Positions 1 through 48,594 of a stretch of 48,594 nucleotides of DNA are shown piece by piece. Position 1 is the first letter of the stretch, and every line of letters starts with the position of its first letter. Origin of the DNA: Acidimicrobiia bacterium (GTDB lineage: Bacteria > Actinomycetota > Acidimicrobiia > Spongiisociales > UBA11373). Under the pieces are notes generated by a model. The model was not told the DNA's origin and did no database searches. It saw only the letters and a program-made list of their open reading frames with translations. The position numbers and the translations under genes were made by a program. Where the stretch lies: positions 1 to 48,594 of the forward strand of contig JBBDMM010000004.1 of NCBI GenBank assembly GCA_040878325.1, read 5' to 3'.

Positions 1-49
1 GTCCTGATGGACATAGACCGTCTACAAACCGTCAACGATGTCCTGATGG
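1..49. repeat. Partial 39-bp direct repeat at window edge
   Basis: GTCCTGATGG occurs at 1-10 and again at 40-49, a period of 39 bp. The first copy is cut by the window edge, so the number of copies is unknown. It lies beyond the 3' end of tldE, next to a heptamer array. Confidence 0.4.
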
Positions 50-55
50 TTCTCC

Positions 56-105
56 CGTATTGCGTATTGCGAATTGCGAATTGCGGGCCGAGCGAAGCGA
101 GGCCC
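56..105. repeat. Heptamer array (AATACGC class) plus hairpin behind tldE
   Basis: Four 7-bp units (CGTATTG twice, CGAATTG twice) fill 56-83. They run into an imperfect inverted repeat, GGGCC...GGCCC, at 85-105, whose core reads GAGCGAAGCGA. The minus-strand tldE stop codon (108-110) is two bases away, so in the mRNA the hairpin follows the stop directly and may act in termination or 3'-end protection. The same hairpin-plus-array arrangement recurs at 38050-38091, and the same core at 17101-17120. Confidence 0.75.
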
Positions 106-107
106 CT

Positions 108-1439
108 CTACCCTTCCGTTCCCCCCGTGAAGTGCCAGCTGGCGAGACGCATCGACGGGGCCCGCACGAAGCCGGCTCCGAACTCGGAGTCCGCGTATCG
201 GGTGTCGTCGCCGAGGCCGAGCACGTTGCCGTCCCCGAGGGCCGCCACGAACGATTGGGTGAAACGGAGGCCGGTGAGCGCCCCGGTGATCTTGCCGTTC
301 TCGATCATGAAGGTGCCGTTGCGGGTAAGCCCGGTGACCACCTGAGTCTTCGGGTCGAGGATCCGGCAGTAGTTGAAGGTTGCGACGTAGATGCCCCGGT
401 CGACCGCGGCGATCAAATCCTCCACGCTCTCACTGCCTCCGCCGACGACGAGGTCGGCGGCCACCGGCCCCCACACCGCGCTTTGCGGGTGTGCGTGCCC
501 GGTCGATTCGGCGCCTGCCGTCTTGGCGCTGCGCCGGTCGTGGGCCACTCCCGAAGTGACCCCATTTGCCACCAACTCGAGCTGACGCTTGGGCGTCCCC
601 TCGGTGTCGAAGGGCACTCCCAGGCCACCCTTCGACAGCGGATCGTCGGTGATCATGATCCGCGGGCCGAACTGCGCCTTGCCGAGCTCCACGAAGGACT
701 GGCCCTCGTTGACGGCCTTGCCGGAGAAGCCATAGACGGAGAGGAAGATCACGATCGACGCCACGCACTCCGGCGACAGCACCACTTCGTAGTCGCCGGG
801 CTTGGTGTCGTACGCGTTCATTCCCATCCGGGCGCGTTCGGCTGCCAGAGTGCCGGCGGCGCCACCGTCGATGTCACCGATGGATACAGAAGTCTGGTGG
901 GCTGAACCGGCACTCTCGCCGGTCTGGTGGATGCCATCGATCGAAGCCCGGGTGTCGTCGGCGGTGGCCTCCTGGCCCGCCGAGTTGACGAACGACCGCT
1001 CGTTGAACGAGGTGTCGCAGTACCCGGCCGCGCTCAGGCCCTCGCCCGCATCGATGAAGTCACGCACCAGTGAGGCCCGCTGCTCCGGGACCACGTCGGT
1101 GGTGCCGGGATCGACATGGCGGATCTTGGGCACCTTCGCCTTTGGCGCGATCCCGGGCCACTCCTCGTCTCGAGGCTGCAACGACGCTGCTTCGAGCGCA
1201 CCGTCGACCAACCGCTTCAAGGAGGCGTCATCGACCCGATTGCCCTGCAGCGCGGCAACCCGCCCATCGGCCGCGACCCGCAACCACACCTCGACCGTGT
1301 CCTCGCTGACGTTCTGGTGGATGAACGAGTTGGCGAACCGGGTGAGCGCCTGCCGGCCGGTCGTGGCGACCGCCTCGGCCTCGGCGCGATCGCCCACCAT
1401 TTCGATGACCCGCCGGGCGATGTCGAGTGATTTGGTCAT
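108..1439 (-). CDS. tldE: TldE/PmbA-family metallopeptidase subunit
   Basis: 443 aa, matching TldE/PmbA along its length. In characterised systems TldE pairs with TldD to form a cytosolic protease that trims unfolded or RiPP-precursor peptides. The HEXXXH motif of TldD is absent, as expected for the non-catalytic partner. An upstream in-frame start exists at 1553, but the ATG at 1437-1439 overlaps the tldD stop by 4 nt (ATGA) and begins the conserved N-terminus (MTKSLDIARR), so I chose it. Translation is therefore probably coupled to tldD. No peptide-natural-product precursor is visible nearby, so the substrate is unknown. Confidence 0.92.
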   Translation of the reverse strand: MTKSLDIARRVIEMVGDRAEAEAVATTGRQALTRFANSFIHQNVSEDTVEVWLRVAADGRVAALQGNRVDDASLKRLVDGALEAASLQPRDEEWPGIAPKAKVPKIRHVDPGTTDVVPEQRASLVRDFIDAGEGLSAAGYCDTSFNERSFVNSAGQEATADDTRASIDGIHQTGESAGSAHQTSVSIGDIDGGAAGTLAAERARMGMNAYDTKPGDYEVVLSPECVASIVIFLSVYGFSGKAVNEGQSFVELGKAQFGPRIMITDDPLSKGGLGVPFDTEGTPKRQLELVANGVTSGVAHDRRSAKTAGAESTGHAHPQSAVWGPVAADLVVGGGSESVEDLIAAVDRGIYVATFNYCRILDPKTQVVTGLTRNGTFMIENGKITGALTGLRFTQSFVAALGDGNVLGLGDDTRYADSEFGAGFVRAPSMRLASWHFTGGTEG

Positions 1440-2875
1440 CCCCGCACCCCCACTCTCACGGTGCCGAACCGGCCGGGGCTTGCGCTGTGACCGGTGTGGG
1501 CCACCTGCATCGGCTGACCCTTGCCACAGTTCGGAGTGCCCCAGTGCACCCACTCCGATTCACCGGCGAGCATGTCGAGCTGCGCCCAGAACTTCGGCGT
1601 GATGCCGGTGTAGGTCGGGTTCTTGATCATCTTTCCCCGCTTCCCATTCTTGATCTCCCAGCCGATCTCGCAACCGAACTGGAAGTTGAGCCGCTTGTCG
1701 TCGATCGACCACGAGCGGTTCGTCGACATGAGGATTCCGTCCTCGGTCTCGGCGATCATCTCGTCGAGCGAGGAGTCACCGGGGAGCAGCCCCACGTTGG
1801 TCATCCGCACCATCGGCAGACGATTGAACCCGTCGGCCCGCACCATCCCGCCCGGGGGAAGGGACGCGATCGACGCCGAATCACGGCCCGAAAGCACGCC
1901 CACCCAAATTCCCTCGTCCACGATCGCAACCCGCTGTGCCGGAGTCCCTTCGTCGTCGTAACCGAAGCTCCCGAGCGCCCCGGGCAGGGTGGCGTCGGCG
2001 GTGATGTTCATCAAGGGCGACCCATACTTGTGGGTGCCCAGCTTCGGCAGTTCGAGGTGCGAGGTGCCGGCGAATGCCGCCTCCCACCCGAGGATGCGGT
2101 CGAGTTCGATGGCATGGCCCACCGACTCGTGGATCTGCAGTGCCAACTGGCTCCCCTCGAGAATCAGGGTCTCCTCGCCTTCGGGACAATCGGCGGCGCC
2201 AAGGAGCGCGGCGGCCTCCTCGGCGATGCGGCCGGCGTTGGCGGCGAAGTCCCAGCGGCGGATCACCTCGTACCCGCCGGTCTCGTACTGGCCGAACGAC
2301 TGCGGGTAGGACCGTCGCTGGGTTTCGGCCTCGCCCACCGCGGTGGCGGCGAAGCCACCGCCCGTCTCGACGAGGTGCTGGCTGATGCGATGGCCCTGCG
2401 AGGAGACGAACCACTTACGGGTGTCCCACGCACCGAGGGAGCCGCGGGCGAGTCGAATCTGATCGACGGCCTGCATCGTCTCGGTGACCCCGACGAGGAG
2501 GTCGACCTTCTCGGATAGGGAAACATCGAGGGAGGGCTCCTGATGCGGTGTCTCGTAGTTCGCCTGAACGACAGGGACATCGGCGAGAGGCATCGGGTCG
2601 CCAGGCGCGACAGCCGACGCCCTGGCGATCTGCGCGGCGCGCTCACCGGCATGGCGGAGCGCTGCGTCGGAGGTATCCGGGGTCGCGAAGAAGCCCCACG
2701 AGGATCCGACCAGAGCCCTGACCCCGACACCGGCGGATTCGTTGCGGTCGACGCTCTGAACCCGCCCATTGAGGACCTCGATGGCCTCCCCCCGGCCCTC
2801 GACGAACCGCGCATCGGCGTATTTGGCGCCGGCGGCCAGTGCCCCCTCGACTGCCTTCTCAGCTAGCTCGAACAA
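1436..2875 (-). CDS. tldD: TldD-family zinc metallopeptidase subunit
   Basis: 479 aa, normal length. The zinc-binding HEXXXH motif is intact at residues 249-254 (HESVGH), followed by the conserved downstream Glu region. With the overlapping tldE it should form the heterodimeric TldD/E protease in the cytosol. The start is TTG at 2873-2875, with a GGGAG ribosome-binding site 6-8 bases upstream and the conserved N-terminus (MFELAEKAVEGAL). A heptamer array lies just upstream (2892-2919), in the spacer shared with the end of the preceding minus-strand gene. Confidence 0.94.
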   Translation of the reverse strand: MFELAEKAVEGALAAGAKYADARFVEGRGEAIEVLNGRVQSVDRNESAGVGVRALVGSSWGFFATPDTSDAALRHAGERAAQIARASAVAPGDPMPLADVPVVQANYETPHQEPSLDVSLSEKVDLLVGVTETMQAVDQIRLARGSLGAWDTRKWFVSSQGHRISQHLVETGGGFAATAVGEAETQRRSYPQSFGQYETGGYEVIRRWDFAANAGRIAEEAAALLGAADCPEGEETLILEGSQLALQIHESVGHAIELDRILGWEAAFAGTSHLELPKLGTHKYGSPLMNITADATLPGALGSFGYDDEGTPAQRVAIVDEGIWVGVLSGRDSASIASLPPGGMVRADGFNRLPMVRMTNVGLLPGDSSLDEMIAETEDGILMSTNRSWSIDDKRLNFQFGCEIGWEIKNGKRGKMIKNPTYTGITPKFWAQLDMLAGESEWVHWGTPNCGKGQPMQVAHTGHSASPGRFGTVRVGVRG

Positions 2876-2891
2876 GTGGACTCCCTTCGGA

Positions 2892-2919
2892 GAATCAAGT
2901 AGCAGGAATCAAGAATCAC
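2892..2919. repeat. Heptamer array, GAATCAA class
   Basis: Four units in phase: GAATCAA (2892), GTAGCAG (2899), GAATCAA (2906) and GAATCAC (2913). The array overlaps the stop codon (2916-2918) of the upstream YbdK-type gene. The related unit TTGATTC recurs at 17837-17850. Confidence 0.65.
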
Positions 2920-4052
2920 AGTCCGGTTCTGGTGTCTGCGATCAACTCATCCACCACGTCACGCAAGGCCTCCTTGGGCTCTTTGCCTGACTCCAGGGAA
3001 GCACGGTAGATCGCCAATTGACGGTCCGCGCTGGTTCCGGTGACCACTATCCCGCGGGCACTATCGACAGCATCGGCGCAGCCGAGTTCGATCGCATCCT
3101 GGTGCACCAGGCCGATGATCTCCTCGACCAGGTCGGCATACGGCACCAGCTCCCCCTTGCCGAAGTCCATCAGACTCGCCTCGACGCCATAGCGCTGGGC
3201 CCTCCAGGTGTTCTCCGAGACCAGCATGTCGGCGTAGGCACGCCACCGCTGATTCTCGGACCGCCGGCGGAACAGCATCGCCAGGAGCGACTGGAACAGG
3301 GCAGCAATGGCGATGCCATCCTCGATCCGGGTACAGACATCGGCGATCCTCATCTCGATGGTCGGATACCGGGCCGAGGGGCGGACGTCCCACCACAACT
3401 TGGTGGCATCCTCGATGAGCCCGGCGTCGACGAGCACGGCAACGTGCCGCTCGTACTCCGCCCAGGACGAGAATTGCTCGGGGAGGCCAGTGCGGGGCAG
3501 CGAGTAGAAGACGCTCATCCGATACGACTTGAGCCCGGTCTCGACGCCATGCCAGAACGGGGACGACGTGCTCATGGCCAGTAGGTGCGGCAGAAAGTAC
3601 GTCACTTGATTCATGAGGTCGAGCCGCAACTCACGGTCCTCGATCCCCACATGTACGTGCATTCCGCAGATGACCAGCCGCCGCACCACCACCTGCAGGT
3701 CGCGCGCCATCGTGAGATACCGATCAGCCTCGGTGACCTGCTGGTCGGCCCAGTCGGCGAAGGGGTGGGTGGATGCGGCGATGAAGGCGATGCCGTGGCG
3801 GTCGACCACCTCGCACAGGGCGGCGCGGAGCCGCAGCAGGTCGGCCCGAGCGGTCGGCACGTCGGCACAGACTGCGGTCCCCACCTCGAGCTGCGCACGA
3901 AGGAATTCCGGGCTCACCTGGCTCCCGAGCACCTTGCGGCAATCTTCCAGCACCTGCTCCGGGGGGTTGCGCAAGAGATCCCTCGTCTCCGGATCGACGA
4001 GGAGGTACTCCTCTTCGATGCCGATGCTGAACGCGGGACGGCGGCGGGGCAT
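2916..4052 (-). CDS. YbdK-type carboxylate-amine ligase (GCS2 family)
   Basis: 378 aa, usual length for the GCS2/YbdK family of ATP-dependent glutamate-cysteine-ligase-like enzymes. Visible family marks are GIEEEYLL near residue 11 (metal and ATP ligands) and MHVHVGIED at about 131-139. Known members have weak glutamate-cysteine ligase activity, or act as amine ligases in cofactor pathways; the substrate cannot be read here. The ATG at 4050-4052 was preferred to the upstream in-frame ATGs because the conserved domain begins within ten residues and a TATCGT -10 box lies 8 bases before it. Confidence 0.85.
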   Translation of the reverse strand: MPRRRPAFSIGIEEEYLLVDPETRDLLRNPPEQVLEDCRKVLGSQVSPEFLRAQLEVGTAVCADVPTARADLLRLRAALCEVVDRHGIAFIAASTHPFADWADQQVTEADRYLTMARDLQVVVRRLVICGMHVHVGIEDRELRLDLMNQVTYFLPHLLAMSTSSPFWHGVETGLKSYRMSVFYSLPRTGLPEQFSSWAEYERHVAVLVDAGLIEDATKLWWDVRPSARYPTIEMRIADVCTRIEDGIAIAALFQSLLAMLFRRRSENQRWRAYADMLVSENTWRAQRYGVEASLMDFGKGELVPYADLVEEIIGLVHQDAIELGCADAVDSARGIVVTGTSADRQLAIYRASLESGKEPKEALRDVVDELIADTRTGL

Positions 4053-4060
4053 GGTGCGGA

Positions 4061-4066
4061 ACGATA
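4061..4066 (-). promoter_or_regulatory. -10 box for YbdK-type gene
   Basis: TATCGT on the minus strand, 8 bases before the ATG at 4052. It fits the window-wide leaderless pattern. Confidence 0.45.
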
Positions 4067-4107
4067 CCCACCAGTGCCTGCGGTTAACGATGCGGCCCGC
4101 ATTTCGG

Positions 4108-4113
4108 TAGCGT
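4108..4113 (+). promoter_or_regulatory. -10 box for 4120 gene
   Basis: TAGCGT, 6 bases before the ATG at 4120, with no ribosome-binding site between. This suggests a leaderless mRNA and, with 4061-4066, a compact divergent promoter. Confidence 0.5.
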
Positions 4114-4119
4114 TCGCCC

Positions 4120-5202
4120 ATGACCGATCGCACAGCTCTTGACCGCATTGCCGACTGGGTCCAGGCGGAAGAAGATCTCACCCTCGACGACCACGGTCGA
4201 ATCGTCGTCGGTGACGAGATGATCATCGAGGTCGAAACGGACGAAGACCGCCTGCTGCTGACCCATCGCTCGCTGGAACCGGTGGCCACCCCCGAGCGGA
4301 TCGCCGAGCTGCGATCACTACTTCCCGGGCGGGCCACGACGATGACCGGCGAGGTCGCGCCAGTCGAGTCGGGCACGGCCGTCCACTTGACCAATCGCGT
4401 ATACCTGGACGGCCTGAATCACCAGACGTTTGCGACCGCCCTCCGCGATCTGGTTGGGGCGGTCGACGCCCTGGCGATCGATCACACGCCCCACGAACCG
4501 GCCGAGCCGGTTGTGGCGAAGTCGACGGCCGAGGTACCGATGGAGCCCGAGCCGACCCGCGTGATGGATCCGGTGTGGATCGCGACGCACGCCGTGCCGG
4601 CGGGGGGGATGCCCGCATGGCCCGAGCCGAATCCGGAGCTCCAGCCCACCGCCATGCTCGAGGCCAGGGTCAGGTTGTCGATTGCCGAACGGCGCGGCGA
4701 CTGGGCACGAGTGGTCGGATCGAACGGGTGGACCGGCTGGGTCGATGCCCGCCGAATCGCACCGCTGGCTGCCGCCGAACCTGCAGCAGTCACTCCCGCC
4801 ACGGCGGGGGGTTCCAGGCCGGTGAACCCCCTGCTGCTCGCCGGCGCGTTCTTCACGGCACTGTCGGCGCTGCTGCCGTGGCTCCAGGACGGTCGCAACT
4901 CGATGGAGCTGACCCTTGGCTTTCTATGGGACTTCGAGGCCGAGGGAGCGCCGTACATCGGGTGGGTGCTGATCGGACTCGCTGCCCTCGTGCTCGGCAC
5001 CGCGTTCCTCAAGCGTCCCTTGGGCCCGGCAGTGCTTCTCGGAATCCTCACCGTCGCGGTGGCAGGCCTGTTCGTGGCCCAGTTGTACCGAGCCCTCGAG
5101 CAAGGCGGCGGTGGATTCGACGATCTGAAGGAGATCGTCGGATGGGCGCCCGGGGTGACCCTCGGCGCCGGGATTTTGACTCTGATCGGCGGCACCCGAT
5201 AG
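4120..5202 (+). CDS. Four-TM protein with N-terminal YbjN-like and SH3-like domains
   Basis: 360 aa; I do not recognise a named family. Residues 1-120 look like a soluble alpha/beta domain reminiscent of YbjN or secretion-chaperone folds (weak). Residues 120-175 form a Pro/Glu-rich linker. Residues 175-215 look like a bacterial SH3 domain (ARVVGSNGWTGWVDARRI). Four hydrophobic segments follow at about 237-255, 280-296, 303-322 and 341-358. The soluble part is on the N side without a signal peptide, so it is probably cytosolic. It lies 7 bp before the Tam-like gene and is likely cotranscribed with it. Function unknown. Confidence 0.8.
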   Translation: MTDRTALDRIADWVQAEEDLTLDDHGRIVVGDEMIIEVETDEDRLLLTHRSLEPVATPERIAELRSLLPGRATTMTGEVAPVESGTAVHLTNRVYLDGLNHQTFATALRDLVGAVDALAIDHTPHEPAEPVVAKSTAEVPMEPEPTRVMDPVWIATHAVPAGGMPAWPEPNPELQPTAMLEARVRLSIAERRGDWARVVGSNGWTGWVDARRIAPLAAAEPAAVTPATAGGSRPVNPLLLAGAFFTALSALLPWLQDGRNSMELTLGFLWDFEAEGAPYIGWVLIGLAALVLGTAFLKRPLGPAVLLGILTVAVAGLFVAQLYRALEQGGGGFDDLKEIVGWAPGVTLGAGILTLIGGTR

Positions 5203-5209
5203 CCCCCCG

Positions 5210-5977
5210 ATGACGAGCTGGGACCCGGCGCAGTACGACCGGTACGCCGGGGAACGGCTGCGGCCGGCACTCGACCTCATCGCCCGGATCCCTATCGCTC
5301 CACGATCGATCTGGGACCTCGGGTGCGGGACCGGGTCGATCACCGCGCTGCTGGCGAAGCGGTGGCCCGAAGCCACGGTTGGCGGGCTCGATTCCTCACC
5401 CACCATGCTCGGTCGGGCCCGGGAGATACCTGGCATCGAATGGCGGCTCGCCGACATCGCGTCGTGGGAACCCGAACAGCCTCCGGAACTGATCTTCTCG
5501 AATGCCGCGCTGCACTGGCTCGACGACCACGCCACGCTGCTGCCACGTCTTGCCGCGCAGGTGGCCCCCGGTGGGGTGCTCGCCGTTCAGATGCCCCGGA
5601 ACTTCGACGAGCCCTCGCACGCCCTCCTCGCGGCGACGGCTGCTTCGAGCCGGTGGCGGGAGGCTGTCGGCCACTTGGTCCGCCCGGCCCCTGTTGCCGA
5701 GCCGGCCGAATACCACCACCTCCTCTCCGGTCGGTTCGCAACGCTGGACATTTGGGAGACCGTCTACTTCCAGGTCCTCGAGGGCGAGGACCCGGTCGCC
5801 GAGTGGGCTCGGGGCACCGCCGCCCGCCCCTACCTCGACGCGCTCGACGGCCACGGCGAAGAGTTCATGGAGGATTACGCGTCCCGCCTGCGCCGGGCGT
5901 ACCCGCGAAGTGACGATGGAACGACACTCTTCCCATTCCGTCGGCTGTTCCTCATCGGAGTTGGCCCGATCGGCTGA
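5210..5977 (+). CDS. tam: Trans-aconitate 2-methyltransferase-like SAM methyltransferase
   Basis: 255 aa, the length of Tam. The N-terminus (SWDPAQYDRYAGERLRPALDL) and SAM motif I (DLGCGTG, 36-42) are typical of Tam, which methylates trans-aconitate to protect the TCA cycle from this aconitase by-product. Another class I methyltransferase with the same fold cannot be excluded without comparison. It starts 7 bp after the preceding gene, so it probably shares its transcript. Confidence 0.82.
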   Translation: MTSWDPAQYDRYAGERLRPALDLIARIPIAPRSIWDLGCGTGSITALLAKRWPEATVGGLDSSPTMLGRAREIPGIEWRLADIASWEPEQPPELIFSNAALHWLDDHATLLPRLAAQVAPGGVLAVQMPRNFDEPSHALLAATAASSRWREAVGHLVRPAPVAEPAEYHHLLSGRFATLDIWETVYFQVLEGEDPVAEWARGTAARPYLDALDGHGEEFMEDYASRLRRAYPRSDDGTTLFPFRRLFLIGVGPIG

Positions 5978-6025
5978 CGAAGCCCCCAGCGTTGATCGCG
6001 GGCATCCCTAGTGTGAACGGAGGTC

Positions 6026-7948
6026 ATGCGCCTCCGCACCCTGCTCCGCCCGCTGCTCGCCCTCGCGCTCCTCACCGGGGCGTGCTCACGGGGCGGGCTC
6101 AGCCCCGACTCGGTTGGCACTTCCACCACTCCGGCGAACACCACGACGGCTCAAGCCAATCCCGATGACCTGGCCGCTGCGGTCGCGACGGCCGAAGGCT
6201 TCTACCTGGCAATCGGCTCGGGTGACCTCAGTGCCGCCGCGGCGTTCTCGAGCGCCTCGACCGAGGACATCTCGTCCGCGGTCGCTGCATGGAACAACGA
6301 ACTCGCACTCGACTCGGCCACGTTCGAGATCGGCGCCGTTGATCTCGCCGGCGACACAGCCACAGTCGAAGTGACGGTGTTCCTCCGCTCGGCGTCGTTC
6401 GGCGAATGGGAGTACACCACGACCGCCGCCCTCACCCGGACGGTCGGGTGGCAGATCGACTGGTCTCCGGGGGCGCTCCATCCGGATCTCGAAGCCGGTG
6501 ATCGGCTGGAGGTGGTCGCCGAGTGGCCCCGGCGCGGGGCGATTCTGGCGGGCGACGGCGTGCCCCTGGCTTATCAGGGCCCGGTCCACGTGATCGGCGT
6601 CGTCCCCCAATGGATCGAGGATCTGGACGAGGTCACCCAACTGTTGGAGGTGCTCGCCGGTATCCCTCCGTCCGCGGTCGTCGCGGAGATCGAACGGCCT
6701 GGCGTCCAACCGGACTGGTTCCTGCCGGTGGGGACCATCGATGCGGCGAGAGTCGGTGATGCAGCCACCCTTGCCGCGACGCCGGGGGTCATCCTTCAGG
6801 ACGGGGTCGCCCGAATCCTGCCGTCGGGCGATCTCGCCGATCACATCGTCGGCAAGGTGGCACCCATCACCCTCGACCAACTGACCGCGTGGGGCCGGCC
6901 CTACAAAGTCGGGGACTTGGTGGGCCGCTCCGGACTCGAGTTGGCGCTCGAACCCGTCCTCGCCGGATCCCCCGACCTGCGGGTGGTCAGGATCAACCGA
7001 TACGGTCGCGAGGTGGCGGAGCTACTTCTTGTCGCCGGCCGCCCCGCAGCCGATGTGAGAACCACCCTCGATCTCCGAGCGCAGCGACTCACTGAACGAG
7101 CCATCGCCCGCGTCGAACTTCCGGCAGCGATCGTGCTGGTCGACGTTGCCACCGGCGGAGTGGTCGCTTCGGCCAGCAGCCCCGACGACGGGATCGACCG
7201 TGCCCTGTTTGGCCTCTACCCACCGGGCTCCTCCTTCAAGGTGGTCACCGCGGCGGCTCTGCTGGCCACCGGACTCACTCCGGGCTCCCCGGTCGAGTGC
7301 CCGGCCGAGGTGTTCGTGGGCGGGCTCCGGATTGGCAACGCAGGGGACCTCGACCTGGGAAGCATCGACCTCCAGACCGCCCTGGCCGAGTCCTGTAACA
7401 CCACCTTCGCCGCAATGGCGGCGGACTTGTTGGCGGGCGGAGCGCTGGCAGCGACGGCCCGGGGCTCGTTCGGATTCGACACCGGATACGAGGTAGGACT
7501 CCCCGCAGCAACCTCCCGCTTCCCCGATCCCGCCGACTCCGCCGAACTCGGTGCCCAGGCAATGGGCCAGGGCCGGGTGCTGGTGACCCCGATCCATCAG
7601 GCGTCCGTCGCCGCCGCCGTCGCCGGTTCCGGGTGGCTCGCTCCGACGCTGCTGGCCGACCTCGCCGGCCGAGTGCGGATACCGCTCGATGCGACGGTGC
7701 AAGCGAGTCTGGCGTCGATGATGCGGCTCTCGGTCTCCGACGGCACCGCCCAGCAGGCAGACGTGCCGGGACGCCAGGTTGCGGGAAAGACCGGGTCAGC
7801 CGAGTTCGACGACACCGGATCGACCCACGCCTGGTTCATCGGCTTCTGGGACGACTACGCCATCGCGGTGGTCGTCGAGGGAGGCGGTTCAGGGGGGCAA
7901 GTGGCAGCACCGATCGCCGCCGAACTGATCGAGCTACTCGGGGACTGA
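6026..7948 (+). CDS. Class B penicillin-binding protein, lipoprotein type
   Basis: 640 aa. The N-terminus is a lipoprotein signal (LALALLTGAC, Cys20) followed by a Thr-rich linker. Residues 45-150 resemble the NTF2-like MecA_N domain, then comes a dimerisation domain, and the transpeptidase domain runs from about 345. All three active-site motifs are present: SSFK (402-405), SCN (456-458) and KTG (588-590). It should crosslink peptidoglycan at the outer face of the membrane. The domain order resembles PBP2a/PBP3-type enzymes that can have low beta-lactam affinity, but nothing here tests resistance. GGAGG lies just before the ATG. It appears to be a single transcription unit. Confidence 0.92.
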   Translation: MRLRTLLRPLLALALLTGACSRGGLSPDSVGTSTTPANTTTAQANPDDLAAAVATAEGFYLAIGSGDLSAAAAFSSASTEDISSAVAAWNNELALDSATFEIGAVDLAGDTATVEVTVFLRSASFGEWEYTTTAALTRTVGWQIDWSPGALHPDLEAGDRLEVVAEWPRRGAILAGDGVPLAYQGPVHVIGVVPQWIEDLDEVTQLLEVLAGIPPSAVVAEIERPGVQPDWFLPVGTIDAARVGDAATLAATPGVILQDGVARILPSGDLADHIVGKVAPITLDQLTAWGRPYKVGDLVGRSGLELALEPVLAGSPDLRVVRINRYGREVAELLLVAGRPAADVRTTLDLRAQRLTERAIARVELPAAIVLVDVATGGVVASASSPDDGIDRALFGLYPPGSSFKVVTAAALLATGLTPGSPVECPAEVFVGGLRIGNAGDLDLGSIDLQTALAESCNTTFAAMAADLLAGGALAATARGSFGFDTGYEVGLPAATSRFPDPADSAELGAQAMGQGRVLVTPIHQASVAAAVAGSGWLAPTLLADLAGRVRIPLDATVQASLASMMRLSVSDGTAQQADVPGRQVAGKTGSAEFDDTGSTHAWFIGFWDDYAIAVVVEGGGSGGQVAAPIAAELIELLGD

Positions 7949-7968
7949 CGCCGGGTTCGCTCACCCCC

Positions 7969-7974
7969 TAAGGT
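7969..7974 (+). promoter_or_regulatory. -10 box for nitroreductase gene
   Basis: TAAGGT, 7 bases before the ATG at 7982; leaderless spacing. Confidence 0.45.
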
Positions 7975-7981
7975 CGGCGGC

Positions 7982-8512
7982 ATGCCATCCACCTCCGACT
8001 CGTTCTATTCGGCCATCCGGTCGCTCCGGGTGGTGCGAGCCTTTCGGCCCGACCCGATTCCCGGTGAAGTGCTCGATGAGATTCTCGAGGCGGGGCGCTG
8101 GACCGGTTCATCGAAGAACCGGCAGGGTTGGGCATTCATCGTCGTCGTAGACGAACGCGACCGTCTGGCATCGGCCGGAAGCTTCACCGACCCCATCCGC
8201 TCCTCGGTGGCCACCATCGCCCTGGTCCGCACCGATGAGGGGAACGACTTCGACATTGGCCGGATCGCCCAGAACCTGATGCTGGCGGCCGCCTCTCGCG
8301 GAATCGGGTCCTGCCCCATCACGCTTCACGACACGGCCCGGGCACGCGAGGTGCTCGGAATTCCGTCGGAGGCCGAATGCCGTTATGCCATCGCCCTCGG
8401 CTATCCCGATGAGGAACGCGAGCGCGCCGTGCGAGCTGAGCGGCGGGCGCAGGGGTTCACGGGAAGAAAACCCATCGAGCAGATCGTGCATCGTGAGGTG
8501 TGGGGAAGCTAG
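7982..8512 (+). CDS. Nitroreductase-family flavoprotein
   Basis: 176 aa, a short member of the NADH/FMN nitroreductase fold. Family marks are SAIRSLRVVRAFRPDPIP (SxRxxRxF, FMN phosphate binding), the GRWTGSSKNRQGW loop, and the later GIGSCPITL segment. Substrates cannot be predicted. It ends 9 bp before the stop codon of the convergent XdhC-type gene, leaving no room for a conventional terminator. Confidence 0.85.
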   Translation: MPSTSDSFYSAIRSLRVVRAFRPDPIPGEVLDEILEAGRWTGSSKNRQGWAFIVVVDERDRLASAGSFTDPIRSSVATIALVRTDEGNDFDIGRIAQNLMLAAASRGIGSCPITLHDTARAREVLGIPSEAECRYAIALGYPDEERERAVRAERRAQGFTGRKPIEQIVHREVWGS

Positions 8513-8521
8513 GCAGGCCTC

Positions 8522-9217
8522 TCAACCTCTTCGAACCGACACCATTTCGGCGACGATCGACACGGCTATCTCCTCCGGGGTGACCCCTCCGATGCCCAGG
8601 CCGACCGGGCCGTGGATTCGATCGATGTCCTCTTTGGAGAAGCCTTCCGTCGACAAGCGCTCGATCCGGGCGATGTGAGTTCGCATCGATCCGAGGGCCC
8701 CGATGTAGCGGGCGGGGGTACGAAGCAGGGCGGGCATCAGCTCGGCCTCGAACCGTGCCTCGTGCAGCAGTGAGACCACATAGGTCGCCGCGTCAGGGGC
8801 CCACTCCGCAAGCAATTCGCCCGGCCAACCGACCTTCACCGCAATGGCTGCCGGAAAGCGCGACTCCCGGGCAAAGGCGGGCCGGGGGTCACCCACCTGG
8901 ATTTCGAAGCCGACCATGGCAGCCATCGCACACAACGCCTCGGCGATTGGCCCGGCGCCGAACACGAGGAGCCGAGGGGGCGGAGAGATCGCTTCGACAA
9001 AGAACTCCCCCGTCTCGGTGGTGACAGTGCCCGACCGACCCCGGCCTAGAAGGTCGACGGCTCGAACCTTGACTTCGTCGGGGATCTCGAACCTGCCCGC
9101 CAGTACTTCCCCGGACGCGCTCAGCAGCACGCGATCGCCGCTCGCGAGGCCCGTGACCAGCGCGCCCGCCCGGCGATGCTCCAGCAGGTCGCGGGCGGCG
9201 TCGAGCGGGTCGATCAC
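8522..9217 (-). CDS. XdhC C-terminal (Rossmann) domain protein
   Basis: 231 aa. It carries the C-terminal half of XdhC/CoxI: a Rossmann motif (VFGAGPIAEAL) and the closing signature around GPVGLGIGGVTPEEIAVSIVAE. XdhC proteins insert sulfurated molybdenum cofactor into xanthine-dehydrogenase-type hydroxylases. The start is a GTG at 9215-9217 overlapping the upstream gene's stop by 4 nt (GTGA), so translation is coupled. The full-length protein is split over two genes. No molybdenum hydroxylase gene is in the window. Confidence 0.85.
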   Translation of the reverse strand: MIDPLDAARDLLEHRRAGALVTGLASGDRVLLSASGEVLAGRFEIPDEVKVRAVDLLGRGRSGTVTTETGEFFVEAISPPPRLLVFGAGPIAEALCAMAAMVGFEIQVGDPRPAFARESRFPAAIAVKVGWPGELLAEWAPDAATYVVSLLHEARFEAELMPALLRTPARYIGALGSMRTHIARIERLSTEGFSKEDIDRIHGPVGLGIGGVTPEEIAVSIVAEMVSVRRG

Positions 9218-9528
9218 CAACGTTCGACGAGCACCCGGATCGTCCCCCCACATGCCAGACCAACCTCGAAGGCCTCTTCGTCGGTGATGCCGTAGGTGAG
9301 CACCCTGGGTTCTCCGCTCCGAGCTACGTGTTCCGCCTGCGCAATGACGTCGCTCTCGACACAGCCCCCACTCACCGATCCCGCCACCTCTCCATCGCCG
9401 GCCATGAGCATTCGGGATCCCGGCGGACGAGGCGCGGTGCCTTCGACCGAAATCACCGTGGCCGACACGACAGACCTCCCCTCTGCCCGCCACCGATCAC
9501 GGGTGGCGAGATCTGCAAGAAGACTCAT
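9214..9528 (-). CDS. XdhC/CoxI N-terminal domain protein
   Basis: 104 aa, the N-terminal XdhC_CoxI domain alone. Visible signatures are the VEGTAPRPPGSRM loop, SGGCVES and the closing GLACGGTIRVLVE. In full-length XdhC this domain helps bind the molybdenum cofactor. It probably works as a pair with the overlapping downstream gene. The start ATG (9526-9528) is preceded at 6 bases by TACTCT, which decides against the longer in-frame start at 9639. The split is a frame change at an ordinary GTGA overlap, not a Sec codon: reading through the TGA leaves the frame of the second gene. Confidence 0.85.
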   Translation of the reverse strand: MSLLADLATRDRWRAEGRSVVSATVISVEGTAPRPPGSRMLMAGDGEVAGSVSGGCVESDVIAQAEHVARSGEPRVLTYGITDEEAFEVGLACGGTIRVLVERW

Positions 9529-9534
9529 TGCCGA

Positions 9535-9540
9535 AGAGTA
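9535..9540 (-). promoter_or_regulatory. -10 box for split xdhC pair
   Basis: TACTCT on the minus strand, 6 bases before the ATG at 9528. Confidence 0.5.
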
Positions 9541-9626
9541 CGCCTCCGCACGCCGGGAGCCCCCGACAACGCCGATCTCACCCGCCGCCCTAGTCTCTGC
9601 CTCCACCCCTCCCATCGCTGGTTCAA

Positions 9627-11174
9627 ATGCGCCGAGCACCCCACGACCTCTTCGACTCCCGGCACAGCCGACGGTTCAAGCGTCGGCGCAACTGGGGACA
9701 GGTCATTTCACGCTCGCTGATCGGGGCACTGGTTGTGATCGTCCTGGTGGGTGGCTGGGTCATCTTGCGCAACGCCTTCGCCACCGACGAAGTCCACCTT
9801 CGGGTCATCAGCGCCGACCAGCAGCCCATCGCCGGGGCAGTGATCGTCGCCGACAACGGGCGCGAGGCCGTCACTTCCGAGGGAGGACTCGCCACTCTCG
9901 CCTTCGAGGCGCCGGCAACGCTCACCGTCACGGCTCGCGGCCACCAGAGCGCGACCTATCCGGTCGACGTGATCCCACCCCAGGGGGCCATTTCCCTGCA
10001 GATGTACCCACGGGTGTTGCAGGGGCGGGTCACCGACGTCAACGGAATCGGGCTACCGGGAGCGACCGTCGTACTCGGAGACCAGGCGGTCACTGCGGGT
10101 GAGTTTGGCAGCTTCGAGATCGTGGCGGCGGAGCCAGGGATCGTCAGGGCGGAGAAGGCGGCGTGGACTCCGACCGAGGAGGAGTGGGGTGGCCAGCGAA
10201 CCCGCCTCGACCTGGTGCTCGAGCCCTTCATGGTCAAGGGGCTTCGGGTGTTCTACGACGCCGCCGGCGACGCCGAGGCGTTCGCCGAGATACTCCGCAT
10301 CGCCGAGACCACCGCCGTCAACGCTCTCATCTTCGACACCAAAGAGGAGAAGGGTTGGGTGCTCTATGACTCGGCGGTCCCCTTCGCCCGTGAAGCAGGC
10401 GCGATCGAGGTCAGGTACGACGTCCGTGACGTGCTGGCGCAGGCCAAGGAGCGGGGCCTGTACGCCATCACCCGGATCGTGGTGTTCCAGGACCCATACG
10501 CCACCGTCCTCAACGCCGACGCGGCCATCAAGGACAGCGAGACCGGGAGTGCGTGGACGACGGTCCAGGGCTTCGGATGGATGGACCCGACCAACCGCGA
10601 CTCGTGGCAGTACCCGATCGACCTCGCCATCGAGGCGTGCCAGTTGGGTTTCGACGAGATCCAGTTCGACTACGTCCGGTTTCCATCCGATGGCGACATC
10701 TCGACGGCTCGCTACTCGATCGACTCGCCGAATGCCGACACCCGGGTGGAGACCATCGCTGCATTCTTGGGGGAAGCCCGTGACCAGATCCACGAGGAAG
10801 GTTGCGCGGTGTCTGCGGACATCTTCGCAATCGTGCTCTCGGTCTTCGACGACCAGGGCATCGGCCAGCGGGTCGAAGAGCTGTCCTGGACGGTCGATGC
10901 GATCAGCCCGATGATCTACCCCAGCCACTACGGCCCCGGCTGGCTCAACCTCGACAATCCCAACGACTACCCCGCCGAGGTCGTCGGACAGGCCCTCCGG
11001 GCCGGCATGCCCCGCCTCGAAGGTGGGGCGCTGATGCGACCCTGGCTACAGGCCTTCTCGTGGGATGCCTCCCAGGTGCTCGAAAGCATCCTCACCGCCG
11101 AAGAATCGACCAACGGCTGGATGCTGTGGAACTCGATCAGTGACTTCGTGGTGGAGGGGATACCTGAGGAGTGA
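9627..11174 (+). CDS. DUF4015 putative glycoside hydrolase, membrane anchored
   Basis: 515 aa. A basic N-terminus and one TM helix (about 28-47) anchor the protein with its bulk outside the cell. Residues 55-205 hold two carboxypeptidase-regulatory-like beta-sandwich repeats. From about 205 to the end is a TIM-barrel-like DUF4015 domain (putative glycosyl hydrolase): FDTKEEKGWVLYDS, DEIQFDYVRFPSDG and DAISPMIYPSHYGPG are the family blocks, with acidic residues in the DEIQFDYVRFP strand likely catalytic. Its polysaccharide substrate is unknown. A converging gene lies downstream, and the spacer holds paired heptamer arrays. Confidence 0.86.
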   Translation: MRRAPHDLFDSRHSRRFKRRRNWGQVISRSLIGALVVIVLVGGWVILRNAFATDEVHLRVISADQQPIAGAVIVADNGREAVTSEGGLATLAFEAPATLTVTARGHQSATYPVDVIPPQGAISLQMYPRVLQGRVTDVNGIGLPGATVVLGDQAVTAGEFGSFEIVAAEPGIVRAEKAAWTPTEEEWGGQRTRLDLVLEPFMVKGLRVFYDAAGDAEAFAEILRIAETTAVNALIFDTKEEKGWVLYDSAVPFAREAGAIEVRYDVRDVLAQAKERGLYAITRIVVFQDPYATVLNADAAIKDSETGSAWTTVQGFGWMDPTNRDSWQYPIDLAIEACQLGFDEIQFDYVRFPSDGDISTARYSIDSPNADTRVETIAAFLGEARDQIHEEGCAVSADIFAIVLSVFDDQGIGQRVEELSWTVDAISPMIYPSHYGPGWLNLDNPNDYPAEVVGQALRAGMPRLEGGALMRPWLQAFSWDASQVLESILTAEESTNGWMLWNSISDFVVEGIPEE

Positions 11175-11180
11175 GGGCTC

Positions 11181-11224
11181 GCGGGGCCTCGCCTGCGATA
11201 CGCAATACGCGATACGCAATTCGA
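11181..11224. repeat. Heptamer array, AATACGC class (left arm)
   Basis: Units GATACGC, AATACGC, GATACGC and AATTCGA occupy 11197-11224, preceded by a GC-rich stretch (GGGGCCTCGCC) like the hairpin core seen beside other arrays of this class. It lies just behind the stop codon at 11172-11174. An inverted copy follows at 11305-11332. Confidence 0.75.
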
Positions 11225-11304
11225 CAGATCGCGTCCACCGCTGAGTTTGAAACTCCCGCCTCCGGAACGTCTAACTCCCAGCTCAGGGGAAAACCGCCCT
11301 CCTT

Positions 11305-11332
11305 CGTATTGCGTATCGCGAATTGCGAATCG
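11305..11332. repeat. Heptamer array, AATACGC class (right, inverted arm)
   Basis: Units CGTATTG, CGTATCG, CGAATTG and CGAATCG. These are the reverse complement of the 11197-11224 class, so the two arrays form inverted arms about 80 bp apart between convergent genes. The array ends 4 bp from the stop codon of the MBL gene. Confidence 0.75.
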
Positions 11333-11336
11333 CGCT

Positions 11337-12152
11337 CTACAGAGGAAGCGTCATTCCTTCGTACGCGGCGTCTACGGGGGTGAAGAGGCGACGGGCCTCG
11401 GCGCGCATCGCATCGATCTCGTCGTCATCGCGGTCGGGATCATGGCTCGTCAATATCAACCGACCCACCCCGGCGGCGCGGGCTGCAGTCGCGGCCTGCT
11501 CCCAATCACTGTGACCCCAGCCCTTCTTGGTCGCCAGGTGCTCCTCGGGGGTGTATTGCGCATCGTGGAACATCACGTCGGCGCCGGACGCGAAATCGGT
11601 GATCGCCTCGTCCAACTCGGCGCTGTCTCCCGCCTCGTGATCCGTGACGATGACGATGGTCCGCTCCGCCTCGAGACGATAGGCCACCGTCATCTGCGGG
11701 TGGCTGACCCCGATGTGAGTCACCTTGACCGGCCCGAGCTTCATCGAATCTTCGAGGAGGTGGATGCTCACTCCCGTCGCCTTGTCGACAGGCACCGGCC
11801 ACCACGGCGGTCTCATCACGTCGCCAAGTGCCTCTGCCGGTGTCTTTGCCTCGCAGGCGGGGCCGTAGAGGTCCACCCGAACGCTCGGGTCGTACACCGC
11901 GCCGAACGTCGGCAAGCCCTGGATGTGGTCCCAGTGGTAGTGGGTCAGGAGGACCGTGAAGCGCTTCGGGCCTTCCTGCTTGCGCACCAGATTCTGCAGG
12001 TTCCGCAGACCGGTGCCGGCGTCGATCACCAGGTAATGCCCGGGTTCGACCTCGACGTAGTAGCAGGTGGTGTTTCCCCCGTACCGCCGGTACTCGGGAC
12101 CCGAGACGCACATTGAGCCGCGGCAACCACCGACCGTGAGGGTGAGGGTCAT
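11337..12152 (-). CDS. MBL-fold metallo-hydrolase
   Basis: 271 aa, complete metallo-beta-lactamase fold with the metal motif THYHWDH (H71, H73, D75, H76) and further conserved positions SHPQMTVAY, TDHE, FHDAQYT and SHDPDRDDD. The overall pattern is closest to the RNase Z / phosphodiesterase-like branch (PhnP, class II cNMP phosphodiesterase), not to beta-lactamases. It lies 76 bp downstream of a cyclic-nucleotide-binding gene on the same strand, which suggests a phosphodiester substrate; that is inference. An alternative is an unspecific MBL hydrolase. Confidence 0.88.
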   Translation of the reverse strand: MTLTLTVGGCRGSMCVSGPEYRRYGGNTTCYYVEVEPGHYLVIDAGTGLRNLQNLVRKQEGPKRFTVLLTHYHWDHIQGLPTFGAVYDPSVRVDLYGPACEAKTPAEALGDVMRPPWWPVPVDKATGVSIHLLEDSMKLGPVKVTHIGVSHPQMTVAYRLEAERTIVIVTDHEAGDSAELDEAITDFASGADVMFHDAQYTPEEHLATKKGWGHSDWEQAATAARAAGVGRLILTSHDPDRDDDEIDAMRAEARRLFTPVDAAYEGMTLPL

Positions 12153-12228
12153 CGTGAGACGCGTCCGGTCTGCTCAGGGCGTGCCTGAGTGCGCAGGGTC
12201 GAACCCGGCGAGAGACATGACCGGGGTT

Positions 12229-12642
12229 TCAGTCGCTCAGCGCCTTCTCGGTACCGCTGAGCCGGGTGGCCAACTCGTTCATGATCTTCATGCCGATATC
12301 GGGATGAGTGCTCAGAATGGCGCGCAAGTCCCACTGGGTGATCACGAGGCACTTTGCCTTCGTGAGTGCGACCACGTCGGCGGTGCGCGGCGTGTCCTCG
12401 AGCAGCAGTGCCATCTCGCCGAAATAGTCCCCGGTCGCGAGATCGGCCACGGCGACGCCGCCCTTGCGAACCTGCGCGGTCCCTTCGAGGAGCAGATAGA
12501 AGCCGAGGCCCGGATCGCCTTCGCGGATGATGACTTCGCCAGGTTCGAATGTCCGCTCCTTTGCGGTCACCATCACGCTCGCCAGCTCCTTTTCGGTGCA
12601 GGCGCTGAACAGCCCCGTCTGCTTCAGCAACTCGATACCCAT
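12229..12642 (-). CDS. Stand-alone cyclic-nucleotide-binding domain protein
   Basis: 137 aa, a single CNB domain. The phosphate-binding cassette GEMALLLEDTPRTADV is at 75-90, with the phosphate-contacting Arg at 86. No HTH or other output domain is fused, so it is a sensor that must act on a partner. The gene lies between an RCK-channel gene upstream and the MBL hydrolase downstream, all on the minus strand, so the channel is the obvious partner candidate. GGAGG precedes the ATG. Ligand preference (cAMP versus cGMP) cannot be read safely. Confidence 0.9.
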   Translation of the reverse strand: MGIELLKQTGLFSACTEKELASVMVTAKERTFEPGEVIIREGDPGLGFYLLLEGTAQVRKGGVAVADLATGDYFGEMALLLEDTPRTADVVALTKAKCLVITQWDLRAILSTHPDIGMKIMNELATRLSGTEKALSD

Positions 12643-12700
12643 AACCCTCCACCTTCTAGTGAGCGCACACGATATCCGAACCGAGCGGGCGAGTTTTCGA

Positions 12701-13756
12701 TCAAGCGTATGGGCCGGTCACCCGGGCCGACTGGAGCGGCAGCAGCGTACCCAACGATTGCGCTACCACGACGACCTGGTCACCGAACGAGAGGGTGAAG
12801 TCACTCGGAGGATTGCTGTAGGTGACGTCACCTCGCGACACGGCCATGAGGGTCGCCTGATGGTCCCGGCGCATCCGTGCCGAAAGCTCATCGATGCTGA
12901 GACCGCAATACTCGTCGGGCAGGATCACCCGGTAGAGCTCGGATCCCTCTCCGCCCGACACAATGTCGGTGACGAACTCACTGAGGCCCGGGTACATCGC
13001 CGTACGGGCGAGGAGCCTCGACGCCAGTCGCGAAGTGACCAGCACCTCATCGACATGGGTCCGTTCGAAGTGGGTCACATGCCTGGGGTTGTTCACCTCG
13101 GCCACCGTACGCACATTCGGGGCCATCGTCTCGATGGCCAGCACGACCAGGATCGATCGCATGTCGGCGGCGTCCGACGCGTCGCTCGGGCAGATGATCG
13201 CGGCCGAGGCGTGAGCGACTCCGGCGCGCTCGAGGTCCTCGGAGTTGGTTGCATCGCCCCGTACGAAGTAGATGCCCTCCCCGGCCGGACTCCTCTCCGA
13301 GTCGTGCAAGAGGACGATCTTCACTCCGTACTCGTCAGACCGGAGCTCTTCGATGAGGTCGCGCGCCGTCGTGTTCCATCCGCAGACCACGATGTGGCCC
13401 TCATATCCCGAAGCACCCATGCCCTGACCCTCCTTCATGAGAAAGTCGATGACCACTCCGACGACGGCGCCCGTAACCGTGACGAGCACTCCGACACCGA
13501 AGATCGCCAGCATCCAATGGATCACCCACCCGGTGGGGGTCGACACGTACGAGATGTCGCCCGCGTCGAGAATCGTCATCACCGACCAGTAGAACGATCG
13601 GCCGAACTCCGAGAGCGTGGCCTCCTTCTCGACCAGTGTCACCCCGATGGTGGCGAGGAGGACGACGATCAGGCTCGTAATTAGGAGCGGCCTGACCACC
13701 TTTCCGCCGAACTGCCCGCGAATCCGCCGGTAGTGCCACCGCAACCGCTTGAACAA
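12701..13756 (-). CDS. Two-TM ion channel with RCK (TrkA) domains, CASTOR/POLLUX-like
   Basis: 351 aa. TM1 is at about 22-43, a pore loop at 55-70, TM2 at about 78-106, then cytosolic Rossmann-type TrkA/RCK domains from 118 (HIVVCGWNTTARDLIEEL). The selectivity filter reads TILDAGDIS where K+ channels have TVGYGD; DAG-type filters are known from CASTOR/POLLUX/DMI1-like channels. The start is a TTG at 13754-13756, with GGAGG seven bases upstream. The longer reading to 13879 merely translates a heptamer array. CNB and MBL genes follow on the same strand at 58 and 76 bp spacing. Ion selectivity is uncertain. Confidence 0.85.
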   Translation of the reverse strand: MFKRLRWHYRRIRGQFGGKVVRPLLITSLIVVLLATIGVTLVEKEATLSEFGRSFYWSVMTILDAGDISYVSTPTGWVIHWMLAIFGVGVLVTVTGAVVGVVIDFLMKEGQGMGASGYEGHIVVCGWNTTARDLIEELRSDEYGVKIVLLHDSERSPAGEGIYFVRGDATNSEDLERAGVAHASAAIICPSDASDAADMRSILVVLAIETMAPNVRTVAEVNNPRHVTHFERTHVDEVLVTSRLASRLLARTAMYPGLSEFVTDIVSGGEGSELYRVILPDEYCGLSIDELSARMRRDHQATLMAVSRGDVTYSNPPSDFTLSFGDQVVVVAQSLGTLLPLQSARVTGPYA

Positions 13757-13794
13757 GTCCGTGCCTCCGGTTGAACGTGGAGGATAGGGAGGAA

Positions 13795-13871
13795 GTCTCC
13801 AATCTCCAGTCGCCAGTTTCCAGCAGGCGGGCCTTTCGCCATCCGCCATCCGCCATCCGCCATCCGCAAGA
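13795..13871. repeat. Two adjoining heptamer arrays (CCAGTCT and CCATCCG classes)
   Basis: 13795-13822 holds GTCTCCA, ATCTCCA, GTCGCCA and GTTTCCA. 13839-13866 holds four perfect CCATCCG units ending at the recurrent junction CAAGA (13867-13871). They lie in the leader of the minus-strand channel gene. Confidence 0.85.
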
Positions 13872-14130
13872 GCACTCAAGCGCTCGCGGTTTGCTCTCCG
13901 GCCGCTGCCAGGGCCGTTCGCCCCTGGTAGGGACGGGGCGAAAGCGACATTGTCGGGCTGAGAGGATGTTCGGCGGGAGCGCGGGTCCGACCCGACACAG
14001 CGCCCCCTCCTGTGAGTGGTGGATCCCCTCCCGCCGCATCCTCAACAACCAGCTGCCAGCCACGGCTCCAGCACCAGCCAGCAGCCCCAACTCCAACCCG
14101 CGGGCATCCGCATCCACTCGGCTATCCGGG
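13872..14130. other. Non-coding spacer with one hairpin
   Basis: The divergent spacer between the channel gene (13756) and the ATP-grasp-like gene (14202) is about 445 bp. Besides arrays at both ends it contains an 8-bp perfect inverted repeat, TTCGCCCC (13917-13924) with GGGGCGAA (13935-13942). I see no credible gene in it; open frames here read as repeat translations. Confidence 0.5.
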
Positions 14131-14151
14131 TTTCGCCTTTCGCCTTTCGCC
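14131..14151. repeat. Short heptamer array, TTTCGCC
   Basis: Three consecutive TTTCGCC units, about 40 bp before the -10 box of the next gene. Confidence 0.6.
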
Positions 14152-14189
14152 CTTCCTTGCCAACCTGCCCCTTCCGCACTCCCCCGGAC

Positions 14190-14195
14190 TACCTT
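14190..14195 (+). promoter_or_regulatory. -10 box for ATP-grasp-like gene
   Basis: TACCTT, 6 bases before the ATG at 14202, with no ribosome-binding site; leaderless spacing. Confidence 0.5.
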
Positions 14196-14201
14196 CAATT
14201 C

Positions 14202-15581
14202 ATGACCGCCGAGCGGTACCGCAACCTGGTCGACGCGGCGATGGGGCGCCACCGGTGGATCTTGTGCGCCGACGTCGCCGCGGCGTTCACCCCGGCTGTC
14301 AAGGAGATGCGCGAGAAGGGGGCACCCCGACCGCTGTTGCTCTGCGGAGGCAAAGGGACGGGTGATCTCCCCACCGGGGACGATTGCGAGATGGTGATCC
14401 TCGGAACGAAGGGCGACACGATGATGGGCGGGATCCGTGCCTACCACGCCGCCCTGCGTGACCTCCCCGGCTGGGCGATGGATCGGATCGATGCGTGGGA
14501 CCCCACTGGCGAGGCTCGGGTGCTGGCGTCATTTCTCGACAACGACTTCGAGATCGGTGGCCGCCCCGCCTGGGGGGGACGTCCCGAAGCGTGGATCGCC
14601 CTCGATGACAAGACGACGGTTGGCGAGATTTGGCGAGGAGCCGAAGTGGACGCCGCCCCGGCGGAAGCCGTCGCCGCGGATGCGGCCGCGCTTGTCGACG
14701 CCTCCTGCCGACTCCAGGGCGCGTTGGGCTCGGTGTGGGCCGGCGACAACCGGGAGGGCTGGCACGGCGGGGCGGAGTACACCCGATACATCGCCGATCC
14801 CGAAGACGCATCTGCGGCCGTGGCGTTCTTTCAAGCCCACTGCGACAAGGCCCGTGTCATGCCCTTCCTCGAAGGCGTGCCGTGTTCGATCCACGGGATG
14901 GTGTTCCCCGACCGGGTGGCAGCCTTTCGTCCCGTCGAGATGGTGGTGTTCCGTGCCCCGGGTTCGGACATGTTTCGCTACGCCTCGGTGGCCACCTCGT
15001 GGGATCCCCCGGCCGAAATGCGGGAGGAAATGAGGGCGGCCGCGCGGCGGGTCGGCAGCCATCTGCGCGACCTCGTCGGCTTCCGAGGGGTGTTCACCGT
15101 CGACGGCGTGGCGACGGCAGATGGCTTCCTGCCGACGGAACTCAACCCTCGCTTCGGCGCAGGGCTCGGTCCGGTGGCCCGCGCCGCAGACATGCCGCTC
15201 TTGGGAATCAGCCGGCTGCTGATCGCCGGGGAAACCGACGGCCTCGATCCCGCCGAGATCGAGCAGATCTCAGTGGAGGGGGGCGATGCCAAACGGCATC
15301 TTGGCGGATTCACCATGGTTTCGATGGCCATCGACGAAACGGTGGAGAGCCGGGGAAACTGGGACGGCGCACAGTTGACCATCCTCGACGGCGAAGGCGG
15401 CAACGCCACATTGCTCAGGGGGCCCGCGTCGGCCGGAGGGATGGTCCGCTTCACGCTCGACCCCGACCACGTCGTCGCCGGAACCCAGGCTGCACCCGTC
15501 GTGATGCAAGCCTTCCGGGCCACCGACGAGAAATGGGCCACCGGGATCGGGGAACTGATACCAGGGGTCCCGCCCGCATAG
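14202..15581 (+). CDS. ATP-grasp-like protein of unknown substrate
   Basis: 459 aa. The C-terminal two thirds resemble an ATP-grasp ligase: the segment GFLPTELNPRFGAGLG carries the E-x-N-x-R metal/ATP signature of that fold, preceded by EGVPCSIHGMVF, which fits the nucleotide-binding subdomain. The N-terminal 120 residues look like an alpha/beta pre-ATP-grasp domain. The product could be a carboxylate-amine/thiol ligase; no neighbour points to a pathway. The start at 14202 is set by the -10 box; an earlier in-frame start at 14016 would translate repeat sequence. Confidence 0.65.
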   Translation: MTAERYRNLVDAAMGRHRWILCADVAAAFTPAVKEMREKGAPRPLLLCGGKGTGDLPTGDDCEMVILGTKGDTMMGGIRAYHAALRDLPGWAMDRIDAWDPTGEARVLASFLDNDFEIGGRPAWGGRPEAWIALDDKTTVGEIWRGAEVDAAPAEAVAADAAALVDASCRLQGALGSVWAGDNREGWHGGAEYTRYIADPEDASAAVAFFQAHCDKARVMPFLEGVPCSIHGMVFPDRVAAFRPVEMVVFRAPGSDMFRYASVATSWDPPAEMREEMRAAARRVGSHLRDLVGFRGVFTVDGVATADGFLPTELNPRFGAGLGPVARAADMPLLGISRLLIAGETDGLDPAEIEQISVEGGDAKRHLGGFTMVSMAIDETVESRGNWDGAQLTILDGEGGNATLLRGPASAGGMVRFTLDPDHVVAGTQAAPVVMQAFRATDEKWATGIGELIPGVPPA

Positions 15582-15590
15582 CGGACGGGA

Positions 15591-15681
15591 CCAGTCGCCA
15601 GTCTCCGGTCCCCAGCAGGAAACGCGGCCGAGGCCCGGTTCCCTGGTCTTACTGGAGACTGGCGACTGGCGACTGGTGACT
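15591..15681. repeat. Inverted pair of heptamer arrays between convergent genes
   Basis: Left arm 15591-15611 (CCAGTCG, CCAGTCT, CCGGTCC). Right arm 15654-15681 (GGAGACT, GGCGACT twice, GGTGACT). A central GGAAAC...GGTTCC repeat lies between them. The transcript can fold into a long hairpin serving both convergent genes. The right arm lies inside the tnaA coding sequence and encodes its last ten residues. Confidence 0.85.
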
Positions 15682-17052
15682 TGGTTCAAACTTTGCGGTG
15701 AAGTGCCGCAGCCACGGCGCCTGTTCGGTGATCCGATATCCACCGAGGGAAGGCGCCCGCTTGGCGACCGAGAGGACGACTTCGGCCACGTAGTCGATGT
15801 GGCTCTGGGTATAGGTGCGCCGCGGGATCGCCAACCGAACCAACTCCATGGTGGCAGGCGTCTCGCTGCCGTCCTCGTGGGGCACCCCGAACATCACCGA
15901 GCCGATCTCCACCCCCCGAACCCCGCCATCGCGATACAACTCGACCGCCAGTGACTGCGCCGGGTACTGGCTCGGAGGAATGTGGGGAAGCAGCGCCTTC
16001 GCGTCGATATAGATGGCGTGTCCCCCGGGGGGCCACACGATGGGAACGCCGCCGTCCCGGCACTTCTCCCCCAGGTACTCCGTGCTGCGGATGCGGTACC
16101 GGAGATAATTCTCGTCGAGCACCTCCCGCAGGCCCACCGCGATCGCCTCGAGATCGCGTCCGGCGAGACCGCCATAGGTGGGGAACCCTTCGGTGAGGAT
16201 CAGGAGGTTGCGGCACTTGGCCGCCAAGTCGGGGTCGCGCATCGCCAGGAACCCGCCGATGTTGGCGATGCCATCCTTCTTCGCACTGAAGGTGACTCCG
16301 TCGACCAGGGAGAACATCTCCGCGGCGATCTGGCGCGGCGTCCTCTCGGATTGCCCATGCTCCCGGAGCTTGATGAACCACGCGTTCTCGGCGAACCGGG
16401 CCGCATCCATGAAGAACGGGATCGAATGGCGGGTGCAGATCTCGCGAATCCCCCGCAGGTTCTCGAGCGAGACCGGCTGACCACCACCCGAGTTGTTGGT
16501 CACGGTCACCATCACCAGCGGGATCCGCTCCGCCCCGATTTCCCCGATGGTGCGCTCGAGCTCGGCAAGATCCATGTTTCCCTTGAACGGGTGATCGAGT
16601 GCGGGGTCACGTCCTTCGGCGATCACCATGTCGCGGGCCTCGGCTCCCTGGAACTCGACATTCGCTCGGGTCGTGTCGAAATGGGTGTTGTTCGGCACCA
16701 CCGACTCTGGACCGGCGGTGACGGAGAACAGGATCCACTCTGCCGCGCGTCCCTGATGGACCGGGATCACCTCCGGAAGCCCGGTAAGCCCCTCGACTTC
16801 CTCGGCGAACCGGTAATACGAGCGGCTACCGGCGTAGGACTCGTCGCCCACCATCATCCCCGCCCACTGATCAGCCGACATCGACCCGGTGCCCGAGTCG
16901 GTGAGCAGGTCGATGATCACCTCGTCGGCGTGCAACCCGAACAGGTTGTATCCCGCCCGTTGCAGCGCGGCCTCTCGCTCCTCGGTGGTAGGGAACGCGA
17001 TCGCCTGGACACTGTGAATCCGAAAGGGCTCGATGATGGTGCGGTAGGGCAC
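15649..17052 (-). CDS. tnaA: Tryptophanase (tryptophan indole-lyase)
   Basis: 467 aa PLP enzyme cleaving L-tryptophan to indole, pyruvate and ammonia. The PLP lysine is in SAKKD (K259), with LLTDSGTG near 50, FDTT at 125-128 and GGHAIYID near 343. VEIGS at 381-385 and FDTT favour tryptophanase over tyrosine phenol-lyase, which has MERG and FTTT there. The start is a GTG at 17050-17052 with GAGGA upstream. The family normally ends near FTAK; here a tail ending SHQSPVASLQ is encoded by the heptamer array, which also supplies the TAA stop. Indole made here could be a signal, but no tnaB-type transporter is present. Confidence 0.93.
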   Translation of the reverse strand: MPYRTIIEPFRIHSVQAIAFPTTEEREAALQRAGYNLFGLHADEVIIDLLTDSGTGSMSADQWAGMMVGDESYAGSRSYYRFAEEVEGLTGLPEVIPVHQGRAAEWILFSVTAGPESVVPNNTHFDTTRANVEFQGAEARDMVIAEGRDPALDHPFKGNMDLAELERTIGEIGAERIPLVMVTVTNNSGGGQPVSLENLRGIREICTRHSIPFFMDAARFAENAWFIKLREHGQSERTPRQIAAEMFSLVDGVTFSAKKDGIANIGGFLAMRDPDLAAKCRNLLILTEGFPTYGGLAGRDLEAIAVGLREVLDENYLRYRIRSTEYLGEKCRDGGVPIVWPPGGHAIYIDAKALLPHIPPSQYPAQSLAVELYRDGGVRGVEIGSVMFGVPHEDGSETPATMELVRLAIPRRTYTQSHIDYVAEVVLSVAKRAPSLGGYRITEQAPWLRHFTAKFEPSHQSPVASLQ

Positions 17053-17100
17053 GGGGGTCCTCACTGCTTGGTGAGAAGGACGGTAATGCGCCCAGGCGAT

Positions 17101-17141
17101 GGGCCTCGCTTCGCTCGGCCGCAATACGCAATACGCAATAC
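17101..17141. repeat. Hairpin core plus heptamer array, GCAATAC
   Basis: The core GGCCTCGCTTCGCTCGGCC (17102-17120) is followed by three perfect GCAATAC units (17121-17141). It is the reverse complement of the arrangement at 56-105. It lies upstream of tnaA in the divergent spacer. Confidence 0.78.
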
Positions 17142-17179
17142 GCCGAGTTATCGCACTCGAGAGGACCAGGTCGATTCTT

Positions 17180-17242
17180 GCGGAAGGCGGATGGCGGAAG
17201 GCGGTTGGCGATCTGCTGGAGGCTGGCGGCTGGAGGCTGGCG
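17180..17242. repeat. Two adjoining heptamer arrays (GCGGAAG and GCTGGCG)
   Basis: 17180-17207 holds GCGGAAG, GCGGATG, GCGGAAG and GCGGTTG, abutting the junction TCTTG (17176-17180, CAAGA on the other strand). 17215-17242 holds alternating GCTGGAG and GCTGGCG, two of each. The second array ends 6 bp before the -10 box of the LOG gene, so it covers the -35 position. Confidence 0.82.
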
Positions 17243-17248
17243 GCTCAT

Positions 17249-17254
17249 TACCCT
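17249..17254 (+). promoter_or_regulatory. -10 box for LOG-family gene
   Basis: TACCCT, 7 bases before the ATG at 17262. The -35 position would fall inside the heptamer array. Confidence 0.45.
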
Positions 17255-17261
17255 CCCCCCT

Positions 17262-17807
17262 ATGACGCGCACCGTGATCGCAGTGTTCGGGGCCTCGGCA
17301 GCGCGGCCGGGGGACGGCGACTATGAGCAGGGAATCGCATGTGGGCGACTGCTCGCTGAATCTGGGTACGCGGTGGCCACGGGCGGATACGGCGGGCTGA
17401 TGGAGGCGGTATCGCGGGGCGCCCACGAGGTGGGCGGGCGGGTACTGGGCGTCACCGCCCCGCAGGTCTTTCCGGACCGACCCGGAGCCAACCCGTTCGT
17501 GAGCGAGGAGTCCCAAGCGGCTCACCTCATGGAACGAATCCACGAACTGACCAACGTGTCGTCGGGAAGCATCACCCTTCCCGGCAGCCTCGGCACCCTC
17601 GCCGAACTGGTCCTTGCGTGGAACCTCGCCTACGTCGCTCGATTCAGCGGAGGTCTACCCAAGCCGGTCGTGGTCGTGGGAGCGCGCTGGGCCCACATGG
17701 TCGAGACGATCGTCGAACAGCTGGGCGCCGACACCGATTTGATCACCCCCGCCGAGCACGTCGAGGCAGCAGTGTCAGAGATCAAACGCAGGGTGCCTGC
17801 GGAGTAA
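17262..17807 (+). CDS. LOG-family (lysine-decarboxylase-like) nucleotide phosphoribohydrolase
   Basis: 181 aa Rossmann protein of the LOG/TIGR00725 type. The nucleotide-binding loop ATGGYGGLMEAVSRGA is clear. The usual PGGxGTxxE motif appears as PGSLGTLAE, with Ser in place of one Gly but the Glu retained. LOG proteins release cytokinin-type bases or act as 5'-nucleotide phosphoribohydrolases; lysine decarboxylase activity is a historical misnaming. The start at 17262 is set by the -10 box; the longer frame back to 17178 translates the heptamer arrays. Confidence 0.87.
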   Translation: MTRTVIAVFGASAARPGDGDYEQGIACGRLLAESGYAVATGGYGGLMEAVSRGAHEVGGRVLGVTAPQVFPDRPGANPFVSEESQAAHLMERIHELTNVSSGSITLPGSLGTLAELVLAWNLAYVARFSGGLPKPVVVVGARWAHMVETIVEQLGADTDLITPAEHVEAAVSEIKRRVPAE

Positions 17808-17808
17808 C

Positions 17809-17850
17809 AAGAGTCAAGAGTCAAGAGTCAAGAGTCTTGATTCTTGATTC
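17809..17850. terminator. Heptamer-built hairpin between convergent genes
   Basis: Four AAGAGTC units (17809-17836) are followed directly by two TTGATTC units (17837-17850). With G-U pairs the RNA forms a continuous 15-bp stem around a 3-nt loop. It sits 2 bp after the LOG stop and 4 bp from the stop of the opposing lipoprotein gene, so it probably terminates both. There is no U-tract, so it is not a standard intrinsic terminator. Confidence 0.75.
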
Positions 17851-17853
17851 TCC

Positions 17854-18204
17854 TCAGGGTGCCAGGCACACCAGCCACACGACCCGTTCCATCAACAGGC
17901 CGGGGCGCGTTTCGTTCTCGACCATGGTGACACCGAGTTCTACCCGCTGACCCCGCCCTACGCAGGTGGCAGGGGGCTCGTTCCACGGTCCGTCTTCGAC
18001 CCGCCAGATTGCGTGCGTGACGTCGTAGGCCTCGCCCGCGGTGGCGTCTCGGTCGGAATTCAGCCCGATCTCTATCTGCTCGCCGATCTGTTCCACAATC
18101 ACCGCGTAGCCCACGGTCGACTCGATCTCGAGTGAAGTCGAGGGGGTGTCACCCCCGCACGCCGCGGCCACTGCGACCAGGGCAATCGCGAGGAGTCGTC
18201 GCAT
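17854..18204 (-). CDS. Small lipoprotein of unknown function
   Basis: 116 aa. A lipoprotein signal (LLAIALVAVAAAC) is followed by a beta-rich domain of about 95 residues. No known family is recognised. Two further Cys residues lie in the C-terminal half (TCVGRG and WLVCLAP) and could form a disulfide outside the cell. The start ATG at 18202-18204 has TAGCCT 8 bases upstream. It converges on the LOG gene and is divergent from the HerA-like gene. Confidence 0.75.
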   Translation of the reverse strand: MRRLLAIALVAVAAACGGDTPSTSLEIESTVGYAVIVEQIGEQIEIGLNSDRDATAGEAYDVTHAIWRVEDGPWNEPPATCVGRGQRVELGVTMVENETRPGLLMERVVWLVCLAP

Positions 18205-18212
18205 ACCGGCTG

Positions 18213-18218
18213 AGGCTA
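18213..18218 (-). promoter_or_regulatory. -10 box for small lipoprotein
   Basis: TAGCCT on the minus strand, 8 bases before the ATG at 18204. Confidence 0.45.
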
Positions 18219-18279
18219 GTCGCGGGTCGGGAGAGTCCCTGGAAGAGGACCGCCGGGAATGGGGCACACCCCCGCTCCT

Positions 18280-18285
18280 TACACT
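18280..18285 (+). promoter_or_regulatory. -10 box for HerA-like gene
   Basis: TACACT, 6 bases before the ATG at 18292. It decides this start over the in-frame ATG at 18259, which lies upstream of the box. Confidence 0.5.
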
Positions 18286-18291
18286 TGTGCG

Positions 18292-20649
18292 ATGGCAAGC
18301 AGCAAGTTTCACATCGGTGGAGACATCGACCCGGGCTCAGGCGAACGAACCGGTGAGGTCACTGCGTACGCTCCCGGCGACCTGACCACCCACGGCGTCA
18401 TCGTGGGGATGACAGGCTCGGGGAAGACCGGGCTCGGGATCATCTACCTCGAAGAAGCGCTTCGTGCCGGGATTCCCGCCCTCATCCTGGACCCCAAGGG
18501 CGACATGACGAACCTCCTGCTCACGTTTCCCAACCTCGCCCCCGCCGACTTCGCCCCGTGGGTAGACCCCGCCGAAGCAGAGCGGTCGGGGATCACGGTG
18601 GAAGCGCTGGCCGAGAAGACCGCAACCCTGTGGAAGGAGGGCTTGGAGTCGTGGGACCTTGGGGGTGCGGACATCGCCGATCTCCGCGCCGCGGCCGGGT
18701 TCACCATCTATACCCCCGGGTCCACGGCGGGAGTACCCATCAACGTGCTGGGGTCCCTTGCCGCGCCGAAGGTCGACTGGGATGAAGAAGCCGAGACCGC
18801 CCGCGACGAGATCGAGGGCCTCGTCTCGGGAATGCTCGCACTCGTCGGAGTCGCCGCCGACCCACTGTCCGGGCGCGAGCACATTCTGGTATCGAACATC
18901 ATCGAACAGGCTTGGCGCGACGGCGACGACCTCACGATCGAAAACCTCATCGCCCGGGTGCACCGCCCCCCGATGCGAAAACTGGGGGTGTTCGAGATCG
19001 ACACCTTCTTCCCCGAGAAAGACCGGCTGGCGTTGGCGATGCGCCTCAACACGCTGGTGGCCTCTCCGTCCTTTGCCGAGTGGCGGGCCGGTCCCCCGCT
19101 CGACCCCGCGAGGTTGCTCTGGTCGGAAGACGGCAAGCCGCAGGCATCGATCATCTACCTCGCCCACCTGTCCGACGAGGAACGCCAGTTCGTCGTCACC
19201 ACCGTTCTCGGCCGACTGGTCACCTGGATGCGGTCGCAACCGGGTTCGAGCGACCTACGGGCAATCGTCTACATGGACGAGGTAGTCGGGTTCGTCCCCC
19301 CCACCGCCATGCCCCCGGCCAAGAAGCCGATCCTCACCCTCATGAAGCAGGCCCGCGCCTTCGGGATCGGCATGCTCCTCTCGACCCAGAACCCGGTCGA
19401 TCTCGACTACAAGGCAATGTCGAACGCCGGCACCTGGCTGATCGGGCGACTACAGACCGAGCGGGACAAGGCTCGGATCCTCGAGGCACTGCAGACCGCC
19501 AGCGGCGACGCCGACGTGGCCACGCTCGACAAGATCATCACCGGCCTCGGCAAACGGCAATTCCTGCTCCACACCACCAAGGGCTCGAAGCCAAAGGTGT
19601 TCACCACAAGATGGGCGATGTCCTATCTGCGCGGTCCGCTCACCCGGGACGAGGTGACGCGCCTCGTCGGCGACGACAAGCGCCGCTCCGAGTCGTCACC
19701 GCCAGCGAGTCCACAGCAATCGTCCGACAGCACCCCGATGGCGCCGAAGGTGGCGTCGGGCATCCCCGCTAAGCATCTCGATCCCGCCGCGACCTGGGCA
19801 CGGGATGTCGGGGCTCACCCGGGAGCGAACCGACTTGAACCGGCTCTCGCGGTCCGGGTACATCTCACGTTCGACGACACGACGGCGGCCGTCGATCATG
19901 AAGAGGAGTGGGAGGCTGTGTACTTCCCGTTGGCGGCGCGATTCGATCCGGAAGCTGCGACCGCGGTAGACCACGACGACCGCGACTTCATCGAAGATGC
20001 CCCCAGCGGAGCGGAGTACCTGGTCGGCGACGCTCCGATCGGCGACTCGAAGTACTTCACCGAGGCGAAGGCGGCGATCCAGGCCCACCTGCTCCGCGGC
20101 CGTTCGGTCGAGGTATATCGGAACGCTGCACTGAAGCTGTTCGGCCGCGTCGGCGAGTCCCGGAACGAATTCGACCAGAGATGCGCGGCAGCCGTCGAGG
20201 AAAGGGTCGACGCGGAGGTGGCCAAATTGCGTGATCGGTACGCCGCCCGGATCGATCGGGCGCGCGATGAAATCGAGACCGCCAATCGCAAAGTCGAAGA
20301 CGCCCGCCTCGACGTAGAAACCCGCAAGCAGGAAGAGGTCATGTCGGGGGCGGGCACTGTCATCGGGGTCCTCCTCGGGCAGAGGAGAACCACCTCCCTG
20401 TCGACAGCTGCGTCGAAGCGGTCGATGACCCGCAAGGCCGAGCAGCGGCTCGGATCCGCAGAGGCCAAAGCCGCCAAAGAGGTGGCAGATGTCGACGAGT
20501 TGGAGGCCGACCTCGAAGGGGATTTTACCGAGATCACCGAGCGCTGGCACAAGGCGGCCGAGGACACCGAAACCTTGGAGATCGGCCTGGAGAAGACCGA
20601 CATCGTGGTCGAATCACCCGTTCTGGTGTGGATACCGGTCAAGCAATAG
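18292..20649 (+). CDS. HerA/FtsK-like ATPase with C-terminal coiled coil
   Basis: 785 aa. The Walker A motif GMTGSGKTG is at 39-47 and Walker B (AIVYMDE) near 324-330, in a HerA-type layout (LDPKGDMTNLLL; later LSTQNPVDLDYKAMSNAGTW). The C-terminal third is charged and helical, with a likely coiled coil at about 640-700 interrupted by a short Gly-rich hydrophobic stretch. HerA-like ATPases translocate DNA or remodel complexes. No NurA nuclease partner is adjacent, so this may be one of the stand-alone DUF853-like ATPases. It is followed by two tandem hairpins. Confidence 0.85.
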   Translation: MASSKFHIGGDIDPGSGERTGEVTAYAPGDLTTHGVIVGMTGSGKTGLGIIYLEEALRAGIPALILDPKGDMTNLLLTFPNLAPADFAPWVDPAEAERSGITVEALAEKTATLWKEGLESWDLGGADIADLRAAAGFTIYTPGSTAGVPINVLGSLAAPKVDWDEEAETARDEIEGLVSGMLALVGVAADPLSGREHILVSNIIEQAWRDGDDLTIENLIARVHRPPMRKLGVFEIDTFFPEKDRLALAMRLNTLVASPSFAEWRAGPPLDPARLLWSEDGKPQASIIYLAHLSDEERQFVVTTVLGRLVTWMRSQPGSSDLRAIVYMDEVVGFVPPTAMPPAKKPILTLMKQARAFGIGMLLSTQNPVDLDYKAMSNAGTWLIGRLQTERDKARILEALQTASGDADVATLDKIITGLGKRQFLLHTTKGSKPKVFTTRWAMSYLRGPLTRDEVTRLVGDDKRRSESSPPASPQQSSDSTPMAPKVASGIPAKHLDPAATWARDVGAHPGANRLEPALAVRVHLTFDDTTAAVDHEEEWEAVYFPLAARFDPEAATAVDHDDRDFIEDAPSGAEYLVGDAPIGDSKYFTEAKAAIQAHLLRGRSVEVYRNAALKLFGRVGESRNEFDQRCAAAVEERVDAEVAKLRDRYAARIDRARDEIETANRKVEDARLDVETRKQEEVMSGAGTVIGVLLGQRRTTSLSTAASKRSMTRKAEQRLGSAEAKAAKEVADVDELEADLEGDFTEITERWHKAAEDTETLEIGLEKTDIVVESPVLVWIPVKQ

Positions 20650-20687
20650 CCGATAGTCGAGTCGACAGGTCCCCCTGCGGGAGGCGT

Positions 20688-20727
20688 GGCCGGCCCGGGG
20701 GCCGGCCCAAGGCGGCCGGAGGCCGCC
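20688..20727. terminator. Two tandem GC hairpins
   Basis: Hairpin one pairs GGCCGGCC (20688-20695) with GGCCGGCC (20700-20707) around CGGG. Hairpin two pairs GGCGGCC (20711-20717) with GGCCGCC (20721-20727) around GGA. They lie 40-80 bp after the HerA-like stop codon. No U-tract follows, so termination or a REP-like role is inferred. Confidence 0.6.
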
Positions 20728-20784
20728 CGGAGGCTGGAACACTTTCGCTAAACCAGGTCGCGAAATCTGCCGAAAAACTGGGAT

Positions 20785-21192
20785 ATGACCGCTTCCGTCA
20801 CCACCCTGCGCACCGATACCGCCCGAATCTCGCTCGTCCGCATCGACGAGAAGACCGAAGAGCACCGCGCCGAGGTGCAGGTGATCCTCCATTGGGATGG
20901 CGATGACCACGTCGGCGAATCGGCCGGTGATCCCGCCGCCGGGGTCCGCCCTCGCCTGGTCGCCGCTGCAACCCTGCGGGCCGTCGAGTTGATCGACGAT
21001 TTCGAGTTCCGCCTCGTAGACGCCTCGACCACCCGGTCGGGGGGATCCGACATCGCGCTGGTGACCGTCCACGAGCCCGAAAGCAACCGCCCCCTGGTGG
21101 GAACCGCCGTGGTCGATGAGGACAACCGGCAGGTGGCCTTCGCCAAGGCGACGCTTGACGCGGTGAATCGCCGCATCCTGCAACACGTCTGA
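20785..21192 (+). CDS. Hypothetical protein, tandem paralog A
   Basis: 135 aa, soluble, no signal or TM segment. Not recognised. It aligns over its whole length with the next gene: both have an alternating beta N-terminal half, a central RPRLxxxATLxAV block, and a closing LVGxAV...(D/E)xxxAxxxAxxDA(V/I)NRR block, here DAVNRRILQ. The fold looks like a compact beta-beta-alpha repeat. The ATG at 20785 lacks a clear ribosome-binding site. No function can be assigned. Confidence 0.75.
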   Translation: MTASVTTLRTDTARISLVRIDEKTEEHRAEVQVILHWDGDDHVGESAGDPAAGVRPRLVAAATLRAVELIDDFEFRLVDASTTRSGGSDIALVTVHEPESNRPLVGTAVVDEDNRQVAFAKATLDAVNRRILQHV

Positions 21193-21208
21193 GCGCAGGG
21201 GTCCCCGC

Positions 21209-21214
21209 TACTCT
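21209..21214 (+). promoter_or_regulatory. -10 box for paralog B
   Basis: TACTCT, 8 bases before the GTG at 21223. Confidence 0.4.
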
Positions 21215-21222
21215 CCGATGTC

Positions 21223-21597
21223 GTGGCTACTCGACCGATCATCGTCTCCATCGAAGATGACACCGACGGTGAGGACACCCGCGTCACGGTGACACTCTCC
21301 TGGGGCGATCGTGATTGGCATGGCCAGGCCGTGGGTTCGGCCGCAAGCCGGCCCCGCCTGGCCGGTGAAGCAACCCTCGACGCAGTGACCCACCTCGCCG
21401 AGAAGGCGCCCAGCCTCGAACTCCTCGCCCTCGCCACCACCGACCTGGGGGCCGCCCGGATCGCACTCGCCCAGGTTCGCTACGGACCCGGAGAGATCCT
21501 GGTCGGCAGCGCGGTCCAGGGCGAAGTCGACGACCGACTGGCGGCGGCACGGGCTGTCATGGACGCCATCAATCGGAGGTTGACGACCGTCCTGTGA
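21223..21597 (+). CDS. Hypothetical protein, tandem paralog B
   Basis: 124 aa, GTG start, duplicate of the gene at 20785. Shared blocks are RPRLAGEATLDAV, LVGSAVQGEVDDRLAAARAVMD and AINRRL. The copies have diverged a lot in the middle, so the duplication is old. Each seems to have its own promoter, because a TACTCT box lies in the 30-bp gap. It converges on the CBS gene 18 bp downstream. Function unknown. Confidence 0.75.
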   Translation: MATRPIIVSIEDDTDGEDTRVTVTLSWGDRDWHGQAVGSAASRPRLAGEATLDAVTHLAEKAPSLELLALATTDLGAARIALAQVRYGPGEILVGSAVQGEVDDRLAAARAVMDAINRRLTTVL

Positions 21598-21615
21598 GGT
21601 GGGCGATGAACGGAC

Positions 21616-21999
21616 TCAGTCGCCGGGGGGCTCACCCAGAATCGCCCACAGGATGTCCCGGATGCTGACGATCCCGAGCAATTCGCCGTCCTCCATCACC
21701 GGCATGTGGCGATAGCCGACCTCGAGCAGCCAACGAGCGGCCTCTTCGACCTCGACATCGGGCGAGAACGTGTCGGGCGCTTCGGCCATCCACTCGGCCA
21801 CCGTGTCGACCTCGGTGTCGGCCCCCTCGGCGACGGCACGCACCAGGTCTCGCTCCGTGATGATTCCGACGAGCGCCCGATCGACGATGACTCCGAGGCT
21901 GCCCACGCCCGCCTCGACGAGCGCCTCGGCGGCATCGCCGATCGTCGCCTCGCTTCCAATCACCGTTGCCGAGCCACCCACGAGTGCTCCGAGTTTCAT
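21616..21999 (-). CDS. CBS-domain pair protein
   Basis: 127 aa made of two CBS motifs and nothing else: ATIGDAAEALVEAGVGSLGVIVD...GIITERDLVRAV and VEEAARWLLEVGYRHMPVMED...GIVSIRDILWAIL. Such a Bateman module binds adenosyl nucleotides such as AMP or ATP and usually signals energy state to a partner. GGGAG lies about 10 bases before the ATG. No partner is evident; the neighbouring sigma factor gene is on the same strand, 156 bp upstream. Confidence 0.9.
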   Translation of the reverse strand: MKLGALVGGSATVIGSEATIGDAAEALVEAGVGSLGVIVDRALVGIITERDLVRAVAEGADTEVDTVAEWMAEAPDTFSPDVEVEEAARWLLEVGYRHMPVMEDGELLGIVSIRDILWAILGEPPGD

Positions 22000-22065
22000 C
22001 GAACGCTCCCGAGTAGGACACCTGTCAGGCTAGTGGGGCCATTGAGGACGTAGTCCAGATGAACT

Positions 22066-22089
22066 GGCTCCTGCTACCGCTCCTGCCCC
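22066..22089. repeat. Degenerate hexamer array, GGCTCC class
   Basis: Units GGCTCC, TGCTAC, CGCTCC and TGCCCC, followed by AGCCAGATCG. The same AGCCAGATCG follows the hexamer array at 29437-29454 a few bases downstream. Weak on its own. Confidence 0.4.
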
Positions 22090-22155
22090 AGCCAGATCGC
22101 GGCACCCGCCGGAAACGCGCTCTGGCGGGAGCCGTGGCCGGAGCTGTGGCCTTTC

Positions 22156-23121
22156 CTAAACGAGATCCTGTTCGCGGATGCCGAAGGAGGGGTGGCGGAG
22201 GCGGCAGAGGGCGAGTTTCTCGAGTTGACGGATGCGCTCGCGGGTGAGGTTGAACTCCTCGCCGATCTCCTCGAGCGTCCGGGGGACGCCGTCGAGGAAG
22301 CCGTAGCGCAGCGCGAGGATCCGGCCTTCCCGATCGGGAAGTCGGGAGATCGAGCGGCGCAGACTGTCGGCGATGTCGCCTTCCTCAGTGACTCGGACCG
22401 GGTCGACAGCATCCTCATCCTCGATGAAGTCGCCGAGCTGGGCGCCGTCTTCTCCGACCGGCTGTTCGAGCGACACCGTGTCGGCGACCCCGAGTGCGAG
22501 CTCGACCTTGTCGACCGTCACCCCGGCTTCTTCGGCGATCTCCGCCGGCTTGGGATCGCGGCCGAGCTCGGCCTTGAGGCTCGCCTGGGCAGCTCGAACC
22601 GCTGCCAGGGTGTCGTGCAAATGAACCGGAATACGGACCGTACGGGACTTGTCGGCGATCGCCCGAGTGATCGCCTGGCGGATCCACCAGGTGGCATACG
22701 TGGAGAACTTGAAGCCCTTGCGCCAGTCGAACTTCTCGACCGCGCGGATGAGGCCCAGGTTGCCTTCCTGGATGAGGTCGAGGAAGTCGATGCCCGACGT
22801 GTTGGCGTACCGACGGGCATTGGCGACCACCAGGCGGAGGTTGGCGGTGAGGAAGTCGTCCTTGGCCTGACGTCCGAGGCGCACGAGTCGCTTGAGCTCG
22901 ACCTCCTCGGTCTTGCCCTTGAAGTCACGTTCCTCGAGACGCTTCTGAGCCTCTTCGCCCAATTCGATTTTCTGGGCGAATTCGACCTCGAGCTCCGCGG
23001 TCAGGAGCTCGTACTCGCCGATCGCGGTGAGATACTGGCTGACCAGGTCGGTGGTGAGCCTGCCGCGCTCGTCGGTGAGCTTGTTTCGGTCACGGTCGCG
23101 CCGCGTCTTCGCAACTGCCAT
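22156..23121 (-). CDS. Sigma-70 family RNA polymerase sigma factor (group 1/2)
   Basis: 321 aa, lacking the long N-terminal region of RpoD but keeping regions 1.2 to 4. Region 2.3-2.4 is at about 130-165 ([20 protein letters not shown]), region 3 at 180-250, and region 4.2 near the C-terminus with the [23 protein letters not shown]. This is the primary-like class (HrdB/SigB type), so it could be the vegetative or a group 2 factor. The ATG at 23119-23121 is preferred to an ATG 51 bases upstream because the Lys/Arg-rich family N-terminus begins there. Two CRP-like sites lie about 100-140 bp upstream. Confidence 0.92.
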
Positions 23122-23218
23122 TCGTTTCGTGTCCTCTCGGTGGGGGCCGTTGAACGGGCCCCTCGTCGTCATCCTGAAATCGTCGACCGGCTCGAAGCGG
23201 GCCGGAACGGAGGGCGCT

Positions 23219-23262
23219 CGTGAACTATTTCACAAGCTGGAACTCTCGCTCACTATGTCACA
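23219..23262 (-). promoter_or_regulatory. CRP/GlxR-like operator pair upstream of sigma gene
   Basis: On the minus strand TGTGAAATAGTTCACG (23219-23234) fits TGTGA-N6-TCACA at nine of ten fixed bases and the actinobacterial GlxR/CRP form TGTGANNTANNTCACA. A second, half-degenerate copy, TGTGACATAGTGAGCG, is at 23247-23262, in the same orientation 28 bp away. The first lies about 98 bp upstream of the sigma-factor ATG. Confidence 0.5.
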
Positions 23263-23330
23263 GTGCGCCGGTCTTGTGAACCCCCCAATCCGTCGAGAAA
23301 ATCCCCCATTTTCGCGTTTTTCCGAACCAG

Positions 23331-23369
23331 CATCCGCCTTCCGCCTTCCGCCTTCCGCCTTCCGCAAGA
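23331..23369. repeat. Heptamer array, CTTCCGC class
   Basis: One CATCCGC unit (23331-23337) and four perfect CTTCCGC units (23338-23365) end at the junction CAAGA (23365-23369). It lies in the divergent 372-bp spacer between the sigma factor and YyaL genes. Confidence 0.85.
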
Positions 23370-23480
23370 GTCGCCCGCCAGTGTCCGCACCACGGAGTGA
23401 GCGTCGCGGTTTCGCCGGGTCGGCCGAAGGCCGGCCTTCGCCCTTCGCCCCTCTCTCGACTTTGCCTTTCGCCAACCACT
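23370..23480. other. Spacer between array and YyaL gene
   Basis: It contains the inverted repeat GGCCGAAGGCCGGCC (23422-23436) and two CCTTCGC heptamers (23435-23448). No gene is seen. Confidence 0.45.
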
Positions 23481-23486
23481 TAGGCT
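23481..23486 (+). promoter_or_regulatory. -10 box for YyaL-type gene
   Basis: TAGGCT, 7 bases before the ATG at 23494; leaderless spacing. Confidence 0.5.
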
Positions 23487-23493
23487 CGGTGCC

Positions 23494-25521
23494 ATGCGCA
23501 ATCGGCTCTCCGAGGCCAACTCGCCGTATCTGCTCCAGCACCAGGGGAACCCGGTCGCCTGGTACGAGTGGGGTGCCGCGGCGTTCGCCGAGGCGCAGCA
23601 GCGGGAGGTCCCGGTGCTGTTGTCGGTGGGTTATGCCTCCTGCCATTGGTGTCACGTGATGGCGCACGAGTCCTTCGAGGACGAGGCGACTGCGGCCCTG
23701 ATGAACGACCTCTTCGTGAACGTGAAGGTCGACCGTGAGGAGCGGCCCGACGTCGATCGCATCTACATGGACGCGGTGCAGACGATGTCGGGCAGGGGCG
23801 GCTGGCCGATGACGGTGTTTCTCACTCCGGCAGGAGAGCCCTTCTACGCCGGCACCTACTTCCCCAAGACCGAGCGCGGCGGGATGCCCTCGTTCACCCG
23901 GGTACTGCAGGCGGTGTCCGACGCGTGGGTGACCAAGCGCGAGGAGGTGGAAGGGCACGCGGCGGCATTGAGGCAGGCCATCGCCGCTCCGCAGATCCCG
24001 GCCGGAGACGCGGGGCCTGGACGCGAGTCCCTCGTACGGGCGGTCGAGGCCCTCGCCACCCAATTCGACCCGGTAGACGGTGGATTCGGTCCCGCCCCCA
24101 AGTTCCCCCAGAGCCCGACGCTCGAGTTCCTGCTGCGGGCCGCCCGGCGGCCGTGGGCGCCCCAAGCCGAGCAGATGCTCGTGAAGACGCTGCAGACGAT
24201 GGCGCATGGTGGTATCCACGACCGGATCGGGGGCGGCTTTTCTCGGTACTCGGTGGATGCCCGATGGCTGGTCCCCCACTTCGAGAAGATGCTCTATGAC
24301 AACGCCCTCCTCGCCCGGGTCTATGCACGGGCCTGGCAGCTGACCGGGAACCCCCTCTTCGAATCGGTGGCGCGCGACACGATCGAGTACATGCTGCGGG
24401 ACCTCGCCCTCCCCGCCGGCGGCTTCGCGTCGGGCGAGGACGCCGACTCGGAGGGCGAAGAGGGCAAGTTCTACGTCTTCAGCCACGACGAGGTGGCGCG
24501 AGCCGCTGGTGACGGTGCCGGACCGGTGATGCGAGTTCTCGGGGTCACCGAAGAGGGCAACTTCGAGGGTCGATCGATCCTTCATCAGGCAGAGGCACCC
24601 GCAGTGGTCGCCGCCGAGTTCGGCCTGGAGGCAACGGAACTTGCCGATTTGATGGCGGCAACCGAGACTTCCCTGCGAGCAGTGAGAGCGACCAGGATCC
24701 GGCCCGGGCTCGACGACAAGGCTGTCTGCGCCTGGAACGCCTTTGCGATCACGGCCCTGGCTGAAGCGGGGACGGTGCTCGGCGAACCCGACTACCTGCG
24801 AGCCGCCGAGAGGACCGCACGCTTCATTCTCGATGAGATGCGGCGGCCCGACGGCCGCCTCATCCGCGCTCGGCGCCAGCGCAGGGGCGACATCCCGGCT
24901 TTCTGTGACGACTACGCCGCCAGCGCGGTGGCGCTGTTCACGCTGTTTCAGGCAACCGGCGACGTCCAGTGGTACCGGGAGGCAGCCCATCTCACCGAAG
25001 AGATGGTCCGGCTCTTCCGCGACGATGCCGACGGCCTCTTCTTCGCCACCGGCACGGATGCCGAGGAGCTGATTGCCCGGCCAAAGAATCTGTTCGACAA
25101 CCCCACGCCGTCGGACAACTCGCTGGCCGCCGAGGCGATGCAGCACATGGCCGCCTTCACCGGCGACCCGGCCTGGTCGGATCGCGTCGATGCGGTACTG
25201 CGGGGGGCGTCCGGGTTGATCGATCGATACCCGGGTGGTGCCGGGCACTTCCTCGGTGTCGCCCTGGTCCAGCATGCTCCACCATACGAGATCGCCCTGG
25301 TAGGCCCCGGAGCAACCGGCCTCGCCCAGATCGTGCGGGACCGCTACCGACCCGAGATTTTTCTGGCGTTCTCCGAATCGCCGACCGCCGACGTTCCGCT
25401 GCTGGCCGATCGTCCGGTCATCGGCGAAGTAGCCACTGCATATGTCTGTCGTGGCTTCGTGTGCGACTCTCCCACCACCGACCCCCGTGCACTCGAAGCC
25501 GCCCTTGAAAGAAACTTCTAA
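23494..25521 (+). CDS. YyaL/SSP411-type protein, thioredoxin-like plus (alpha/alpha)6 barrel
   Basis: 675 aa, full length for the DUF255/YyaL family. The N-terminal 160 residues are a thioredoxin-like domain with the family sequence NRLSEANSPYLLQHQ and the ASCHWCHVM motif (C50, C53). The rest is a six-hairpin glycosidase-like helical barrel (for example FPQSPTLEFLLRA and DDKAVCAWNAFAITAL). No enzymatic role has been firmly established for the family. Transcription is probably leaderless. The long opposing open frame on the minus strand is a composition shadow. Confidence 0.92.
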   Translation: MRNRLSEANSPYLLQHQGNPVAWYEWGAAAFAEAQQREVPVLLSVGYASCHWCHVMAHESFEDEATAALMNDLFVNVKVDREERPDVDRIYMDAVQTMSGRGGWPMTVFLTPAGEPFYAGTYFPKTERGGMPSFTRVLQAVSDAWVTKREEVEGHAAALRQAIAAPQIPAGDAGPGRESLVRAVEALATQFDPVDGGFGPAPKFPQSPTLEFLLRAARRPWAPQAEQMLVKTLQTMAHGGIHDRIGGGFSRYSVDARWLVPHFEKMLYDNALLARVYARAWQLTGNPLFESVARDTIEYMLRDLALPAGGFASGEDADSEGEEGKFYVFSHDEVARAAGDGAGPVMRVLGVTEEGNFEGRSILHQAEAPAVVAAEFGLEATELADLMAATETSLRAVRATRIRPGLDDKAVCAWNAFAITALAEAGTVLGEPDYLRAAERTARFILDEMRRPDGRLIRARRQRRGDIPAFCDDYAASAVALFTLFQATGDVQWYREAAHLTEEMVRLFRDDADGLFFATGTDAEELIARPKNLFDNPTPSDNSLAAEAMQHMAAFTGDPAWSDRVDAVLRGASGLIDRYPGGAGHFLGVALVQHAPPYEIALVGPGATGLAQIVRDRYRPEIFLAFSESPTADVPLLADRPVIGEVATAYVCRGFVCDSPTTDPRALEAALERNF

Positions 25522-25554
25522 CAATCCCTTGGTTTCCCAATAACCGGCCCGGTC

Positions 25555-25560
25555 TAGATT
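25555..25560 (+). promoter_or_regulatory. -10 box for LCP gene
   Basis: TAGATT, 9 bases before the ATG at 25570. Confidence 0.4.
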
Positions 25561-25569
25561 CAGGGACAT

Positions 25570-26682
25570 ATGGAAAAGGAAACCGGCGGGTACTTGCGTC
25601 GCGCCGGTGTCGTCCTCGGCATCGGCGTCCTGGTGGTCCTCGGGTGGACCGGCTTCCGCCTGTGGAAGGCATGGTCCGACGTCGACCGGGTCGGATTCGA
25701 TCCCTCGGCCGCCCGGGCTGCTCTCGAAGGCACCGATCCCGCGCGGGTGGACTACCTGCCGATTCCTGATGAAGACATCGCCGATGATCCCGGCCCGATC
25801 GTCGAAGGTGAACTCGCCCAGGAGGCCGACGCATACGCCAGGGCGAGATCCCGCAGCGTCAACGAAGCCGTCGAAGCGTTCCTCATCATCGGCAGCGACC
25901 AACGAGCCGAGATCGGCGCCAGCCGCCGCGCCGACGTGATCCTGCTGTTCGTGCTGCCTGCCGACGGAGGTGACCCGCTACTCATCTCGATCCCCCGCGA
26001 CCTCTACCTGCCCAACCCCTGCAGCGGTGGATTGTCTCGGATCAACGCCAACCTCAACGGCTGCGGCGACTTCGCCACCGGTCCCGAGCAGCTCGCGGTG
26101 GCAGTCGAGGACTTCACCGGTATCGAGATCGACCACTTCGCGGTCTTCGACTTCGACGGGTTCAGGGCGATCATCGACCGCGTGGGCGGCGCAGAGGTGT
26201 GTAGCGAGCACCCGCTCCGGGATCTCAACGTGACTCCGACCCAGCTCCAGATTCCGGCCGGGTGCTCGACGATCGACGGCGACATGGCCCTGTCGTGGGT
26301 GCGGTCCCGCAAGACTCAGGAGCAGGTCAACGGCGTGTGGCGCACCCAAGCATCGGTCAACGATCTTGCCCGGAGCCAGCGACAGCAGGATCTGATCATC
26401 CAGGCGCTCGCCCGCCTCAAGGACTTCCGCGACATCTCGGAACTGACGGCACTGGTCGAGGAGCTCTCGGCGGCTTTCACCATCGACGATCGCCTCACCC
26501 TCGGCGAGGCGATCGGCACGGCCTGGAGTCTGCGATCACTCGACCTGACCCGGATCGTGCGTCCCGTGCTGGCGGTGGCCAACTTCATCGATCCGAACGG
26601 GGCATACGTGCTGGTCCCTTCGAAGTCATTCGAGGAAGTGGTCGTCGAAGCCGACCCGAGTGCGGCGGCGCTCTTCTCCTGA
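25570..26682 (+). CDS. LytR-CpsA-Psr (LCP) family glycopolymer transferase
   Basis: 370 aa. One TM helix at about 12-30 anchors an extracellular LCP domain beginning near 95. Conserved positions include FLIIGSDQR, SRRADVILLF, LISIPRDLYLP (Arg/Asp contacting the polyprenyl pyrophosphate) and a later SWVRSRKTQ segment. LCP proteins transfer lipid-linked glycopolymers such as arabinogalactan or teichoic acids onto peptidoglycan. The gene stands alone between YyaL and a Thr-rich membrane protein, so the polymer is not identified. Confidence 0.92.
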   Translation: MEKETGGYLRRAGVVLGIGVLVVLGWTGFRLWKAWSDVDRVGFDPSAARAALEGTDPARVDYLPIPDEDIADDPGPIVEGELAQEADAYARARSRSVNEAVEAFLIIGSDQRAEIGASRRADVILLFVLPADGGDPLLISIPRDLYLPNPCSGGLSRINANLNGCGDFATGPEQLAVAVEDFTGIEIDHFAVFDFDGFRAIIDRVGGAEVCSEHPLRDLNVTPTQLQIPAGCSTIDGDMALSWVRSRKTQEQVNGVWRTQASVNDLARSQRQQDLIIQALARLKDFRDISELTALVEELSAAFTIDDRLTLGEAIGTAWSLRSLDLTRIVRPVLAVANFIDPNGAYVLVPSKSFEEVVVEADPSAAALFS

Positions 26683-26774
26683 TCCAGGGAAGGTCTCGCC
26701 GGAGGTGGCCCGACCGGTTCGCGAAGCCGATACTTAACGACGCCAACCCTTAGGATGGTGGGAAGAGGTCAGCC

Positions 26775-27776
26775 GTGGAACGACAGCCACCAGCCGGGCC
26801 CGGCGGGGGGGAGCCCTTCCCCTCCTTCGACCCCGACTTCACGCCTGCGCAACAGGCCCGCGGACCCGCTCCGCAGGCCAGGCCACCGCGCCCACAACAG
26901 CGCACCCCCGCACCTCGGCAAGCCGCACCTGCTCCGCGTCAACCGCGCCCGGGCGGGCGTCCTCCGCGGTCCTCAGGGGATCAGCCGAATCCGTGGCTGG
27001 TGGGCGCCGCCGTTGCCTCGGTGCTCGCCGCACTGAGCATCATCACCTTCGGCGTCTTCGGCGGGGAGTCCACGACCGCAGGAACGACGTCGACCACCGC
27101 GACGACCCTGCCCGGGACCGAGACGACCCTCCCCGTCGACGGGTCGACCACCCTCCCGGATGACGGTTCGAGCACCACCATTCCCGGTCAAACCACCATT
27201 CCCATGACCGGGGGCGGAACGATCACCCCGATCGGCGACCCCATCCTCCTCAGCGAGGTCAAGATGGCGGCGAGCGCCCTCGGCCCGCTCGAGTTCGGCC
27301 GGGACTCCGATCAGGTACTCGGCCGACTCGCCGCCACCTACGGTCAGCCCACCGATGACACGGGGTTCTTCGTCGGGGACGGGACATTCGGCGAGTGCCC
27401 GGGCGACTCGGTGCGGATCGTGAGTTGGGGCCCGCTCAGAGTCGCCTCCGTCGGCCCGGAGGGCACTGCCGACTTCGTCTCGTATCGCCTCGACCTCAGC
27501 TACGGCGGAATCACTTCACCCACCACCGACATCGCCACCCTCTCGGGGTTGCGGGTGGGCGACACCGTGGGCGACCTCAAGAGCATCTACGCGGGTTTCG
27601 CGATCGAGTACGTGGTCAACGACGACATCGGCGGACTGGTCTTTGAATTGCGCGAGAACCAGGCCGGCGACATCCTCCTCTGGGGCCCCGTCGACTCCCA
27701 GGCCGACGACGCCCTGGTGACGGGCATCTACTCCAAGGACCATTGCGAGACCGCAGACCCCGACCCCGACGCGTGA
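26775..27776 (+). CDS. Single-TM protein with Pro/Gln-rich cytosolic and Thr-rich external linkers
   Basis: 333 aa. The N-terminal 72 residues are rich in Pro, Gln and Arg and presumably cytosolic. A TM helix is at about 75-93. A long Thr/Ser/Pro linker (about 97-150) is followed by an extracellular domain of about 180 residues, with two Cys (in FGECPGD and DHCETAD) near its ends. No family is recognised; the short conserved-looking segments ALGPLEFGRD and LSGLRVGDTVGDLKSIY recall substrate-binding or PepSY-like folds only weakly. The start is a GTG with GGAAGAGG upstream; TAGGAT at 26751-26756 is a possible -10 box. Confidence 0.75.
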   Translation: MERQPPAGPGGGEPFPSFDPDFTPAQQARGPAPQARPPRPQQRTPAPRQAAPAPRQPRPGGRPPRSSGDQPNPWLVGAAVASVLAALSIITFGVFGGESTTAGTTSTTATTLPGTETTLPVDGSTTLPDDGSSTTIPGQTTIPMTGGGTITPIGDPILLSEVKMAASALGPLEFGRDSDQVLGRLAATYGQPTDDTGFFVGDGTFGECPGDSVRIVSWGPLRVASVGPEGTADFVSYRLDLSYGGITSPTTDIATLSGLRVGDTVGDLKSIYAGFAIEYVVNDDIGGLVFELRENQAGDILLWGPVDSQADDALVTGIYSKDHCETADPDPDA

Positions 27777-27786
27777 CGAGGGTGCG

Positions 27787-28476
27787 CTAGCCGCCGCGAC
27801 GCGATGGGAGCCGGTACAGGTGACCTCGCCGATCCCGCCCGACCGATTTGATGACCCCCGCTTCGCGCAAGCAATACGCGACCTCCTGGGCGAGATGTCG
27901 CGTGCGCTTCAGCCCGGTCGCCAGATCCCTTGTGGTGAACGGGTTCGGCATGTGATCCGGCAGCAGCGCCAGCAAGGCGCCCGGCGAGCCGAACTCGGTC
28001 GAGCCGAGTACGTCGACCAACCTTCGCTCCTCGATCACAAAACCCCCCTTGCGCCAGCCCTTCGTGGAGTCCGGCCGCCACATTTCCTCCTCCTCGGTCA
28101 GGAGGACCTCGAGCACGAAATTGGGATGGCTCAACAGTGTGGGGAACGACACAAGCTGAGCGCACACATCGGCGACGATTCCCCGCTTCGGGGAACGCCG
28201 GCGAGCCACCTCACCGCCCTCAGCATCCAGCTTCACGATCCATTTTACGGCCGCGATCGGGTGAACCAGACGCATCGAATGCCCGTCGAGCAATCGGTCG
28301 AACTTTCGCCTCATTGCCGCGAAGCCCCCGGTCTGGATCTCGATGAGGACCCCGGCTCGTACCAGGTCGACCACGAAGCCCTCGGTGGGGGCCTCGATCA
28401 GATCGCCCTCGCGTCGATACCAGTCCTTGAGGGCCGCGTGCAGCGGTTTCTCGTTGAGGGAGCCAATGGTCGTCAC
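27787..28476 (-). CDS. Putative PD-(D/E)XK-like nuclease with C-terminal winged helix
   Basis: 229 aa, not a recognised family by name. The N-terminal 80 residues have the layout of a restriction-like fold: EKPLHAALKDWY, then FVVDLVRAGVLIEIQTGGF, giving D37 and E46-x-Q48 where nucleases have D...ExK (the Lys is replaced by Gln). VRLVHPIA-type sequence follows. The C-terminal third looks like a winged helix (FTTRDLATGLKRTRHLAQEV...LREAGVIKSVGR). It could be a DNA-binding or cleaving protein, possibly inactive. The GTG start at 28476 has TAACCT 6 bases upstream. It ends 10 bp from the convergent preceding gene. Confidence 0.7.
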   Translation of the reverse strand: MTTIGSLNEKPLHAALKDWYRREGDLIEAPTEGFVVDLVRAGVLIEIQTGGFAAMRRKFDRLLDGHSMRLVHPIAAVKWIVKLDAEGGEVARRRSPKRGIVADVCAQLVSFPTLLSHPNFVLEVLLTEEEEMWRPDSTKGWRKGGFVIEERRLVDVLGSTEFGSPGALLALLPDHMPNPFTTRDLATGLKRTRHLAQEVAYCLREAGVIKSVGRDRRGHLYRLPSRRGG

Positions 28477-28482
28477 CGGGCG

Positions 28483-28488
28483 AGGTTA
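28483..28488 (-). promoter_or_regulatory. -10 box for nuclease-like gene
   Basis: TAACCT on the minus strand, 6 bases before the GTG at 28476. Confidence 0.45.
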
Positions 28489-28584
28489 CGAGGGACCGCG
28501 GCCGCACCCTGGGATCGAATGCGTCAACGCGGTGCCGGCGGGTCGTGACGCGGTGGGTATCGTGGGCCCTACTGGAGGGTGTCC

Positions 28585-29007
28585 ATGTCTCAGCGGATCG
28601 TCCCGATGATCGCCTATGCAGACGGCCTCGCCGCCATCGACTTCCTGAAGGGGGCGTTCGGGTTTCAGGAGGACGAGAGCCAACGCTATGTGAATGACGA
28701 CGAGTCGCTCGGCCACGCCGAATTGGAACTCGGTGGCGACCGGGTGATGCTGGCGACCCCCAACCCCCACTACGAAGGCCCCAAGCGTCACGGCGAGCAC
28801 TGTGAGCCCGCCCGACGCTGGCTCGACAATCCGTGGGTGATCGACGGAGTGTTCGTCCAGGTCGACGACATCGACGCCCACTACGCACAGGCGCAGGAGG
28901 CCGGGGCGACAATCGTCCGCGCCCTCGCCGATTCCGGGTACGGGTTCCGGGTCTACACGGCTGAGGATCCTGAGGGCCACCGCTGGATGTTCGGTCAGCC
29001 CAGCTGA
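28585..29007 (+). CDS. VOC-superfamily (PhnB/glyoxalase-like) protein
   Basis: 140 aa. Two beta-alpha-beta-beta-beta motifs typical of the vicinal oxygen chelate fold: RIVPMIAYADGLAAIDFLKGAFGF at the N-terminus and DPEGHRWMFGQ at the C-terminus, the latter bearing the usual Glu/His region. Substrate unknown; PhnB-like VOC proteins include antibiotic-binding and epimerase-like members. The ATG at 28585 with GGAGGG 5 bases upstream is preferred to the GTG two codons earlier. Confidence 0.85.
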   Translation: MSQRIVPMIAYADGLAAIDFLKGAFGFQEDESQRYVNDDESLGHAELELGGDRVMLATPNPHYEGPKRHGEHCEPARRWLDNPWVIDGVFVQVDDIDAHYAQAQEAGATIVRALADSGYGFRVYTAEDPEGHRWMFGQPS

Positions 29008-29037
29008 GAGCCCTCGGCGGATGACGATACTGACCTG

Positions 29038-29427
29038 ATGACTGAAAAGAACGTGCTCGGGGGCGCGCTCGAACCCTGCGGATTCGAGCCCTTGACCGGC
29101 TTCTACCGCGACGGCTCCTGCAACACCGGGCCTGAGGATCTGGGGAGCCATACGATCTGCGCGGTCGTCACCCACGACTTCCTCGAGCACCAGAAATCGA
29201 TCGGCAACGATCTCAGCACGCCGATGGCACGATTCCACTTCCCCGGCCTCAACCCCGGAGATCGCTGGTGTGTCACCGCCCGGAACTGGGCCAGGGCCCA
29301 CCAGGACGGGGTGGCGGCGCCGGTGGTACTGGCCGCCACCAACGAGGCGGTGCTCGAGATGATCCCTCTAGAGATCCTGAGCGAATACGCAGTCGACGTT
29401 CCTGAAGACCTGAGGGGGATGGAGTAG
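29038..29427 (+). CDS. DUF2237-family protein
   Basis: 129 aa with the family pattern VLGGALEPCG...TGFYRDGSCNTGPEDLGSHTICA and LNPGDRWCVTARNWARA. The domain is found in bacteria and some eukaryotes with no established activity; conserved Cys residues suggest a metal or redox role, but this is unproven. It lies 30 bp after the VOC gene and may be cotranscribed. It is followed by a hexamer array. Confidence 0.88.
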   Translation: MTEKNVLGGALEPCGFEPLTGFYRDGSCNTGPEDLGSHTICAVVTHDFLEHQKSIGNDLSTPMARFHFPGLNPGDRWCVTARNWARAHQDGVAAPVVLAATNEAVLEMIPLEILSEYAVDVPEDLRGME

Positions 29428-29436
29428 AGAAGCCCC

Positions 29437-29454
29437 GGCTCCGGCTCCGGCCCC
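29437..29454. repeat. Hexamer array, GGCTCC class
   Basis: GGCTCC twice and GGCCCC, starting 10 bp after the DUF2237 stop. It is the shortest of the hexamer arrays. The remainder of the 114-bp spacer has no other signal. Confidence 0.45.
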
Positions 29455-29528
29455 TGCCAGATAGGAGCCCAGCCACAGCCAGATCGAAGAGCTTGAGTTG
29501 GATTCCGGAGCGGGTGAACTGCCGCCGG

Positions 29529-29534
29529 TACGCT
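29529..29534 (+). promoter_or_regulatory. -10 box for small membrane protein
   Basis: TACGCT, 7 bases before the GTG at 29542. Confidence 0.45.
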
Positions 29535-29541
29535 GGTTGTC

Positions 29542-29715
29542 GTGCCCCTTCGTCTCGTCGCTCATCAGGGGGGTTGGGATGAGATTCTGTTGCTCGCCCT
29601 TCCTGCCGTTGCTGTGATCCTGTGGGTCCGTTGGGCGGAGCGGCGCGCCCGCACCCGCCGGGAACAGGAGCCACCCGCCCCGCCAACTAACATCGCCGCC
29701 GACGCCGACGACTGA
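29542..29715 (+). CDS. Small single-TM protein (57 aa)
   Basis: Short gene, 57 codons from a GTG at 29542 to TGA at 29713-29715. It encodes a hydrophobic helix (ILLLALPAVAVILWV, about 15-29) followed by a basic stretch (RWAERRARTRR) and a Pro/Ala/Asp-rich tail. Positive-inside charge puts the tail in the cytosol. Support comes from the -10 box at leaderless distance and the 8-bp gap to the next gene. Function unknown. Confidence 0.6.
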   Translation: MPLRLVAHQGGWDEILLLALPAVAVILWVRWAERRARTRREQEPPAPPTNIAADADD

Positions 29716-29723
29716 GGACCCAC

Positions 29724-30431
29724 GTGCCCCGTCGAACCTTGTTCGCCATCTTCATCGGATCGCTCGTCGGGGCGCTGCTCGGCGTGGGGGTGCTCGCACT
29801 CGCCGCTTCGCGAGTTCTCGATGGCGGCCTGGGAGCGGTCGTCGATGGCTCCGGCGGGGCTACTCCGGTGTTCCAGGTCACTCAGGGGGCGATGTACCTG
29901 CTGGTGGCCGTGGCCGGGGCGGTCGGTGGAACGGTTCTCGGGCTGATCGGCTACGCCGTAGGGCATGAGGCCGCCCCTGACGAGCCCCGGTTCAGCCCCC
30001 TCCCCTTGGCGTTGATCGGCGCCGGAGTAGGCGCCACGATCGGATTCGCCGCCACCCGGGCGGCGGTGGGTGCAGGTGGTTCCATCGCGTTCGGGATCGT
30101 CAGCTTGTCTCCCTTCCGGGCGGCCCTGGTCGCGCTGATCGCGGGAGGCATCACCGGCGGGATCGTCGGCGGGACGGTCGAACGAATCTCACGCACCGAG
30201 GCTCTCGGCATCGGCGGCGAGGCCTGGCCCCGTAGCCCCGCAGCCTTCATGAAGGACGCAGTGACCGCGATGGGCCTCCCGTCCCTGGGGATCGCGCTCG
30301 GCGCGGGCATCATCTACGGGCTGAGCAGGGTCCTCCTCGAATCGGAAGCCGAAGTGGCCCTGATCGTCTTCGGCGGTGTCGCCGCCCTGATTCTCCTCGG
30401 CGCCGTCATCGCCACCAGACCAAGCAAGTAG
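29724..30431 (+). CDS. Multi-TM Gly/Ala-rich membrane protein
   Basis: 235 aa, GTG start. About six hydrophobic segments, near 6-28, 53-75, 88-108, 120-150, 182-202 and 208-230, several with GxxxG packing patterns. No conserved polar motif or known family is visible. It starts 8 bp after the small membrane protein gene and is probably cotranscribed. Its TAG stop ends at 30431, the first base of a heptamer array. Confidence 0.75.
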   Translation: MPRRTLFAIFIGSLVGALLGVGVLALAASRVLDGGLGAVVDGSGGATPVFQVTQGAMYLLVAVAGAVGGTVLGLIGYAVGHEAAPDEPRFSPLPLALIGAGVGATIGFAATRAAVGAGGSIAFGIVSLSPFRAALVALIAGGITGGIVGGTVERISRTEALGIGGEAWPRSPAAFMKDAVTAMGLPSLGIALGAGIIYGLSRVLLESEAEVALIVFGGVAALILLGAVIATRPSK

Positions 30432-30558
30432 TCCCCAGTCCCCAGTCCCCAGTCCCCAGTCAGAATCCCCACACAGAATCCAGCGCGCCCACCGAGAGGG
30501 GTCGCGACGAGAACTACATCCGTTCTTGCTGGAGACTGGAGACTGGAGACTGGAGACT
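30431..30558. repeat. Inverted pair of heptamer arrays between convergent genes
   Basis: Left arm: four perfect GTCCCCA units (30431-30458). Right arm: four perfect GGAGACT units (30531-30558), flanked by TCTTG at 30524-30528 (CAAGA on the other strand). The arms are imperfectly complementary and separated by 72 bp. The left arm overlaps the stop codon of the + gene; the right ends 9 bp from the stop of the - gene. Confidence 0.85.
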
Positions 30559-30567
30559 TGGTGGCTT

Positions 30568-30873
30568 TCACCCATCCTCGACCCGGGTCGCCACCCTCGC
30601 GTCCCCCTCGACGCGGTAGGTGACTCGCACGGGATCGCCAGTCTGAAGGTGCTCGAACAGGTGGCTGAGGGGGGTGCCGTCGTCGCCGAACACGTCGAGC
30701 CCGTCGGCGGGGACGAAGCGGAGGCGCTCTCCACCGGATTGGATCTCGAAGGATTCGACCCCCGTCAGATCACCGTCGACCGCGGTGAGCACCCCGGTCA
30801 CCCGACCCCCGTCGCCGGAACACGCCGTGAAAGGTGCCGTGACCAGAACCAGGATGAGGAGCCCGTTCCTCAT
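30568..30873 (-). CDS. Small lipoprotein at end of oxidase operon
   Basis: 101 aa. A lipoprotein signal (LLILVLVTAPFTAC) is followed by a compact beta-rich domain (VTGVLTAVDGDLTGVESFEI...VRVTYRVEG) like the small OB-type domains that bind ligands outside the cell. No family name. The ATG at 30871-30873 overlaps the ctaG stop by 4 nt (ATGA), so it is translated with the oxidase genes and may have a role in oxidase assembly or metal handling; that is inference from position. Confidence 0.78.
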   Translation of the reverse strand: MRNGLLILVLVTAPFTACSGDGGRVTGVLTAVDGDLTGVESFEIQSGGERLRFVPADGLDVFGDDGTPLSHLFEHLQTGDPVRVTYRVEGDARVATRVEDG

Positions 30874-31700
30874 CGCGAGGACATCTCGATGCGCCTGGCG
30901 TCCGAGGCGCGTTCCTCCTCGAATGCCCATTTGAAGAAGATCACCGCAATCGCCGTCCACAGCACGATGCCCCCGCCGATCTTCATGATCAGACCGGCGA
31001 TCAGTTGATCGTCGAGCACCGAAAGGCCCCACAATCGCGGCAAGGTCTCGTAGACCGGGAACACCGGCTCGTCGGCGAAAGTGAGGAACGAGGCCGGGAT
31101 CGTCGGGATCAGCGACTGGAGGAACACGTATCCCATCGACATGAGAGGCGCCAGCTTGGGCAGATCGGGGATCGGCCCCAGCACGGGGAACCACATCATT
31201 GCGGCAGTCCCGAGGAGGGCGGCGTGGAGCAGAAAGTGGACGGGTTCGCTCGACAGCATCGCCTCGACAACCGCCGGGGAGTGCATGAAGGCGAGCACGC
31301 CGTTGAACGCAAGGAGCGCCACCATCGGCCGGGTGAGCACGCGCAGCACCGGCATCAGGGGCCGGAGCACGACCTGGAGCAGCCACGACGGCGTCCCCTT
31401 CAGCAGTGCGGGGGGAACGATCAACGCGAGCACCAGGTGCTCGACCATGTGGAACGAGTAGAGGCTGCCCTCGCCGATGTCGTGAATCGGCCAGGTCTCC
31501 ACCGCGGCGAACAACACGATGCCGGTGGTGAACCAGGCGATCTGGCGTCGGGTCACCGACGGTTCGCCCGGTGGCGCATGCCTCGCGGCGAGGCGGCACA
31601 AACCGTAGACGTAGCCGACGACGAGCCCGGCGATGACACCCAGCACGTCGTAGTGAACATGGAACGGGAAGGCGTCCAGCCCGACAGCCTGCGCGACCAT
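30870..31700 (-). CDS. ctaG: CtaG-type (caa3) cytochrome c oxidase assembly factor
   Basis: 276 aa, a multi-TM protein of the CtaG_2/caa3_CtaG family. Features are the FHVHYDVLGV N-terminal region, HMVEHLVLALIVPPALL, an MHSPAVVE segment and a C-terminal pair of helices. Members are needed for copper assembly of caa3-type oxidases. The ATG at 31698-31700 was chosen (conserved start, 7 bp after ctaF); the longer frame to 31745 would overlap ctaF. The stop overlaps the next gene by 4 nt. Confidence 0.87.
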   Translation of the reverse strand: MVAQAVGLDAFPFHVHYDVLGVIAGLVVGYVYGLCRLAARHAPPGEPSVTRRQIAWFTTGIVLFAAVETWPIHDIGEGSLYSFHMVEHLVLALIVPPALLKGTPSWLLQVVLRPLMPVLRVLTRPMVALLAFNGVLAFMHSPAVVEAMLSSEPVHFLLHAALLGTAAMMWFPVLGPIPDLPKLAPLMSMGYVFLQSLIPTIPASFLTFADEPVFPVYETLPRLWGLSVLDDQLIAGLIMKIGGGIVLWTAIAVIFFKWAFEEERASDARRIEMSSR

Positions 31701-31707
31701 CAGGTGA

Positions 31708-32004
31708 TCAACCGATGAGGACGCCGAAGGTGAACAGCACCACACCGAACAGAATCGGCGTTGCGATCACCCCCATCAGGAAGAGGTTGCGATAGATGGG
31801 CGCCTCGAACCGAAGGTGCATGAAGAAGGCGACGACGAGCCAGAACTTCGCCACCGCCATGGCGATCAGCAGCGGAGCGACGACGGCATCGAGCGCGTCG
31901 AGGTAGGTGACCGCCACCTCGGCTGCGGTGATCACCGCCAGCAGCACCGCGATCTTCCAATAGTCCCGAGGCCTGGGATGGGGGCGGTGGGTGCTCTCGC
32001 TCAT
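31708..32004 (-). CDS. ctaF: Cytochrome c oxidase subunit IV (prokaryotic type)
   Basis: 98 aa with three TM helices (about 17-36, 43-63 and 75-97). The central signature AKFWLVVAFFMHLRFE is that of COX4_pro. This small subunit stabilises the oxidase core. It is spaced 2 bp from ctaE and 7 bp from ctaG, both on the same strand. Confidence 0.9.
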   Translation of the reverse strand: MSESTHRPHPRPRDYWKIAVLLAVITAAEVAVTYLDALDAVVAPLLIAMAVAKFWLVVAFFMHLRFEAPIYRNLFLMGVIATPILFGVVLFTFGVLIG

Positions 32005-32006
32005 GG

Positions 32007-32609
32007 TCACACCTGCAGCAGGTAGACGACGGTGAAGATCACGATCCAGACGATGTCGACGAAGTGCCAGTAGAGCGCCACCAGCTCGACGTTCATCCCG
32101 CCGTCGGCGCGGAGCTTGCCGCCGAACGACATGAACGCCGTCGCCAGCAACAGGATCACCCCGACGGCCACGTGGGCCCCGTGGAAGCTCGTCATCACGA
32201 AGAACGCCGAACCGAACGGGCTGGTGGTGACGGTCAGGCCTTCGTGGACGAACTCGGTGAACTCGAAGACCTGGCCGGCGAGGAAGGTCATGCCGAGGAG
32301 GGCCGTCGCCAGCAGCCACACCCGCATGCGCCGCCAGTCCTTGCGCTCCGAGGCGTAGTGGGCCAGCACCATCGTCAGGGAGGACATCAGCAAGATGAAC
32401 GACGAAATCGAGGTGAACGGGATGTCGAAGATCTCGGCCGCCGTCGGCCCGTCGCCGGTGCGATTCCGATACAGAAGGAACGTGGAGATCAGGGTGCCGA
32501 AGAACAGACACTCCGAGCCAAGGAATGCCCACATCGCCACCTTGCGCACATGCGGGAGAGGTGGGTGGGCGCCATGCTCGGCCGGATCGGTATGGGTAAC
32601 GGCGCTCAT
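32007..32609 (-). CDS. ctaE: Cytochrome c oxidase subunit III
   Basis: 200 aa, the short bacterial form with five TM helices. Conserved features are MWAFLGSECLFFGTLI near the N-terminus, FFVMTSFHGAHVAVG (HGxHV), and the closing ALYWHFVDIVWIVIFTVVYL. Start at 32607-32609, overlapping the ctaD stop (ATGA). Confidence 0.95.
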   Translation of the reverse strand: MSAVTHTDPAEHGAHPPLPHVRKVAMWAFLGSECLFFGTLISTFLLYRNRTGDGPTAAEIFDIPFTSISSFILLMSSLTMVLAHYASERKDWRRMRVWLLATALLGMTFLAGQVFEFTEFVHEGLTVTTSPFGSAFFVMTSFHGAHVAVGVILLLATAFMSFGGKLRADGGMNVELVALYWHFVDIVWIVIFTVVYLLQV

Positions 32610-34465
32610 TCGTGGGGCTCCCTGGTCAGCGGCTCCATCGCCCACCCGAACAGACCCCACATCGTCACCATGAGCCCAGCCGCCACCGCCACCAAGCCGA
32701 CGGGGAGGTACACGAAGCCCATCAGGGCGATGAACATCCCGAATCCGGTCAGCGCCGGGTAGTACGAAGGCGACGGCATGTGGATGTCCTCCTCGGCGGC
32801 GGTGGTCGTCGGAGCCGCTGCCACCGGTACCGCATTGCCCGCCTCGTCCTCGCGGTACTTGTCGTGCCAAAAGGAATCCTCAGAATGCACGGTGGGCACC
32901 GTGGCAAAGTTGTAGTGCGGCGGGGGCGACGGGATGGTCCACTCGAGGGTGCGCCCGTTCCAAGGGTCGTTCCCCGCCACCTCGCCGTGGTGACGGCTGC
33001 GCCACCAGTTCCACAGGAAGACAAGGATCGAGACGGCGATCAAGTACGACCCGACCGTGGCCACGAAGTTCCAGAACTCGAATCCCAGCCCCTCCGGGTA
33101 CCGATACGTCCGCCGGGGCATCCCCGCCAGCCCGAGGACGTGCATCGGGGCGAAAGTGAGGTTGAAGCCGATCAACATCGTCCAGAAATGGAGCTTGCCC
33201 CAGCCCTCGTGGAGCAATCGGCCGGTGATCTTGGGCCACCAGTAGTAGACGCCGGCAAACAAGCCGAAGATGGCGCCGCCGAAGAGCACGTAGTGGAAGT
33301 GGGCGACCACGTAGTAGGTGTCGTGCTGCTGGGTGTCGGCGGGGACTATCGAGTGGGTGACCCCGGAGAGGCCGCCGATGACGAACATGGCGATGAAGCC
33401 CAGCGAGAACAGCATCGGTGTCTTGAACCTGATCGAACCTCCCCAGAGCGTCCCTAGCCAGTTGAAGATCTTCACCCCGGTCGGCACCCCGATGAACATC
33501 GTCGTCAGCGCGAAAGCCGCCTCCGCCACCGGGCCGAGGCCGCTGGTGAACATGTGGTGCGCCCACACGCCGAAGCCCATGAAGCCGATGGCGATGCCCG
33601 AAAAGATCACGAAGGAGCGACCGAACAGGGGCTTACCCGAGAACACCGGCAGCACCTCGGAGACGATGCCCATCGCCGGAAGGATGAGCACGTAGACCTC
33701 CGGGTGGCCGAACAGCCAGAACAGGTGCTGCCACAGCACTGGATCGCCACCGCCCGCAGCCGAGAAGAACAGGGTGCCCAGGTTTCGGTCGAGGAATACC
33801 TGGAACAGGCCGACGGTGATGATCGGGAGCGAGAAGAGCAGCAAGAAGGCCACGACGAATGCCATCCAGGCGAATACCGGCATCCGCATCAGGGTCATCC
33901 CCGGAGCGCGCATGGTGAACACGGTGGTGATGAAGTTGATGGCTGACAGCACCGAGGCCAGGCCGAGTATCAGCAACCCCAGAGCCCAGTAGTCCATTCG
34001 GACCACCTCGGAGACCTGCGTGCTGAGCGGGGCATACCCGAACCACCCGCCATCCGGCGCTCCCCCAACGAAGAACGAGATGGTGAGGAACAGCCCCCCG
34101 AAGAAGAAGATCCAGTACGAGAGCGCATTGAGTCGGGGGAAGGCGACATCGCGCGCCCCGAGCAGCAGTGGGAGGAAGTAGTTGGTGAAGGCCGCCGCGG
34201 CCGGCATGACCACGAGGAACACCATCGTGGTGGCGTGCATCGTGAACATCTGGTTGTAGGCGTCCGCCGACAGCACGTCGCCGTTGGGGAGGGCCAACTG
34301 GGTGCGGATCAGGAGCGCCTCGACTCCACCAATCAGGAAGAACATGATTGCCGAGACGCCATAGAGGATGCCGATCTTCTTGTGATCGGTGGAGGTGATC
34401 CAACCCCACGCCCCGCCCCGATGGGCGGTGTGATCCGTCGAGGCCATCTGGGTCTCCTCGCTCAC
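32606..34465 (-). CDS. ctaD: Cytochrome c oxidase subunit I with C-terminal TM extension
   Basis: 619 aa haem-copper oxidase core. Ligands are visible: H77 (haem a, MHATTM), H254 and Y258 (CuB and cross-link, WLFGHPEVY), H303-H304 (CuB, WAHHMFTSG), and H389/H391 (haems a3 and a, VVAHFHYVLFGG). The PDTQQHDTYY-type loop precedes them. After the usual end near residue 540 the protein continues with a linker and two more TM helices, which resemble a fused small subunit. GTG start at 34463-34465, overlapping the ctaC stop by 4 nt. It pumps protons as the terminal oxidase. Confidence 0.96.
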   Translation of the reverse strand: MSEETQMASTDHTAHRGGAWGWITSTDHKKIGILYGVSAIMFFLIGGVEALLIRTQLALPNGDVLSADAYNQMFTMHATTMVFLVVMPAAAAFTNYFLPLLLGARDVAFPRLNALSYWIFFFGGLFLTISFFVGGAPDGGWFGYAPLSTQVSEVVRMDYWALGLLILGLASVLSAINFITTVFTMRAPGMTLMRMPVFAWMAFVVAFLLLFSLPIITVGLFQVFLDRNLGTLFFSAAGGGDPVLWQHLFWLFGHPEVYVLILPAMGIVSEVLPVFSGKPLFGRSFVIFSGIAIGFMGFGVWAHHMFTSGLGPVAEAAFALTTMFIGVPTGVKIFNWLGTLWGGSIRFKTPMLFSLGFIAMFVIGGLSGVTHSIVPADTQQHDTYYVVAHFHYVLFGGAIFGLFAGVYYWWPKITGRLLHEGWGKLHFWTMLIGFNLTFAPMHVLGLAGMPRRTYRYPEGLGFEFWNFVATVGSYLIAVSILVFLWNWWRSRHHGEVAGNDPWNGRTLEWTIPSPPPHYNFATVPTVHSEDSFWHDKYREDEAGNAVPVAAAPTTTAAEEDIHMPSPSYYPALTGFGMFIALMGFVYLPVGLVAVAAGLMVTMWGLFGWAMEPLTREPHE

Positions 34466-35547
34466 TTCAACGTCTCCAGGAGTGCGATCAGGCCGTCGAT
34501 CTGCTCCTCGGTGAGCCCGAAGTCGGGCATCCCCAGAATTCGACCGGCGGCCAGGTCGTTGCGGTCCGGGTCCATCGGCTTCATGCCCGGCGGGTTACGG
34601 AGCCACTCGCGCAGATGCTCCTCATTGTTGGCGAAGGTCGCACCGCCGAACGAGGTCCGCGACGCGAAATGGGTCAGGTTCGGCGCCAACTGCGAAGAGG
34701 CGCTGGTGCCATCGATGGCATGGCACGCGGAACAAATCACCTGGAACGTCTCCCAACCCTCGCCGGCGAGGCCCTCGGTAGGAATGACTGCCGGCTGGGC
34801 ATGAGCCGTCGCCCAAGCATGGAACTCCGCCTCTTCATGGGCGAACACCCGATGGCGCATGTCGGCATGGGCGAGGCCACAGAACTCGGCGCACTGGCCC
34901 AGATAGACCCCCGGCTCGTCCGCCTGCAGGGTGAGATGGGTGGTCCGCCCGGGGACCACGTCCCGCTTCCCGTTGAGCTGGGGCACCCAGAACGAGTGGA
35001 TCACATCCACCGAGGTCATCGACAGGTAGACCGGCCGATCGGTGGGGATGTGCATCTCGTTGGCCGTGCTGAATCCATATTCGGGATAGCGGAACTCCCA
35101 CCACCACTGATGACCGATGACCTCGACCATGAGAGCGTTCTCTTCCGGCAGCGGCTCCTCCCGCAGATCGAAGATCGTGGCGACCGTCGGCACCGCGATG
35201 ACGGCAAGGATCACGACCGGGATGATCGTCCACAGGATCTCCAGCTTCGTGTTGCCGTGAACCTGCCGGACCTGTCGGTCCGATCCTTCCCGGTGTCGGT
35301 AACGGACCAGGGCAACGAGCAGGGCGACCATCACGAGCACGAACACGACGACCGCGATCCAGAAGACCAGCCAGAACAGGTCGTCGATCTGCCGGGCCTG
35401 CGGGCCGGCGGGATTGAGCGAATTCTGGGGGAAGTCGCCTTCGACGATCGAGCCGAGATCGGTGGGGTCGTCGGAGGAGCACGCGCTGACCGCCATAGCC
35501 ACGATGGATCCAGCCAGCAGCGACAACCGGAGACGCGATCTCTCCAT
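34462..35547 (-). CDS. ctaC: Cytochrome c oxidase subunit II with fused cytochrome c
   Basis: 361 aa. A lipoprotein signal with Cys23 and two TM helices (about 57-82 and 104-125) are followed by the cupredoxin domain with CuA ligands C219, C223, H227 and M230 (CAEFCGLAHADM). A C-terminal cytochrome c domain has the haem motif CSACH (272-276), with a Met ligand probably in GMPDFG. This is the caa3-like arrangement, able to take electrons directly. ATG at 35545-35547; the longer frame to 35679 translates the heptamer array at 35626-35660. Confidence 0.95.
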   Translation of the reverse strand: MERSRLRLSLLAGSIVAMAVSACSSDDPTDLGSIVEGDFPQNSLNPAGPQARQIDDLFWLVFWIAVVVFVLVMVALLVALVRYRHREGSDRQVRQVHGNTKLEILWTIIPVVILAVIAVPTVATIFDLREEPLPEENALMVEVIGHQWWWEFRYPEYGFSTANEMHIPTDRPVYLSMTSVDVIHSFWVPQLNGKRDVVPGRTTHLTLQADEPGVYLGQCAEFCGLAHADMRHRVFAHEEAEFHAWATAHAQPAVIPTEGLAGEGWETFQVICSACHAIDGTSASSQLAPNLTHFASRTSFGGATFANNEEHLREWLRNPPGMKPMDPDRNDLAAGRILGMPDFGLTEEQIDGLIALLETLK

Positions 35548-35625
35548 CACGCGGCTACCCGATTCATCGCCATCAAGGGGAGTCCCTCCGGTCCTCCGAC
35601 TGAGCGGCCGGAATGGTAACCGGCT

Positions 35626-35660
35626 CCAGCCGCCAGTCTCCAGTCTCCAGTCCCCAGTCC
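35626..35660. repeat. Heptamer array, CCAGTCT class
   Basis: Five units: CCAGCCG, CCAGTCT twice, and CCAGTCC twice. It lies between the Sco-like gene and ctaC, about 80 bp upstream of the ctaC start, so it is in the operon or in the ctaC promoter region. Confidence 0.8.
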
Positions 35661-35688
35661 GAACGCTCGGCAAAACCACTTCGGGGGC

Positions 35689-36534
35689 TCAGGATCCGCT
35701 GAGGGCGGCGGCGATCTCTTCGGGCGCCACCACTCCCTCGAACCGTGCCACGACGATGCCCGCGGCGTCGACTACGAAGACCCAGGGCTCGGACGTCAGA
35801 CCCCACTCCAAGACCGCGGGCACCAGTTCGAGGTTCTGGGCGTCGTCGAGATTCGTGTAGATCTCCACATGGACGAAGTCCACGTCGGGGTGATCGGCGA
35901 CGATCTCCTTCACGAGGTCGAGAGTGGGGCCGCACACTGCTGTCTGGCAGAACTTCGGGGTGGCGAAGACGATGACCGTAGGACGCCCATTCGAGACCGC
36001 TTCGGCGATGCTCAGGGTGTAGAACCGCGGATCGGGCTCGGGATCGGTGCTGATCTCGGCGAGCGGGGCATCGTCGGCGGTCGGGGTGTCCGACTGCGGC
36101 GCCGCCTCCCCCACCGCCGGCACGGGGTGGTCGGCGTGGACGGTCACCGGAAACGTCTCGAGAGGCTCGGCACCATCGGGGGTCAGGCGGACGATCCAGG
36201 TGCCGGGCTGGTCGAACTCGAACGTCGCCCGATACAGGCCGCTCACTTCGGGGATCACCCAGGTGAAGGTACCGGCGACCGCCTGGGCCGAGGCTTCGTC
36301 GCCTTCGGGCCAGACGGAGATCGTGACTGGAATGGTCGGCGAAGGGAGCCTGGCACCGGCAACGTCGGCGACCGCCACCAGCAGCCTCTCCTCCCCCACC
36401 CCGAGGTTCTCTGATGCCGCAAAGGCGAAGGCCCCCTCCGGAAACGGTGAAGCCGCGGCAGGGGCGGTGGTCGAGACGGCGTCGTCCCCGCAGGCAACGA
36501 TGATCAAGAGGAGGGCAAGCACGATTCGGCGCAT
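35689..36534 (-). CDS. Sco/TlpA-like thioredoxin-fold lipoprotein
   Basis: 281 aa. A lipoprotein signal (LALLLIIVAC, Cys15) is followed by an Ig-like beta domain of about 95 residues and then a thioredoxin-like domain beginning near 183. Its active site reads FCQTAVCGP (C196 and C201, spacing CxxxxC rather than CxxC or CxxxC), so disulfide exchange or copper binding is plausible but atypical. Position directly upstream of ctaC suggests a role in CuA assembly. The ATG at 36532-36534 has TACTCT 9 bases upstream. Confidence 0.8.
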   Translation of the reverse strand: MRRIVLALLLIIVACGDDAVSTTAPAAASPFPEGAFAFAASENLGVGEERLLVAVADVAGARLPSPTIPVTISVWPEGDEASAQAVAGTFTWVIPEVSGLYRATFEFDQPGTWIVRLTPDGAEPLETFPVTVHADHPVPAVGEAAPQSDTPTADDAPLAEISTDPEPDPRFYTLSIAEAVSNGRPTVIVFATPKFCQTAVCGPTLDLVKEIVADHPDVDFVHVEIYTNLDDAQNLELVPAVLEWGLTSEPWVFVVDAAGIVVARFEGVVAPEEIAAALSGS

Positions 36535-36543
36535 GGCCCGCGG

Positions 36544-36549
36544 AGAGTA
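36544..36549 (-). promoter_or_regulatory. -10 box for oxidase operon
   Basis: TACTCT on the minus strand, 9 bases before the Sco-like ATG; probably the main promoter of the oxidase cluster. Confidence 0.4.
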
Positions 36550-36600
36550 ACCCAGGGGCAGCGACAAGAGATTGCATGACAGCATTCACATCGAGCTTCT

Positions 36601-36641
36601 TGCCAACCGCCATTCGCCAATTGCCAGTTGCCAGTCCAAGA
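36601..36641. repeat. Heptamer array, TGCCAGT class
   Basis: Five units in phase (TGCCAAC, CGCCATT, CGCCAAT, and TGCCAGT twice) ending near the junction CAAGA (36637-36641). It lies in the divergent spacer between the oxidase operon and the malic enzyme gene, 20 bp from the latter's start. Confidence 0.75.
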
Positions 36642-36659
36642 CCCGCGATACTCGCGAGC

Positions 36660-37988
36660 GTGATCGAACGAGACGAGGTCTTCCGCATCCGCACCCGGCG
36701 CACGCCGGGGACGCTCGCCAAAGTGCTGGCGGCCATCGGGGAGCAGGGCGCCCACATCGGCGAGATCGAAACGCTGTCGATCACCCGCGACCACAACGTG
36801 CGTGACGTCACCGTGATCGCCCCCGGCGACGAGGCGGTCGATCGGATTCGTGTCGCTATCGAGGCGTTACCGGACGTCGAACTCGTCGAGCACAGCATCG
36901 ACCGCGTCTTTGCGGCGCACGAGGGCGGCAAGATCGCGGTGGTCCCCACCGTGGAGGTCGAGACGCTGCTCGACATGCGCCAGGTGTACACCCCCGGGGT
37001 CGCCCGGGTGGCGCAGGCGATCCACGCCGACCCCGGTCTTGCCGATCGCTACACCTGGCGGCGCAACACGGTGGCAGTCATCAGCGACGGCTCCCGGGTA
37101 CTGGGCCTGGGCAACCTCGGTCCCCTCGCCGCCCTCCCGGTGATGGAAGGCAAGGCGCTCTTCTACTCCCGCCTGGTGGACCTGAACGCGGTGCCGATCG
37201 TGCTCGGGACCACCGACCCCGACGAGATCATCGAGACGGTGGTGCGGATCTCGCCGGGGTTCGGTGGCATCCATCTCGAGGACATCGCCAGCCCCGGTGT
37301 GTATCACATCGAACAGCAACTGATCGAGCGGCTCGATATCCCGGTGCTGCACGACGACCAACACGGCACCGCGGTGGTGGTGTTGGCCGCGGTCCTTTCC
37401 GCAGTGCGCCTGCTCGACCGGCCGATCGAATCGATGACCTTCGGCCAGGTGGGCCTGGGGGCGGCAGGCTCGGCAATCGCCGTGCTGGCGGCGTCCCTTC
37501 CATTCAGCCTCGTCTCGGCATTCGACCCGAACCAGGCAGCAGTGGAGCGGTTCGATCAGGCGGGAGGCGAATGCCGGGCGCCGACCAGGGCCACCGCGGA
37601 CCCGAGTGGGTTCGACAAGGTGGTGGCCGGGTCCGACGTCCTGGTGCTCACGTCAGGGGTGCCAGGGCTCCTCGAAGCGAGCAAGGTTCGAAAGGGACAG
37701 GTAGTCGTGGCACTCACCAACCCGGAGCCAGAGATCGCCATCGACGAGGCGCTTGCCGGCGGGGCCGCGATCGCCGCCGACGGATCGATCGTCAACAACG
37801 TGCTCGCCTATCCCGGCCTGTTCCGCGGGGCCCTCGACGCCGGTGCTTCCTCCATCACGACCGCCATGAAGCGGGCAGCCGCCGAGGCCCTCTCATCGCT
37901 CGCCACCGGAGCCGACCTCCTCCCCGATGCCCTCGATAGAGCGGTTCATGCCGAGGTGGCAAAGAGAGTGGCTGAAGCAGCCGGATAG
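36660..37988 (+). CDS. NAD(P)-dependent malic enzyme with N-terminal ACT domain
   Basis: 442 aa. An ACT domain (about 6-80, RTPGTLAKVLAAIGEQGAHI) is fused to a malic enzyme core: VYTPGVARV at 109-117, GKALFYSRLVDLNAVPI, the metal region LHDDQHGTAVV, and the Rossmann GQVGLGAAGSAIA. The reaction is oxidative decarboxylation of malate to pyruvate. The ACT domain suggests allosteric control by an amino acid or related metabolite; the effector is unknown. The GTG at 36660 starts right at the ACT domain; the upstream frame to 36576 translates the heptamer array. Confidence 0.93.
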   Translation: MIERDEVFRIRTRRTPGTLAKVLAAIGEQGAHIGEIETLSITRDHNVRDVTVIAPGDEAVDRIRVAIEALPDVELVEHSIDRVFAAHEGGKIAVVPTVEVETLLDMRQVYTPGVARVAQAIHADPGLADRYTWRRNTVAVISDGSRVLGLGNLGPLAALPVMEGKALFYSRLVDLNAVPIVLGTTDPDEIIETVVRISPGFGGIHLEDIASPGVYHIEQQLIERLDIPVLHDDQHGTAVVVLAAVLSAVRLLDRPIESMTFGQVGLGAAGSAIAVLAASLPFSLVSAFDPNQAAVERFDQAGGECRAPTRATADPSGFDKVVAGSDVLVLTSGVPGLLEASKVRKGQVVVALTNPEPEIAIDEALAGGAAIAADGSIVNNVLAYPGLFRGALDAGASSITTAMKRAAAEALSSLATGADLLPDALDRAVHAEVAKRVAEAAG

Positions 37989-37990
37989 GC

Positions 37991-38091
37991 CTTCCGCCTT
38001 CCGCCCTCAGCAAGACCGGGTCAGGGTCTCAACCCCTGTTCAACCGTTTGCGCATCGCGCATCGCGAATTGCGGACCGCCGAAGGCGGTCC
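37991..38091. repeat. Two heptamer arrays and a hairpin between convergent genes
   Basis: 37991-38004 holds two CTTCCGC units, then CAAGA at 38011-38015. 38050-38077 holds GCGCATC twice, GCGAATT and GCGGACC. A perfect 8-bp stem, GGACCGCCGAAGGCGGTCC (38073-38091), ends 2 bp from the stop codon of the hydroxyacid dehydrogenase gene, the same placement as the hairpin beside tldE. Confidence 0.82.
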
Positions 38092-38093
38092 CT

Positions 38094-39017
38094 TCAGACC
38101 ACCCTATTCACCCACTCCGCTTCTCCGCGATACGCGGCCAGGTTACGTTCGAAGAGGGCGGCGAGGCGCTCGCCGTAACGTGGCGACAGCCCGGCAAGGT
38201 GGGGGGAGACGAGCACGCCTGGCAGGTCCCAGAAGGGGGAATCCTGCGGGAGTGGCTCCTGGTCGAAAACGTCGAGCGCCACCCCCTTGAGCCGCCCGTC
38301 GCCCATCGCGGTGATCAGCGCGCCGGTGTCGATCACCGATCCCCGGCCGACGTTGACCAGCCAACCGCCGCTGAGCGCCTCCAGTTCCGCCGCACCGACG
38401 AGATGCTCGGTCTCGGCCGTTCCGGGGAGCGTGATGACGACGGCGTCGGCGGCCCGGAACACTTCCAGGGTCCCTTCGGGACCGAACACCTTCTCGGCCA
38501 CTCCCTCGTAGGACGACGGATTCCGTTTGGTACCGATCACTCGCATTCCAAAGGCCCGGGCGCGCCGGGCCACTCCCTCGCCGATGACTCCGAGGCCGAG
38601 CACCCCGAGGGTCTTGCCGCTGAGTTCGGTCACCTCGGACCACACCCAGGTCCGGGTTGCCTGGTTGGTCGCCGCAGTGGCGATTCCCCGCGTCATCGCC
38701 AACAACAGTCCGAGGGCATGCTCTGAAACCTGCGTCTCATGGATCCCCCGCGCCGAGGTGAGCACCACGCCTTTGGAGCGCAGCAGATCGAGCGGGAACT
38801 GATCGGTGCCGGCCGACACCGACTGCACCCAGCGCAGCGACGGGATCAGCCAGTCGTCTGACCAGCGAAATGCGACCACCACCTCGGCTTCGCCGAGGGA
38901 GGCCGGCATCTGGTCGGCCGACCGCACGATCAGGGGATTGGTGCCGGGCACGGCTGCGACGGCTTCGGCAACGCCGGAGCCTCCCAGGGGTCCCACGACC
39001 AATCGAATCGGTTCCAT
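38094..39017 (-). CDS. D-isomer-specific 2-hydroxyacid dehydrogenase
   Basis: 307 aa. The Rossmann motif is GLGVIG (141-146). The catalytic triad is R225 (VNVGRG), E254 (FDQEPLP) and H273 (SPHLAG), with QVSEHALGLLLAM before the NAD domain. Substrate may be glyoxylate, hydroxypyruvate or another 2-oxoacid. The ATG at 39015-39017 has TAGTTT 7 bases upstream. It follows the HTH gene on the same strand by 14 bp, so it may also be read from that promoter. Confidence 0.9.
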   Translation of the reverse strand: MEPIRLVVGPLGGSGVAEAVAAVPGTNPLIVRSADQMPASLGEAEVVVAFRWSDDWLIPSLRWVQSVSAGTDQFPLDLLRSKGVVLTSARGIHETQVSEHALGLLLAMTRGIATAATNQATRTWVWSEVTELSGKTLGVLGLGVIGEGVARRARAFGMRVIGTKRNPSSYEGVAEKVFGPEGTLEVFRAADAVVITLPGTAETEHLVGAAELEALSGGWLVNVGRGSVIDTGALITAMGDGRLKGVALDVFDQEPLPQDSPFWDLPGVLVSPHLAGLSPRYGERLAALFERNLAAYRGEAEWVNRVV

Positions 39018-39024
39018 CCCCTGG

Positions 39025-39030
39025 AAACTA
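39025..39030 (-). promoter_or_regulatory. -10 box for hydroxyacid dehydrogenase
   Basis: TAGTTT on the minus strand, 7 bases before the ATG at 39017. Confidence 0.42.
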
Positions 39031-39031
39031 A

Positions 39032-39649
39032 TCAGCCGCCGAACGGACCGGTATCAGGAGGACCGCCGAATAGGTCGAACAGCGCCGAGAGCCCGGTTCC
39101 CAATTGGCCGAATGCCCACCAGAGCACGGCACCCAGCGCGACCAGCGCAGCCGAGGTCAAGGCCACCCGGCCCGCCGAAGGCGCCTGCGCTGCCGGGTCG
39201 AGCGGTGCCGACGAGTACACCACGGCCTCCGCCCGGCCGGGGAACACCACCCCGGTGGGCGCCGGACGAACCACCACGGTCTTCTCCGGTGCGGCGGGCC
39301 GGTCGCGAAGGTCGATGATCTCCTGGATCGCCTGCGGACCGGGGGTCGGTCCTTGGAAGGGATCCGCGGGGAGTACCGAGGTCAAGAGGCGGACCGAGAT
39401 CTCCCCGACCGTCGCCGCCGGAGCCTCACCGACCTCCTCGAGCCATGATCGGGCCAATTCGGGACTTGCGCCCAGCACTCGGGCGGCTGCTCTGATCGTG
39501 GCGGCGGGCGGAAGGGATTCCGCTCGCTCCCATCTGGCGACGTCGGAGGGACGAACCCCCAGGGCCGCGGCGAGGCGCGCCTGGGTCCACCCCAAGTCGA
39601 AACGCCGCGCGCGCAAGGCCTGCCCGAACCGCGGCCGGACCGATCTCAT
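39032..39649 (-). CDS. Membrane-anchored HTH (Xre/RodZ-like) regulator
   Basis: 205 aa. An N-terminal Xre-type HTH (about 5-62: ALRARRFDLGWTQARLAAALGVRPSDVARWERAE in two blocks) is followed by a Pro-rich linker and one TM helix near 165-185, with a short Gly-rich external tail. The layout resembles RodZ or one-component membrane regulators. It may bind DNA from the membrane; targets are unknown, the divergent channel gene being the nearest. The ATG at 39647-39649 was chosen; a second ATG six codons upstream is possible. Confidence 0.82.
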   Translation of the reverse strand: MRSVRPRFGQALRARRFDLGWTQARLAAALGVRPSDVARWERAESLPPAATIRAAARVLGASPELARSWLEEVGEAPAATVGEISVRLLTSVLPADPFQGPTPGPQAIQEIIDLRDRPAAPEKTVVVRPAPTGVVFPGRAEAVVYSSAPLDPAAQAPSAGRVALTSAALVALGAVLWWAFGQLGTGLSALFDLFGGPPDTGPFGG

Positions 39650-39759
39650 GACTCCCACAGGAGGCATCGTAAACGAAACCCGACCACCGTGTGTAGTCGA
39701 GTCAACCGCAACGAGACACCACGGGCGGCGTGAGGCAGTGGACGGTCAAAGGCCCCACG

Positions 39760-39785
39760 GTCGGCTGGGCAGGGACCCGGCCGAC
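39760..39785. other. Strong hairpin in divergent spacer
   Basis: GTCGGCTGGG (39760-39769) pairs with CCCGGCCGAC (39776-39785), ten base pairs with one G-T, around a 6-nt loop. It lies between the HTH regulator and the K+ channel gene, upstream of the probable channel -10 box at 39835-39840. It may be an operator or the end of an unannotated transcript. Confidence 0.45.
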
Positions 39786-39834
39786 ACCGCGATGAGGCGT
39801 CAGCCGAAGAGGCATTAACAGGCGGTCGAGCCGC

Positions 39835-39840
39835 TACCTT
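39835..39840 (+). promoter_or_regulatory. -10 box for Kch-type channel
   Basis: TACCTT, 32 bases before the ATG at 39873. A GAGGAGGG ribosome-binding site lies between, so this transcript would have a short leader. Confidence 0.35.
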
Positions 39841-39872
39841 GGCGGAACCCACGAGGAGGGCGACGGACTCGA

Positions 39873-40682
39873 ATGAGGCAGCGCATGCGGCTCCTCGTTG
39901 TCGTTGCCTTCGGGAGCCTCCTCGTCTCGATGGTCGGGATCGGGATCTTCGAGAAGGGCACCAACCCCGAGATCGAGACCTGGTTCGACGTCATCTGGTG
40001 GTGGGTGGTCACCAGCACCACTGTCGGCTATGGCGACATCGTCCCCATTACGGAGGGAGGGCGAATAGTGGCCATCGTGACGATCGTGAGCGGCTTCTTC
40101 GTGTTCACGAACCTGATCGCCATGATCGTCGAGTCGACTCACCGCGTCATCGACCGGCACCGCGCCGGAACCGCGCAGATCCGGTTCGGGGGCCACATCA
40201 TGATTTGCGAGTACACCGCCATCGCCGATGAGCTGGTACAGAGCCTCCCCCGGGTGCCCGAACTCCGTGGTTACCCGGTTGTGATCACAACCGACCTCGT
40301 CGATCGCAACCCCTACCCAGAACACTGGTTCGTGCGTGGCGTCCCCATCAACCCCTCGGTTCTCCGCCAGGCCAACTGCGCCGGCGCCGTGATGGTGTTC
40401 GTGTTCGCCAACCTCCGCTTCGCCGACCCGGACGCGAAAACACTGCACATCGCTTCGCGCGTGCGCGCTCTGAACCCCCATGCGCTGATCGTGGTCGAGA
40501 TCGTCGACCCCCACAGCGAGTTGATGAGGCACGCCGCCCCGGACCTGGTGGTGATTTCAAGCAGGGAGGCGATGCTCCATGTGCTCGACCCGGCGCCGTT
40601 CAACCCGCTGGACCTGCTCGACGAGGAGCGCAAGGCTGATTTCCTCGCCCGGCTCCCTCACCCGCCCCAGCCCGAGGGCTGA
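39873..40682 (+). CDS. Kch-type two-TM potassium channel with TrkA_N/RCK domain
   Basis: 269 aa. Two TM helices (about 5-25 and 62-88) flank a pore loop with the canonical K+ filter TTVGYGD (49-55). A Rossmann-like RCK domain follows from about 107 (GHIMICEYTAIADELVQSL). It is shorter than many Kch homologues but complete. GAGGAGGG lies 12 bases before the ATG. An 8-bp hairpin follows the stop. It contrasts with the atypical DAGD channel at 12701-13756. Confidence 0.93.
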   Translation: MRQRMRLLVVVAFGSLLVSMVGIGIFEKGTNPEIETWFDVIWWWVVTSTTVGYGDIVPITEGGRIVAIVTIVSGFFVFTNLIAMIVESTHRVIDRHRAGTAQIRFGGHIMICEYTAIADELVQSLPRVPELRGYPVVITTDLVDRNPYPEHWFVRGVPINPSVLRQANCAGAVMVFVFANLRFADPDAKTLHIASRVRALNPHALIVVEIVDPHSELMRHAAPDLVVISSREAMLHVLDPAPFNPLDLLDEERKADFLARLPHPPQPEG

Positions 40683-40688
40683 TCTCGA

Positions 40689-40723
40689 GCGGGTGGCGGA
40701 CATCGGACACGGAGACCACCCGC
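40689..40723 (+). terminator. Hairpin after Kch-type gene
   Basis: GCGGGTGG (40689-40696) pairs with CCACCCGC (40716-40723) over a 19-nt loop, 6 bp after the stop codon. No U-tract. Confidence 0.45.
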
Positions 40724-40731
40724 CAACCGCA

Positions 40732-40760
40732 TTGTCCCATAGGGGGATTCCGGATAGCGT
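40732..40760 (+). promoter_or_regulatory. Candidate selC promoter
   Basis: TTGTCC (40732-40737), 17-bp spacer, TAGCGT (40755-40760). This places the start site at about 40767, one base before the tRNA. Confidence 0.42.
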
Positions 40761-40767
40761 GCCCGGC

Positions 40768-40857
40768 GGAGGCGTTCGAGTGCCTGGTGGGCTCCCCGGT
40801 CTTCAAAACCGGAGGCGGGCCTCATCGGCCCGCAGGGTTCGATTCCTTGCGCCTCCG
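40768..40857 (+). tRNA. selC: tRNA-Sec (anticodon UCA)
   Basis: 90 nt without CCA. Acceptor strands GGAGGCG and CGCCTCC; anticodon arm CCGGT-CTTCAAA-ACCGG with TCA; long variable arm GCGGGCC/GGCCCGC; T-loop TTCGATT; discriminator G. The long variable arm, extended D-stem and UCA anticodon mark it as selenocysteine tRNA. I count 7 + 5 = 12 pairs in acceptor plus T stems, against 8 + 5 in E. coli selC; an 8 + 4 reading is also possible. CCA is not encoded. It implies UGA recoding in this organism; selA, selB and selD are not in the window. Confidence 0.88.
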
Positions 40858-40865
40858 CGATGAGT

Positions 40866-40893
40866 AGCAAGTCGCAAGTGGCAAGTCGCAAGA
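40866..40893. repeat. Heptamer array, CGCAAGT class
   Basis: AGCAAGT, CGCAAGT, GGCAAGT and CGCAAGA, starting 9 bp after selC and ending in the CAAGA junction (40889-40893). It covers the 5' end of an in-frame extension of the ABC gene. Confidence 0.7.
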
Positions 40894-40907
40894 AGGCCGG
40901 GTCCAAC

Positions 40908-42701
40908 ATGGAGCAGCCGATCCGAAAGCGTCCCCTCCGCCGGTTGTGGCGCTACGCCGCCGGGCACCGCCGGGATGTGATCGCGGCGTCGTCGTGGTCA
41001 GTGCTCAACAAGACCTTCGACATCGCTCCGCCGATGCTGATCGGCGCCGCGGTCGACATCGTGGTCCGCCAGGAGGGGTCGGTGCTGGCGTCGTTCGGGT
41101 TCGAGACGCCGCGTTCTCAGATCGTGGCGCTGGCCGTGATCACCTTCATCATCTGGGCGCTCGAGTCGCTCTTCGAGTACCTGCACGGGGTCGCCTGGCG
41201 CAACCTCGCCCAGAGCATCCAGCACGAGCTTCGGATAGACGCCTACACCCAGCTGCAGGAACTCGAGCTCCGCTACTTCGAGGACCGGGCGACCGGTGAC
41301 CTGATGGCGGTGCTCAACGACGACGTCAATCAACTCGAGCGCTTCCTCGACCGTGGCGCCAACGAGATCCTCCAGGTGCTGACCACCGTGGTGCTCATCG
41401 GGGCGATCTTCTTCTACCTGGCCCCCGGCATCGCCTGGCTGGCGTTCCTCCCGATCCCATTCATCCTGTGGGGATCGTTCCGGTTCCAGCGGTTGCTAGA
41501 GCCGCGGTACGCCGACGTGCGGGAGCGGGCGGCGGCGGTGAACGCGGAATTGTCCAATCACCTCGGCGGCATCTCGACGATCAAGGCATTCACCGCAGAG
41601 GACGACAGCGTCCGCCGGATCGAACAGGAGAGCGAGCGATACCGCCACGCCAACCGGTCGGCGATTCGTTTGTCGAGCGCCTTCTCCCCACTGATCCGCG
41701 TGGTGATCCTGGTCGGGTTCACCGCCACCCTGGTCTGGGGCGGCTTCCGGGCGCTCGAGGGCGGCCTCGAAGTCGGCGCCTACAGCGTGATGGTGTTCCT
41801 CACCCAGCGCCTGCTGTGGCCGTTGACCCGCCTCGGCGAGACATTCGACCTCTACCAGCGGGCCATGGCGTCCACCAACCGCATCCTCGACGTCGTCGAC
41901 GCTCGACCGCGTCTCCAGGACGGCGATCGACCGCTCCCCCGCGAGACGGTCAAGGGCGACCTCCACTTCGACGGGGTCACCTTCGCCTACCAGGCGGGCC
42001 ACCGCGTCCTCAACGACATCAACGTGGCGGCCGAGGCGGGACGAACCACCGCCTTCGTCGGAGCCACCGGATCGGGCAAGACGACCCTCGTGAAGTTGCT
42101 GCTCCGCTTCTACGACGTCGACTCGGGGCGGATCACGGTCGACGGGCACGATCTGCGCAACCTCAAGGCCCGGGACCTGCGACGGGCGATCGGCCTCGTG
42201 AGCCAAGACGTGTTCCTGTTCCACGGAACCGTGCGCGACAACATCGCCTATGGGCGGCCCGAAGCCACCGACGATGAGATTCGGGCAGCCGCCGAAATCG
42301 CCGAGGCCCACGAATTCATCACCCGCCTCCCCGAGGGTTACGCCACCATCGTCGGCGAGCGCGGCCAGAAGCTGAGCGGCGGCCAACGCCAGCGCGTGTC
42401 GATCGCTCGCGCGGTGTTGGTCGACCCGCCGATCCTGGTACTCGACGAAGCGACCTCGGCCGTCGACAACGAGACCGAAGCGGCGATCCAACGGTCCCTC
42501 GAGCGGATCTCCCTCGACCGAACAACTGTCGTGATCGCCCACCGCCTCTCCACCATCCGCCACGCCGACCGCATCTATGTGCTCGACGACGGCCGGGTAG
42601 CCGAAGTGGGCACGCACGACGAGTTGCTCGCCAACTCCCGGATCTACCGCGCTCTGTGGGATGTGCAGACGGGTGAGGCAGTGAGGTGGCATGAAGGCTG
42701 A
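40908..42701 (+). CDS. ABC exporter, fused permease-ATPase
   Basis: 597 aa half-transporter. Six-TM exporter domain at about 15-330. ATPase domain with Walker [10 protein letters not shown] (near 385), signature LSGGQRQR (near 489), Walker [13 protein letters not shown] and H-loop IAHRLSTI. It probably works as a homodimer exporting lipids, peptides or drugs; substrate unknown. The ATG at 40908 was chosen because an in-frame ATG at 40860 leads through the heptamer array and overlaps the end of the selC region. The last codons take part in a hairpin. Confidence 0.9.
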
Positions 42702-42716
42702 AGCAGCCTTCATGCC
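42688..42716 (+). terminator. 12-bp hairpin spanning the ABC gene stop codon
   Basis: GGCATGAAGGCT (42688-42699) pairs perfectly with AGCCTTCATGCC (42705-42716) around GAAGC. The stop codon (42699-42701) lies at the top of the stem, so the last codons are part of it. No U-tract; a C-rich heptamer array follows at once. Confidence 0.65.
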
Positions 42717-42761
42717 TTCCGCCTCCCGCCTCCCGCCTCCCGCCTCCCGCCTCCCGCAAGA
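42715..42761. repeat. Heptamer array, CCTCCCG class
   Basis: One CCTTCCG (42715-42721) and five perfect CCTCCCG units (42722-42756), then the junction CAAGA (42757-42761). Confidence 0.85.
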
Positions 42762-42796
42762 GAGCGGTGAGAGTCTCGCCAAGCGTTCAGCCGGTC

Positions 42797-42817
42797 GCGC
42801 ATCGCGCATCGCGGTCG
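42797..42817. repeat. Short heptamer array, GCGCATC
   Basis: GCGCATC twice and GCGGTCG, the same units as at 38050-38063. It lies 38 bp before the hflX start. Confidence 0.6.
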
Positions 42818-42855
42818 GCGACGCTAGCCGTCCACACCCGTGGGAACATGCGTAC

Positions 42856-44148
42856 ATGACCAACCGACATGTTGGGCGCTCTCGGCGCCGGCTCACTGCG
42901 ACCGTCACCGATGTCACGGTCGCCGTTCAGCGGACCCTGATCGTCGCCCTCGACGACGGGCGCGACTCGTCAGGGGTCGACATGTCGTTGGACGAAATCG
43001 AGCGACTGGTCGACACGGCCGGGTCCATCGTGGTGGAGCGGGCGGTGCAGAAGCGTCCCAAACCCGACCCCGCCACCTACATCGGGAAGGGAAAGGCCGA
43101 AGAGTTGGCGAACATCGGTCGGGCGAGTGACATCGACCTGGTGGTCGTGGACGGGGAGCTGTCCCCGATCCAACAGCGCAATCTCCAGGAGATCTTCGGG
43201 ACCGACGTCGTCGACCGGGTGGCTTTGATCCTCGACATCTTCGCCCAGCACGCCACCAGCAAGGCCGGCCGGGCGCAGGTGGAACTCGCCATGCTCCACT
43301 ACTTGCTCCCCCGCCTCCGCGGGAAGGGCGTCGAGATGAGCCGCCTTGGCGCCGGAATCGGCACCCGCGGCCCAGGCGAGACCCGCCTCGAAACCGACCG
43401 GCGGCGGGTGCTGCGCCGAATCTCCCAGCTCAAAGTGGAACTGGAGGAACTCGAGGTGGTCCGGGCGACCCAGCGCAAGGCCCGGATGAAGTCAGAGGTT
43501 CCTTCGGTCGCTCTCGTGGGATACACCAACGCGGGCAAGTCGAGCCTGCTCAACCGGCTGACTGACGCCGGAGTACTCGTCGAGGACCGGCTGTTCTCCA
43601 CCCTGGATGCCACGGTGCGGCGGCTCGAATTGCCCAGCGGCCGCGAGGTGGTGGTATCCGACACCGTCGGCTTCCTGCGCGACCTTCCCCATGGACTGGT
43701 CGACGCGTTCCACTCGACGCTCGAGGAAACGGTCGGCAGCCACTTGCTGGTCCACGTGGTCGACGCGGCCGCGGACGACCCCGAGCGCCAGATCGCCGCC
43801 GTCCGGGCGACCCTGCAGGAGATCGAGGCGCATCAGATCCCGGAAATGATGGTGCTCAACAAGATCGATATCGCGTCACCGATTGCAGTGGACCGGCTCC
43901 TCGCCCGTCATCCCGGTGCCGTGCCGGTTGCCGCGACCCGGGGAACCGGAATCGATGCCCTGCTCGAGGCGCTCGACGTGACGCTATCTCTCGACCGGAT
44001 CGACGTCGAGGTGCTCATCCCCTTCGAACGTGGTGACCTGGTCGATCTGATCCACCGGATCGGCGACATCGTGTCGGAGTCCCACGAGCCCGCAGGAACC
44101 CGGGTGAAGGCCCGGATACCGAAACGCTACGCCGGGTCGTTCGATTAG
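42856..44148 (+). CDS. hflX: GTPase HflX
   Basis: 430 aa. An N-terminal HflX domain (about 20-190, with KPDPATYIGKGKAEELA and GPGETRLETDRRR) is followed by a Ras-like G domain: G1 GYTNAGKSS near 222, G3 DTVGFLRDLPHGLVDAF and G4 NKID. HflX splits stalled or stressed ribosomes. The ATG at 42856 begins a plausible N-terminus; the upstream frame to 42691 is translated array sequence. Confidence 0.94.
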   Translation: MTNRHVGRSRRRLTATVTDVTVAVQRTLIVALDDGRDSSGVDMSLDEIERLVDTAGSIVVERAVQKRPKPDPATYIGKGKAEELANIGRASDIDLVVVDGELSPIQQRNLQEIFGTDVVDRVALILDIFAQHATSKAGRAQVELAMLHYLLPRLRGKGVEMSRLGAGIGTRGPGETRLETDRRRVLRRISQLKVELEELEVVRATQRKARMKSEVPSVALVGYTNAGKSSLLNRLTDAGVLVEDRLFSTLDATVRRLELPSGREVVVSDTVGFLRDLPHGLVDAFHSTLEETVGSHLLVHVVDAAADDPERQIAAVRATLQEIEAHQIPEMMVLNKIDIASPIAVDRLLARHPGAVPVAATRGTGIDALLEALDVTLSLDRIDVEVLIPFERGDLVDLIHRIGDIVSESHEPAGTRVKARIPKRYAGSFD

Positions 44149-44170
44149 TCACGCCGTCCACCAATGACGG

Positions 44171-44881
44171 TCAGGACGCTCGTTCGAGGATGGGGTCGAA
44201 GAACCGTGCCAGCTCGGCCTTGAGGCTGTCCAGCGAGCCGACCACGTACAGCTCGGTGTGCTGCTCGTACATCACCTTGTCGTGACCCACCACGTTCTCG
44301 ACGGTGAAGTCGTGGTAGTCCATCTTTCCCTCGGCCGCGCGGGTGAATTCGTCGCCCCCTGACATCAAGCCGGTGCCGAACACCTTGAGCTCGCCGTCCT
44401 CGCGCTTCATCCCGAACTCGGTCGAGTACCACGCGAGCCGCTTGATGTTCTCCTTCTCCTCCGAGTCATCGGTCGCCAGATAGGCAGGAGCGAACATCTC
44501 CTGCAGCGCGGCGTACTCGGGGAGCATGAAGAACGGAAGGTGGCCGAAGATGTCATGGAACATGTCGGGCTCCGGTGTCCAATCGAGCTCCTCCCATGAC
44601 CGCATGTAGTTGGTGATGAGGAACTCTTTGCGATCGAAGTAGCGGTACCACTCGTCGCTGTCGGTGTAGCGAGTATCCGTGCGGACGATGGTCCAGCCGC
44701 TCGCCGGGGTGATCTTCGAGTTGAGGTAATCGAGGCTCGGAATCTCGTCGGCGGGGAGTTGGAGCAGGTCGAATCCGGTGATGTACTCCGAGCAGGCATG
44801 CTTGCGGATCTTCGGTAGCTGCCGACGGTACAGCTCAGCCCACGTCTTGTGCTGTACCGGGGTGAAGTCGATGTCCTCCAT
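44171..44881 (-). CDS. phhA: Phenylalanine 4-monooxygenase (aromatic amino acid hydroxylase)
   Basis: 236 aa, the bacterial single-domain form. Iron ligands are H109 and H114 (PEPDMFHDIFGHLPFF) and E155 (YSTEFG). It converts phenylalanine to tyrosine with pterin and O2, feeding tyrosine breakdown. GGAGGG lies before the ATG at 44879-44881. No tyrosine-catabolic genes (hppD, hmgA) or pterin-recycling gene (phhB) are adjacent. The gene converges on hflX with a 22-bp gap. Confidence 0.93.
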   Translation of the reverse strand: MEDIDFTPVQHKTWAELYRRQLPKIRKHACSEYITGFDLLQLPADEIPSLDYLNSKITPASGWTIVRTDTRYTDSDEWYRYFDRKEFLITNYMRSWEELDWTPEPDMFHDIFGHLPFFMLPEYAALQEMFAPAYLATDDSEEKENIKRLAWYSTEFGMKREDGELKVFGTGLMSGGDEFTRAAEGKMDYHDFTVENVVGHDKVMYEQHTELYVVGSLDSLKAELARFFDPILERAS

Positions 44882-44928
44882 GGGCGGATCCCTCCAGATT
44901 GGTGCCTGAAAGGTACCGCAGGAGGCCT

Positions 44929-44981
44929 CGCTTCGCTCGGCCTCGGCTCCGGCTCCTGCTCCTGCTCCGGCTCCAGCAAGA
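44929..44981. repeat. Hairpin core plus hexamer array
   Basis: The core GCCTCGCTTCGCTCGGCC (44934-44941 and flanks) is the same as at 17102-17120. Five hexamers follow (GGCTCC twice, TGCTCC twice, GGCTCC; 44945-44974), then the junction CAAGA (44977-44981). Here the period is 6, not 7. Confidence 0.75.
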
Positions 44982-45003
44982 AAGGAGCCGACTCGTGCCC
45001 GCC

Positions 45004-45024
45004 GGAAGGCGGATGGCGGAAGGC
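45004..45024. repeat. Short heptamer array, GGAAGGC
   Basis: GGAAGGC, GGATGGC and GGAAGGC, 7 bp from the stop codon of the FMN oxidase gene. Confidence 0.65.
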
Positions 45025-45031
45025 CGCCCGG

Positions 45032-46081
45032 CTACGCGATCAGGGACCTTTCGATGTCGCCGACCGTCTTGGCCCCGCACAGCGTCATCGCCCGGGTCAG
45101 CTCCTGGGCCAGTTCCTCAAGCACCGCCGCCGCCCCGTGCTCCCCGCCCACGACCAGACCCCACAGCACGGGCCGGCCCACCAGGACTGCGGTCGCCCCA
45201 AGGGCGAGTGCCTTGAGGATGTCGGTGCCACTACGGATTCCGCCGTCCACCAGCAGCGGTACCCGCCCGCCGATGGCGTCGGCGATGGCGGGAAGAGCGT
45301 CCGCCGACGCAATCGCACCATCGAGTTGGCGTCCCCCGTGATTGCTCACGATCACGCCGGCGGCACCCGCTTCGACGGCCGCGACCGCGTCGTCTGGATG
45401 CAGAACCCCCTTGACCAGCAGCGGCAAAGCGGTGACACCGGCGATCCATTCGAGGAGGTCGGGTGTCAACGATGGCTCGAATGCAGCGTCGGAGTACTCA
45501 GACAGGGCCGAGCCTCCGCCGCTCTCGAGAGAGGCTTCGAGATTGGCGACCGTGATGCCGTCGGGGAGCTGAAACCGATTCGTTTCGTCCCGGCGCCGCC
45601 GCCCCACCACCGGAACGTCGACCGTGAGCACCACCGCAGTACATCCCGACCCCTCGGCACGCTCGAGCAGCCGACGGCTGAGACCGCGGTCGCGATGGAG
45701 GTAGAACTGGAACCATCGTTGCGAGTCACCGACTGCCGCCGCGATGTCCTCCAGGGTCACGGTCGACATCGTCGAGATGACCATTGGGATGCCGGCCGAA
45801 TGAGCGGCTCGAGCAGTGGCCACCTCGCCATCGGGGTGCGCCATCCGCTGAAACGCCATGGGGGCGACAAGCATCGGAGCAGCCATCTGGTTACCGAACA
45901 ACGTCTGCTCGATGGACACCGAGGACAGATCCCGCATGACGCGCGGAATCAGCCGCAGCCGCTGCCACGACGCCTCGTTGTCGCGAAGCGTGACTTCGTC
46001 GTCGGACCCGCCGGCGAAGTACTCGTAGGCCGCCCGGTCGAGCACCTGGCGCGCTCGCGTCTCGAGTGCAGCGGAATCCAT
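45032..46081 (-). CDS. FMN-dependent alpha-hydroxyacid oxidase/dehydrogenase
   Basis: 349 aa TIM-barrel flavoenzyme of the LldD/glycolate oxidase family. The catalytic His is H248 in SNHGGRQLDG, with K224 (LLVKGVL) and the FMN phosphate region DGGIRSGTDILKALALGA. The substrate may be lactate, glycolate or mandelate-like acids. The ATG at 46079-46081 has TAGCCT 7 bases upstream; an in-frame ATG at 46132 lies beyond the box. Confidence 0.92.
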   Translation of the reverse strand: MDSAALETRARQVLDRAAYEYFAGGSDDEVTLRDNEASWQRLRLIPRVMRDLSSVSIEQTLFGNQMAAPMLVAPMAFQRMAHPDGEVATARAAHSAGIPMVISTMSTVTLEDIAAAVGDSQRWFQFYLHRDRGLSRRLLERAEGSGCTAVVLTVDVPVVGRRRRDETNRFQLPDGITVANLEASLESGGGSALSEYSDAAFEPSLTPDLLEWIAGVTALPLLVKGVLHPDDAVAAVEAGAAGVIVSNHGGRQLDGAIASADALPAIADAIGGRVPLLVDGGIRSGTDILKALALGATAVLVGRPVLWGLVVGGEHGAAAVLEELAQELTRAMTLCGAKTVGDIERSLIA

Positions 46082-46088
46082 TCGGGCG

Positions 46089-46094
46089 AGGCTA
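46089..46094 (-). promoter_or_regulatory. -10 box for FMN oxidase gene
   Basis: TAGCCT on the minus strand, 7 bases before the ATG at 46081. Confidence 0.5.
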
Positions 46095-46147
46095 CCGGCC
46101 TGGACCATGCGCCGAGGCGGCGCGGCCGCCAAGCCCTATCGGACAGG

Positions 46148-46153
46148 TAGCCT
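46148..46153 (+). promoter_or_regulatory. -10 box for TolB-like lipoprotein
   Basis: TAGCCT, placing the start site near 46160 and giving a short leader that carries GAGGGAGG. Confidence 0.42.
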
Positions 46154-46178
46154 CTGCCGACTCACGAGGGAGGCCGAC

Positions 46179-47516
46179 ATCCGCAGAGCAGCCGCACTCA
46201 TGGCCTTGATGGTCCTCGCCACCGCCTGCGGTGGGGGCACGGGGTCCACCACCGTCACCACTGGGGCTGGAACCGCCTCCACCACCACGAGCAGCGCCGC
46301 GCCCGGGCAGGGGACGTGGTTCGACGATCTCGCCGCCGGCATCTGCTTCGACAGTGTCTTCAACGGCGACGACTTCGACTTCTCCACACCTCCGGCAATC
46401 GTCCCTTGCGAAGCCGCCCATGACAACGAAGTCGCCGCACTGGTGGACATCGCTCCCGGTGCCGGCGGTTCATACCCCGGCGAAGAGGCGGTCAATGACT
46501 CGGCGACCGCTGGGTGTGACGCCGCGTTCGAAGGTCATCTGGGCCGACCCCTCGGCGAAACGCTCCTTTCGGCCTTCGTGGTATGGCCCGACGAGGCCGA
46601 CTGGGCCGCCGGAGCGCGTCAGGCGGTTTGTGCCGTGAATTCCGACGAGCCCCTCCTCGGGACCACTTTCAGCGGCTCGCTTCAGGTCGATGGCGAAACC
46701 CTCGCGGTGCTTGCCGAGGTCGATGGCGTCCTCGACGTGTGGCTGATGGATGGCACCACCGGCGAATTGACGCGGAATCTGACTTCCGGAGAGGCCACCG
46801 GCACTCTGAGCTCTCAACCATCGTGGGCGCCGGACGGCAGCGCGGTGGCGTTCGCCGCGATCGGCGCAGGGGGTGACAGCGACCTGTTCCTGGCTCTCGT
46901 GGACGAAGAGGGCGTCCTGCCCCTCCTCGAGGCGGAGGGGAGCGACGATCGGCCGGTGATCGCACCGGTCGACACCAAGGTCGCGTTCATCTCCGATCGG
47001 GAAAGCGACGAATTCGAGATCTATGTAATCGACCTCGATGCGGGTGGGGTGGTCACCCGACTCACCGAATTCGAAGATCGCGACTCGTCGCCTACCTGGT
47101 CGCCAGATGGCACCCAGATCGCCTTTCGGCGGCGGACCGATGGCAACAGTGACATCTTCGTCATGAACTCGGACGGCACCGATGTTCGCCAGTTGACCAA
47201 CAACCTCGCTTTCGACGGAGACCCGGCCTGGTCGCCCGACGGGACCGAGATCCTGTTCACCTCCGACCGTTCGGGCAACTTCGACATCTGGGTGATGAAC
47301 GCCGACGGTTCGGGCCAGGTCGCGCTCACCGACCACCCAGGCGACGACGAGTACCCGACCTGGTCTCGTGACGGCGAGTACATCGCGTTCCAGTCGTACC
47401 GTCACCGAGCCACCCAGATCTGGGTGATGCGTTGGGACGGCTCCGACCAATCGCTGCTCGCTCTCGATGCCCCCACCGGCTACCCGATGTTCGCCCCGGT
47501 GGCGATCGGCGGGTAG
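46179..47516 (+). CDS. TolB-like beta-propeller lipoprotein, probable ATC start
   Basis: 445 aa. A lipoprotein signal (RRAAALMALMVLATAC) is followed by a Thr/Ser linker, a Cys-containing domain (about 40-160), and a WD40-like/TolB propeller with repeats such as PSWAPDGSAVAFAA, PTWSPDGTQIAFRR, PAWSPDGTEILFTS and PTWSRDGEYIAFQS. It probably binds proteins or glycans outside the cell. The best start is the ATC at 46179, with GAGGGAGG 5 bases before it, giving a complete basic n-region. The next ATG (46200) would lose that, and the upstream ATG at 46107 lies ahead of the -10 box. Confidence 0.82.
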   Translation: MRRAAALMALMVLATACGGGTGSTTVTTGAGTASTTTSSAAPGQGTWFDDLAAGICFDSVFNGDDFDFSTPPAIVPCEAAHDNEVAALVDIAPGAGGSYPGEEAVNDSATAGCDAAFEGHLGRPLGETLLSAFVVWPDEADWAAGARQAVCAVNSDEPLLGTTFSGSLQVDGETLAVLAEVDGVLDVWLMDGTTGELTRNLTSGEATGTLSSQPSWAPDGSAVAFAAIGAGGDSDLFLALVDEEGVLPLLEAEGSDDRPVIAPVDTKVAFISDRESDEFEIYVIDLDAGGVVTRLTEFEDRDSSPTWSPDGTQIAFRRRTDGNSDIFVMNSDGTDVRQLTNNLAFDGDPAWSPDGTEILFTSDRSGNFDIWVMNADGSGQVALTDHPGDDEYPTWSRDGEYIAFQSYRHRATQIWVMRWDGSDQSLLALDAPTGYPMFAPVAIGG

Positions 47517-47546
47517 CCGAGAGACGAAGCCCAACAACGGGCAGCG

Positions 47547-48542
47547 CTACTCGAACGCCTTGCGCATCTCCCTGCTGGTCGCGACCACCTTGTAGCCCAG
47601 GCCTTCGTACAGGCGAAAGGCGCCGGTGGGGTTGGTGGTGTGCACGCCCAGGGCCACCTCCGTCATTCCCATGCCACGAAACATCCGCATACTCTCGGCG
47701 ATCAGGGACCGGGCCACGCCCTTGCCGCGCCACGGGCGTTGCACCGAAATGCTCTCGGTGTATCCGCGCTTGCGGCTGTACTCCTTGTTCGAGTCGTGGT
47801 CGATGTAGTTGAGGACCATGCCGACGATCTGATCGCCCTCGAAAGCGACCCTCCACAACGAGGGATCCTTGCAGTAGTGGCCCCCGAGGAACTCGCGGTA
47901 ATCGTTTTCGGTGCCCGGGGAGTAGCCGACGTGATCCCGGAATGCTTCCTGATCGGCCTCCCACACCCTGCGGGCGTCGTCGATGGACATCGGGCGGAGT
48001 TCGAGACCATCGGGCAAGGGCAGGTCGGGAATCGGCTCGTCGAGCGGCCGGGTCATCTCGGCATACATCTCGGTAGGGGCGTAACCGGCCGCCTGGAGCG
48101 CCTCCCGCCGGACGACCTCGCCGTCGTCGAACCACGACTCGAACACGGTGGTTCCCGCGTCGTAGGGCTTTTCGGCGGCAATCTCCCGAAGGCGCGCCTC
48201 AGACCACTCGAGCATCGTGGTGCCCACCCCGAGCCCGCGGACTGCCGGATGCACCCATCCCACATGGACCAGCACCCGCACCCGGGTCGCCTCTTCGATC
48301 CACCAGGTGACCCGGAAGTAGCCGACGATGCCGTCGTCCGTCTCGGCGATCAAGAGGTCGGTGTCGAGATCGCAGTTGTTGAGATTGCTGTAGACGTTCC
48401 GCATGGTCTCGACCGTGTCGGTGCGGTCCACTCCGTCGGCCCGCTTGGCGGCAGAGAGCACCGCGACCATGCCAACTAAGTCGTCATCGCCCCCGAAGTG
48501 ACGGAAGCGGACGCGGTCGATTGGTTCAGGAAGGCTGGGCAT
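47547..48542 (-). CDS. Tandem GNAT acetyltransferase
   Basis: 331 aa with two GNAT domains, about 8-160 and 175-331. Acetyl-CoA-binding motifs are VHPAVRGLGVGTTML and VQRPWRGKGVARSLI. The layout resembles mycothiol synthase and related tandem GNATs, but the substrate is not determined. The ATG at 48540-48542 has TATCCT 8 bases upstream. It converges on the propeller gene with a 30-bp gap. Confidence 0.88.
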   Translation of the reverse strand: MPSLPEPIDRVRFRHFGGDDDLVGMVAVLSAAKRADGVDRTDTVETMRNVYSNLNNCDLDTDLLIAETDDGIVGYFRVTWWIEEATRVRVLVHVGWVHPAVRGLGVGTTMLEWSEARLREIAAEKPYDAGTTVFESWFDDGEVVRREALQAAGYAPTEMYAEMTRPLDEPIPDLPLPDGLELRPMSIDDARRVWEADQEAFRDHVGYSPGTENDYREFLGGHYCKDPSLWRVAFEGDQIVGMVLNYIDHDSNKEYSRKRGYTESISVQRPWRGKGVARSLIAESMRMFRGMGMTEVALGVHTTNPTGAFRLYEGLGYKVVATSREMRKAFE

Positions 48543-48550
48543 CGGCGTGG

Positions 48551-48556
48551 AGGATA
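48551..48556 (-). promoter_or_regulatory. -10 box for tandem GNAT gene
   Basis: TATCCT on the minus strand, 8 bases before the ATG at 48542. Confidence 0.45.
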
Positions 48557-48563
48557 CAGGGAG

Positions 48564-48591
48564 CCTTCCGCCTTCCGCCTTCCGCCTTCCG
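48564..48591. repeat. Heptamer array, CCTTCCG class, at window edge
   Basis: Four perfect CCTTCCG units, then CGC and the window end. It lies upstream of the GNAT gene; what follows is not visible. Confidence 0.8.
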
Positions 48592-48594
48592 CGC

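Follow-up and report, generated by a model that had tools for sequence, protein, structure and literature searches.

A conserved gene pair for a cyclic-nucleotide-binding protein and an MBL-fold hydrolase in an acidimicrobial family, joined in one sub-lineage by an RCK channel gene

What could an ion channel, a stand-alone cyclic-nucleotide-binding (CNB) protein and an MBL-fold hydrolase be doing together when their genes follow one another on the same strand? The question is raised by a locus of an Acidimicrobiia bacterium of the UBA11373 lineage, located in a 48,594-nucleotide stretch that was analyzed as a whole (the window), for which an earlier note had envisaged a channel gated by a cyclic nucleotide, made up of two separate polypeptides and accompanied by its own signal-degrading enzyme. 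A literature search of open-licence PMC articles recognized no described system of such layout. The locus comprises the following features.

12701..13756, minus strand: RCK channel gene (TTG start at 13756, stop ends at 12701; 351 aa), MthK-like, with a predicted pore of the 2TM/P-loop kind and a single RCK domain
13547..13576, minus strand: pore-filter position of the channel, TILDAGDISY where TVGYGD is expected (alignment of 26 channel homologues)
12229..12642, minus strand: stand-alone CNB protein (ATG start at 12642, stop ends at 12229; 137 aa), PF00027
12373..12432, minus strand: phosphate-binding cassette of the CNB protein, GDYFGEMALLLEDTPRTADV (alignment of 11 orthologues)
11337..12152, minus strand: MBL-fold metallohydrolase (ATG start at 12152, stop ends at 11337; 271 aa), PF12706, RNase Z/YhfI/PhnP group
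11925..11942, minus strand: metal-binding motif HYHWDH of the MBL protein, part of [T/S]HxHxDH (alignment of 12 orthologues)

An ORF check of the window bore out the layout as first described, with three minus-strand ORFs in the order RCK channel, CNB protein and MBL hydrolase, intergenic gaps of 58 bp (channel to CNB) and 76 bp (CNB to MBL), and Pfam matches over the cut-off. The promoter scan of the locus returned no promoter-like sites, and the terminator scan returned two terminator-like sites versus 1.4 expected, none of them inside the intergenic gaps.

The adjacency is more than chance because it recurs in relatives. Orthologues of the CNB and MBL genes are present in the same 12 of the 14 family genomes (one CNB orthologue is cut by a contig end), the MBL gene being absent from G006 (99% complete) and G007 (97%). 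The two genes are direct same-strand neighbors in nine of these 12 genomes; in two others, G012 and G013, which belong to one genus, a Fer2+Guanylate_cyc (Fer2-class III) cyclase gene is inserted between them, and in G008 they are split by contig ends, so that the pair is linked wherever the contigs allow. In the G013 cyclase, on our reading of the sequence, Thr occupies the position before GDG that is usually a purine-reading Lys. Channel orthologues, 67-87% identical to the window channel, were found in only six of the 14 genomes, representing four genera, and six of the 12 genomes with the CNB-MBL pair do not have one; order in relatives is thus conserved for the pair but not, as a general rule, for the channel. 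In all six carriers, the channel gene is directly upstream of the CNB gene on the same strand (gaps of about 48-150 bp) and is always the first gene of the string. In the MBL tree, the carriers group into a single clade (98/93), and the channel-CNB adjacency is therefore probably one event, the channel being a lineage-specific addition that was probably gained once. The channel as a fixed member of the system was rejected, given its presence in six of 14 family genomes and its lack of CNB linkage in other families. The surroundings of the cluster are partly kept in the family as well, including a DUF4015 gene (c6) beyond the MBL gene that is common to 10 loci, along with beta-eliminating lyase-like (c4) and XdhC genes, and the conserved flanking genes are mostly on the opposite strand; shared regional synteny, as shown by the DUF4015 gene, may account for part of the gene order within the family. 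In three loci, a 192-aa gene without a Pfam match follows the MBL gene on the same strand, and the channel slot is occupied by other genes in G001 and G013. The conserved core is the CNB gene plus the MBL gene, and this core looks like a genuine signaling unit.

The CNB protein matches cNMP_binding (PF00027) with 75.2 bits against a cut-off of 27.5, and among PDB sequences it matches cGMP/cAMP-dependent kinases best, with the CNB chains of SthK and MlotiK1 also among its PDB matches. The phosphate-binding cassette of CNB domains has the motif FGE...R[TS]A. The cassette GDYFGEMALLLEDTPRTADV, which the earlier note called intact, is indeed nearly invariant among the 11 family orthologues, as is the cassette stretch FGEMALLLEDTPRTA, and residues Y73 to A78, L80, L81 and D83 to A88 are invariant. 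Some CNB ORFs of the family are extended at the N-terminus; these extensions were taken for open frame within GC-rich sequence and excluded. Judged by its sequence, the protein should sense a cyclic nucleotide, and a ligand is plausible given that the same genome encodes 17 class III cyclase domains over the cut-off.

The hydrolase matches Lactamase_B_2 (PF12706) with 64.5 bits against a cut-off of 27. Its metal motif is THYHWDH, with H71, H73, D75 and H76 invariant in 12 orthologues, and H151, D171, H214 and H237 are invariant in the same alignment. The metal motif of the atypical class-II phosphodiesterases is given as [T/S]HXHXDH in PMC9293780, which puts YhfI in that class, and a substrate preference of YhfI for cAMP/cGMP is reported in PMC9117128. 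In a fold search with the AlphaFold model of the MBL protein (pLDDT 88.7), the nearest solved fold was that of YhfI (Z 28.1, with 25% identity across 233 residues), RNase Z was close behind (E. coli ZipD, Z 26.9), and Apyc1 was also among the matches (7u2r, Z 20.2). Against the curated phosphodiesterase model NF041851, the protein scored 64.2-65.6 bits, far under the cut-off of 400, and another MBL protein of the same genome scored higher, at 141.7 bits. NF041851 is a narrow test because no control genome reaches its cut-off: matches occurred in 13 of 14 such genomes, among them B. subtilis and C. glutamicum. The RNase Z model TIGR02651 gave 68.0 bits, missing its cut-off of 292.95; identification as RNase Z was rejected on this score and on the absence of the gene from two of the 14 family genomes, an identity that is weakened rather than closed because the window's own genome yielded no RNase Z above the curated cut-off. 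The assignment to a phosphodiesterase-like branch made in the earlier note therefore stands at the fold level only, where YhfI is nearest, and is qualified by the closeness of RNase Z and the missed NF041851 cut-off. The cluster MBL protein is a candidate phosphodiesterase that, in the reading preferred below, would most likely degrade a cyclic mononucleotide. Acidobacterial relatives of the protein carry a C-terminal PilZ-like domain, over the cut-off in two of the five tested. In a Nitrospinota relative (L182), the MBL ORF, on our reading, continues as a kinase-like sequence.

The pairing extends beyond the family. In other families, a CNB-domain ORF is within 3 kb of a member of the same MBL branch in 20 of 40 phylogenetically non-independent loci (11 of 22 genera), the other 20 having none within that distance, compared to one of 20 control loci with paralogous MBL genes and none of the 20 loci examined with channel homologues from other families. 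For these counts, 40 of the 41 non-family branch-1 MBL rows were taken as loci (G092 was left out), the paralogue control consisted of 20 of the 27 lower-scoring branch-2 MBL rows, and the non-family channel and CNB loci represented 20 of 21 and 19 of 29 rows, respectively. The branch-2 copies of G052 (L057, near a CNB-patatin gene) and G010 (L037) are outside the control 20; L057 was anchored on the branch-2 copy in the count, which is unchanged if the branch-1 copy, with its nearer CNB (95 bp), is used. CNB neighbors were counted by six-frame scan, the gene caller having left L058, L079 and L094 with no MBL, CNB or channel hit and having missed the MBL gene of L063. The CNB neighbors vary in architecture and are found on either side of the MBL gene: they include co-directional CNB-NTE-patatin genes, a stand-alone CNB gene that ends 32 bp from the MBL gene in G077 (L053), and a CNB-HATPase kinase on the opposite strand. 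In 11 of the 20 positive loci, an opposite-strand kinase supplies the CNB domain, either by itself or in addition to another CNB gene. A wide scan detected a CNB-domain ORF anywhere in the examined stretch in 16 of 71 non-family loci, and only two of these 16 (L165 and L203) belong to records not labelled actinobacterial. No single-ORF fusion of CNB and MBL was detected in the 80 loci scanned, and the ORFs are separate in all family loci. Of the 19 loci examined for stand-alone CNB genes of other families, 12 have a class III cyclase gene next to the CNB gene. The prospect that the CNB protein would prove consistently linked to partners other than the channel was thus partly realized, the constant partner being the MBL protein, with class III cyclase genes as neighbors in those 12 loci elsewhere. 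It is reasonable to argue, as the note did, that a CNB domain lacking an output domain has to work through a partner; the best candidate for that partner is the MBL protein rather than the channel.

The channel matches TrkA_N (PF02254; 60.5 bits, cut-off 23.8) and PF22614 (55.2 bits), and a Pfam search of its polypeptide gave no match to the CNB domain PF00027. Its best PDB sequence match is MthK (E 3e-24), in an alignment that spans residues 24-331, pore included, and the RCK part also aligns with the CASTOR and DMI1 chains. It resembles MthK-type channels in the combination of a 2TM pore with an RCK domain and differs from them in that TVGYGD is missing and Ion_trans_2 is below the Pfam cut-off. 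None of the 26 aligned channel homologues has the K+ filter TxG[YF]G; the missing TxGYGD filter is a feature absent from the earlier note. The variant LDAGDIS is present in four of the six family channels and has D-A-G in common with the CASTOR-type AD[SA]GNHA, the CASTOR filter being given as AD265S(A)GNHA in PMC6697748. CASTOR, POLLUX and DMI1 are likewise RCK channels without TVGYG (PMC6697748), and LDAGDIS partly resembles their D-A/S-G filter core; unlike them, the cluster channel is shorter, has one RCK domain, and scores 14.4 bits for Castor_Poll_mid (PF06241), below the cut-off of 26.7. The AlphaFold model of the channel was of low confidence (mean pLDDT 63.5 with 6 sequences) and was set aside, and no claim is built on it.

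We consider the chances about even that the locus encodes a split, two-gene CNB-regulated MBL phosphodiesterase, similar to GbpA/GbpB, with the RCK channel added in one sub-lineage. The CNB protein would bind a cyclic nucleotide and act in trans on the MBL protein, the activity of which would be raised or lowered, and the MBL protein would degrade a cyclic mononucleotide; if the CNB protein acts on the MBL protein in this way, the proposed signal would limit itself. We infer ligand binding, the MBL substrate and CNB-MBL contact from what the analysis shows, namely the genes with their domains, conservation and neighborhoods. The RCK channel gene, with its non-K+ filter, would have been added upstream in one sub-lineage that includes the window's own genome, and would probably be co-transcribed with the CNB-MBL pair and take part in the same response; that the pair controls the channel is a guess. 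The suggestion that the CNB and MBL genes go together in a cyclic-nucleotide pathway is supported by the family pairing, the inserted cyclase and the CNB neighbors elsewhere, and does not extend to the channel as a general member.

Dictyostelium GbpA and GbpB are described as MBL phosphodiesterases of class IIb in which CNB domains of the same chain activate the enzyme (PMC11988041). The likeness consists in an MBL catalytic domain teamed with CNB domains and in the feedback logic; the Dictyostelium proteins, as presented in that article, are single polypeptides with two CNB domains, whereas the cluster consists of separate genes, has one CNB domain and is known from sequence. B. subtilis YhfI, C. 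glutamicum CpdA and M. tuberculosis Rv1339, described as atypical class-II phosphodiesterases (PMC9293780, PMC9117128), share the MBL fold and [T/S]HxHxDH with the cluster MBL protein, which differs in being below the NF041851 cut-off, the closer relative of that model being encoded elsewhere in the genome.

An unlikely alternative, although the one to be taken most seriously, is that the MBL protein is no phosphodiesterase but a hydrolase at the output end, either an RNase Z-like nuclease or a different phosphoesterase, which nucleotide sensors would switch (CNB here, PilZ-like in Acidobacteria). A hydrolase under such control may cleave something other than the nucleotide sensed. The near tie with RNase Z in fold, the 68.0 bits by HMM, the PilZ-like C-termini and the kinase-like continuation in L182 are all compatible with this, as are the better NF041851 match elsewhere in the genome and the lack of an RNase Z over the cut-off. 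Against it stand the wide miss of the RNase Z cut-off and the absence of the gene from G006 and G007, unlike a core tRNA-processing enzyme, and the recurrent cyclase and CNB company of the MBL gene suits a phosphodiesterase at least as well. Gating of the RCK channel by a docked CNB protein, with the MBL protein ending the signal, is rather improbable. The channel has no PF00027 domain, and a separate CNB protein would therefore supply what cyclic-nucleotide-gated channels carry in cis; MlotiK1 and SthK, in which pore and CNB domain are also coded together, have that domain inside the channel chain, whereas here a gene of its own encodes it and the channel carries an RCK domain. The invariant position of the channel gene in the six carriers of four genera fits this arrangement, and an interaction with CNGC15 channels is reported in PMC6697748 for DMI1, an RCK channel of the CASTOR type, which counts in its favor. 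However, docking in the cluster itself is argued from gene position alone, half of the genomes with the pair do without the channel, the carriers are a single clade, channel relatives in all 20 loci from other families have no CNB within 3 kb, and an RCK domain of the MthK type already serves as a gate that senses ligands. A more specific form is distinctly improbable: a soluble CNB protein would regulate in trans an RCK channel whose CASTOR-like filter is not of the K+ kind and possibly lets Ca2+ pass, the two being packaged with their own phosphodiesterase, and the corresponding pair of the sister genus carries a cyclase.

Regional synteny of three functionally unrelated genes in a slowly rearranging region seems very doubtful: the DUF4015, lyase-like and XdhC genes are conserved nearby and other genes fill the channel slot of G001 and G013, as it would have it, but most conserved flanking genes are on the opposite strand, CNB and MBL genes are paired again in other families, where the CNB architectures and the neighbors differ, and one genus has a cyclase gene between the two. 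By far the least probable is a Pycsar-type anti-phage unit, which would combine a nucleotide cyclase with an effector (CNB or membrane protein) and an Apyc1-like MBL protein. The CNB protein and the G013 cyclase do match PADLOC Pycsar models, and Apyc1 is among the MBL fold matches; the CNB match, however, covers only the generic CNB portion of such models as PycTIR and its relatives, and the MBL protein and channel match no PADLOC model, on which grounds the reading was rejected. In addition, no cyclase or TIR gene was found among the scanned neighbors adjoining the window locus, and the fixed chromosomal place of the CNB-MBL pair in 12 of 14 family genomes is unlike that of patchy defense islands.

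The split-phosphodiesterase reading concerns a branch of MBL hydrolases that is spread over many phyla, has no curated function model here, and is a recurrent neighbor of cyclic-nucleotide sensors and makers in Acidimicrobiia. The pairing with a CNB protein makes this branch a direct candidate for phosphodiesterase activity and for a two-protein feedback switch. Should the channel be controlled as well, the locus would represent a new way of building a cyclic-nucleotide-regulated channel.

Within the evidence, the unit at this locus is the pair formed by a stand-alone cNMP-binding (CNB) protein and an MBL hydrolase, beside which the window carries an RCK channel gene:

13756 (TTG) to 12701, minus strand: ORF, channel gene
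12642 to 12229, minus strand: ORF, CNB gene
12152 to 11337, minus strand: ORF, MBL gene
ending at 11174, plus strand: DUF4015 putative glycosyl hydrolase gene, flank of the cluster
starting at ~14202, plus strand: 459-aa ORF without Pfam match, other flank

These ORFs, separated by 58 bp (channel-CNB) and 76 bp (CNB-MBL), reproduce exactly the coordinates and gaps of the earlier note, and its three domain calls stand, all being above the curated cut-offs. Elsewhere in the window, a second channel-like ORF (39885-40682) has a pore-domain match (Ion_trans_2, 60.6 bits), and the XdhC stretch at 8522-9639 comes as two ORFs that overlap in different frames (XdhC_CoxI, 9217-9639; XdhC_C, 8525-9253), as in several relatives; genus g9 (genomes G012 and G013) has a single ORF of ~346 aa.

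Among the 14 genomes of the family, MBL orthologues were found in 12 and CNB matches (E <= 1e-15) in 13. Eleven CNB orthologues share 52-100% identity, the G008 copy being cut by a contig end; that of G012 is an orthologous stub at a contig start (50 aa, 64%), and the G007 match, a distant paralogue (34%), was left out of the orthologue count. CNB and MBL orthologues occur in an identical set of 12 genomes. They are direct neighbours on the same strand in nine (gaps up to ~80 bp, starts uncertain); in G008 the contig ends within the CNB gene and the MBL gene lies at the start of another contig (base 140), and in both g9 genomes a 303-aa gene sits exactly between the two. Flanking genes are also kept in the family (a DUF4015 gene at 10 loci, and the lyase-like c4), so within-family gene order argues only weakly for function when taken by itself.

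Six of the 14 genomes carry the channel, an addition that spans four genera with tight spacing. Because the six carriers and the non-carrier G001 form one clade of the MBL tree (98/93), the simplest account would be a single gain, with the channel subsequently lost from, or absent in, G001, and the addition is probably one evolutionary event. The three-gene order, from which the earlier note had proposed a cyclic-nucleotide-gated channel of two polypeptides (channel and CNB) with the MBL as signal-degrading enzyme, is conserved in part: the channel lies directly upstream of CNB, on the same strand, in all six carriers, but is confined to them within the family. At the thresholds used, the order-level survey (138 genomes, the family's own included) detected the MBL in 63, the channel in 27 and CNB in 38, and a class-wide draw of 395 genomes added no channel carriers to these 27, which all belong to this taxonomic order. 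Within 3 kb of the channel, none of 20 fetched non-family loci had a CNB and one had a cyclase domain. We consider the two-polypeptide gated channel improbable.

The channel itself is placed with MthK by sequence and PDB matches (two TM segments, a pore loop, one RCK domain), and its pore filter reads TILDAGDISY. The TxG[YF]G filter occurs in 0 of 26 aligned channel homologues; many outside the family have TVLGQGD or TVMGQGD, and four of the six family channels have DAG at the position of AD265S(A)GNHA in CASTOR, reported as a Ca2+-selective RCK channel (PMC6697748). Castor_Poll_mid is under cut-off in the window channel, so the D-A-G likeness is taken as a resemblance and not as CASTOR membership. 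Given the missing TxG[YF]G and the CASTOR-like filter position, K+ selectivity should not be taken for granted.

The CNB protein (137 aa) consists of the domain alone. It has an intact phosphate-binding cassette that hardly varies among 11 orthologues, so cyclic-nucleotide binding is likely kept; the cassette has RTA rather than RAA, which we take to be the cGMP-kinase-like state and not a predictor of cAMP or cGMP in bacteria. In the organism's own genome 17 domains pass the cut-off for class III cyclases, and a ligand is therefore available in principle. Of the 19 loci fetched for stand-alone CNB relatives outside the family, 12 (L086-L090, L094, L097-L102) have a gene with a cyclase domain next to the CNB, with Guanylate_cyc confirmed by Pfam in all six scanned (L086, L088, L089, L097, L099, L102); several of these genes encode cyclase-AAA_16-TPR proteins. 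The intervening g9 gene (L031:4569-5480; L032:164-1075) joins a 2Fe-2S ferredoxin domain (Fer2) to a class III cyclase domain, and its product could be unusual, since Thr replaces the purine-reading Lys that usually precedes GDG.

The MBL protein (271 aa) has H71, H73, D75, H76, H151, D171 and H237 invariant in 12 orthologues, which in this fold make up a complete metal site. The closest solved folds to its confidently predicted structure (pLDDT 88.7) are YhfI (Z 28.1), E. coli ZipD (26.9), a B. anthracis ELAC homologue (26.8) and RNase Z (26.6), followed by a PhnP-family diphosphatase (24.2), yeast PDE1 (21.4) and Apyc1 (20.2); a preference for cAMP/cGMP has been reported for YhfI (PMC9117128). 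The window protein falls under both curated HMM cut-offs (phosphodiesterase model, 65.6 vs 400 bits; RNase Z, 68 vs 293), and a different MBL of the genome is a closer match to the phosphodiesterase model (141.7 bits). In this genome (98.9% complete) the search turned up no RNase Z that passes the curated cut-off.

In the branch of MBLs closest to the window protein, a CNB-domain ORF lies within 3 kb in 20 of 40 fetched loci, representing 11 of 22 genera; the 214.5 kb of flank scanned would hold less than one by chance at the own-genome density (7 CNB matches in 2.21 Mb), and the control, paralogous MBLs, gave 1 of 20. There are two main arrangements: a CNB-NTE_Ploop-patatin gene adjoins the MBL on the same strand, upstream or downstream (L049, L051, L052, L056, L057, L107, L108, L118), or a CNB-HATPase kinase is encoded on the opposite strand (checked with Pfam for L054, L065 and L121; in L054 next to a response-regulator/pyridine-redox gene), and in L053, from another family (G077), a CNB of the stand-alone kind ends 32 bp before the MBL. 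Locus L057 (G052) also packs a twin-cyclase ORF, two different MBLs, the CNB-patatin and an LtrA-like gene into ~8.5 kb.

A genome-wide scan for MBL relatives confirmed 424 loci, of which 80 were kept, spanning Acidobacteria, Omnitrophota, Myxococcales, Desulfobacterales and others and including nine from the family (L146-L153, L157). A CNB-domain ORF occurs anywhere in the stretch in 16 of the 71 non-family loci, all actinobacterial-labelled except L165 and L203. Seventeen of the 80, acidobacterial by label, carry a C-terminal extension of ~110 aa on the MBL ORF; among five tested for PilZ, two were over the cut-off, two under it and one lacked it. PilZ-like C-terminal domains were seen on the acidobacterial ORFs L194 and L214 (also L166 and L185). 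Such architectures support a general theme in which an MBL may be joined with a nucleotide sensor; they also support the rival reading of the MBL as an output enzyme.

In Dictyostelium, GbpA/GbpB are described as MBL phosphodiesterases switchable by CNB domains (PMC11988041). We give an even chance to the window MBL being a CNB-regulated MBL phosphodiesterase, and in g9 the string of sensor, cyclase and MBL would have the look of a self-contained unit for synthesis, sensing and degradation.

Follow-up and report, generated by a model that had tools for sequence, protein, structure and literature searches.

Hairpin-headed heptamer arrays at gene junctions of an Acidimicrobiia genome: a probable BIME-like mosaic repeat

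Introduction

REP and BIME elements are short, multi-copy extragenic palindromes, variable in the stem, mosaic in build and often placed directly downstream of coding regions (PMC3733652, PMC2817692). REPs are marked by a tag, either GTAG or CGTC, the GTAG types being linked to RAYT (PMC3733652). Other intergenic repeats consist of tandem heptamers. The heptanucleotide repeats of Calothrix (cited in PMC4692102) and the GGGNATC / GGGGAYT repeats of Xanthomonas and Nostoc (PMC4692102) are intergenic 7-nt tandem arrays that occur genome-wide and vary among relatives. The TAACTGA repeats of Beggiatoaceae and cyanobacteria are intergenic heptamer direct repeats near gene ends with a patchy phylogeny; they have a single unit and lie mostly upstream of starts (PMC4679880). 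That long simple repeats of bacteria so often measure seven bases was pointed out as early as 2007, but no explanation has been put to the test (PMC4692102). An origin of heptamers by slippage is a published idea (Mrazek 2007, as cited in PMC4679880 and PMC4692102).

The repeat described here was noticed in a stretch of 48,594 nt from an Acidimicrobiia bacterium, the whole of which we call the window. It shares with REP and BIME elements the many short extragenic palindromes, the variable stem, the mosaic build and the frequent place directly behind coding regions. Unlike them, it has no GTAG tag other than where the stop codon supplies one, RAYT is missing from its own genome and from the relatives searched, its hairpin is joined to heptamer arrays, and these arrays are not depleted between divergent genes. 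It shares with the Calothrix and Xanthomonas/Nostoc repeats the intergenic, genome-wide 7-nt arrays that vary among relatives; it differs in its units, which are mostly not G-quadruplex-like, in having many unit families per genome and hairpin heads, and in being common between divergent genes. From the TAACTGA repeats, which it resembles in position and patchiness, it differs in its many units, its hairpin heads and its location near stops or divergent promoters. A comparison with the two published sets, TAACTGA and GGGNATC, found no shared unit, and our searches of the open-access literature turned up no account of a heptamer array headed by a hairpin.

Results

An initial annotation had pointed to a hairpin placed two bases past each of two minus-strand stop codons and followed by heptamers. 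Both sites are present as described. Gene calls, made in this analysis from codon usage, together with Pfam assign the two stops to a TldD/PmbA-family gene (the tldE of the annotation; 108-110) and a D-2-hydroxyacid dehydrogenase gene (38094-38096). On the minus strand, TGA 38096-38094 is followed by AG and GGACCGCCTTCGGCGGTCC, and TAG 110-108 by AG and GGGCC-TCGCTTCGCTC-GGCCC. The relevant features of the window are as follows.

38073..38091, minus strand: hairpin head GGACCGCCTTCGGCGGTCC, 8-bp stem, 2 nt past the TGA at 38094-38096
38050..38072, minus strand: array GC + AATTCGC GATGCGC GATGCGC, abutting the hairpin at 38073..38091
38010..38015, minus strand: TCTTGC junction ahead of a second array (TCTTGC is enriched past arrays)
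37989..38005, plus strand: second heptamer array GCCTTCCGCCTTCCGCC, starting directly past the malic-enzyme stop
85..105, minus strand: hairpin head GGGCC-TCGCTTCGCTC-GGCCC, 2 nt past the TAG at 108-110 of the TldD/PmbA-family gene
56..84, minus strand: array GC + (AATTCGC)2 AATACGC AATACG, abutting the hairpin at 85..105
17102..17120, plus strand: hairpin core GGCCTCGCTTCGCTCGGCC, between divergent genes and not behind a stop
17121..17143, plus strand: array GC + (AATACGC)3, directly past the 17102 hairpin
44924..44942, plus strand: hairpin core GGCCTCGCTTCGCTCGGCC, then a period-6 run (CGGCTC) and no heptamer array
11197..11223, plus strand: RATNCGC array (GATACGCAATACGCGATACGCAATTCG), no clear hairpin
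11305..11331, minus strand: RATNCGC array facing the one at 11197..11223, no hairpin
42797..42810, minus strand: GATGCGC array, no clear hairpin, opposite a (GCCTCCC)n array at 42719-42757

The hairpin and array at 38050-38096 fold with an MFE of -24.9 kcal/mol (z -2.9); the TCGCTTCGCTC-type RNA fold is not clearly stronger than its shuffles. No T tract lies past the hairpin at 38073..38091, where the next sequence is GCAATTCGC, and a terminator scan of 37900-38200 returned a sole site at 37970-37982, unrelated to the hairpin. The annotation also had the core accompanying arrays at 17102 and about 44934, which holds for the former, with (AATACGC)3, and fails for the latter, where the core at 44924-44942 leads into the CGGCTC run. 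Both of these copies adjoin the start of a minus-strand gene. By itself, AATTCGC occurs 9 times in the window, little more than the 4.4 expected by chance; the excess over chance lies in the tandem arrangement and in the junction with the hairpin. Further heptamer arrays with unrelated units lie at 13837-13867, 15651-15681, 17808-17851, 23333-23365, 30430-30461, 30529-30558, 42714-42757 and 48563-48592. An Rfam scan of the window matched no known RNA family at the repeats; its sole match was a selenocysteine tRNA (RF01852) at 40768-40856 on the plus strand, just upstream of an ABC transporter gene, and no selenocysteine machinery gene was identified adjoining it.

Statistics were drawn from a 448-kb sample (the window, C6:1-200000 and C10:1-200000) and from whole-genome pattern searches. 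The core GGCCTCGCTTCGCTCGGCC has 21 genomic copies, nearly all leading directly into a heptamer array. A looser pattern, TCGCNNCGCTC-N(2-8)-GCRATNSG, has 54 copies in the genome vs 1 in the reversed control; the repeat is thus a 20-40 nt multi-copy extragenic palindrome, a single loop type of which recurs 54 times across 2.2 Mb and almost always between genes. In the sample, GCRATNSG follows 15 of 46 post-stop hairpins and occurs in the comparable window of 5 of 167 hairpin-free gaps (odds ratio 15.7, p=9e-8, a somewhat optimistic value since the motif test was designed after the list from a weaker exact-array test had been seen). Hairpin and array thus co-occur beyond chance, contrary to the result that would have undone the annotation's reading. 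The count of 54 vs 1 supports this test independently. In that weaker test, hairpins from a generic scan were set against exact arrays and showed little association (odds ratio 1.9, p=0.11), because exact-run detection overlooks short arrays. Hairpins flank RATNCGC arrays solely at the 5' side (8 of 29 ends vs 0 of 28 at the 3' side) and head RATTGGC heptamers as well, and some sites are two hairpin-array modules in chain. Many arrays in the genome have no hairpin.

Across the composite copies the loop hardly varies, unlike the stem. The loop is either the conserved TCGCNNCGCTC or a short TTCG-type, and the 3' side joins GC(RATNSGC)n. In 41 distinct sequences, picked regardless of the 5' arm, 79.5% of stem cells are paired vs 59.7% after shuffling, double-change stem cells number 33 vs 11.5, and the covariation score is 0.472 vs 0.158, a value reached by 0 of 500 shuffles. 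The signal is lost once the stem partner is slid, and in an independent permutation test each of stem pairs 1-4 lies above permutation. Such covariation can also stem from template switching at imperfect palindromes. The array often ends in a tail of type ACAGAACGCG or CAAGA. TCTTGC occurs at most 90 nt past 11 of the 54 copies, against a background of 1.6%, and usually opens a second, facing array, for example GGAAGGC. A conserved hairpin in the spacer between two facing arrays was considered and rejected as a general feature (mean z only -0.4). A longer tandem repeat, in which a GGGCGGCGCAGCC version alternates with hairpin units of the CTATCGCGGGAGGCTGGCGTCAGCCAGCCGAC type, was seen between convergent genes (L125, G000:C6:127075-127382).

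Relative to genes, 24 of the 54 copies face a stop, 26 face a start and 4 lie inside called genes; gaps between divergent genes hold 11. In 21 of the 24 stop-facing copies the distance from the stop to the hairpin start is between -1 and +7 nt, so the fixed position proposed in the initial annotation holds for this group and does not extend to the start-facing copies. Many of the latter look from their sequence to begin near an apparent -10 box (TANNNT) that would serve a divergent, leaderless gene. TAG is the stop at 14 of 21 stop-facing composites vs 40 of 133 stops before array-free gaps (p=0.002), and GTAG lies within 8 nt of 11 of 37 stop-facing copies, its TAG being the stop, vs 1 of 32 start-facing copies. 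By eye, no CGTC tag is apparent in the composite flanks inspected. Among gaps of at least 40 nt, arrays occur in 16 of 70 divergent, 11 of 40 convergent and 23 of 133 tandem gaps, a comparison that covers heptamer arrays at large, the loop-type composite being too rare in the sample; the arrays show no preference for convergent or unidirectional over divergent gaps. In array-bearing gaps, hairpins number 15 after stops vs 3.5 expected from shuffling, and 7 before starts vs 4.8.

Restriction to period 7 is a property of the whole genome and is more striking than the AATTCGC array alone; intergenic tandem repeats, almost all with a seven-base unit, number in the hundreds. In the 448-kb sample, exact tandem runs of at least 21 bases have period 7 in 39 cases, and every other period, multiples of 7 aside, in 0 or 1. 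Arrays in the sample number about 80; nearly all lie between genes, and their unit sequences run to dozens (AATTCGC, GATGCGC, ACTGGAG, GGAAGGC, GGCGATT, AAGAATC and others). As dispersed, tandem, intergenic 7-nt units, they qualify as heptanucleotide simple repeats (STRR-like). One AATTCGC array (L120, G000:C6:31643-31738) runs into a long G run, an N stretch and a C run; the assembly has probably gone wrong at this repeat.

That hairpin and array form one unit, as the annotation held, is borne out in the same genus (54 vs 1 in this genome; 16 vs 0 in G001) and in part in G005 of another genus (6 vs 0). Counts elsewhere are near background; G007, G009, G003 and G030 have arrays of the same unit without the hairpin, and the many hairpin-free arrays of the genome itself also fall outside the claim. 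In G030, from another family, much longer pure AATTCGC arrays of at least 8 units adjoin an N run at about 13831-14150 on the reverse strand of C10 (L168), with no hairpins.

Array density per Mb is 192 in this genome, 215 in G007, 127 in G005 and 4 in G004, so that two relatives in one family differ about 45-fold. The median convergent gap is 61 nt here and -4 (an overlap) in G004, the one array-poor genome in the comparison (p=7.5e-6). Within this genome, convergent gaps measure 112 nt with arrays and 18 nt without, the latter still somewhat longer than those of G004. We conclude that gene junctions lengthened as arrays were gained. G007 lacks the composite of C6:29379-29609, and both flanks are recognisable there (an empty site). 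At the 38050-38096 site, G005, G009 and G001 carry other heptamers. For four composites, the orthologous site in G001 also holds one, with changed units and a stem that is changed yet paired or partly paired; the G001 loci were found by the same pattern, so that their loop identity is partly due to selection and their stem pairing is not. These same-site copies reflect vertical inheritance and leave current mobility unproven.

The annotation had suggested a RAYT as the mover. RAYT (Y1_Tnp, PF01797) had no match in the genome or in any relative searched, while five control genomes gave matches. Of the 14 genomes searched for a reverse transcriptase, G007 and G016 alone have one, and this genome has none. 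At the sensitivity of these searches, both are excluded as drivers. MutS is absent from the genome and from all eight other family members searched; its lack here, together with a Septum_form domain protein, suggests an actinobacterium. Loss of MutS as a cause was rejected, since the gene is missing in array-rich relatives and in array-poor G004 alike; its absence may at most be permissive. Mismatch repair copes poorly with longer loops (PMC4060949).

Discussion

We consider it probable that the composite is a lineage-specific, non-coding, BIME-like mosaic intergenic repeat, in which a hairpin module is combined with slippage-homogenised heptamers. It works like a REP/BIME element yet fits no described family that we found. 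The observations that carry this reading are the hairpin-array junction, the stem covariation, the family-specific gain of intergenic DNA, the inheritance at the same sites of composites whose stems and units have changed, and one empty site. Against it, no mobilising enzyme was found in the searches for RAYT and reverse transcriptase, no target-site duplication has been shown, and arrays and hairpins occur apart in other genera.

On this reading, a hairpin module with a conserved loop and a changing but paired stem leads, on the 3' side, into GC(RATNSGC)n. The module may have spread by copying or ectopic conversion. Arrays would have been inserted into gene junctions of near-zero length and lengthened them, which would account for a hairpin start at the stop codon or near an apparent -10 box of a divergent promoter. 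Slippage is the likely source of the arrays and, with conversion, would alter and homogenise their units, keeping the 7-nt period and not the sequence. Post-stop copies may have a secondary role as mRNA 3'-end hairpins. A terminator role may apply to these copies. It cannot explain everything, since gaps between divergent genes hold arrays about as often and a T tract is missing.

The last point bears on a reading to which we give a real though minor chance, namely that the hairpin is a selected terminator or mRNA 3'-end stabiliser behind stops and the heptamers are incidental filler. The tight start of 21 of 24 stop-facing copies, the excess of hairpins after stops (15 vs 3.5) and hardly before starts (7 vs 4.8), and the covarying stems are what one would expect of such an RNA element. 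It is weakened by the 26 of 54 copies that face a start, by the similar array frequency in divergent (16/70) and convergent (11/40) gaps and by the missing T tract at 38050-38096, and a terminator leaves the joined array unexplained. We regard it as unlikely that slippage alone accounts for the repeats, with polymerase stalling at hairpins and heptamers arising locally beside them with no spreading element. The exclusive period of 7 fits such an origin, slippage of heptamers has been proposed before (Mrazek 2007), and with MutS absent from this genome and the eight other family members, slipped loops would evade canonical repair. However, GCRATTSGC recurs by hairpins of differing stems at dozens of loci, so the unit does not derive from local sequence; many arrays are hairpin-free, and array-poor G004 lacks MutS as well.

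It is also quite improbable, in our judgement, that a lineage-specific process adds DNA in exact seven-base steps at gene junctions, with the hairpin as its start and a machinery that sets unit length and leaves the sequence free. Least credible is that a protein binds the heptamers as a row of sites on DNA or RNA, with the hairpin as part of the recognition: the fixed junction register, the strong intergenic bias and the conserved loop would suit it, but the dozens of unrelated units have only their period in common, and orthologous sites carry different ones.

For the mosaic repeat that we favour, the hairpin-array junction provides a defined substrate, and the array-linked growth of intergenic space can be measured. 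Together with the 45-fold contrast in array density, these make the origin of heptamer arrays testable, in close strains and through genes that follow the phenotype.
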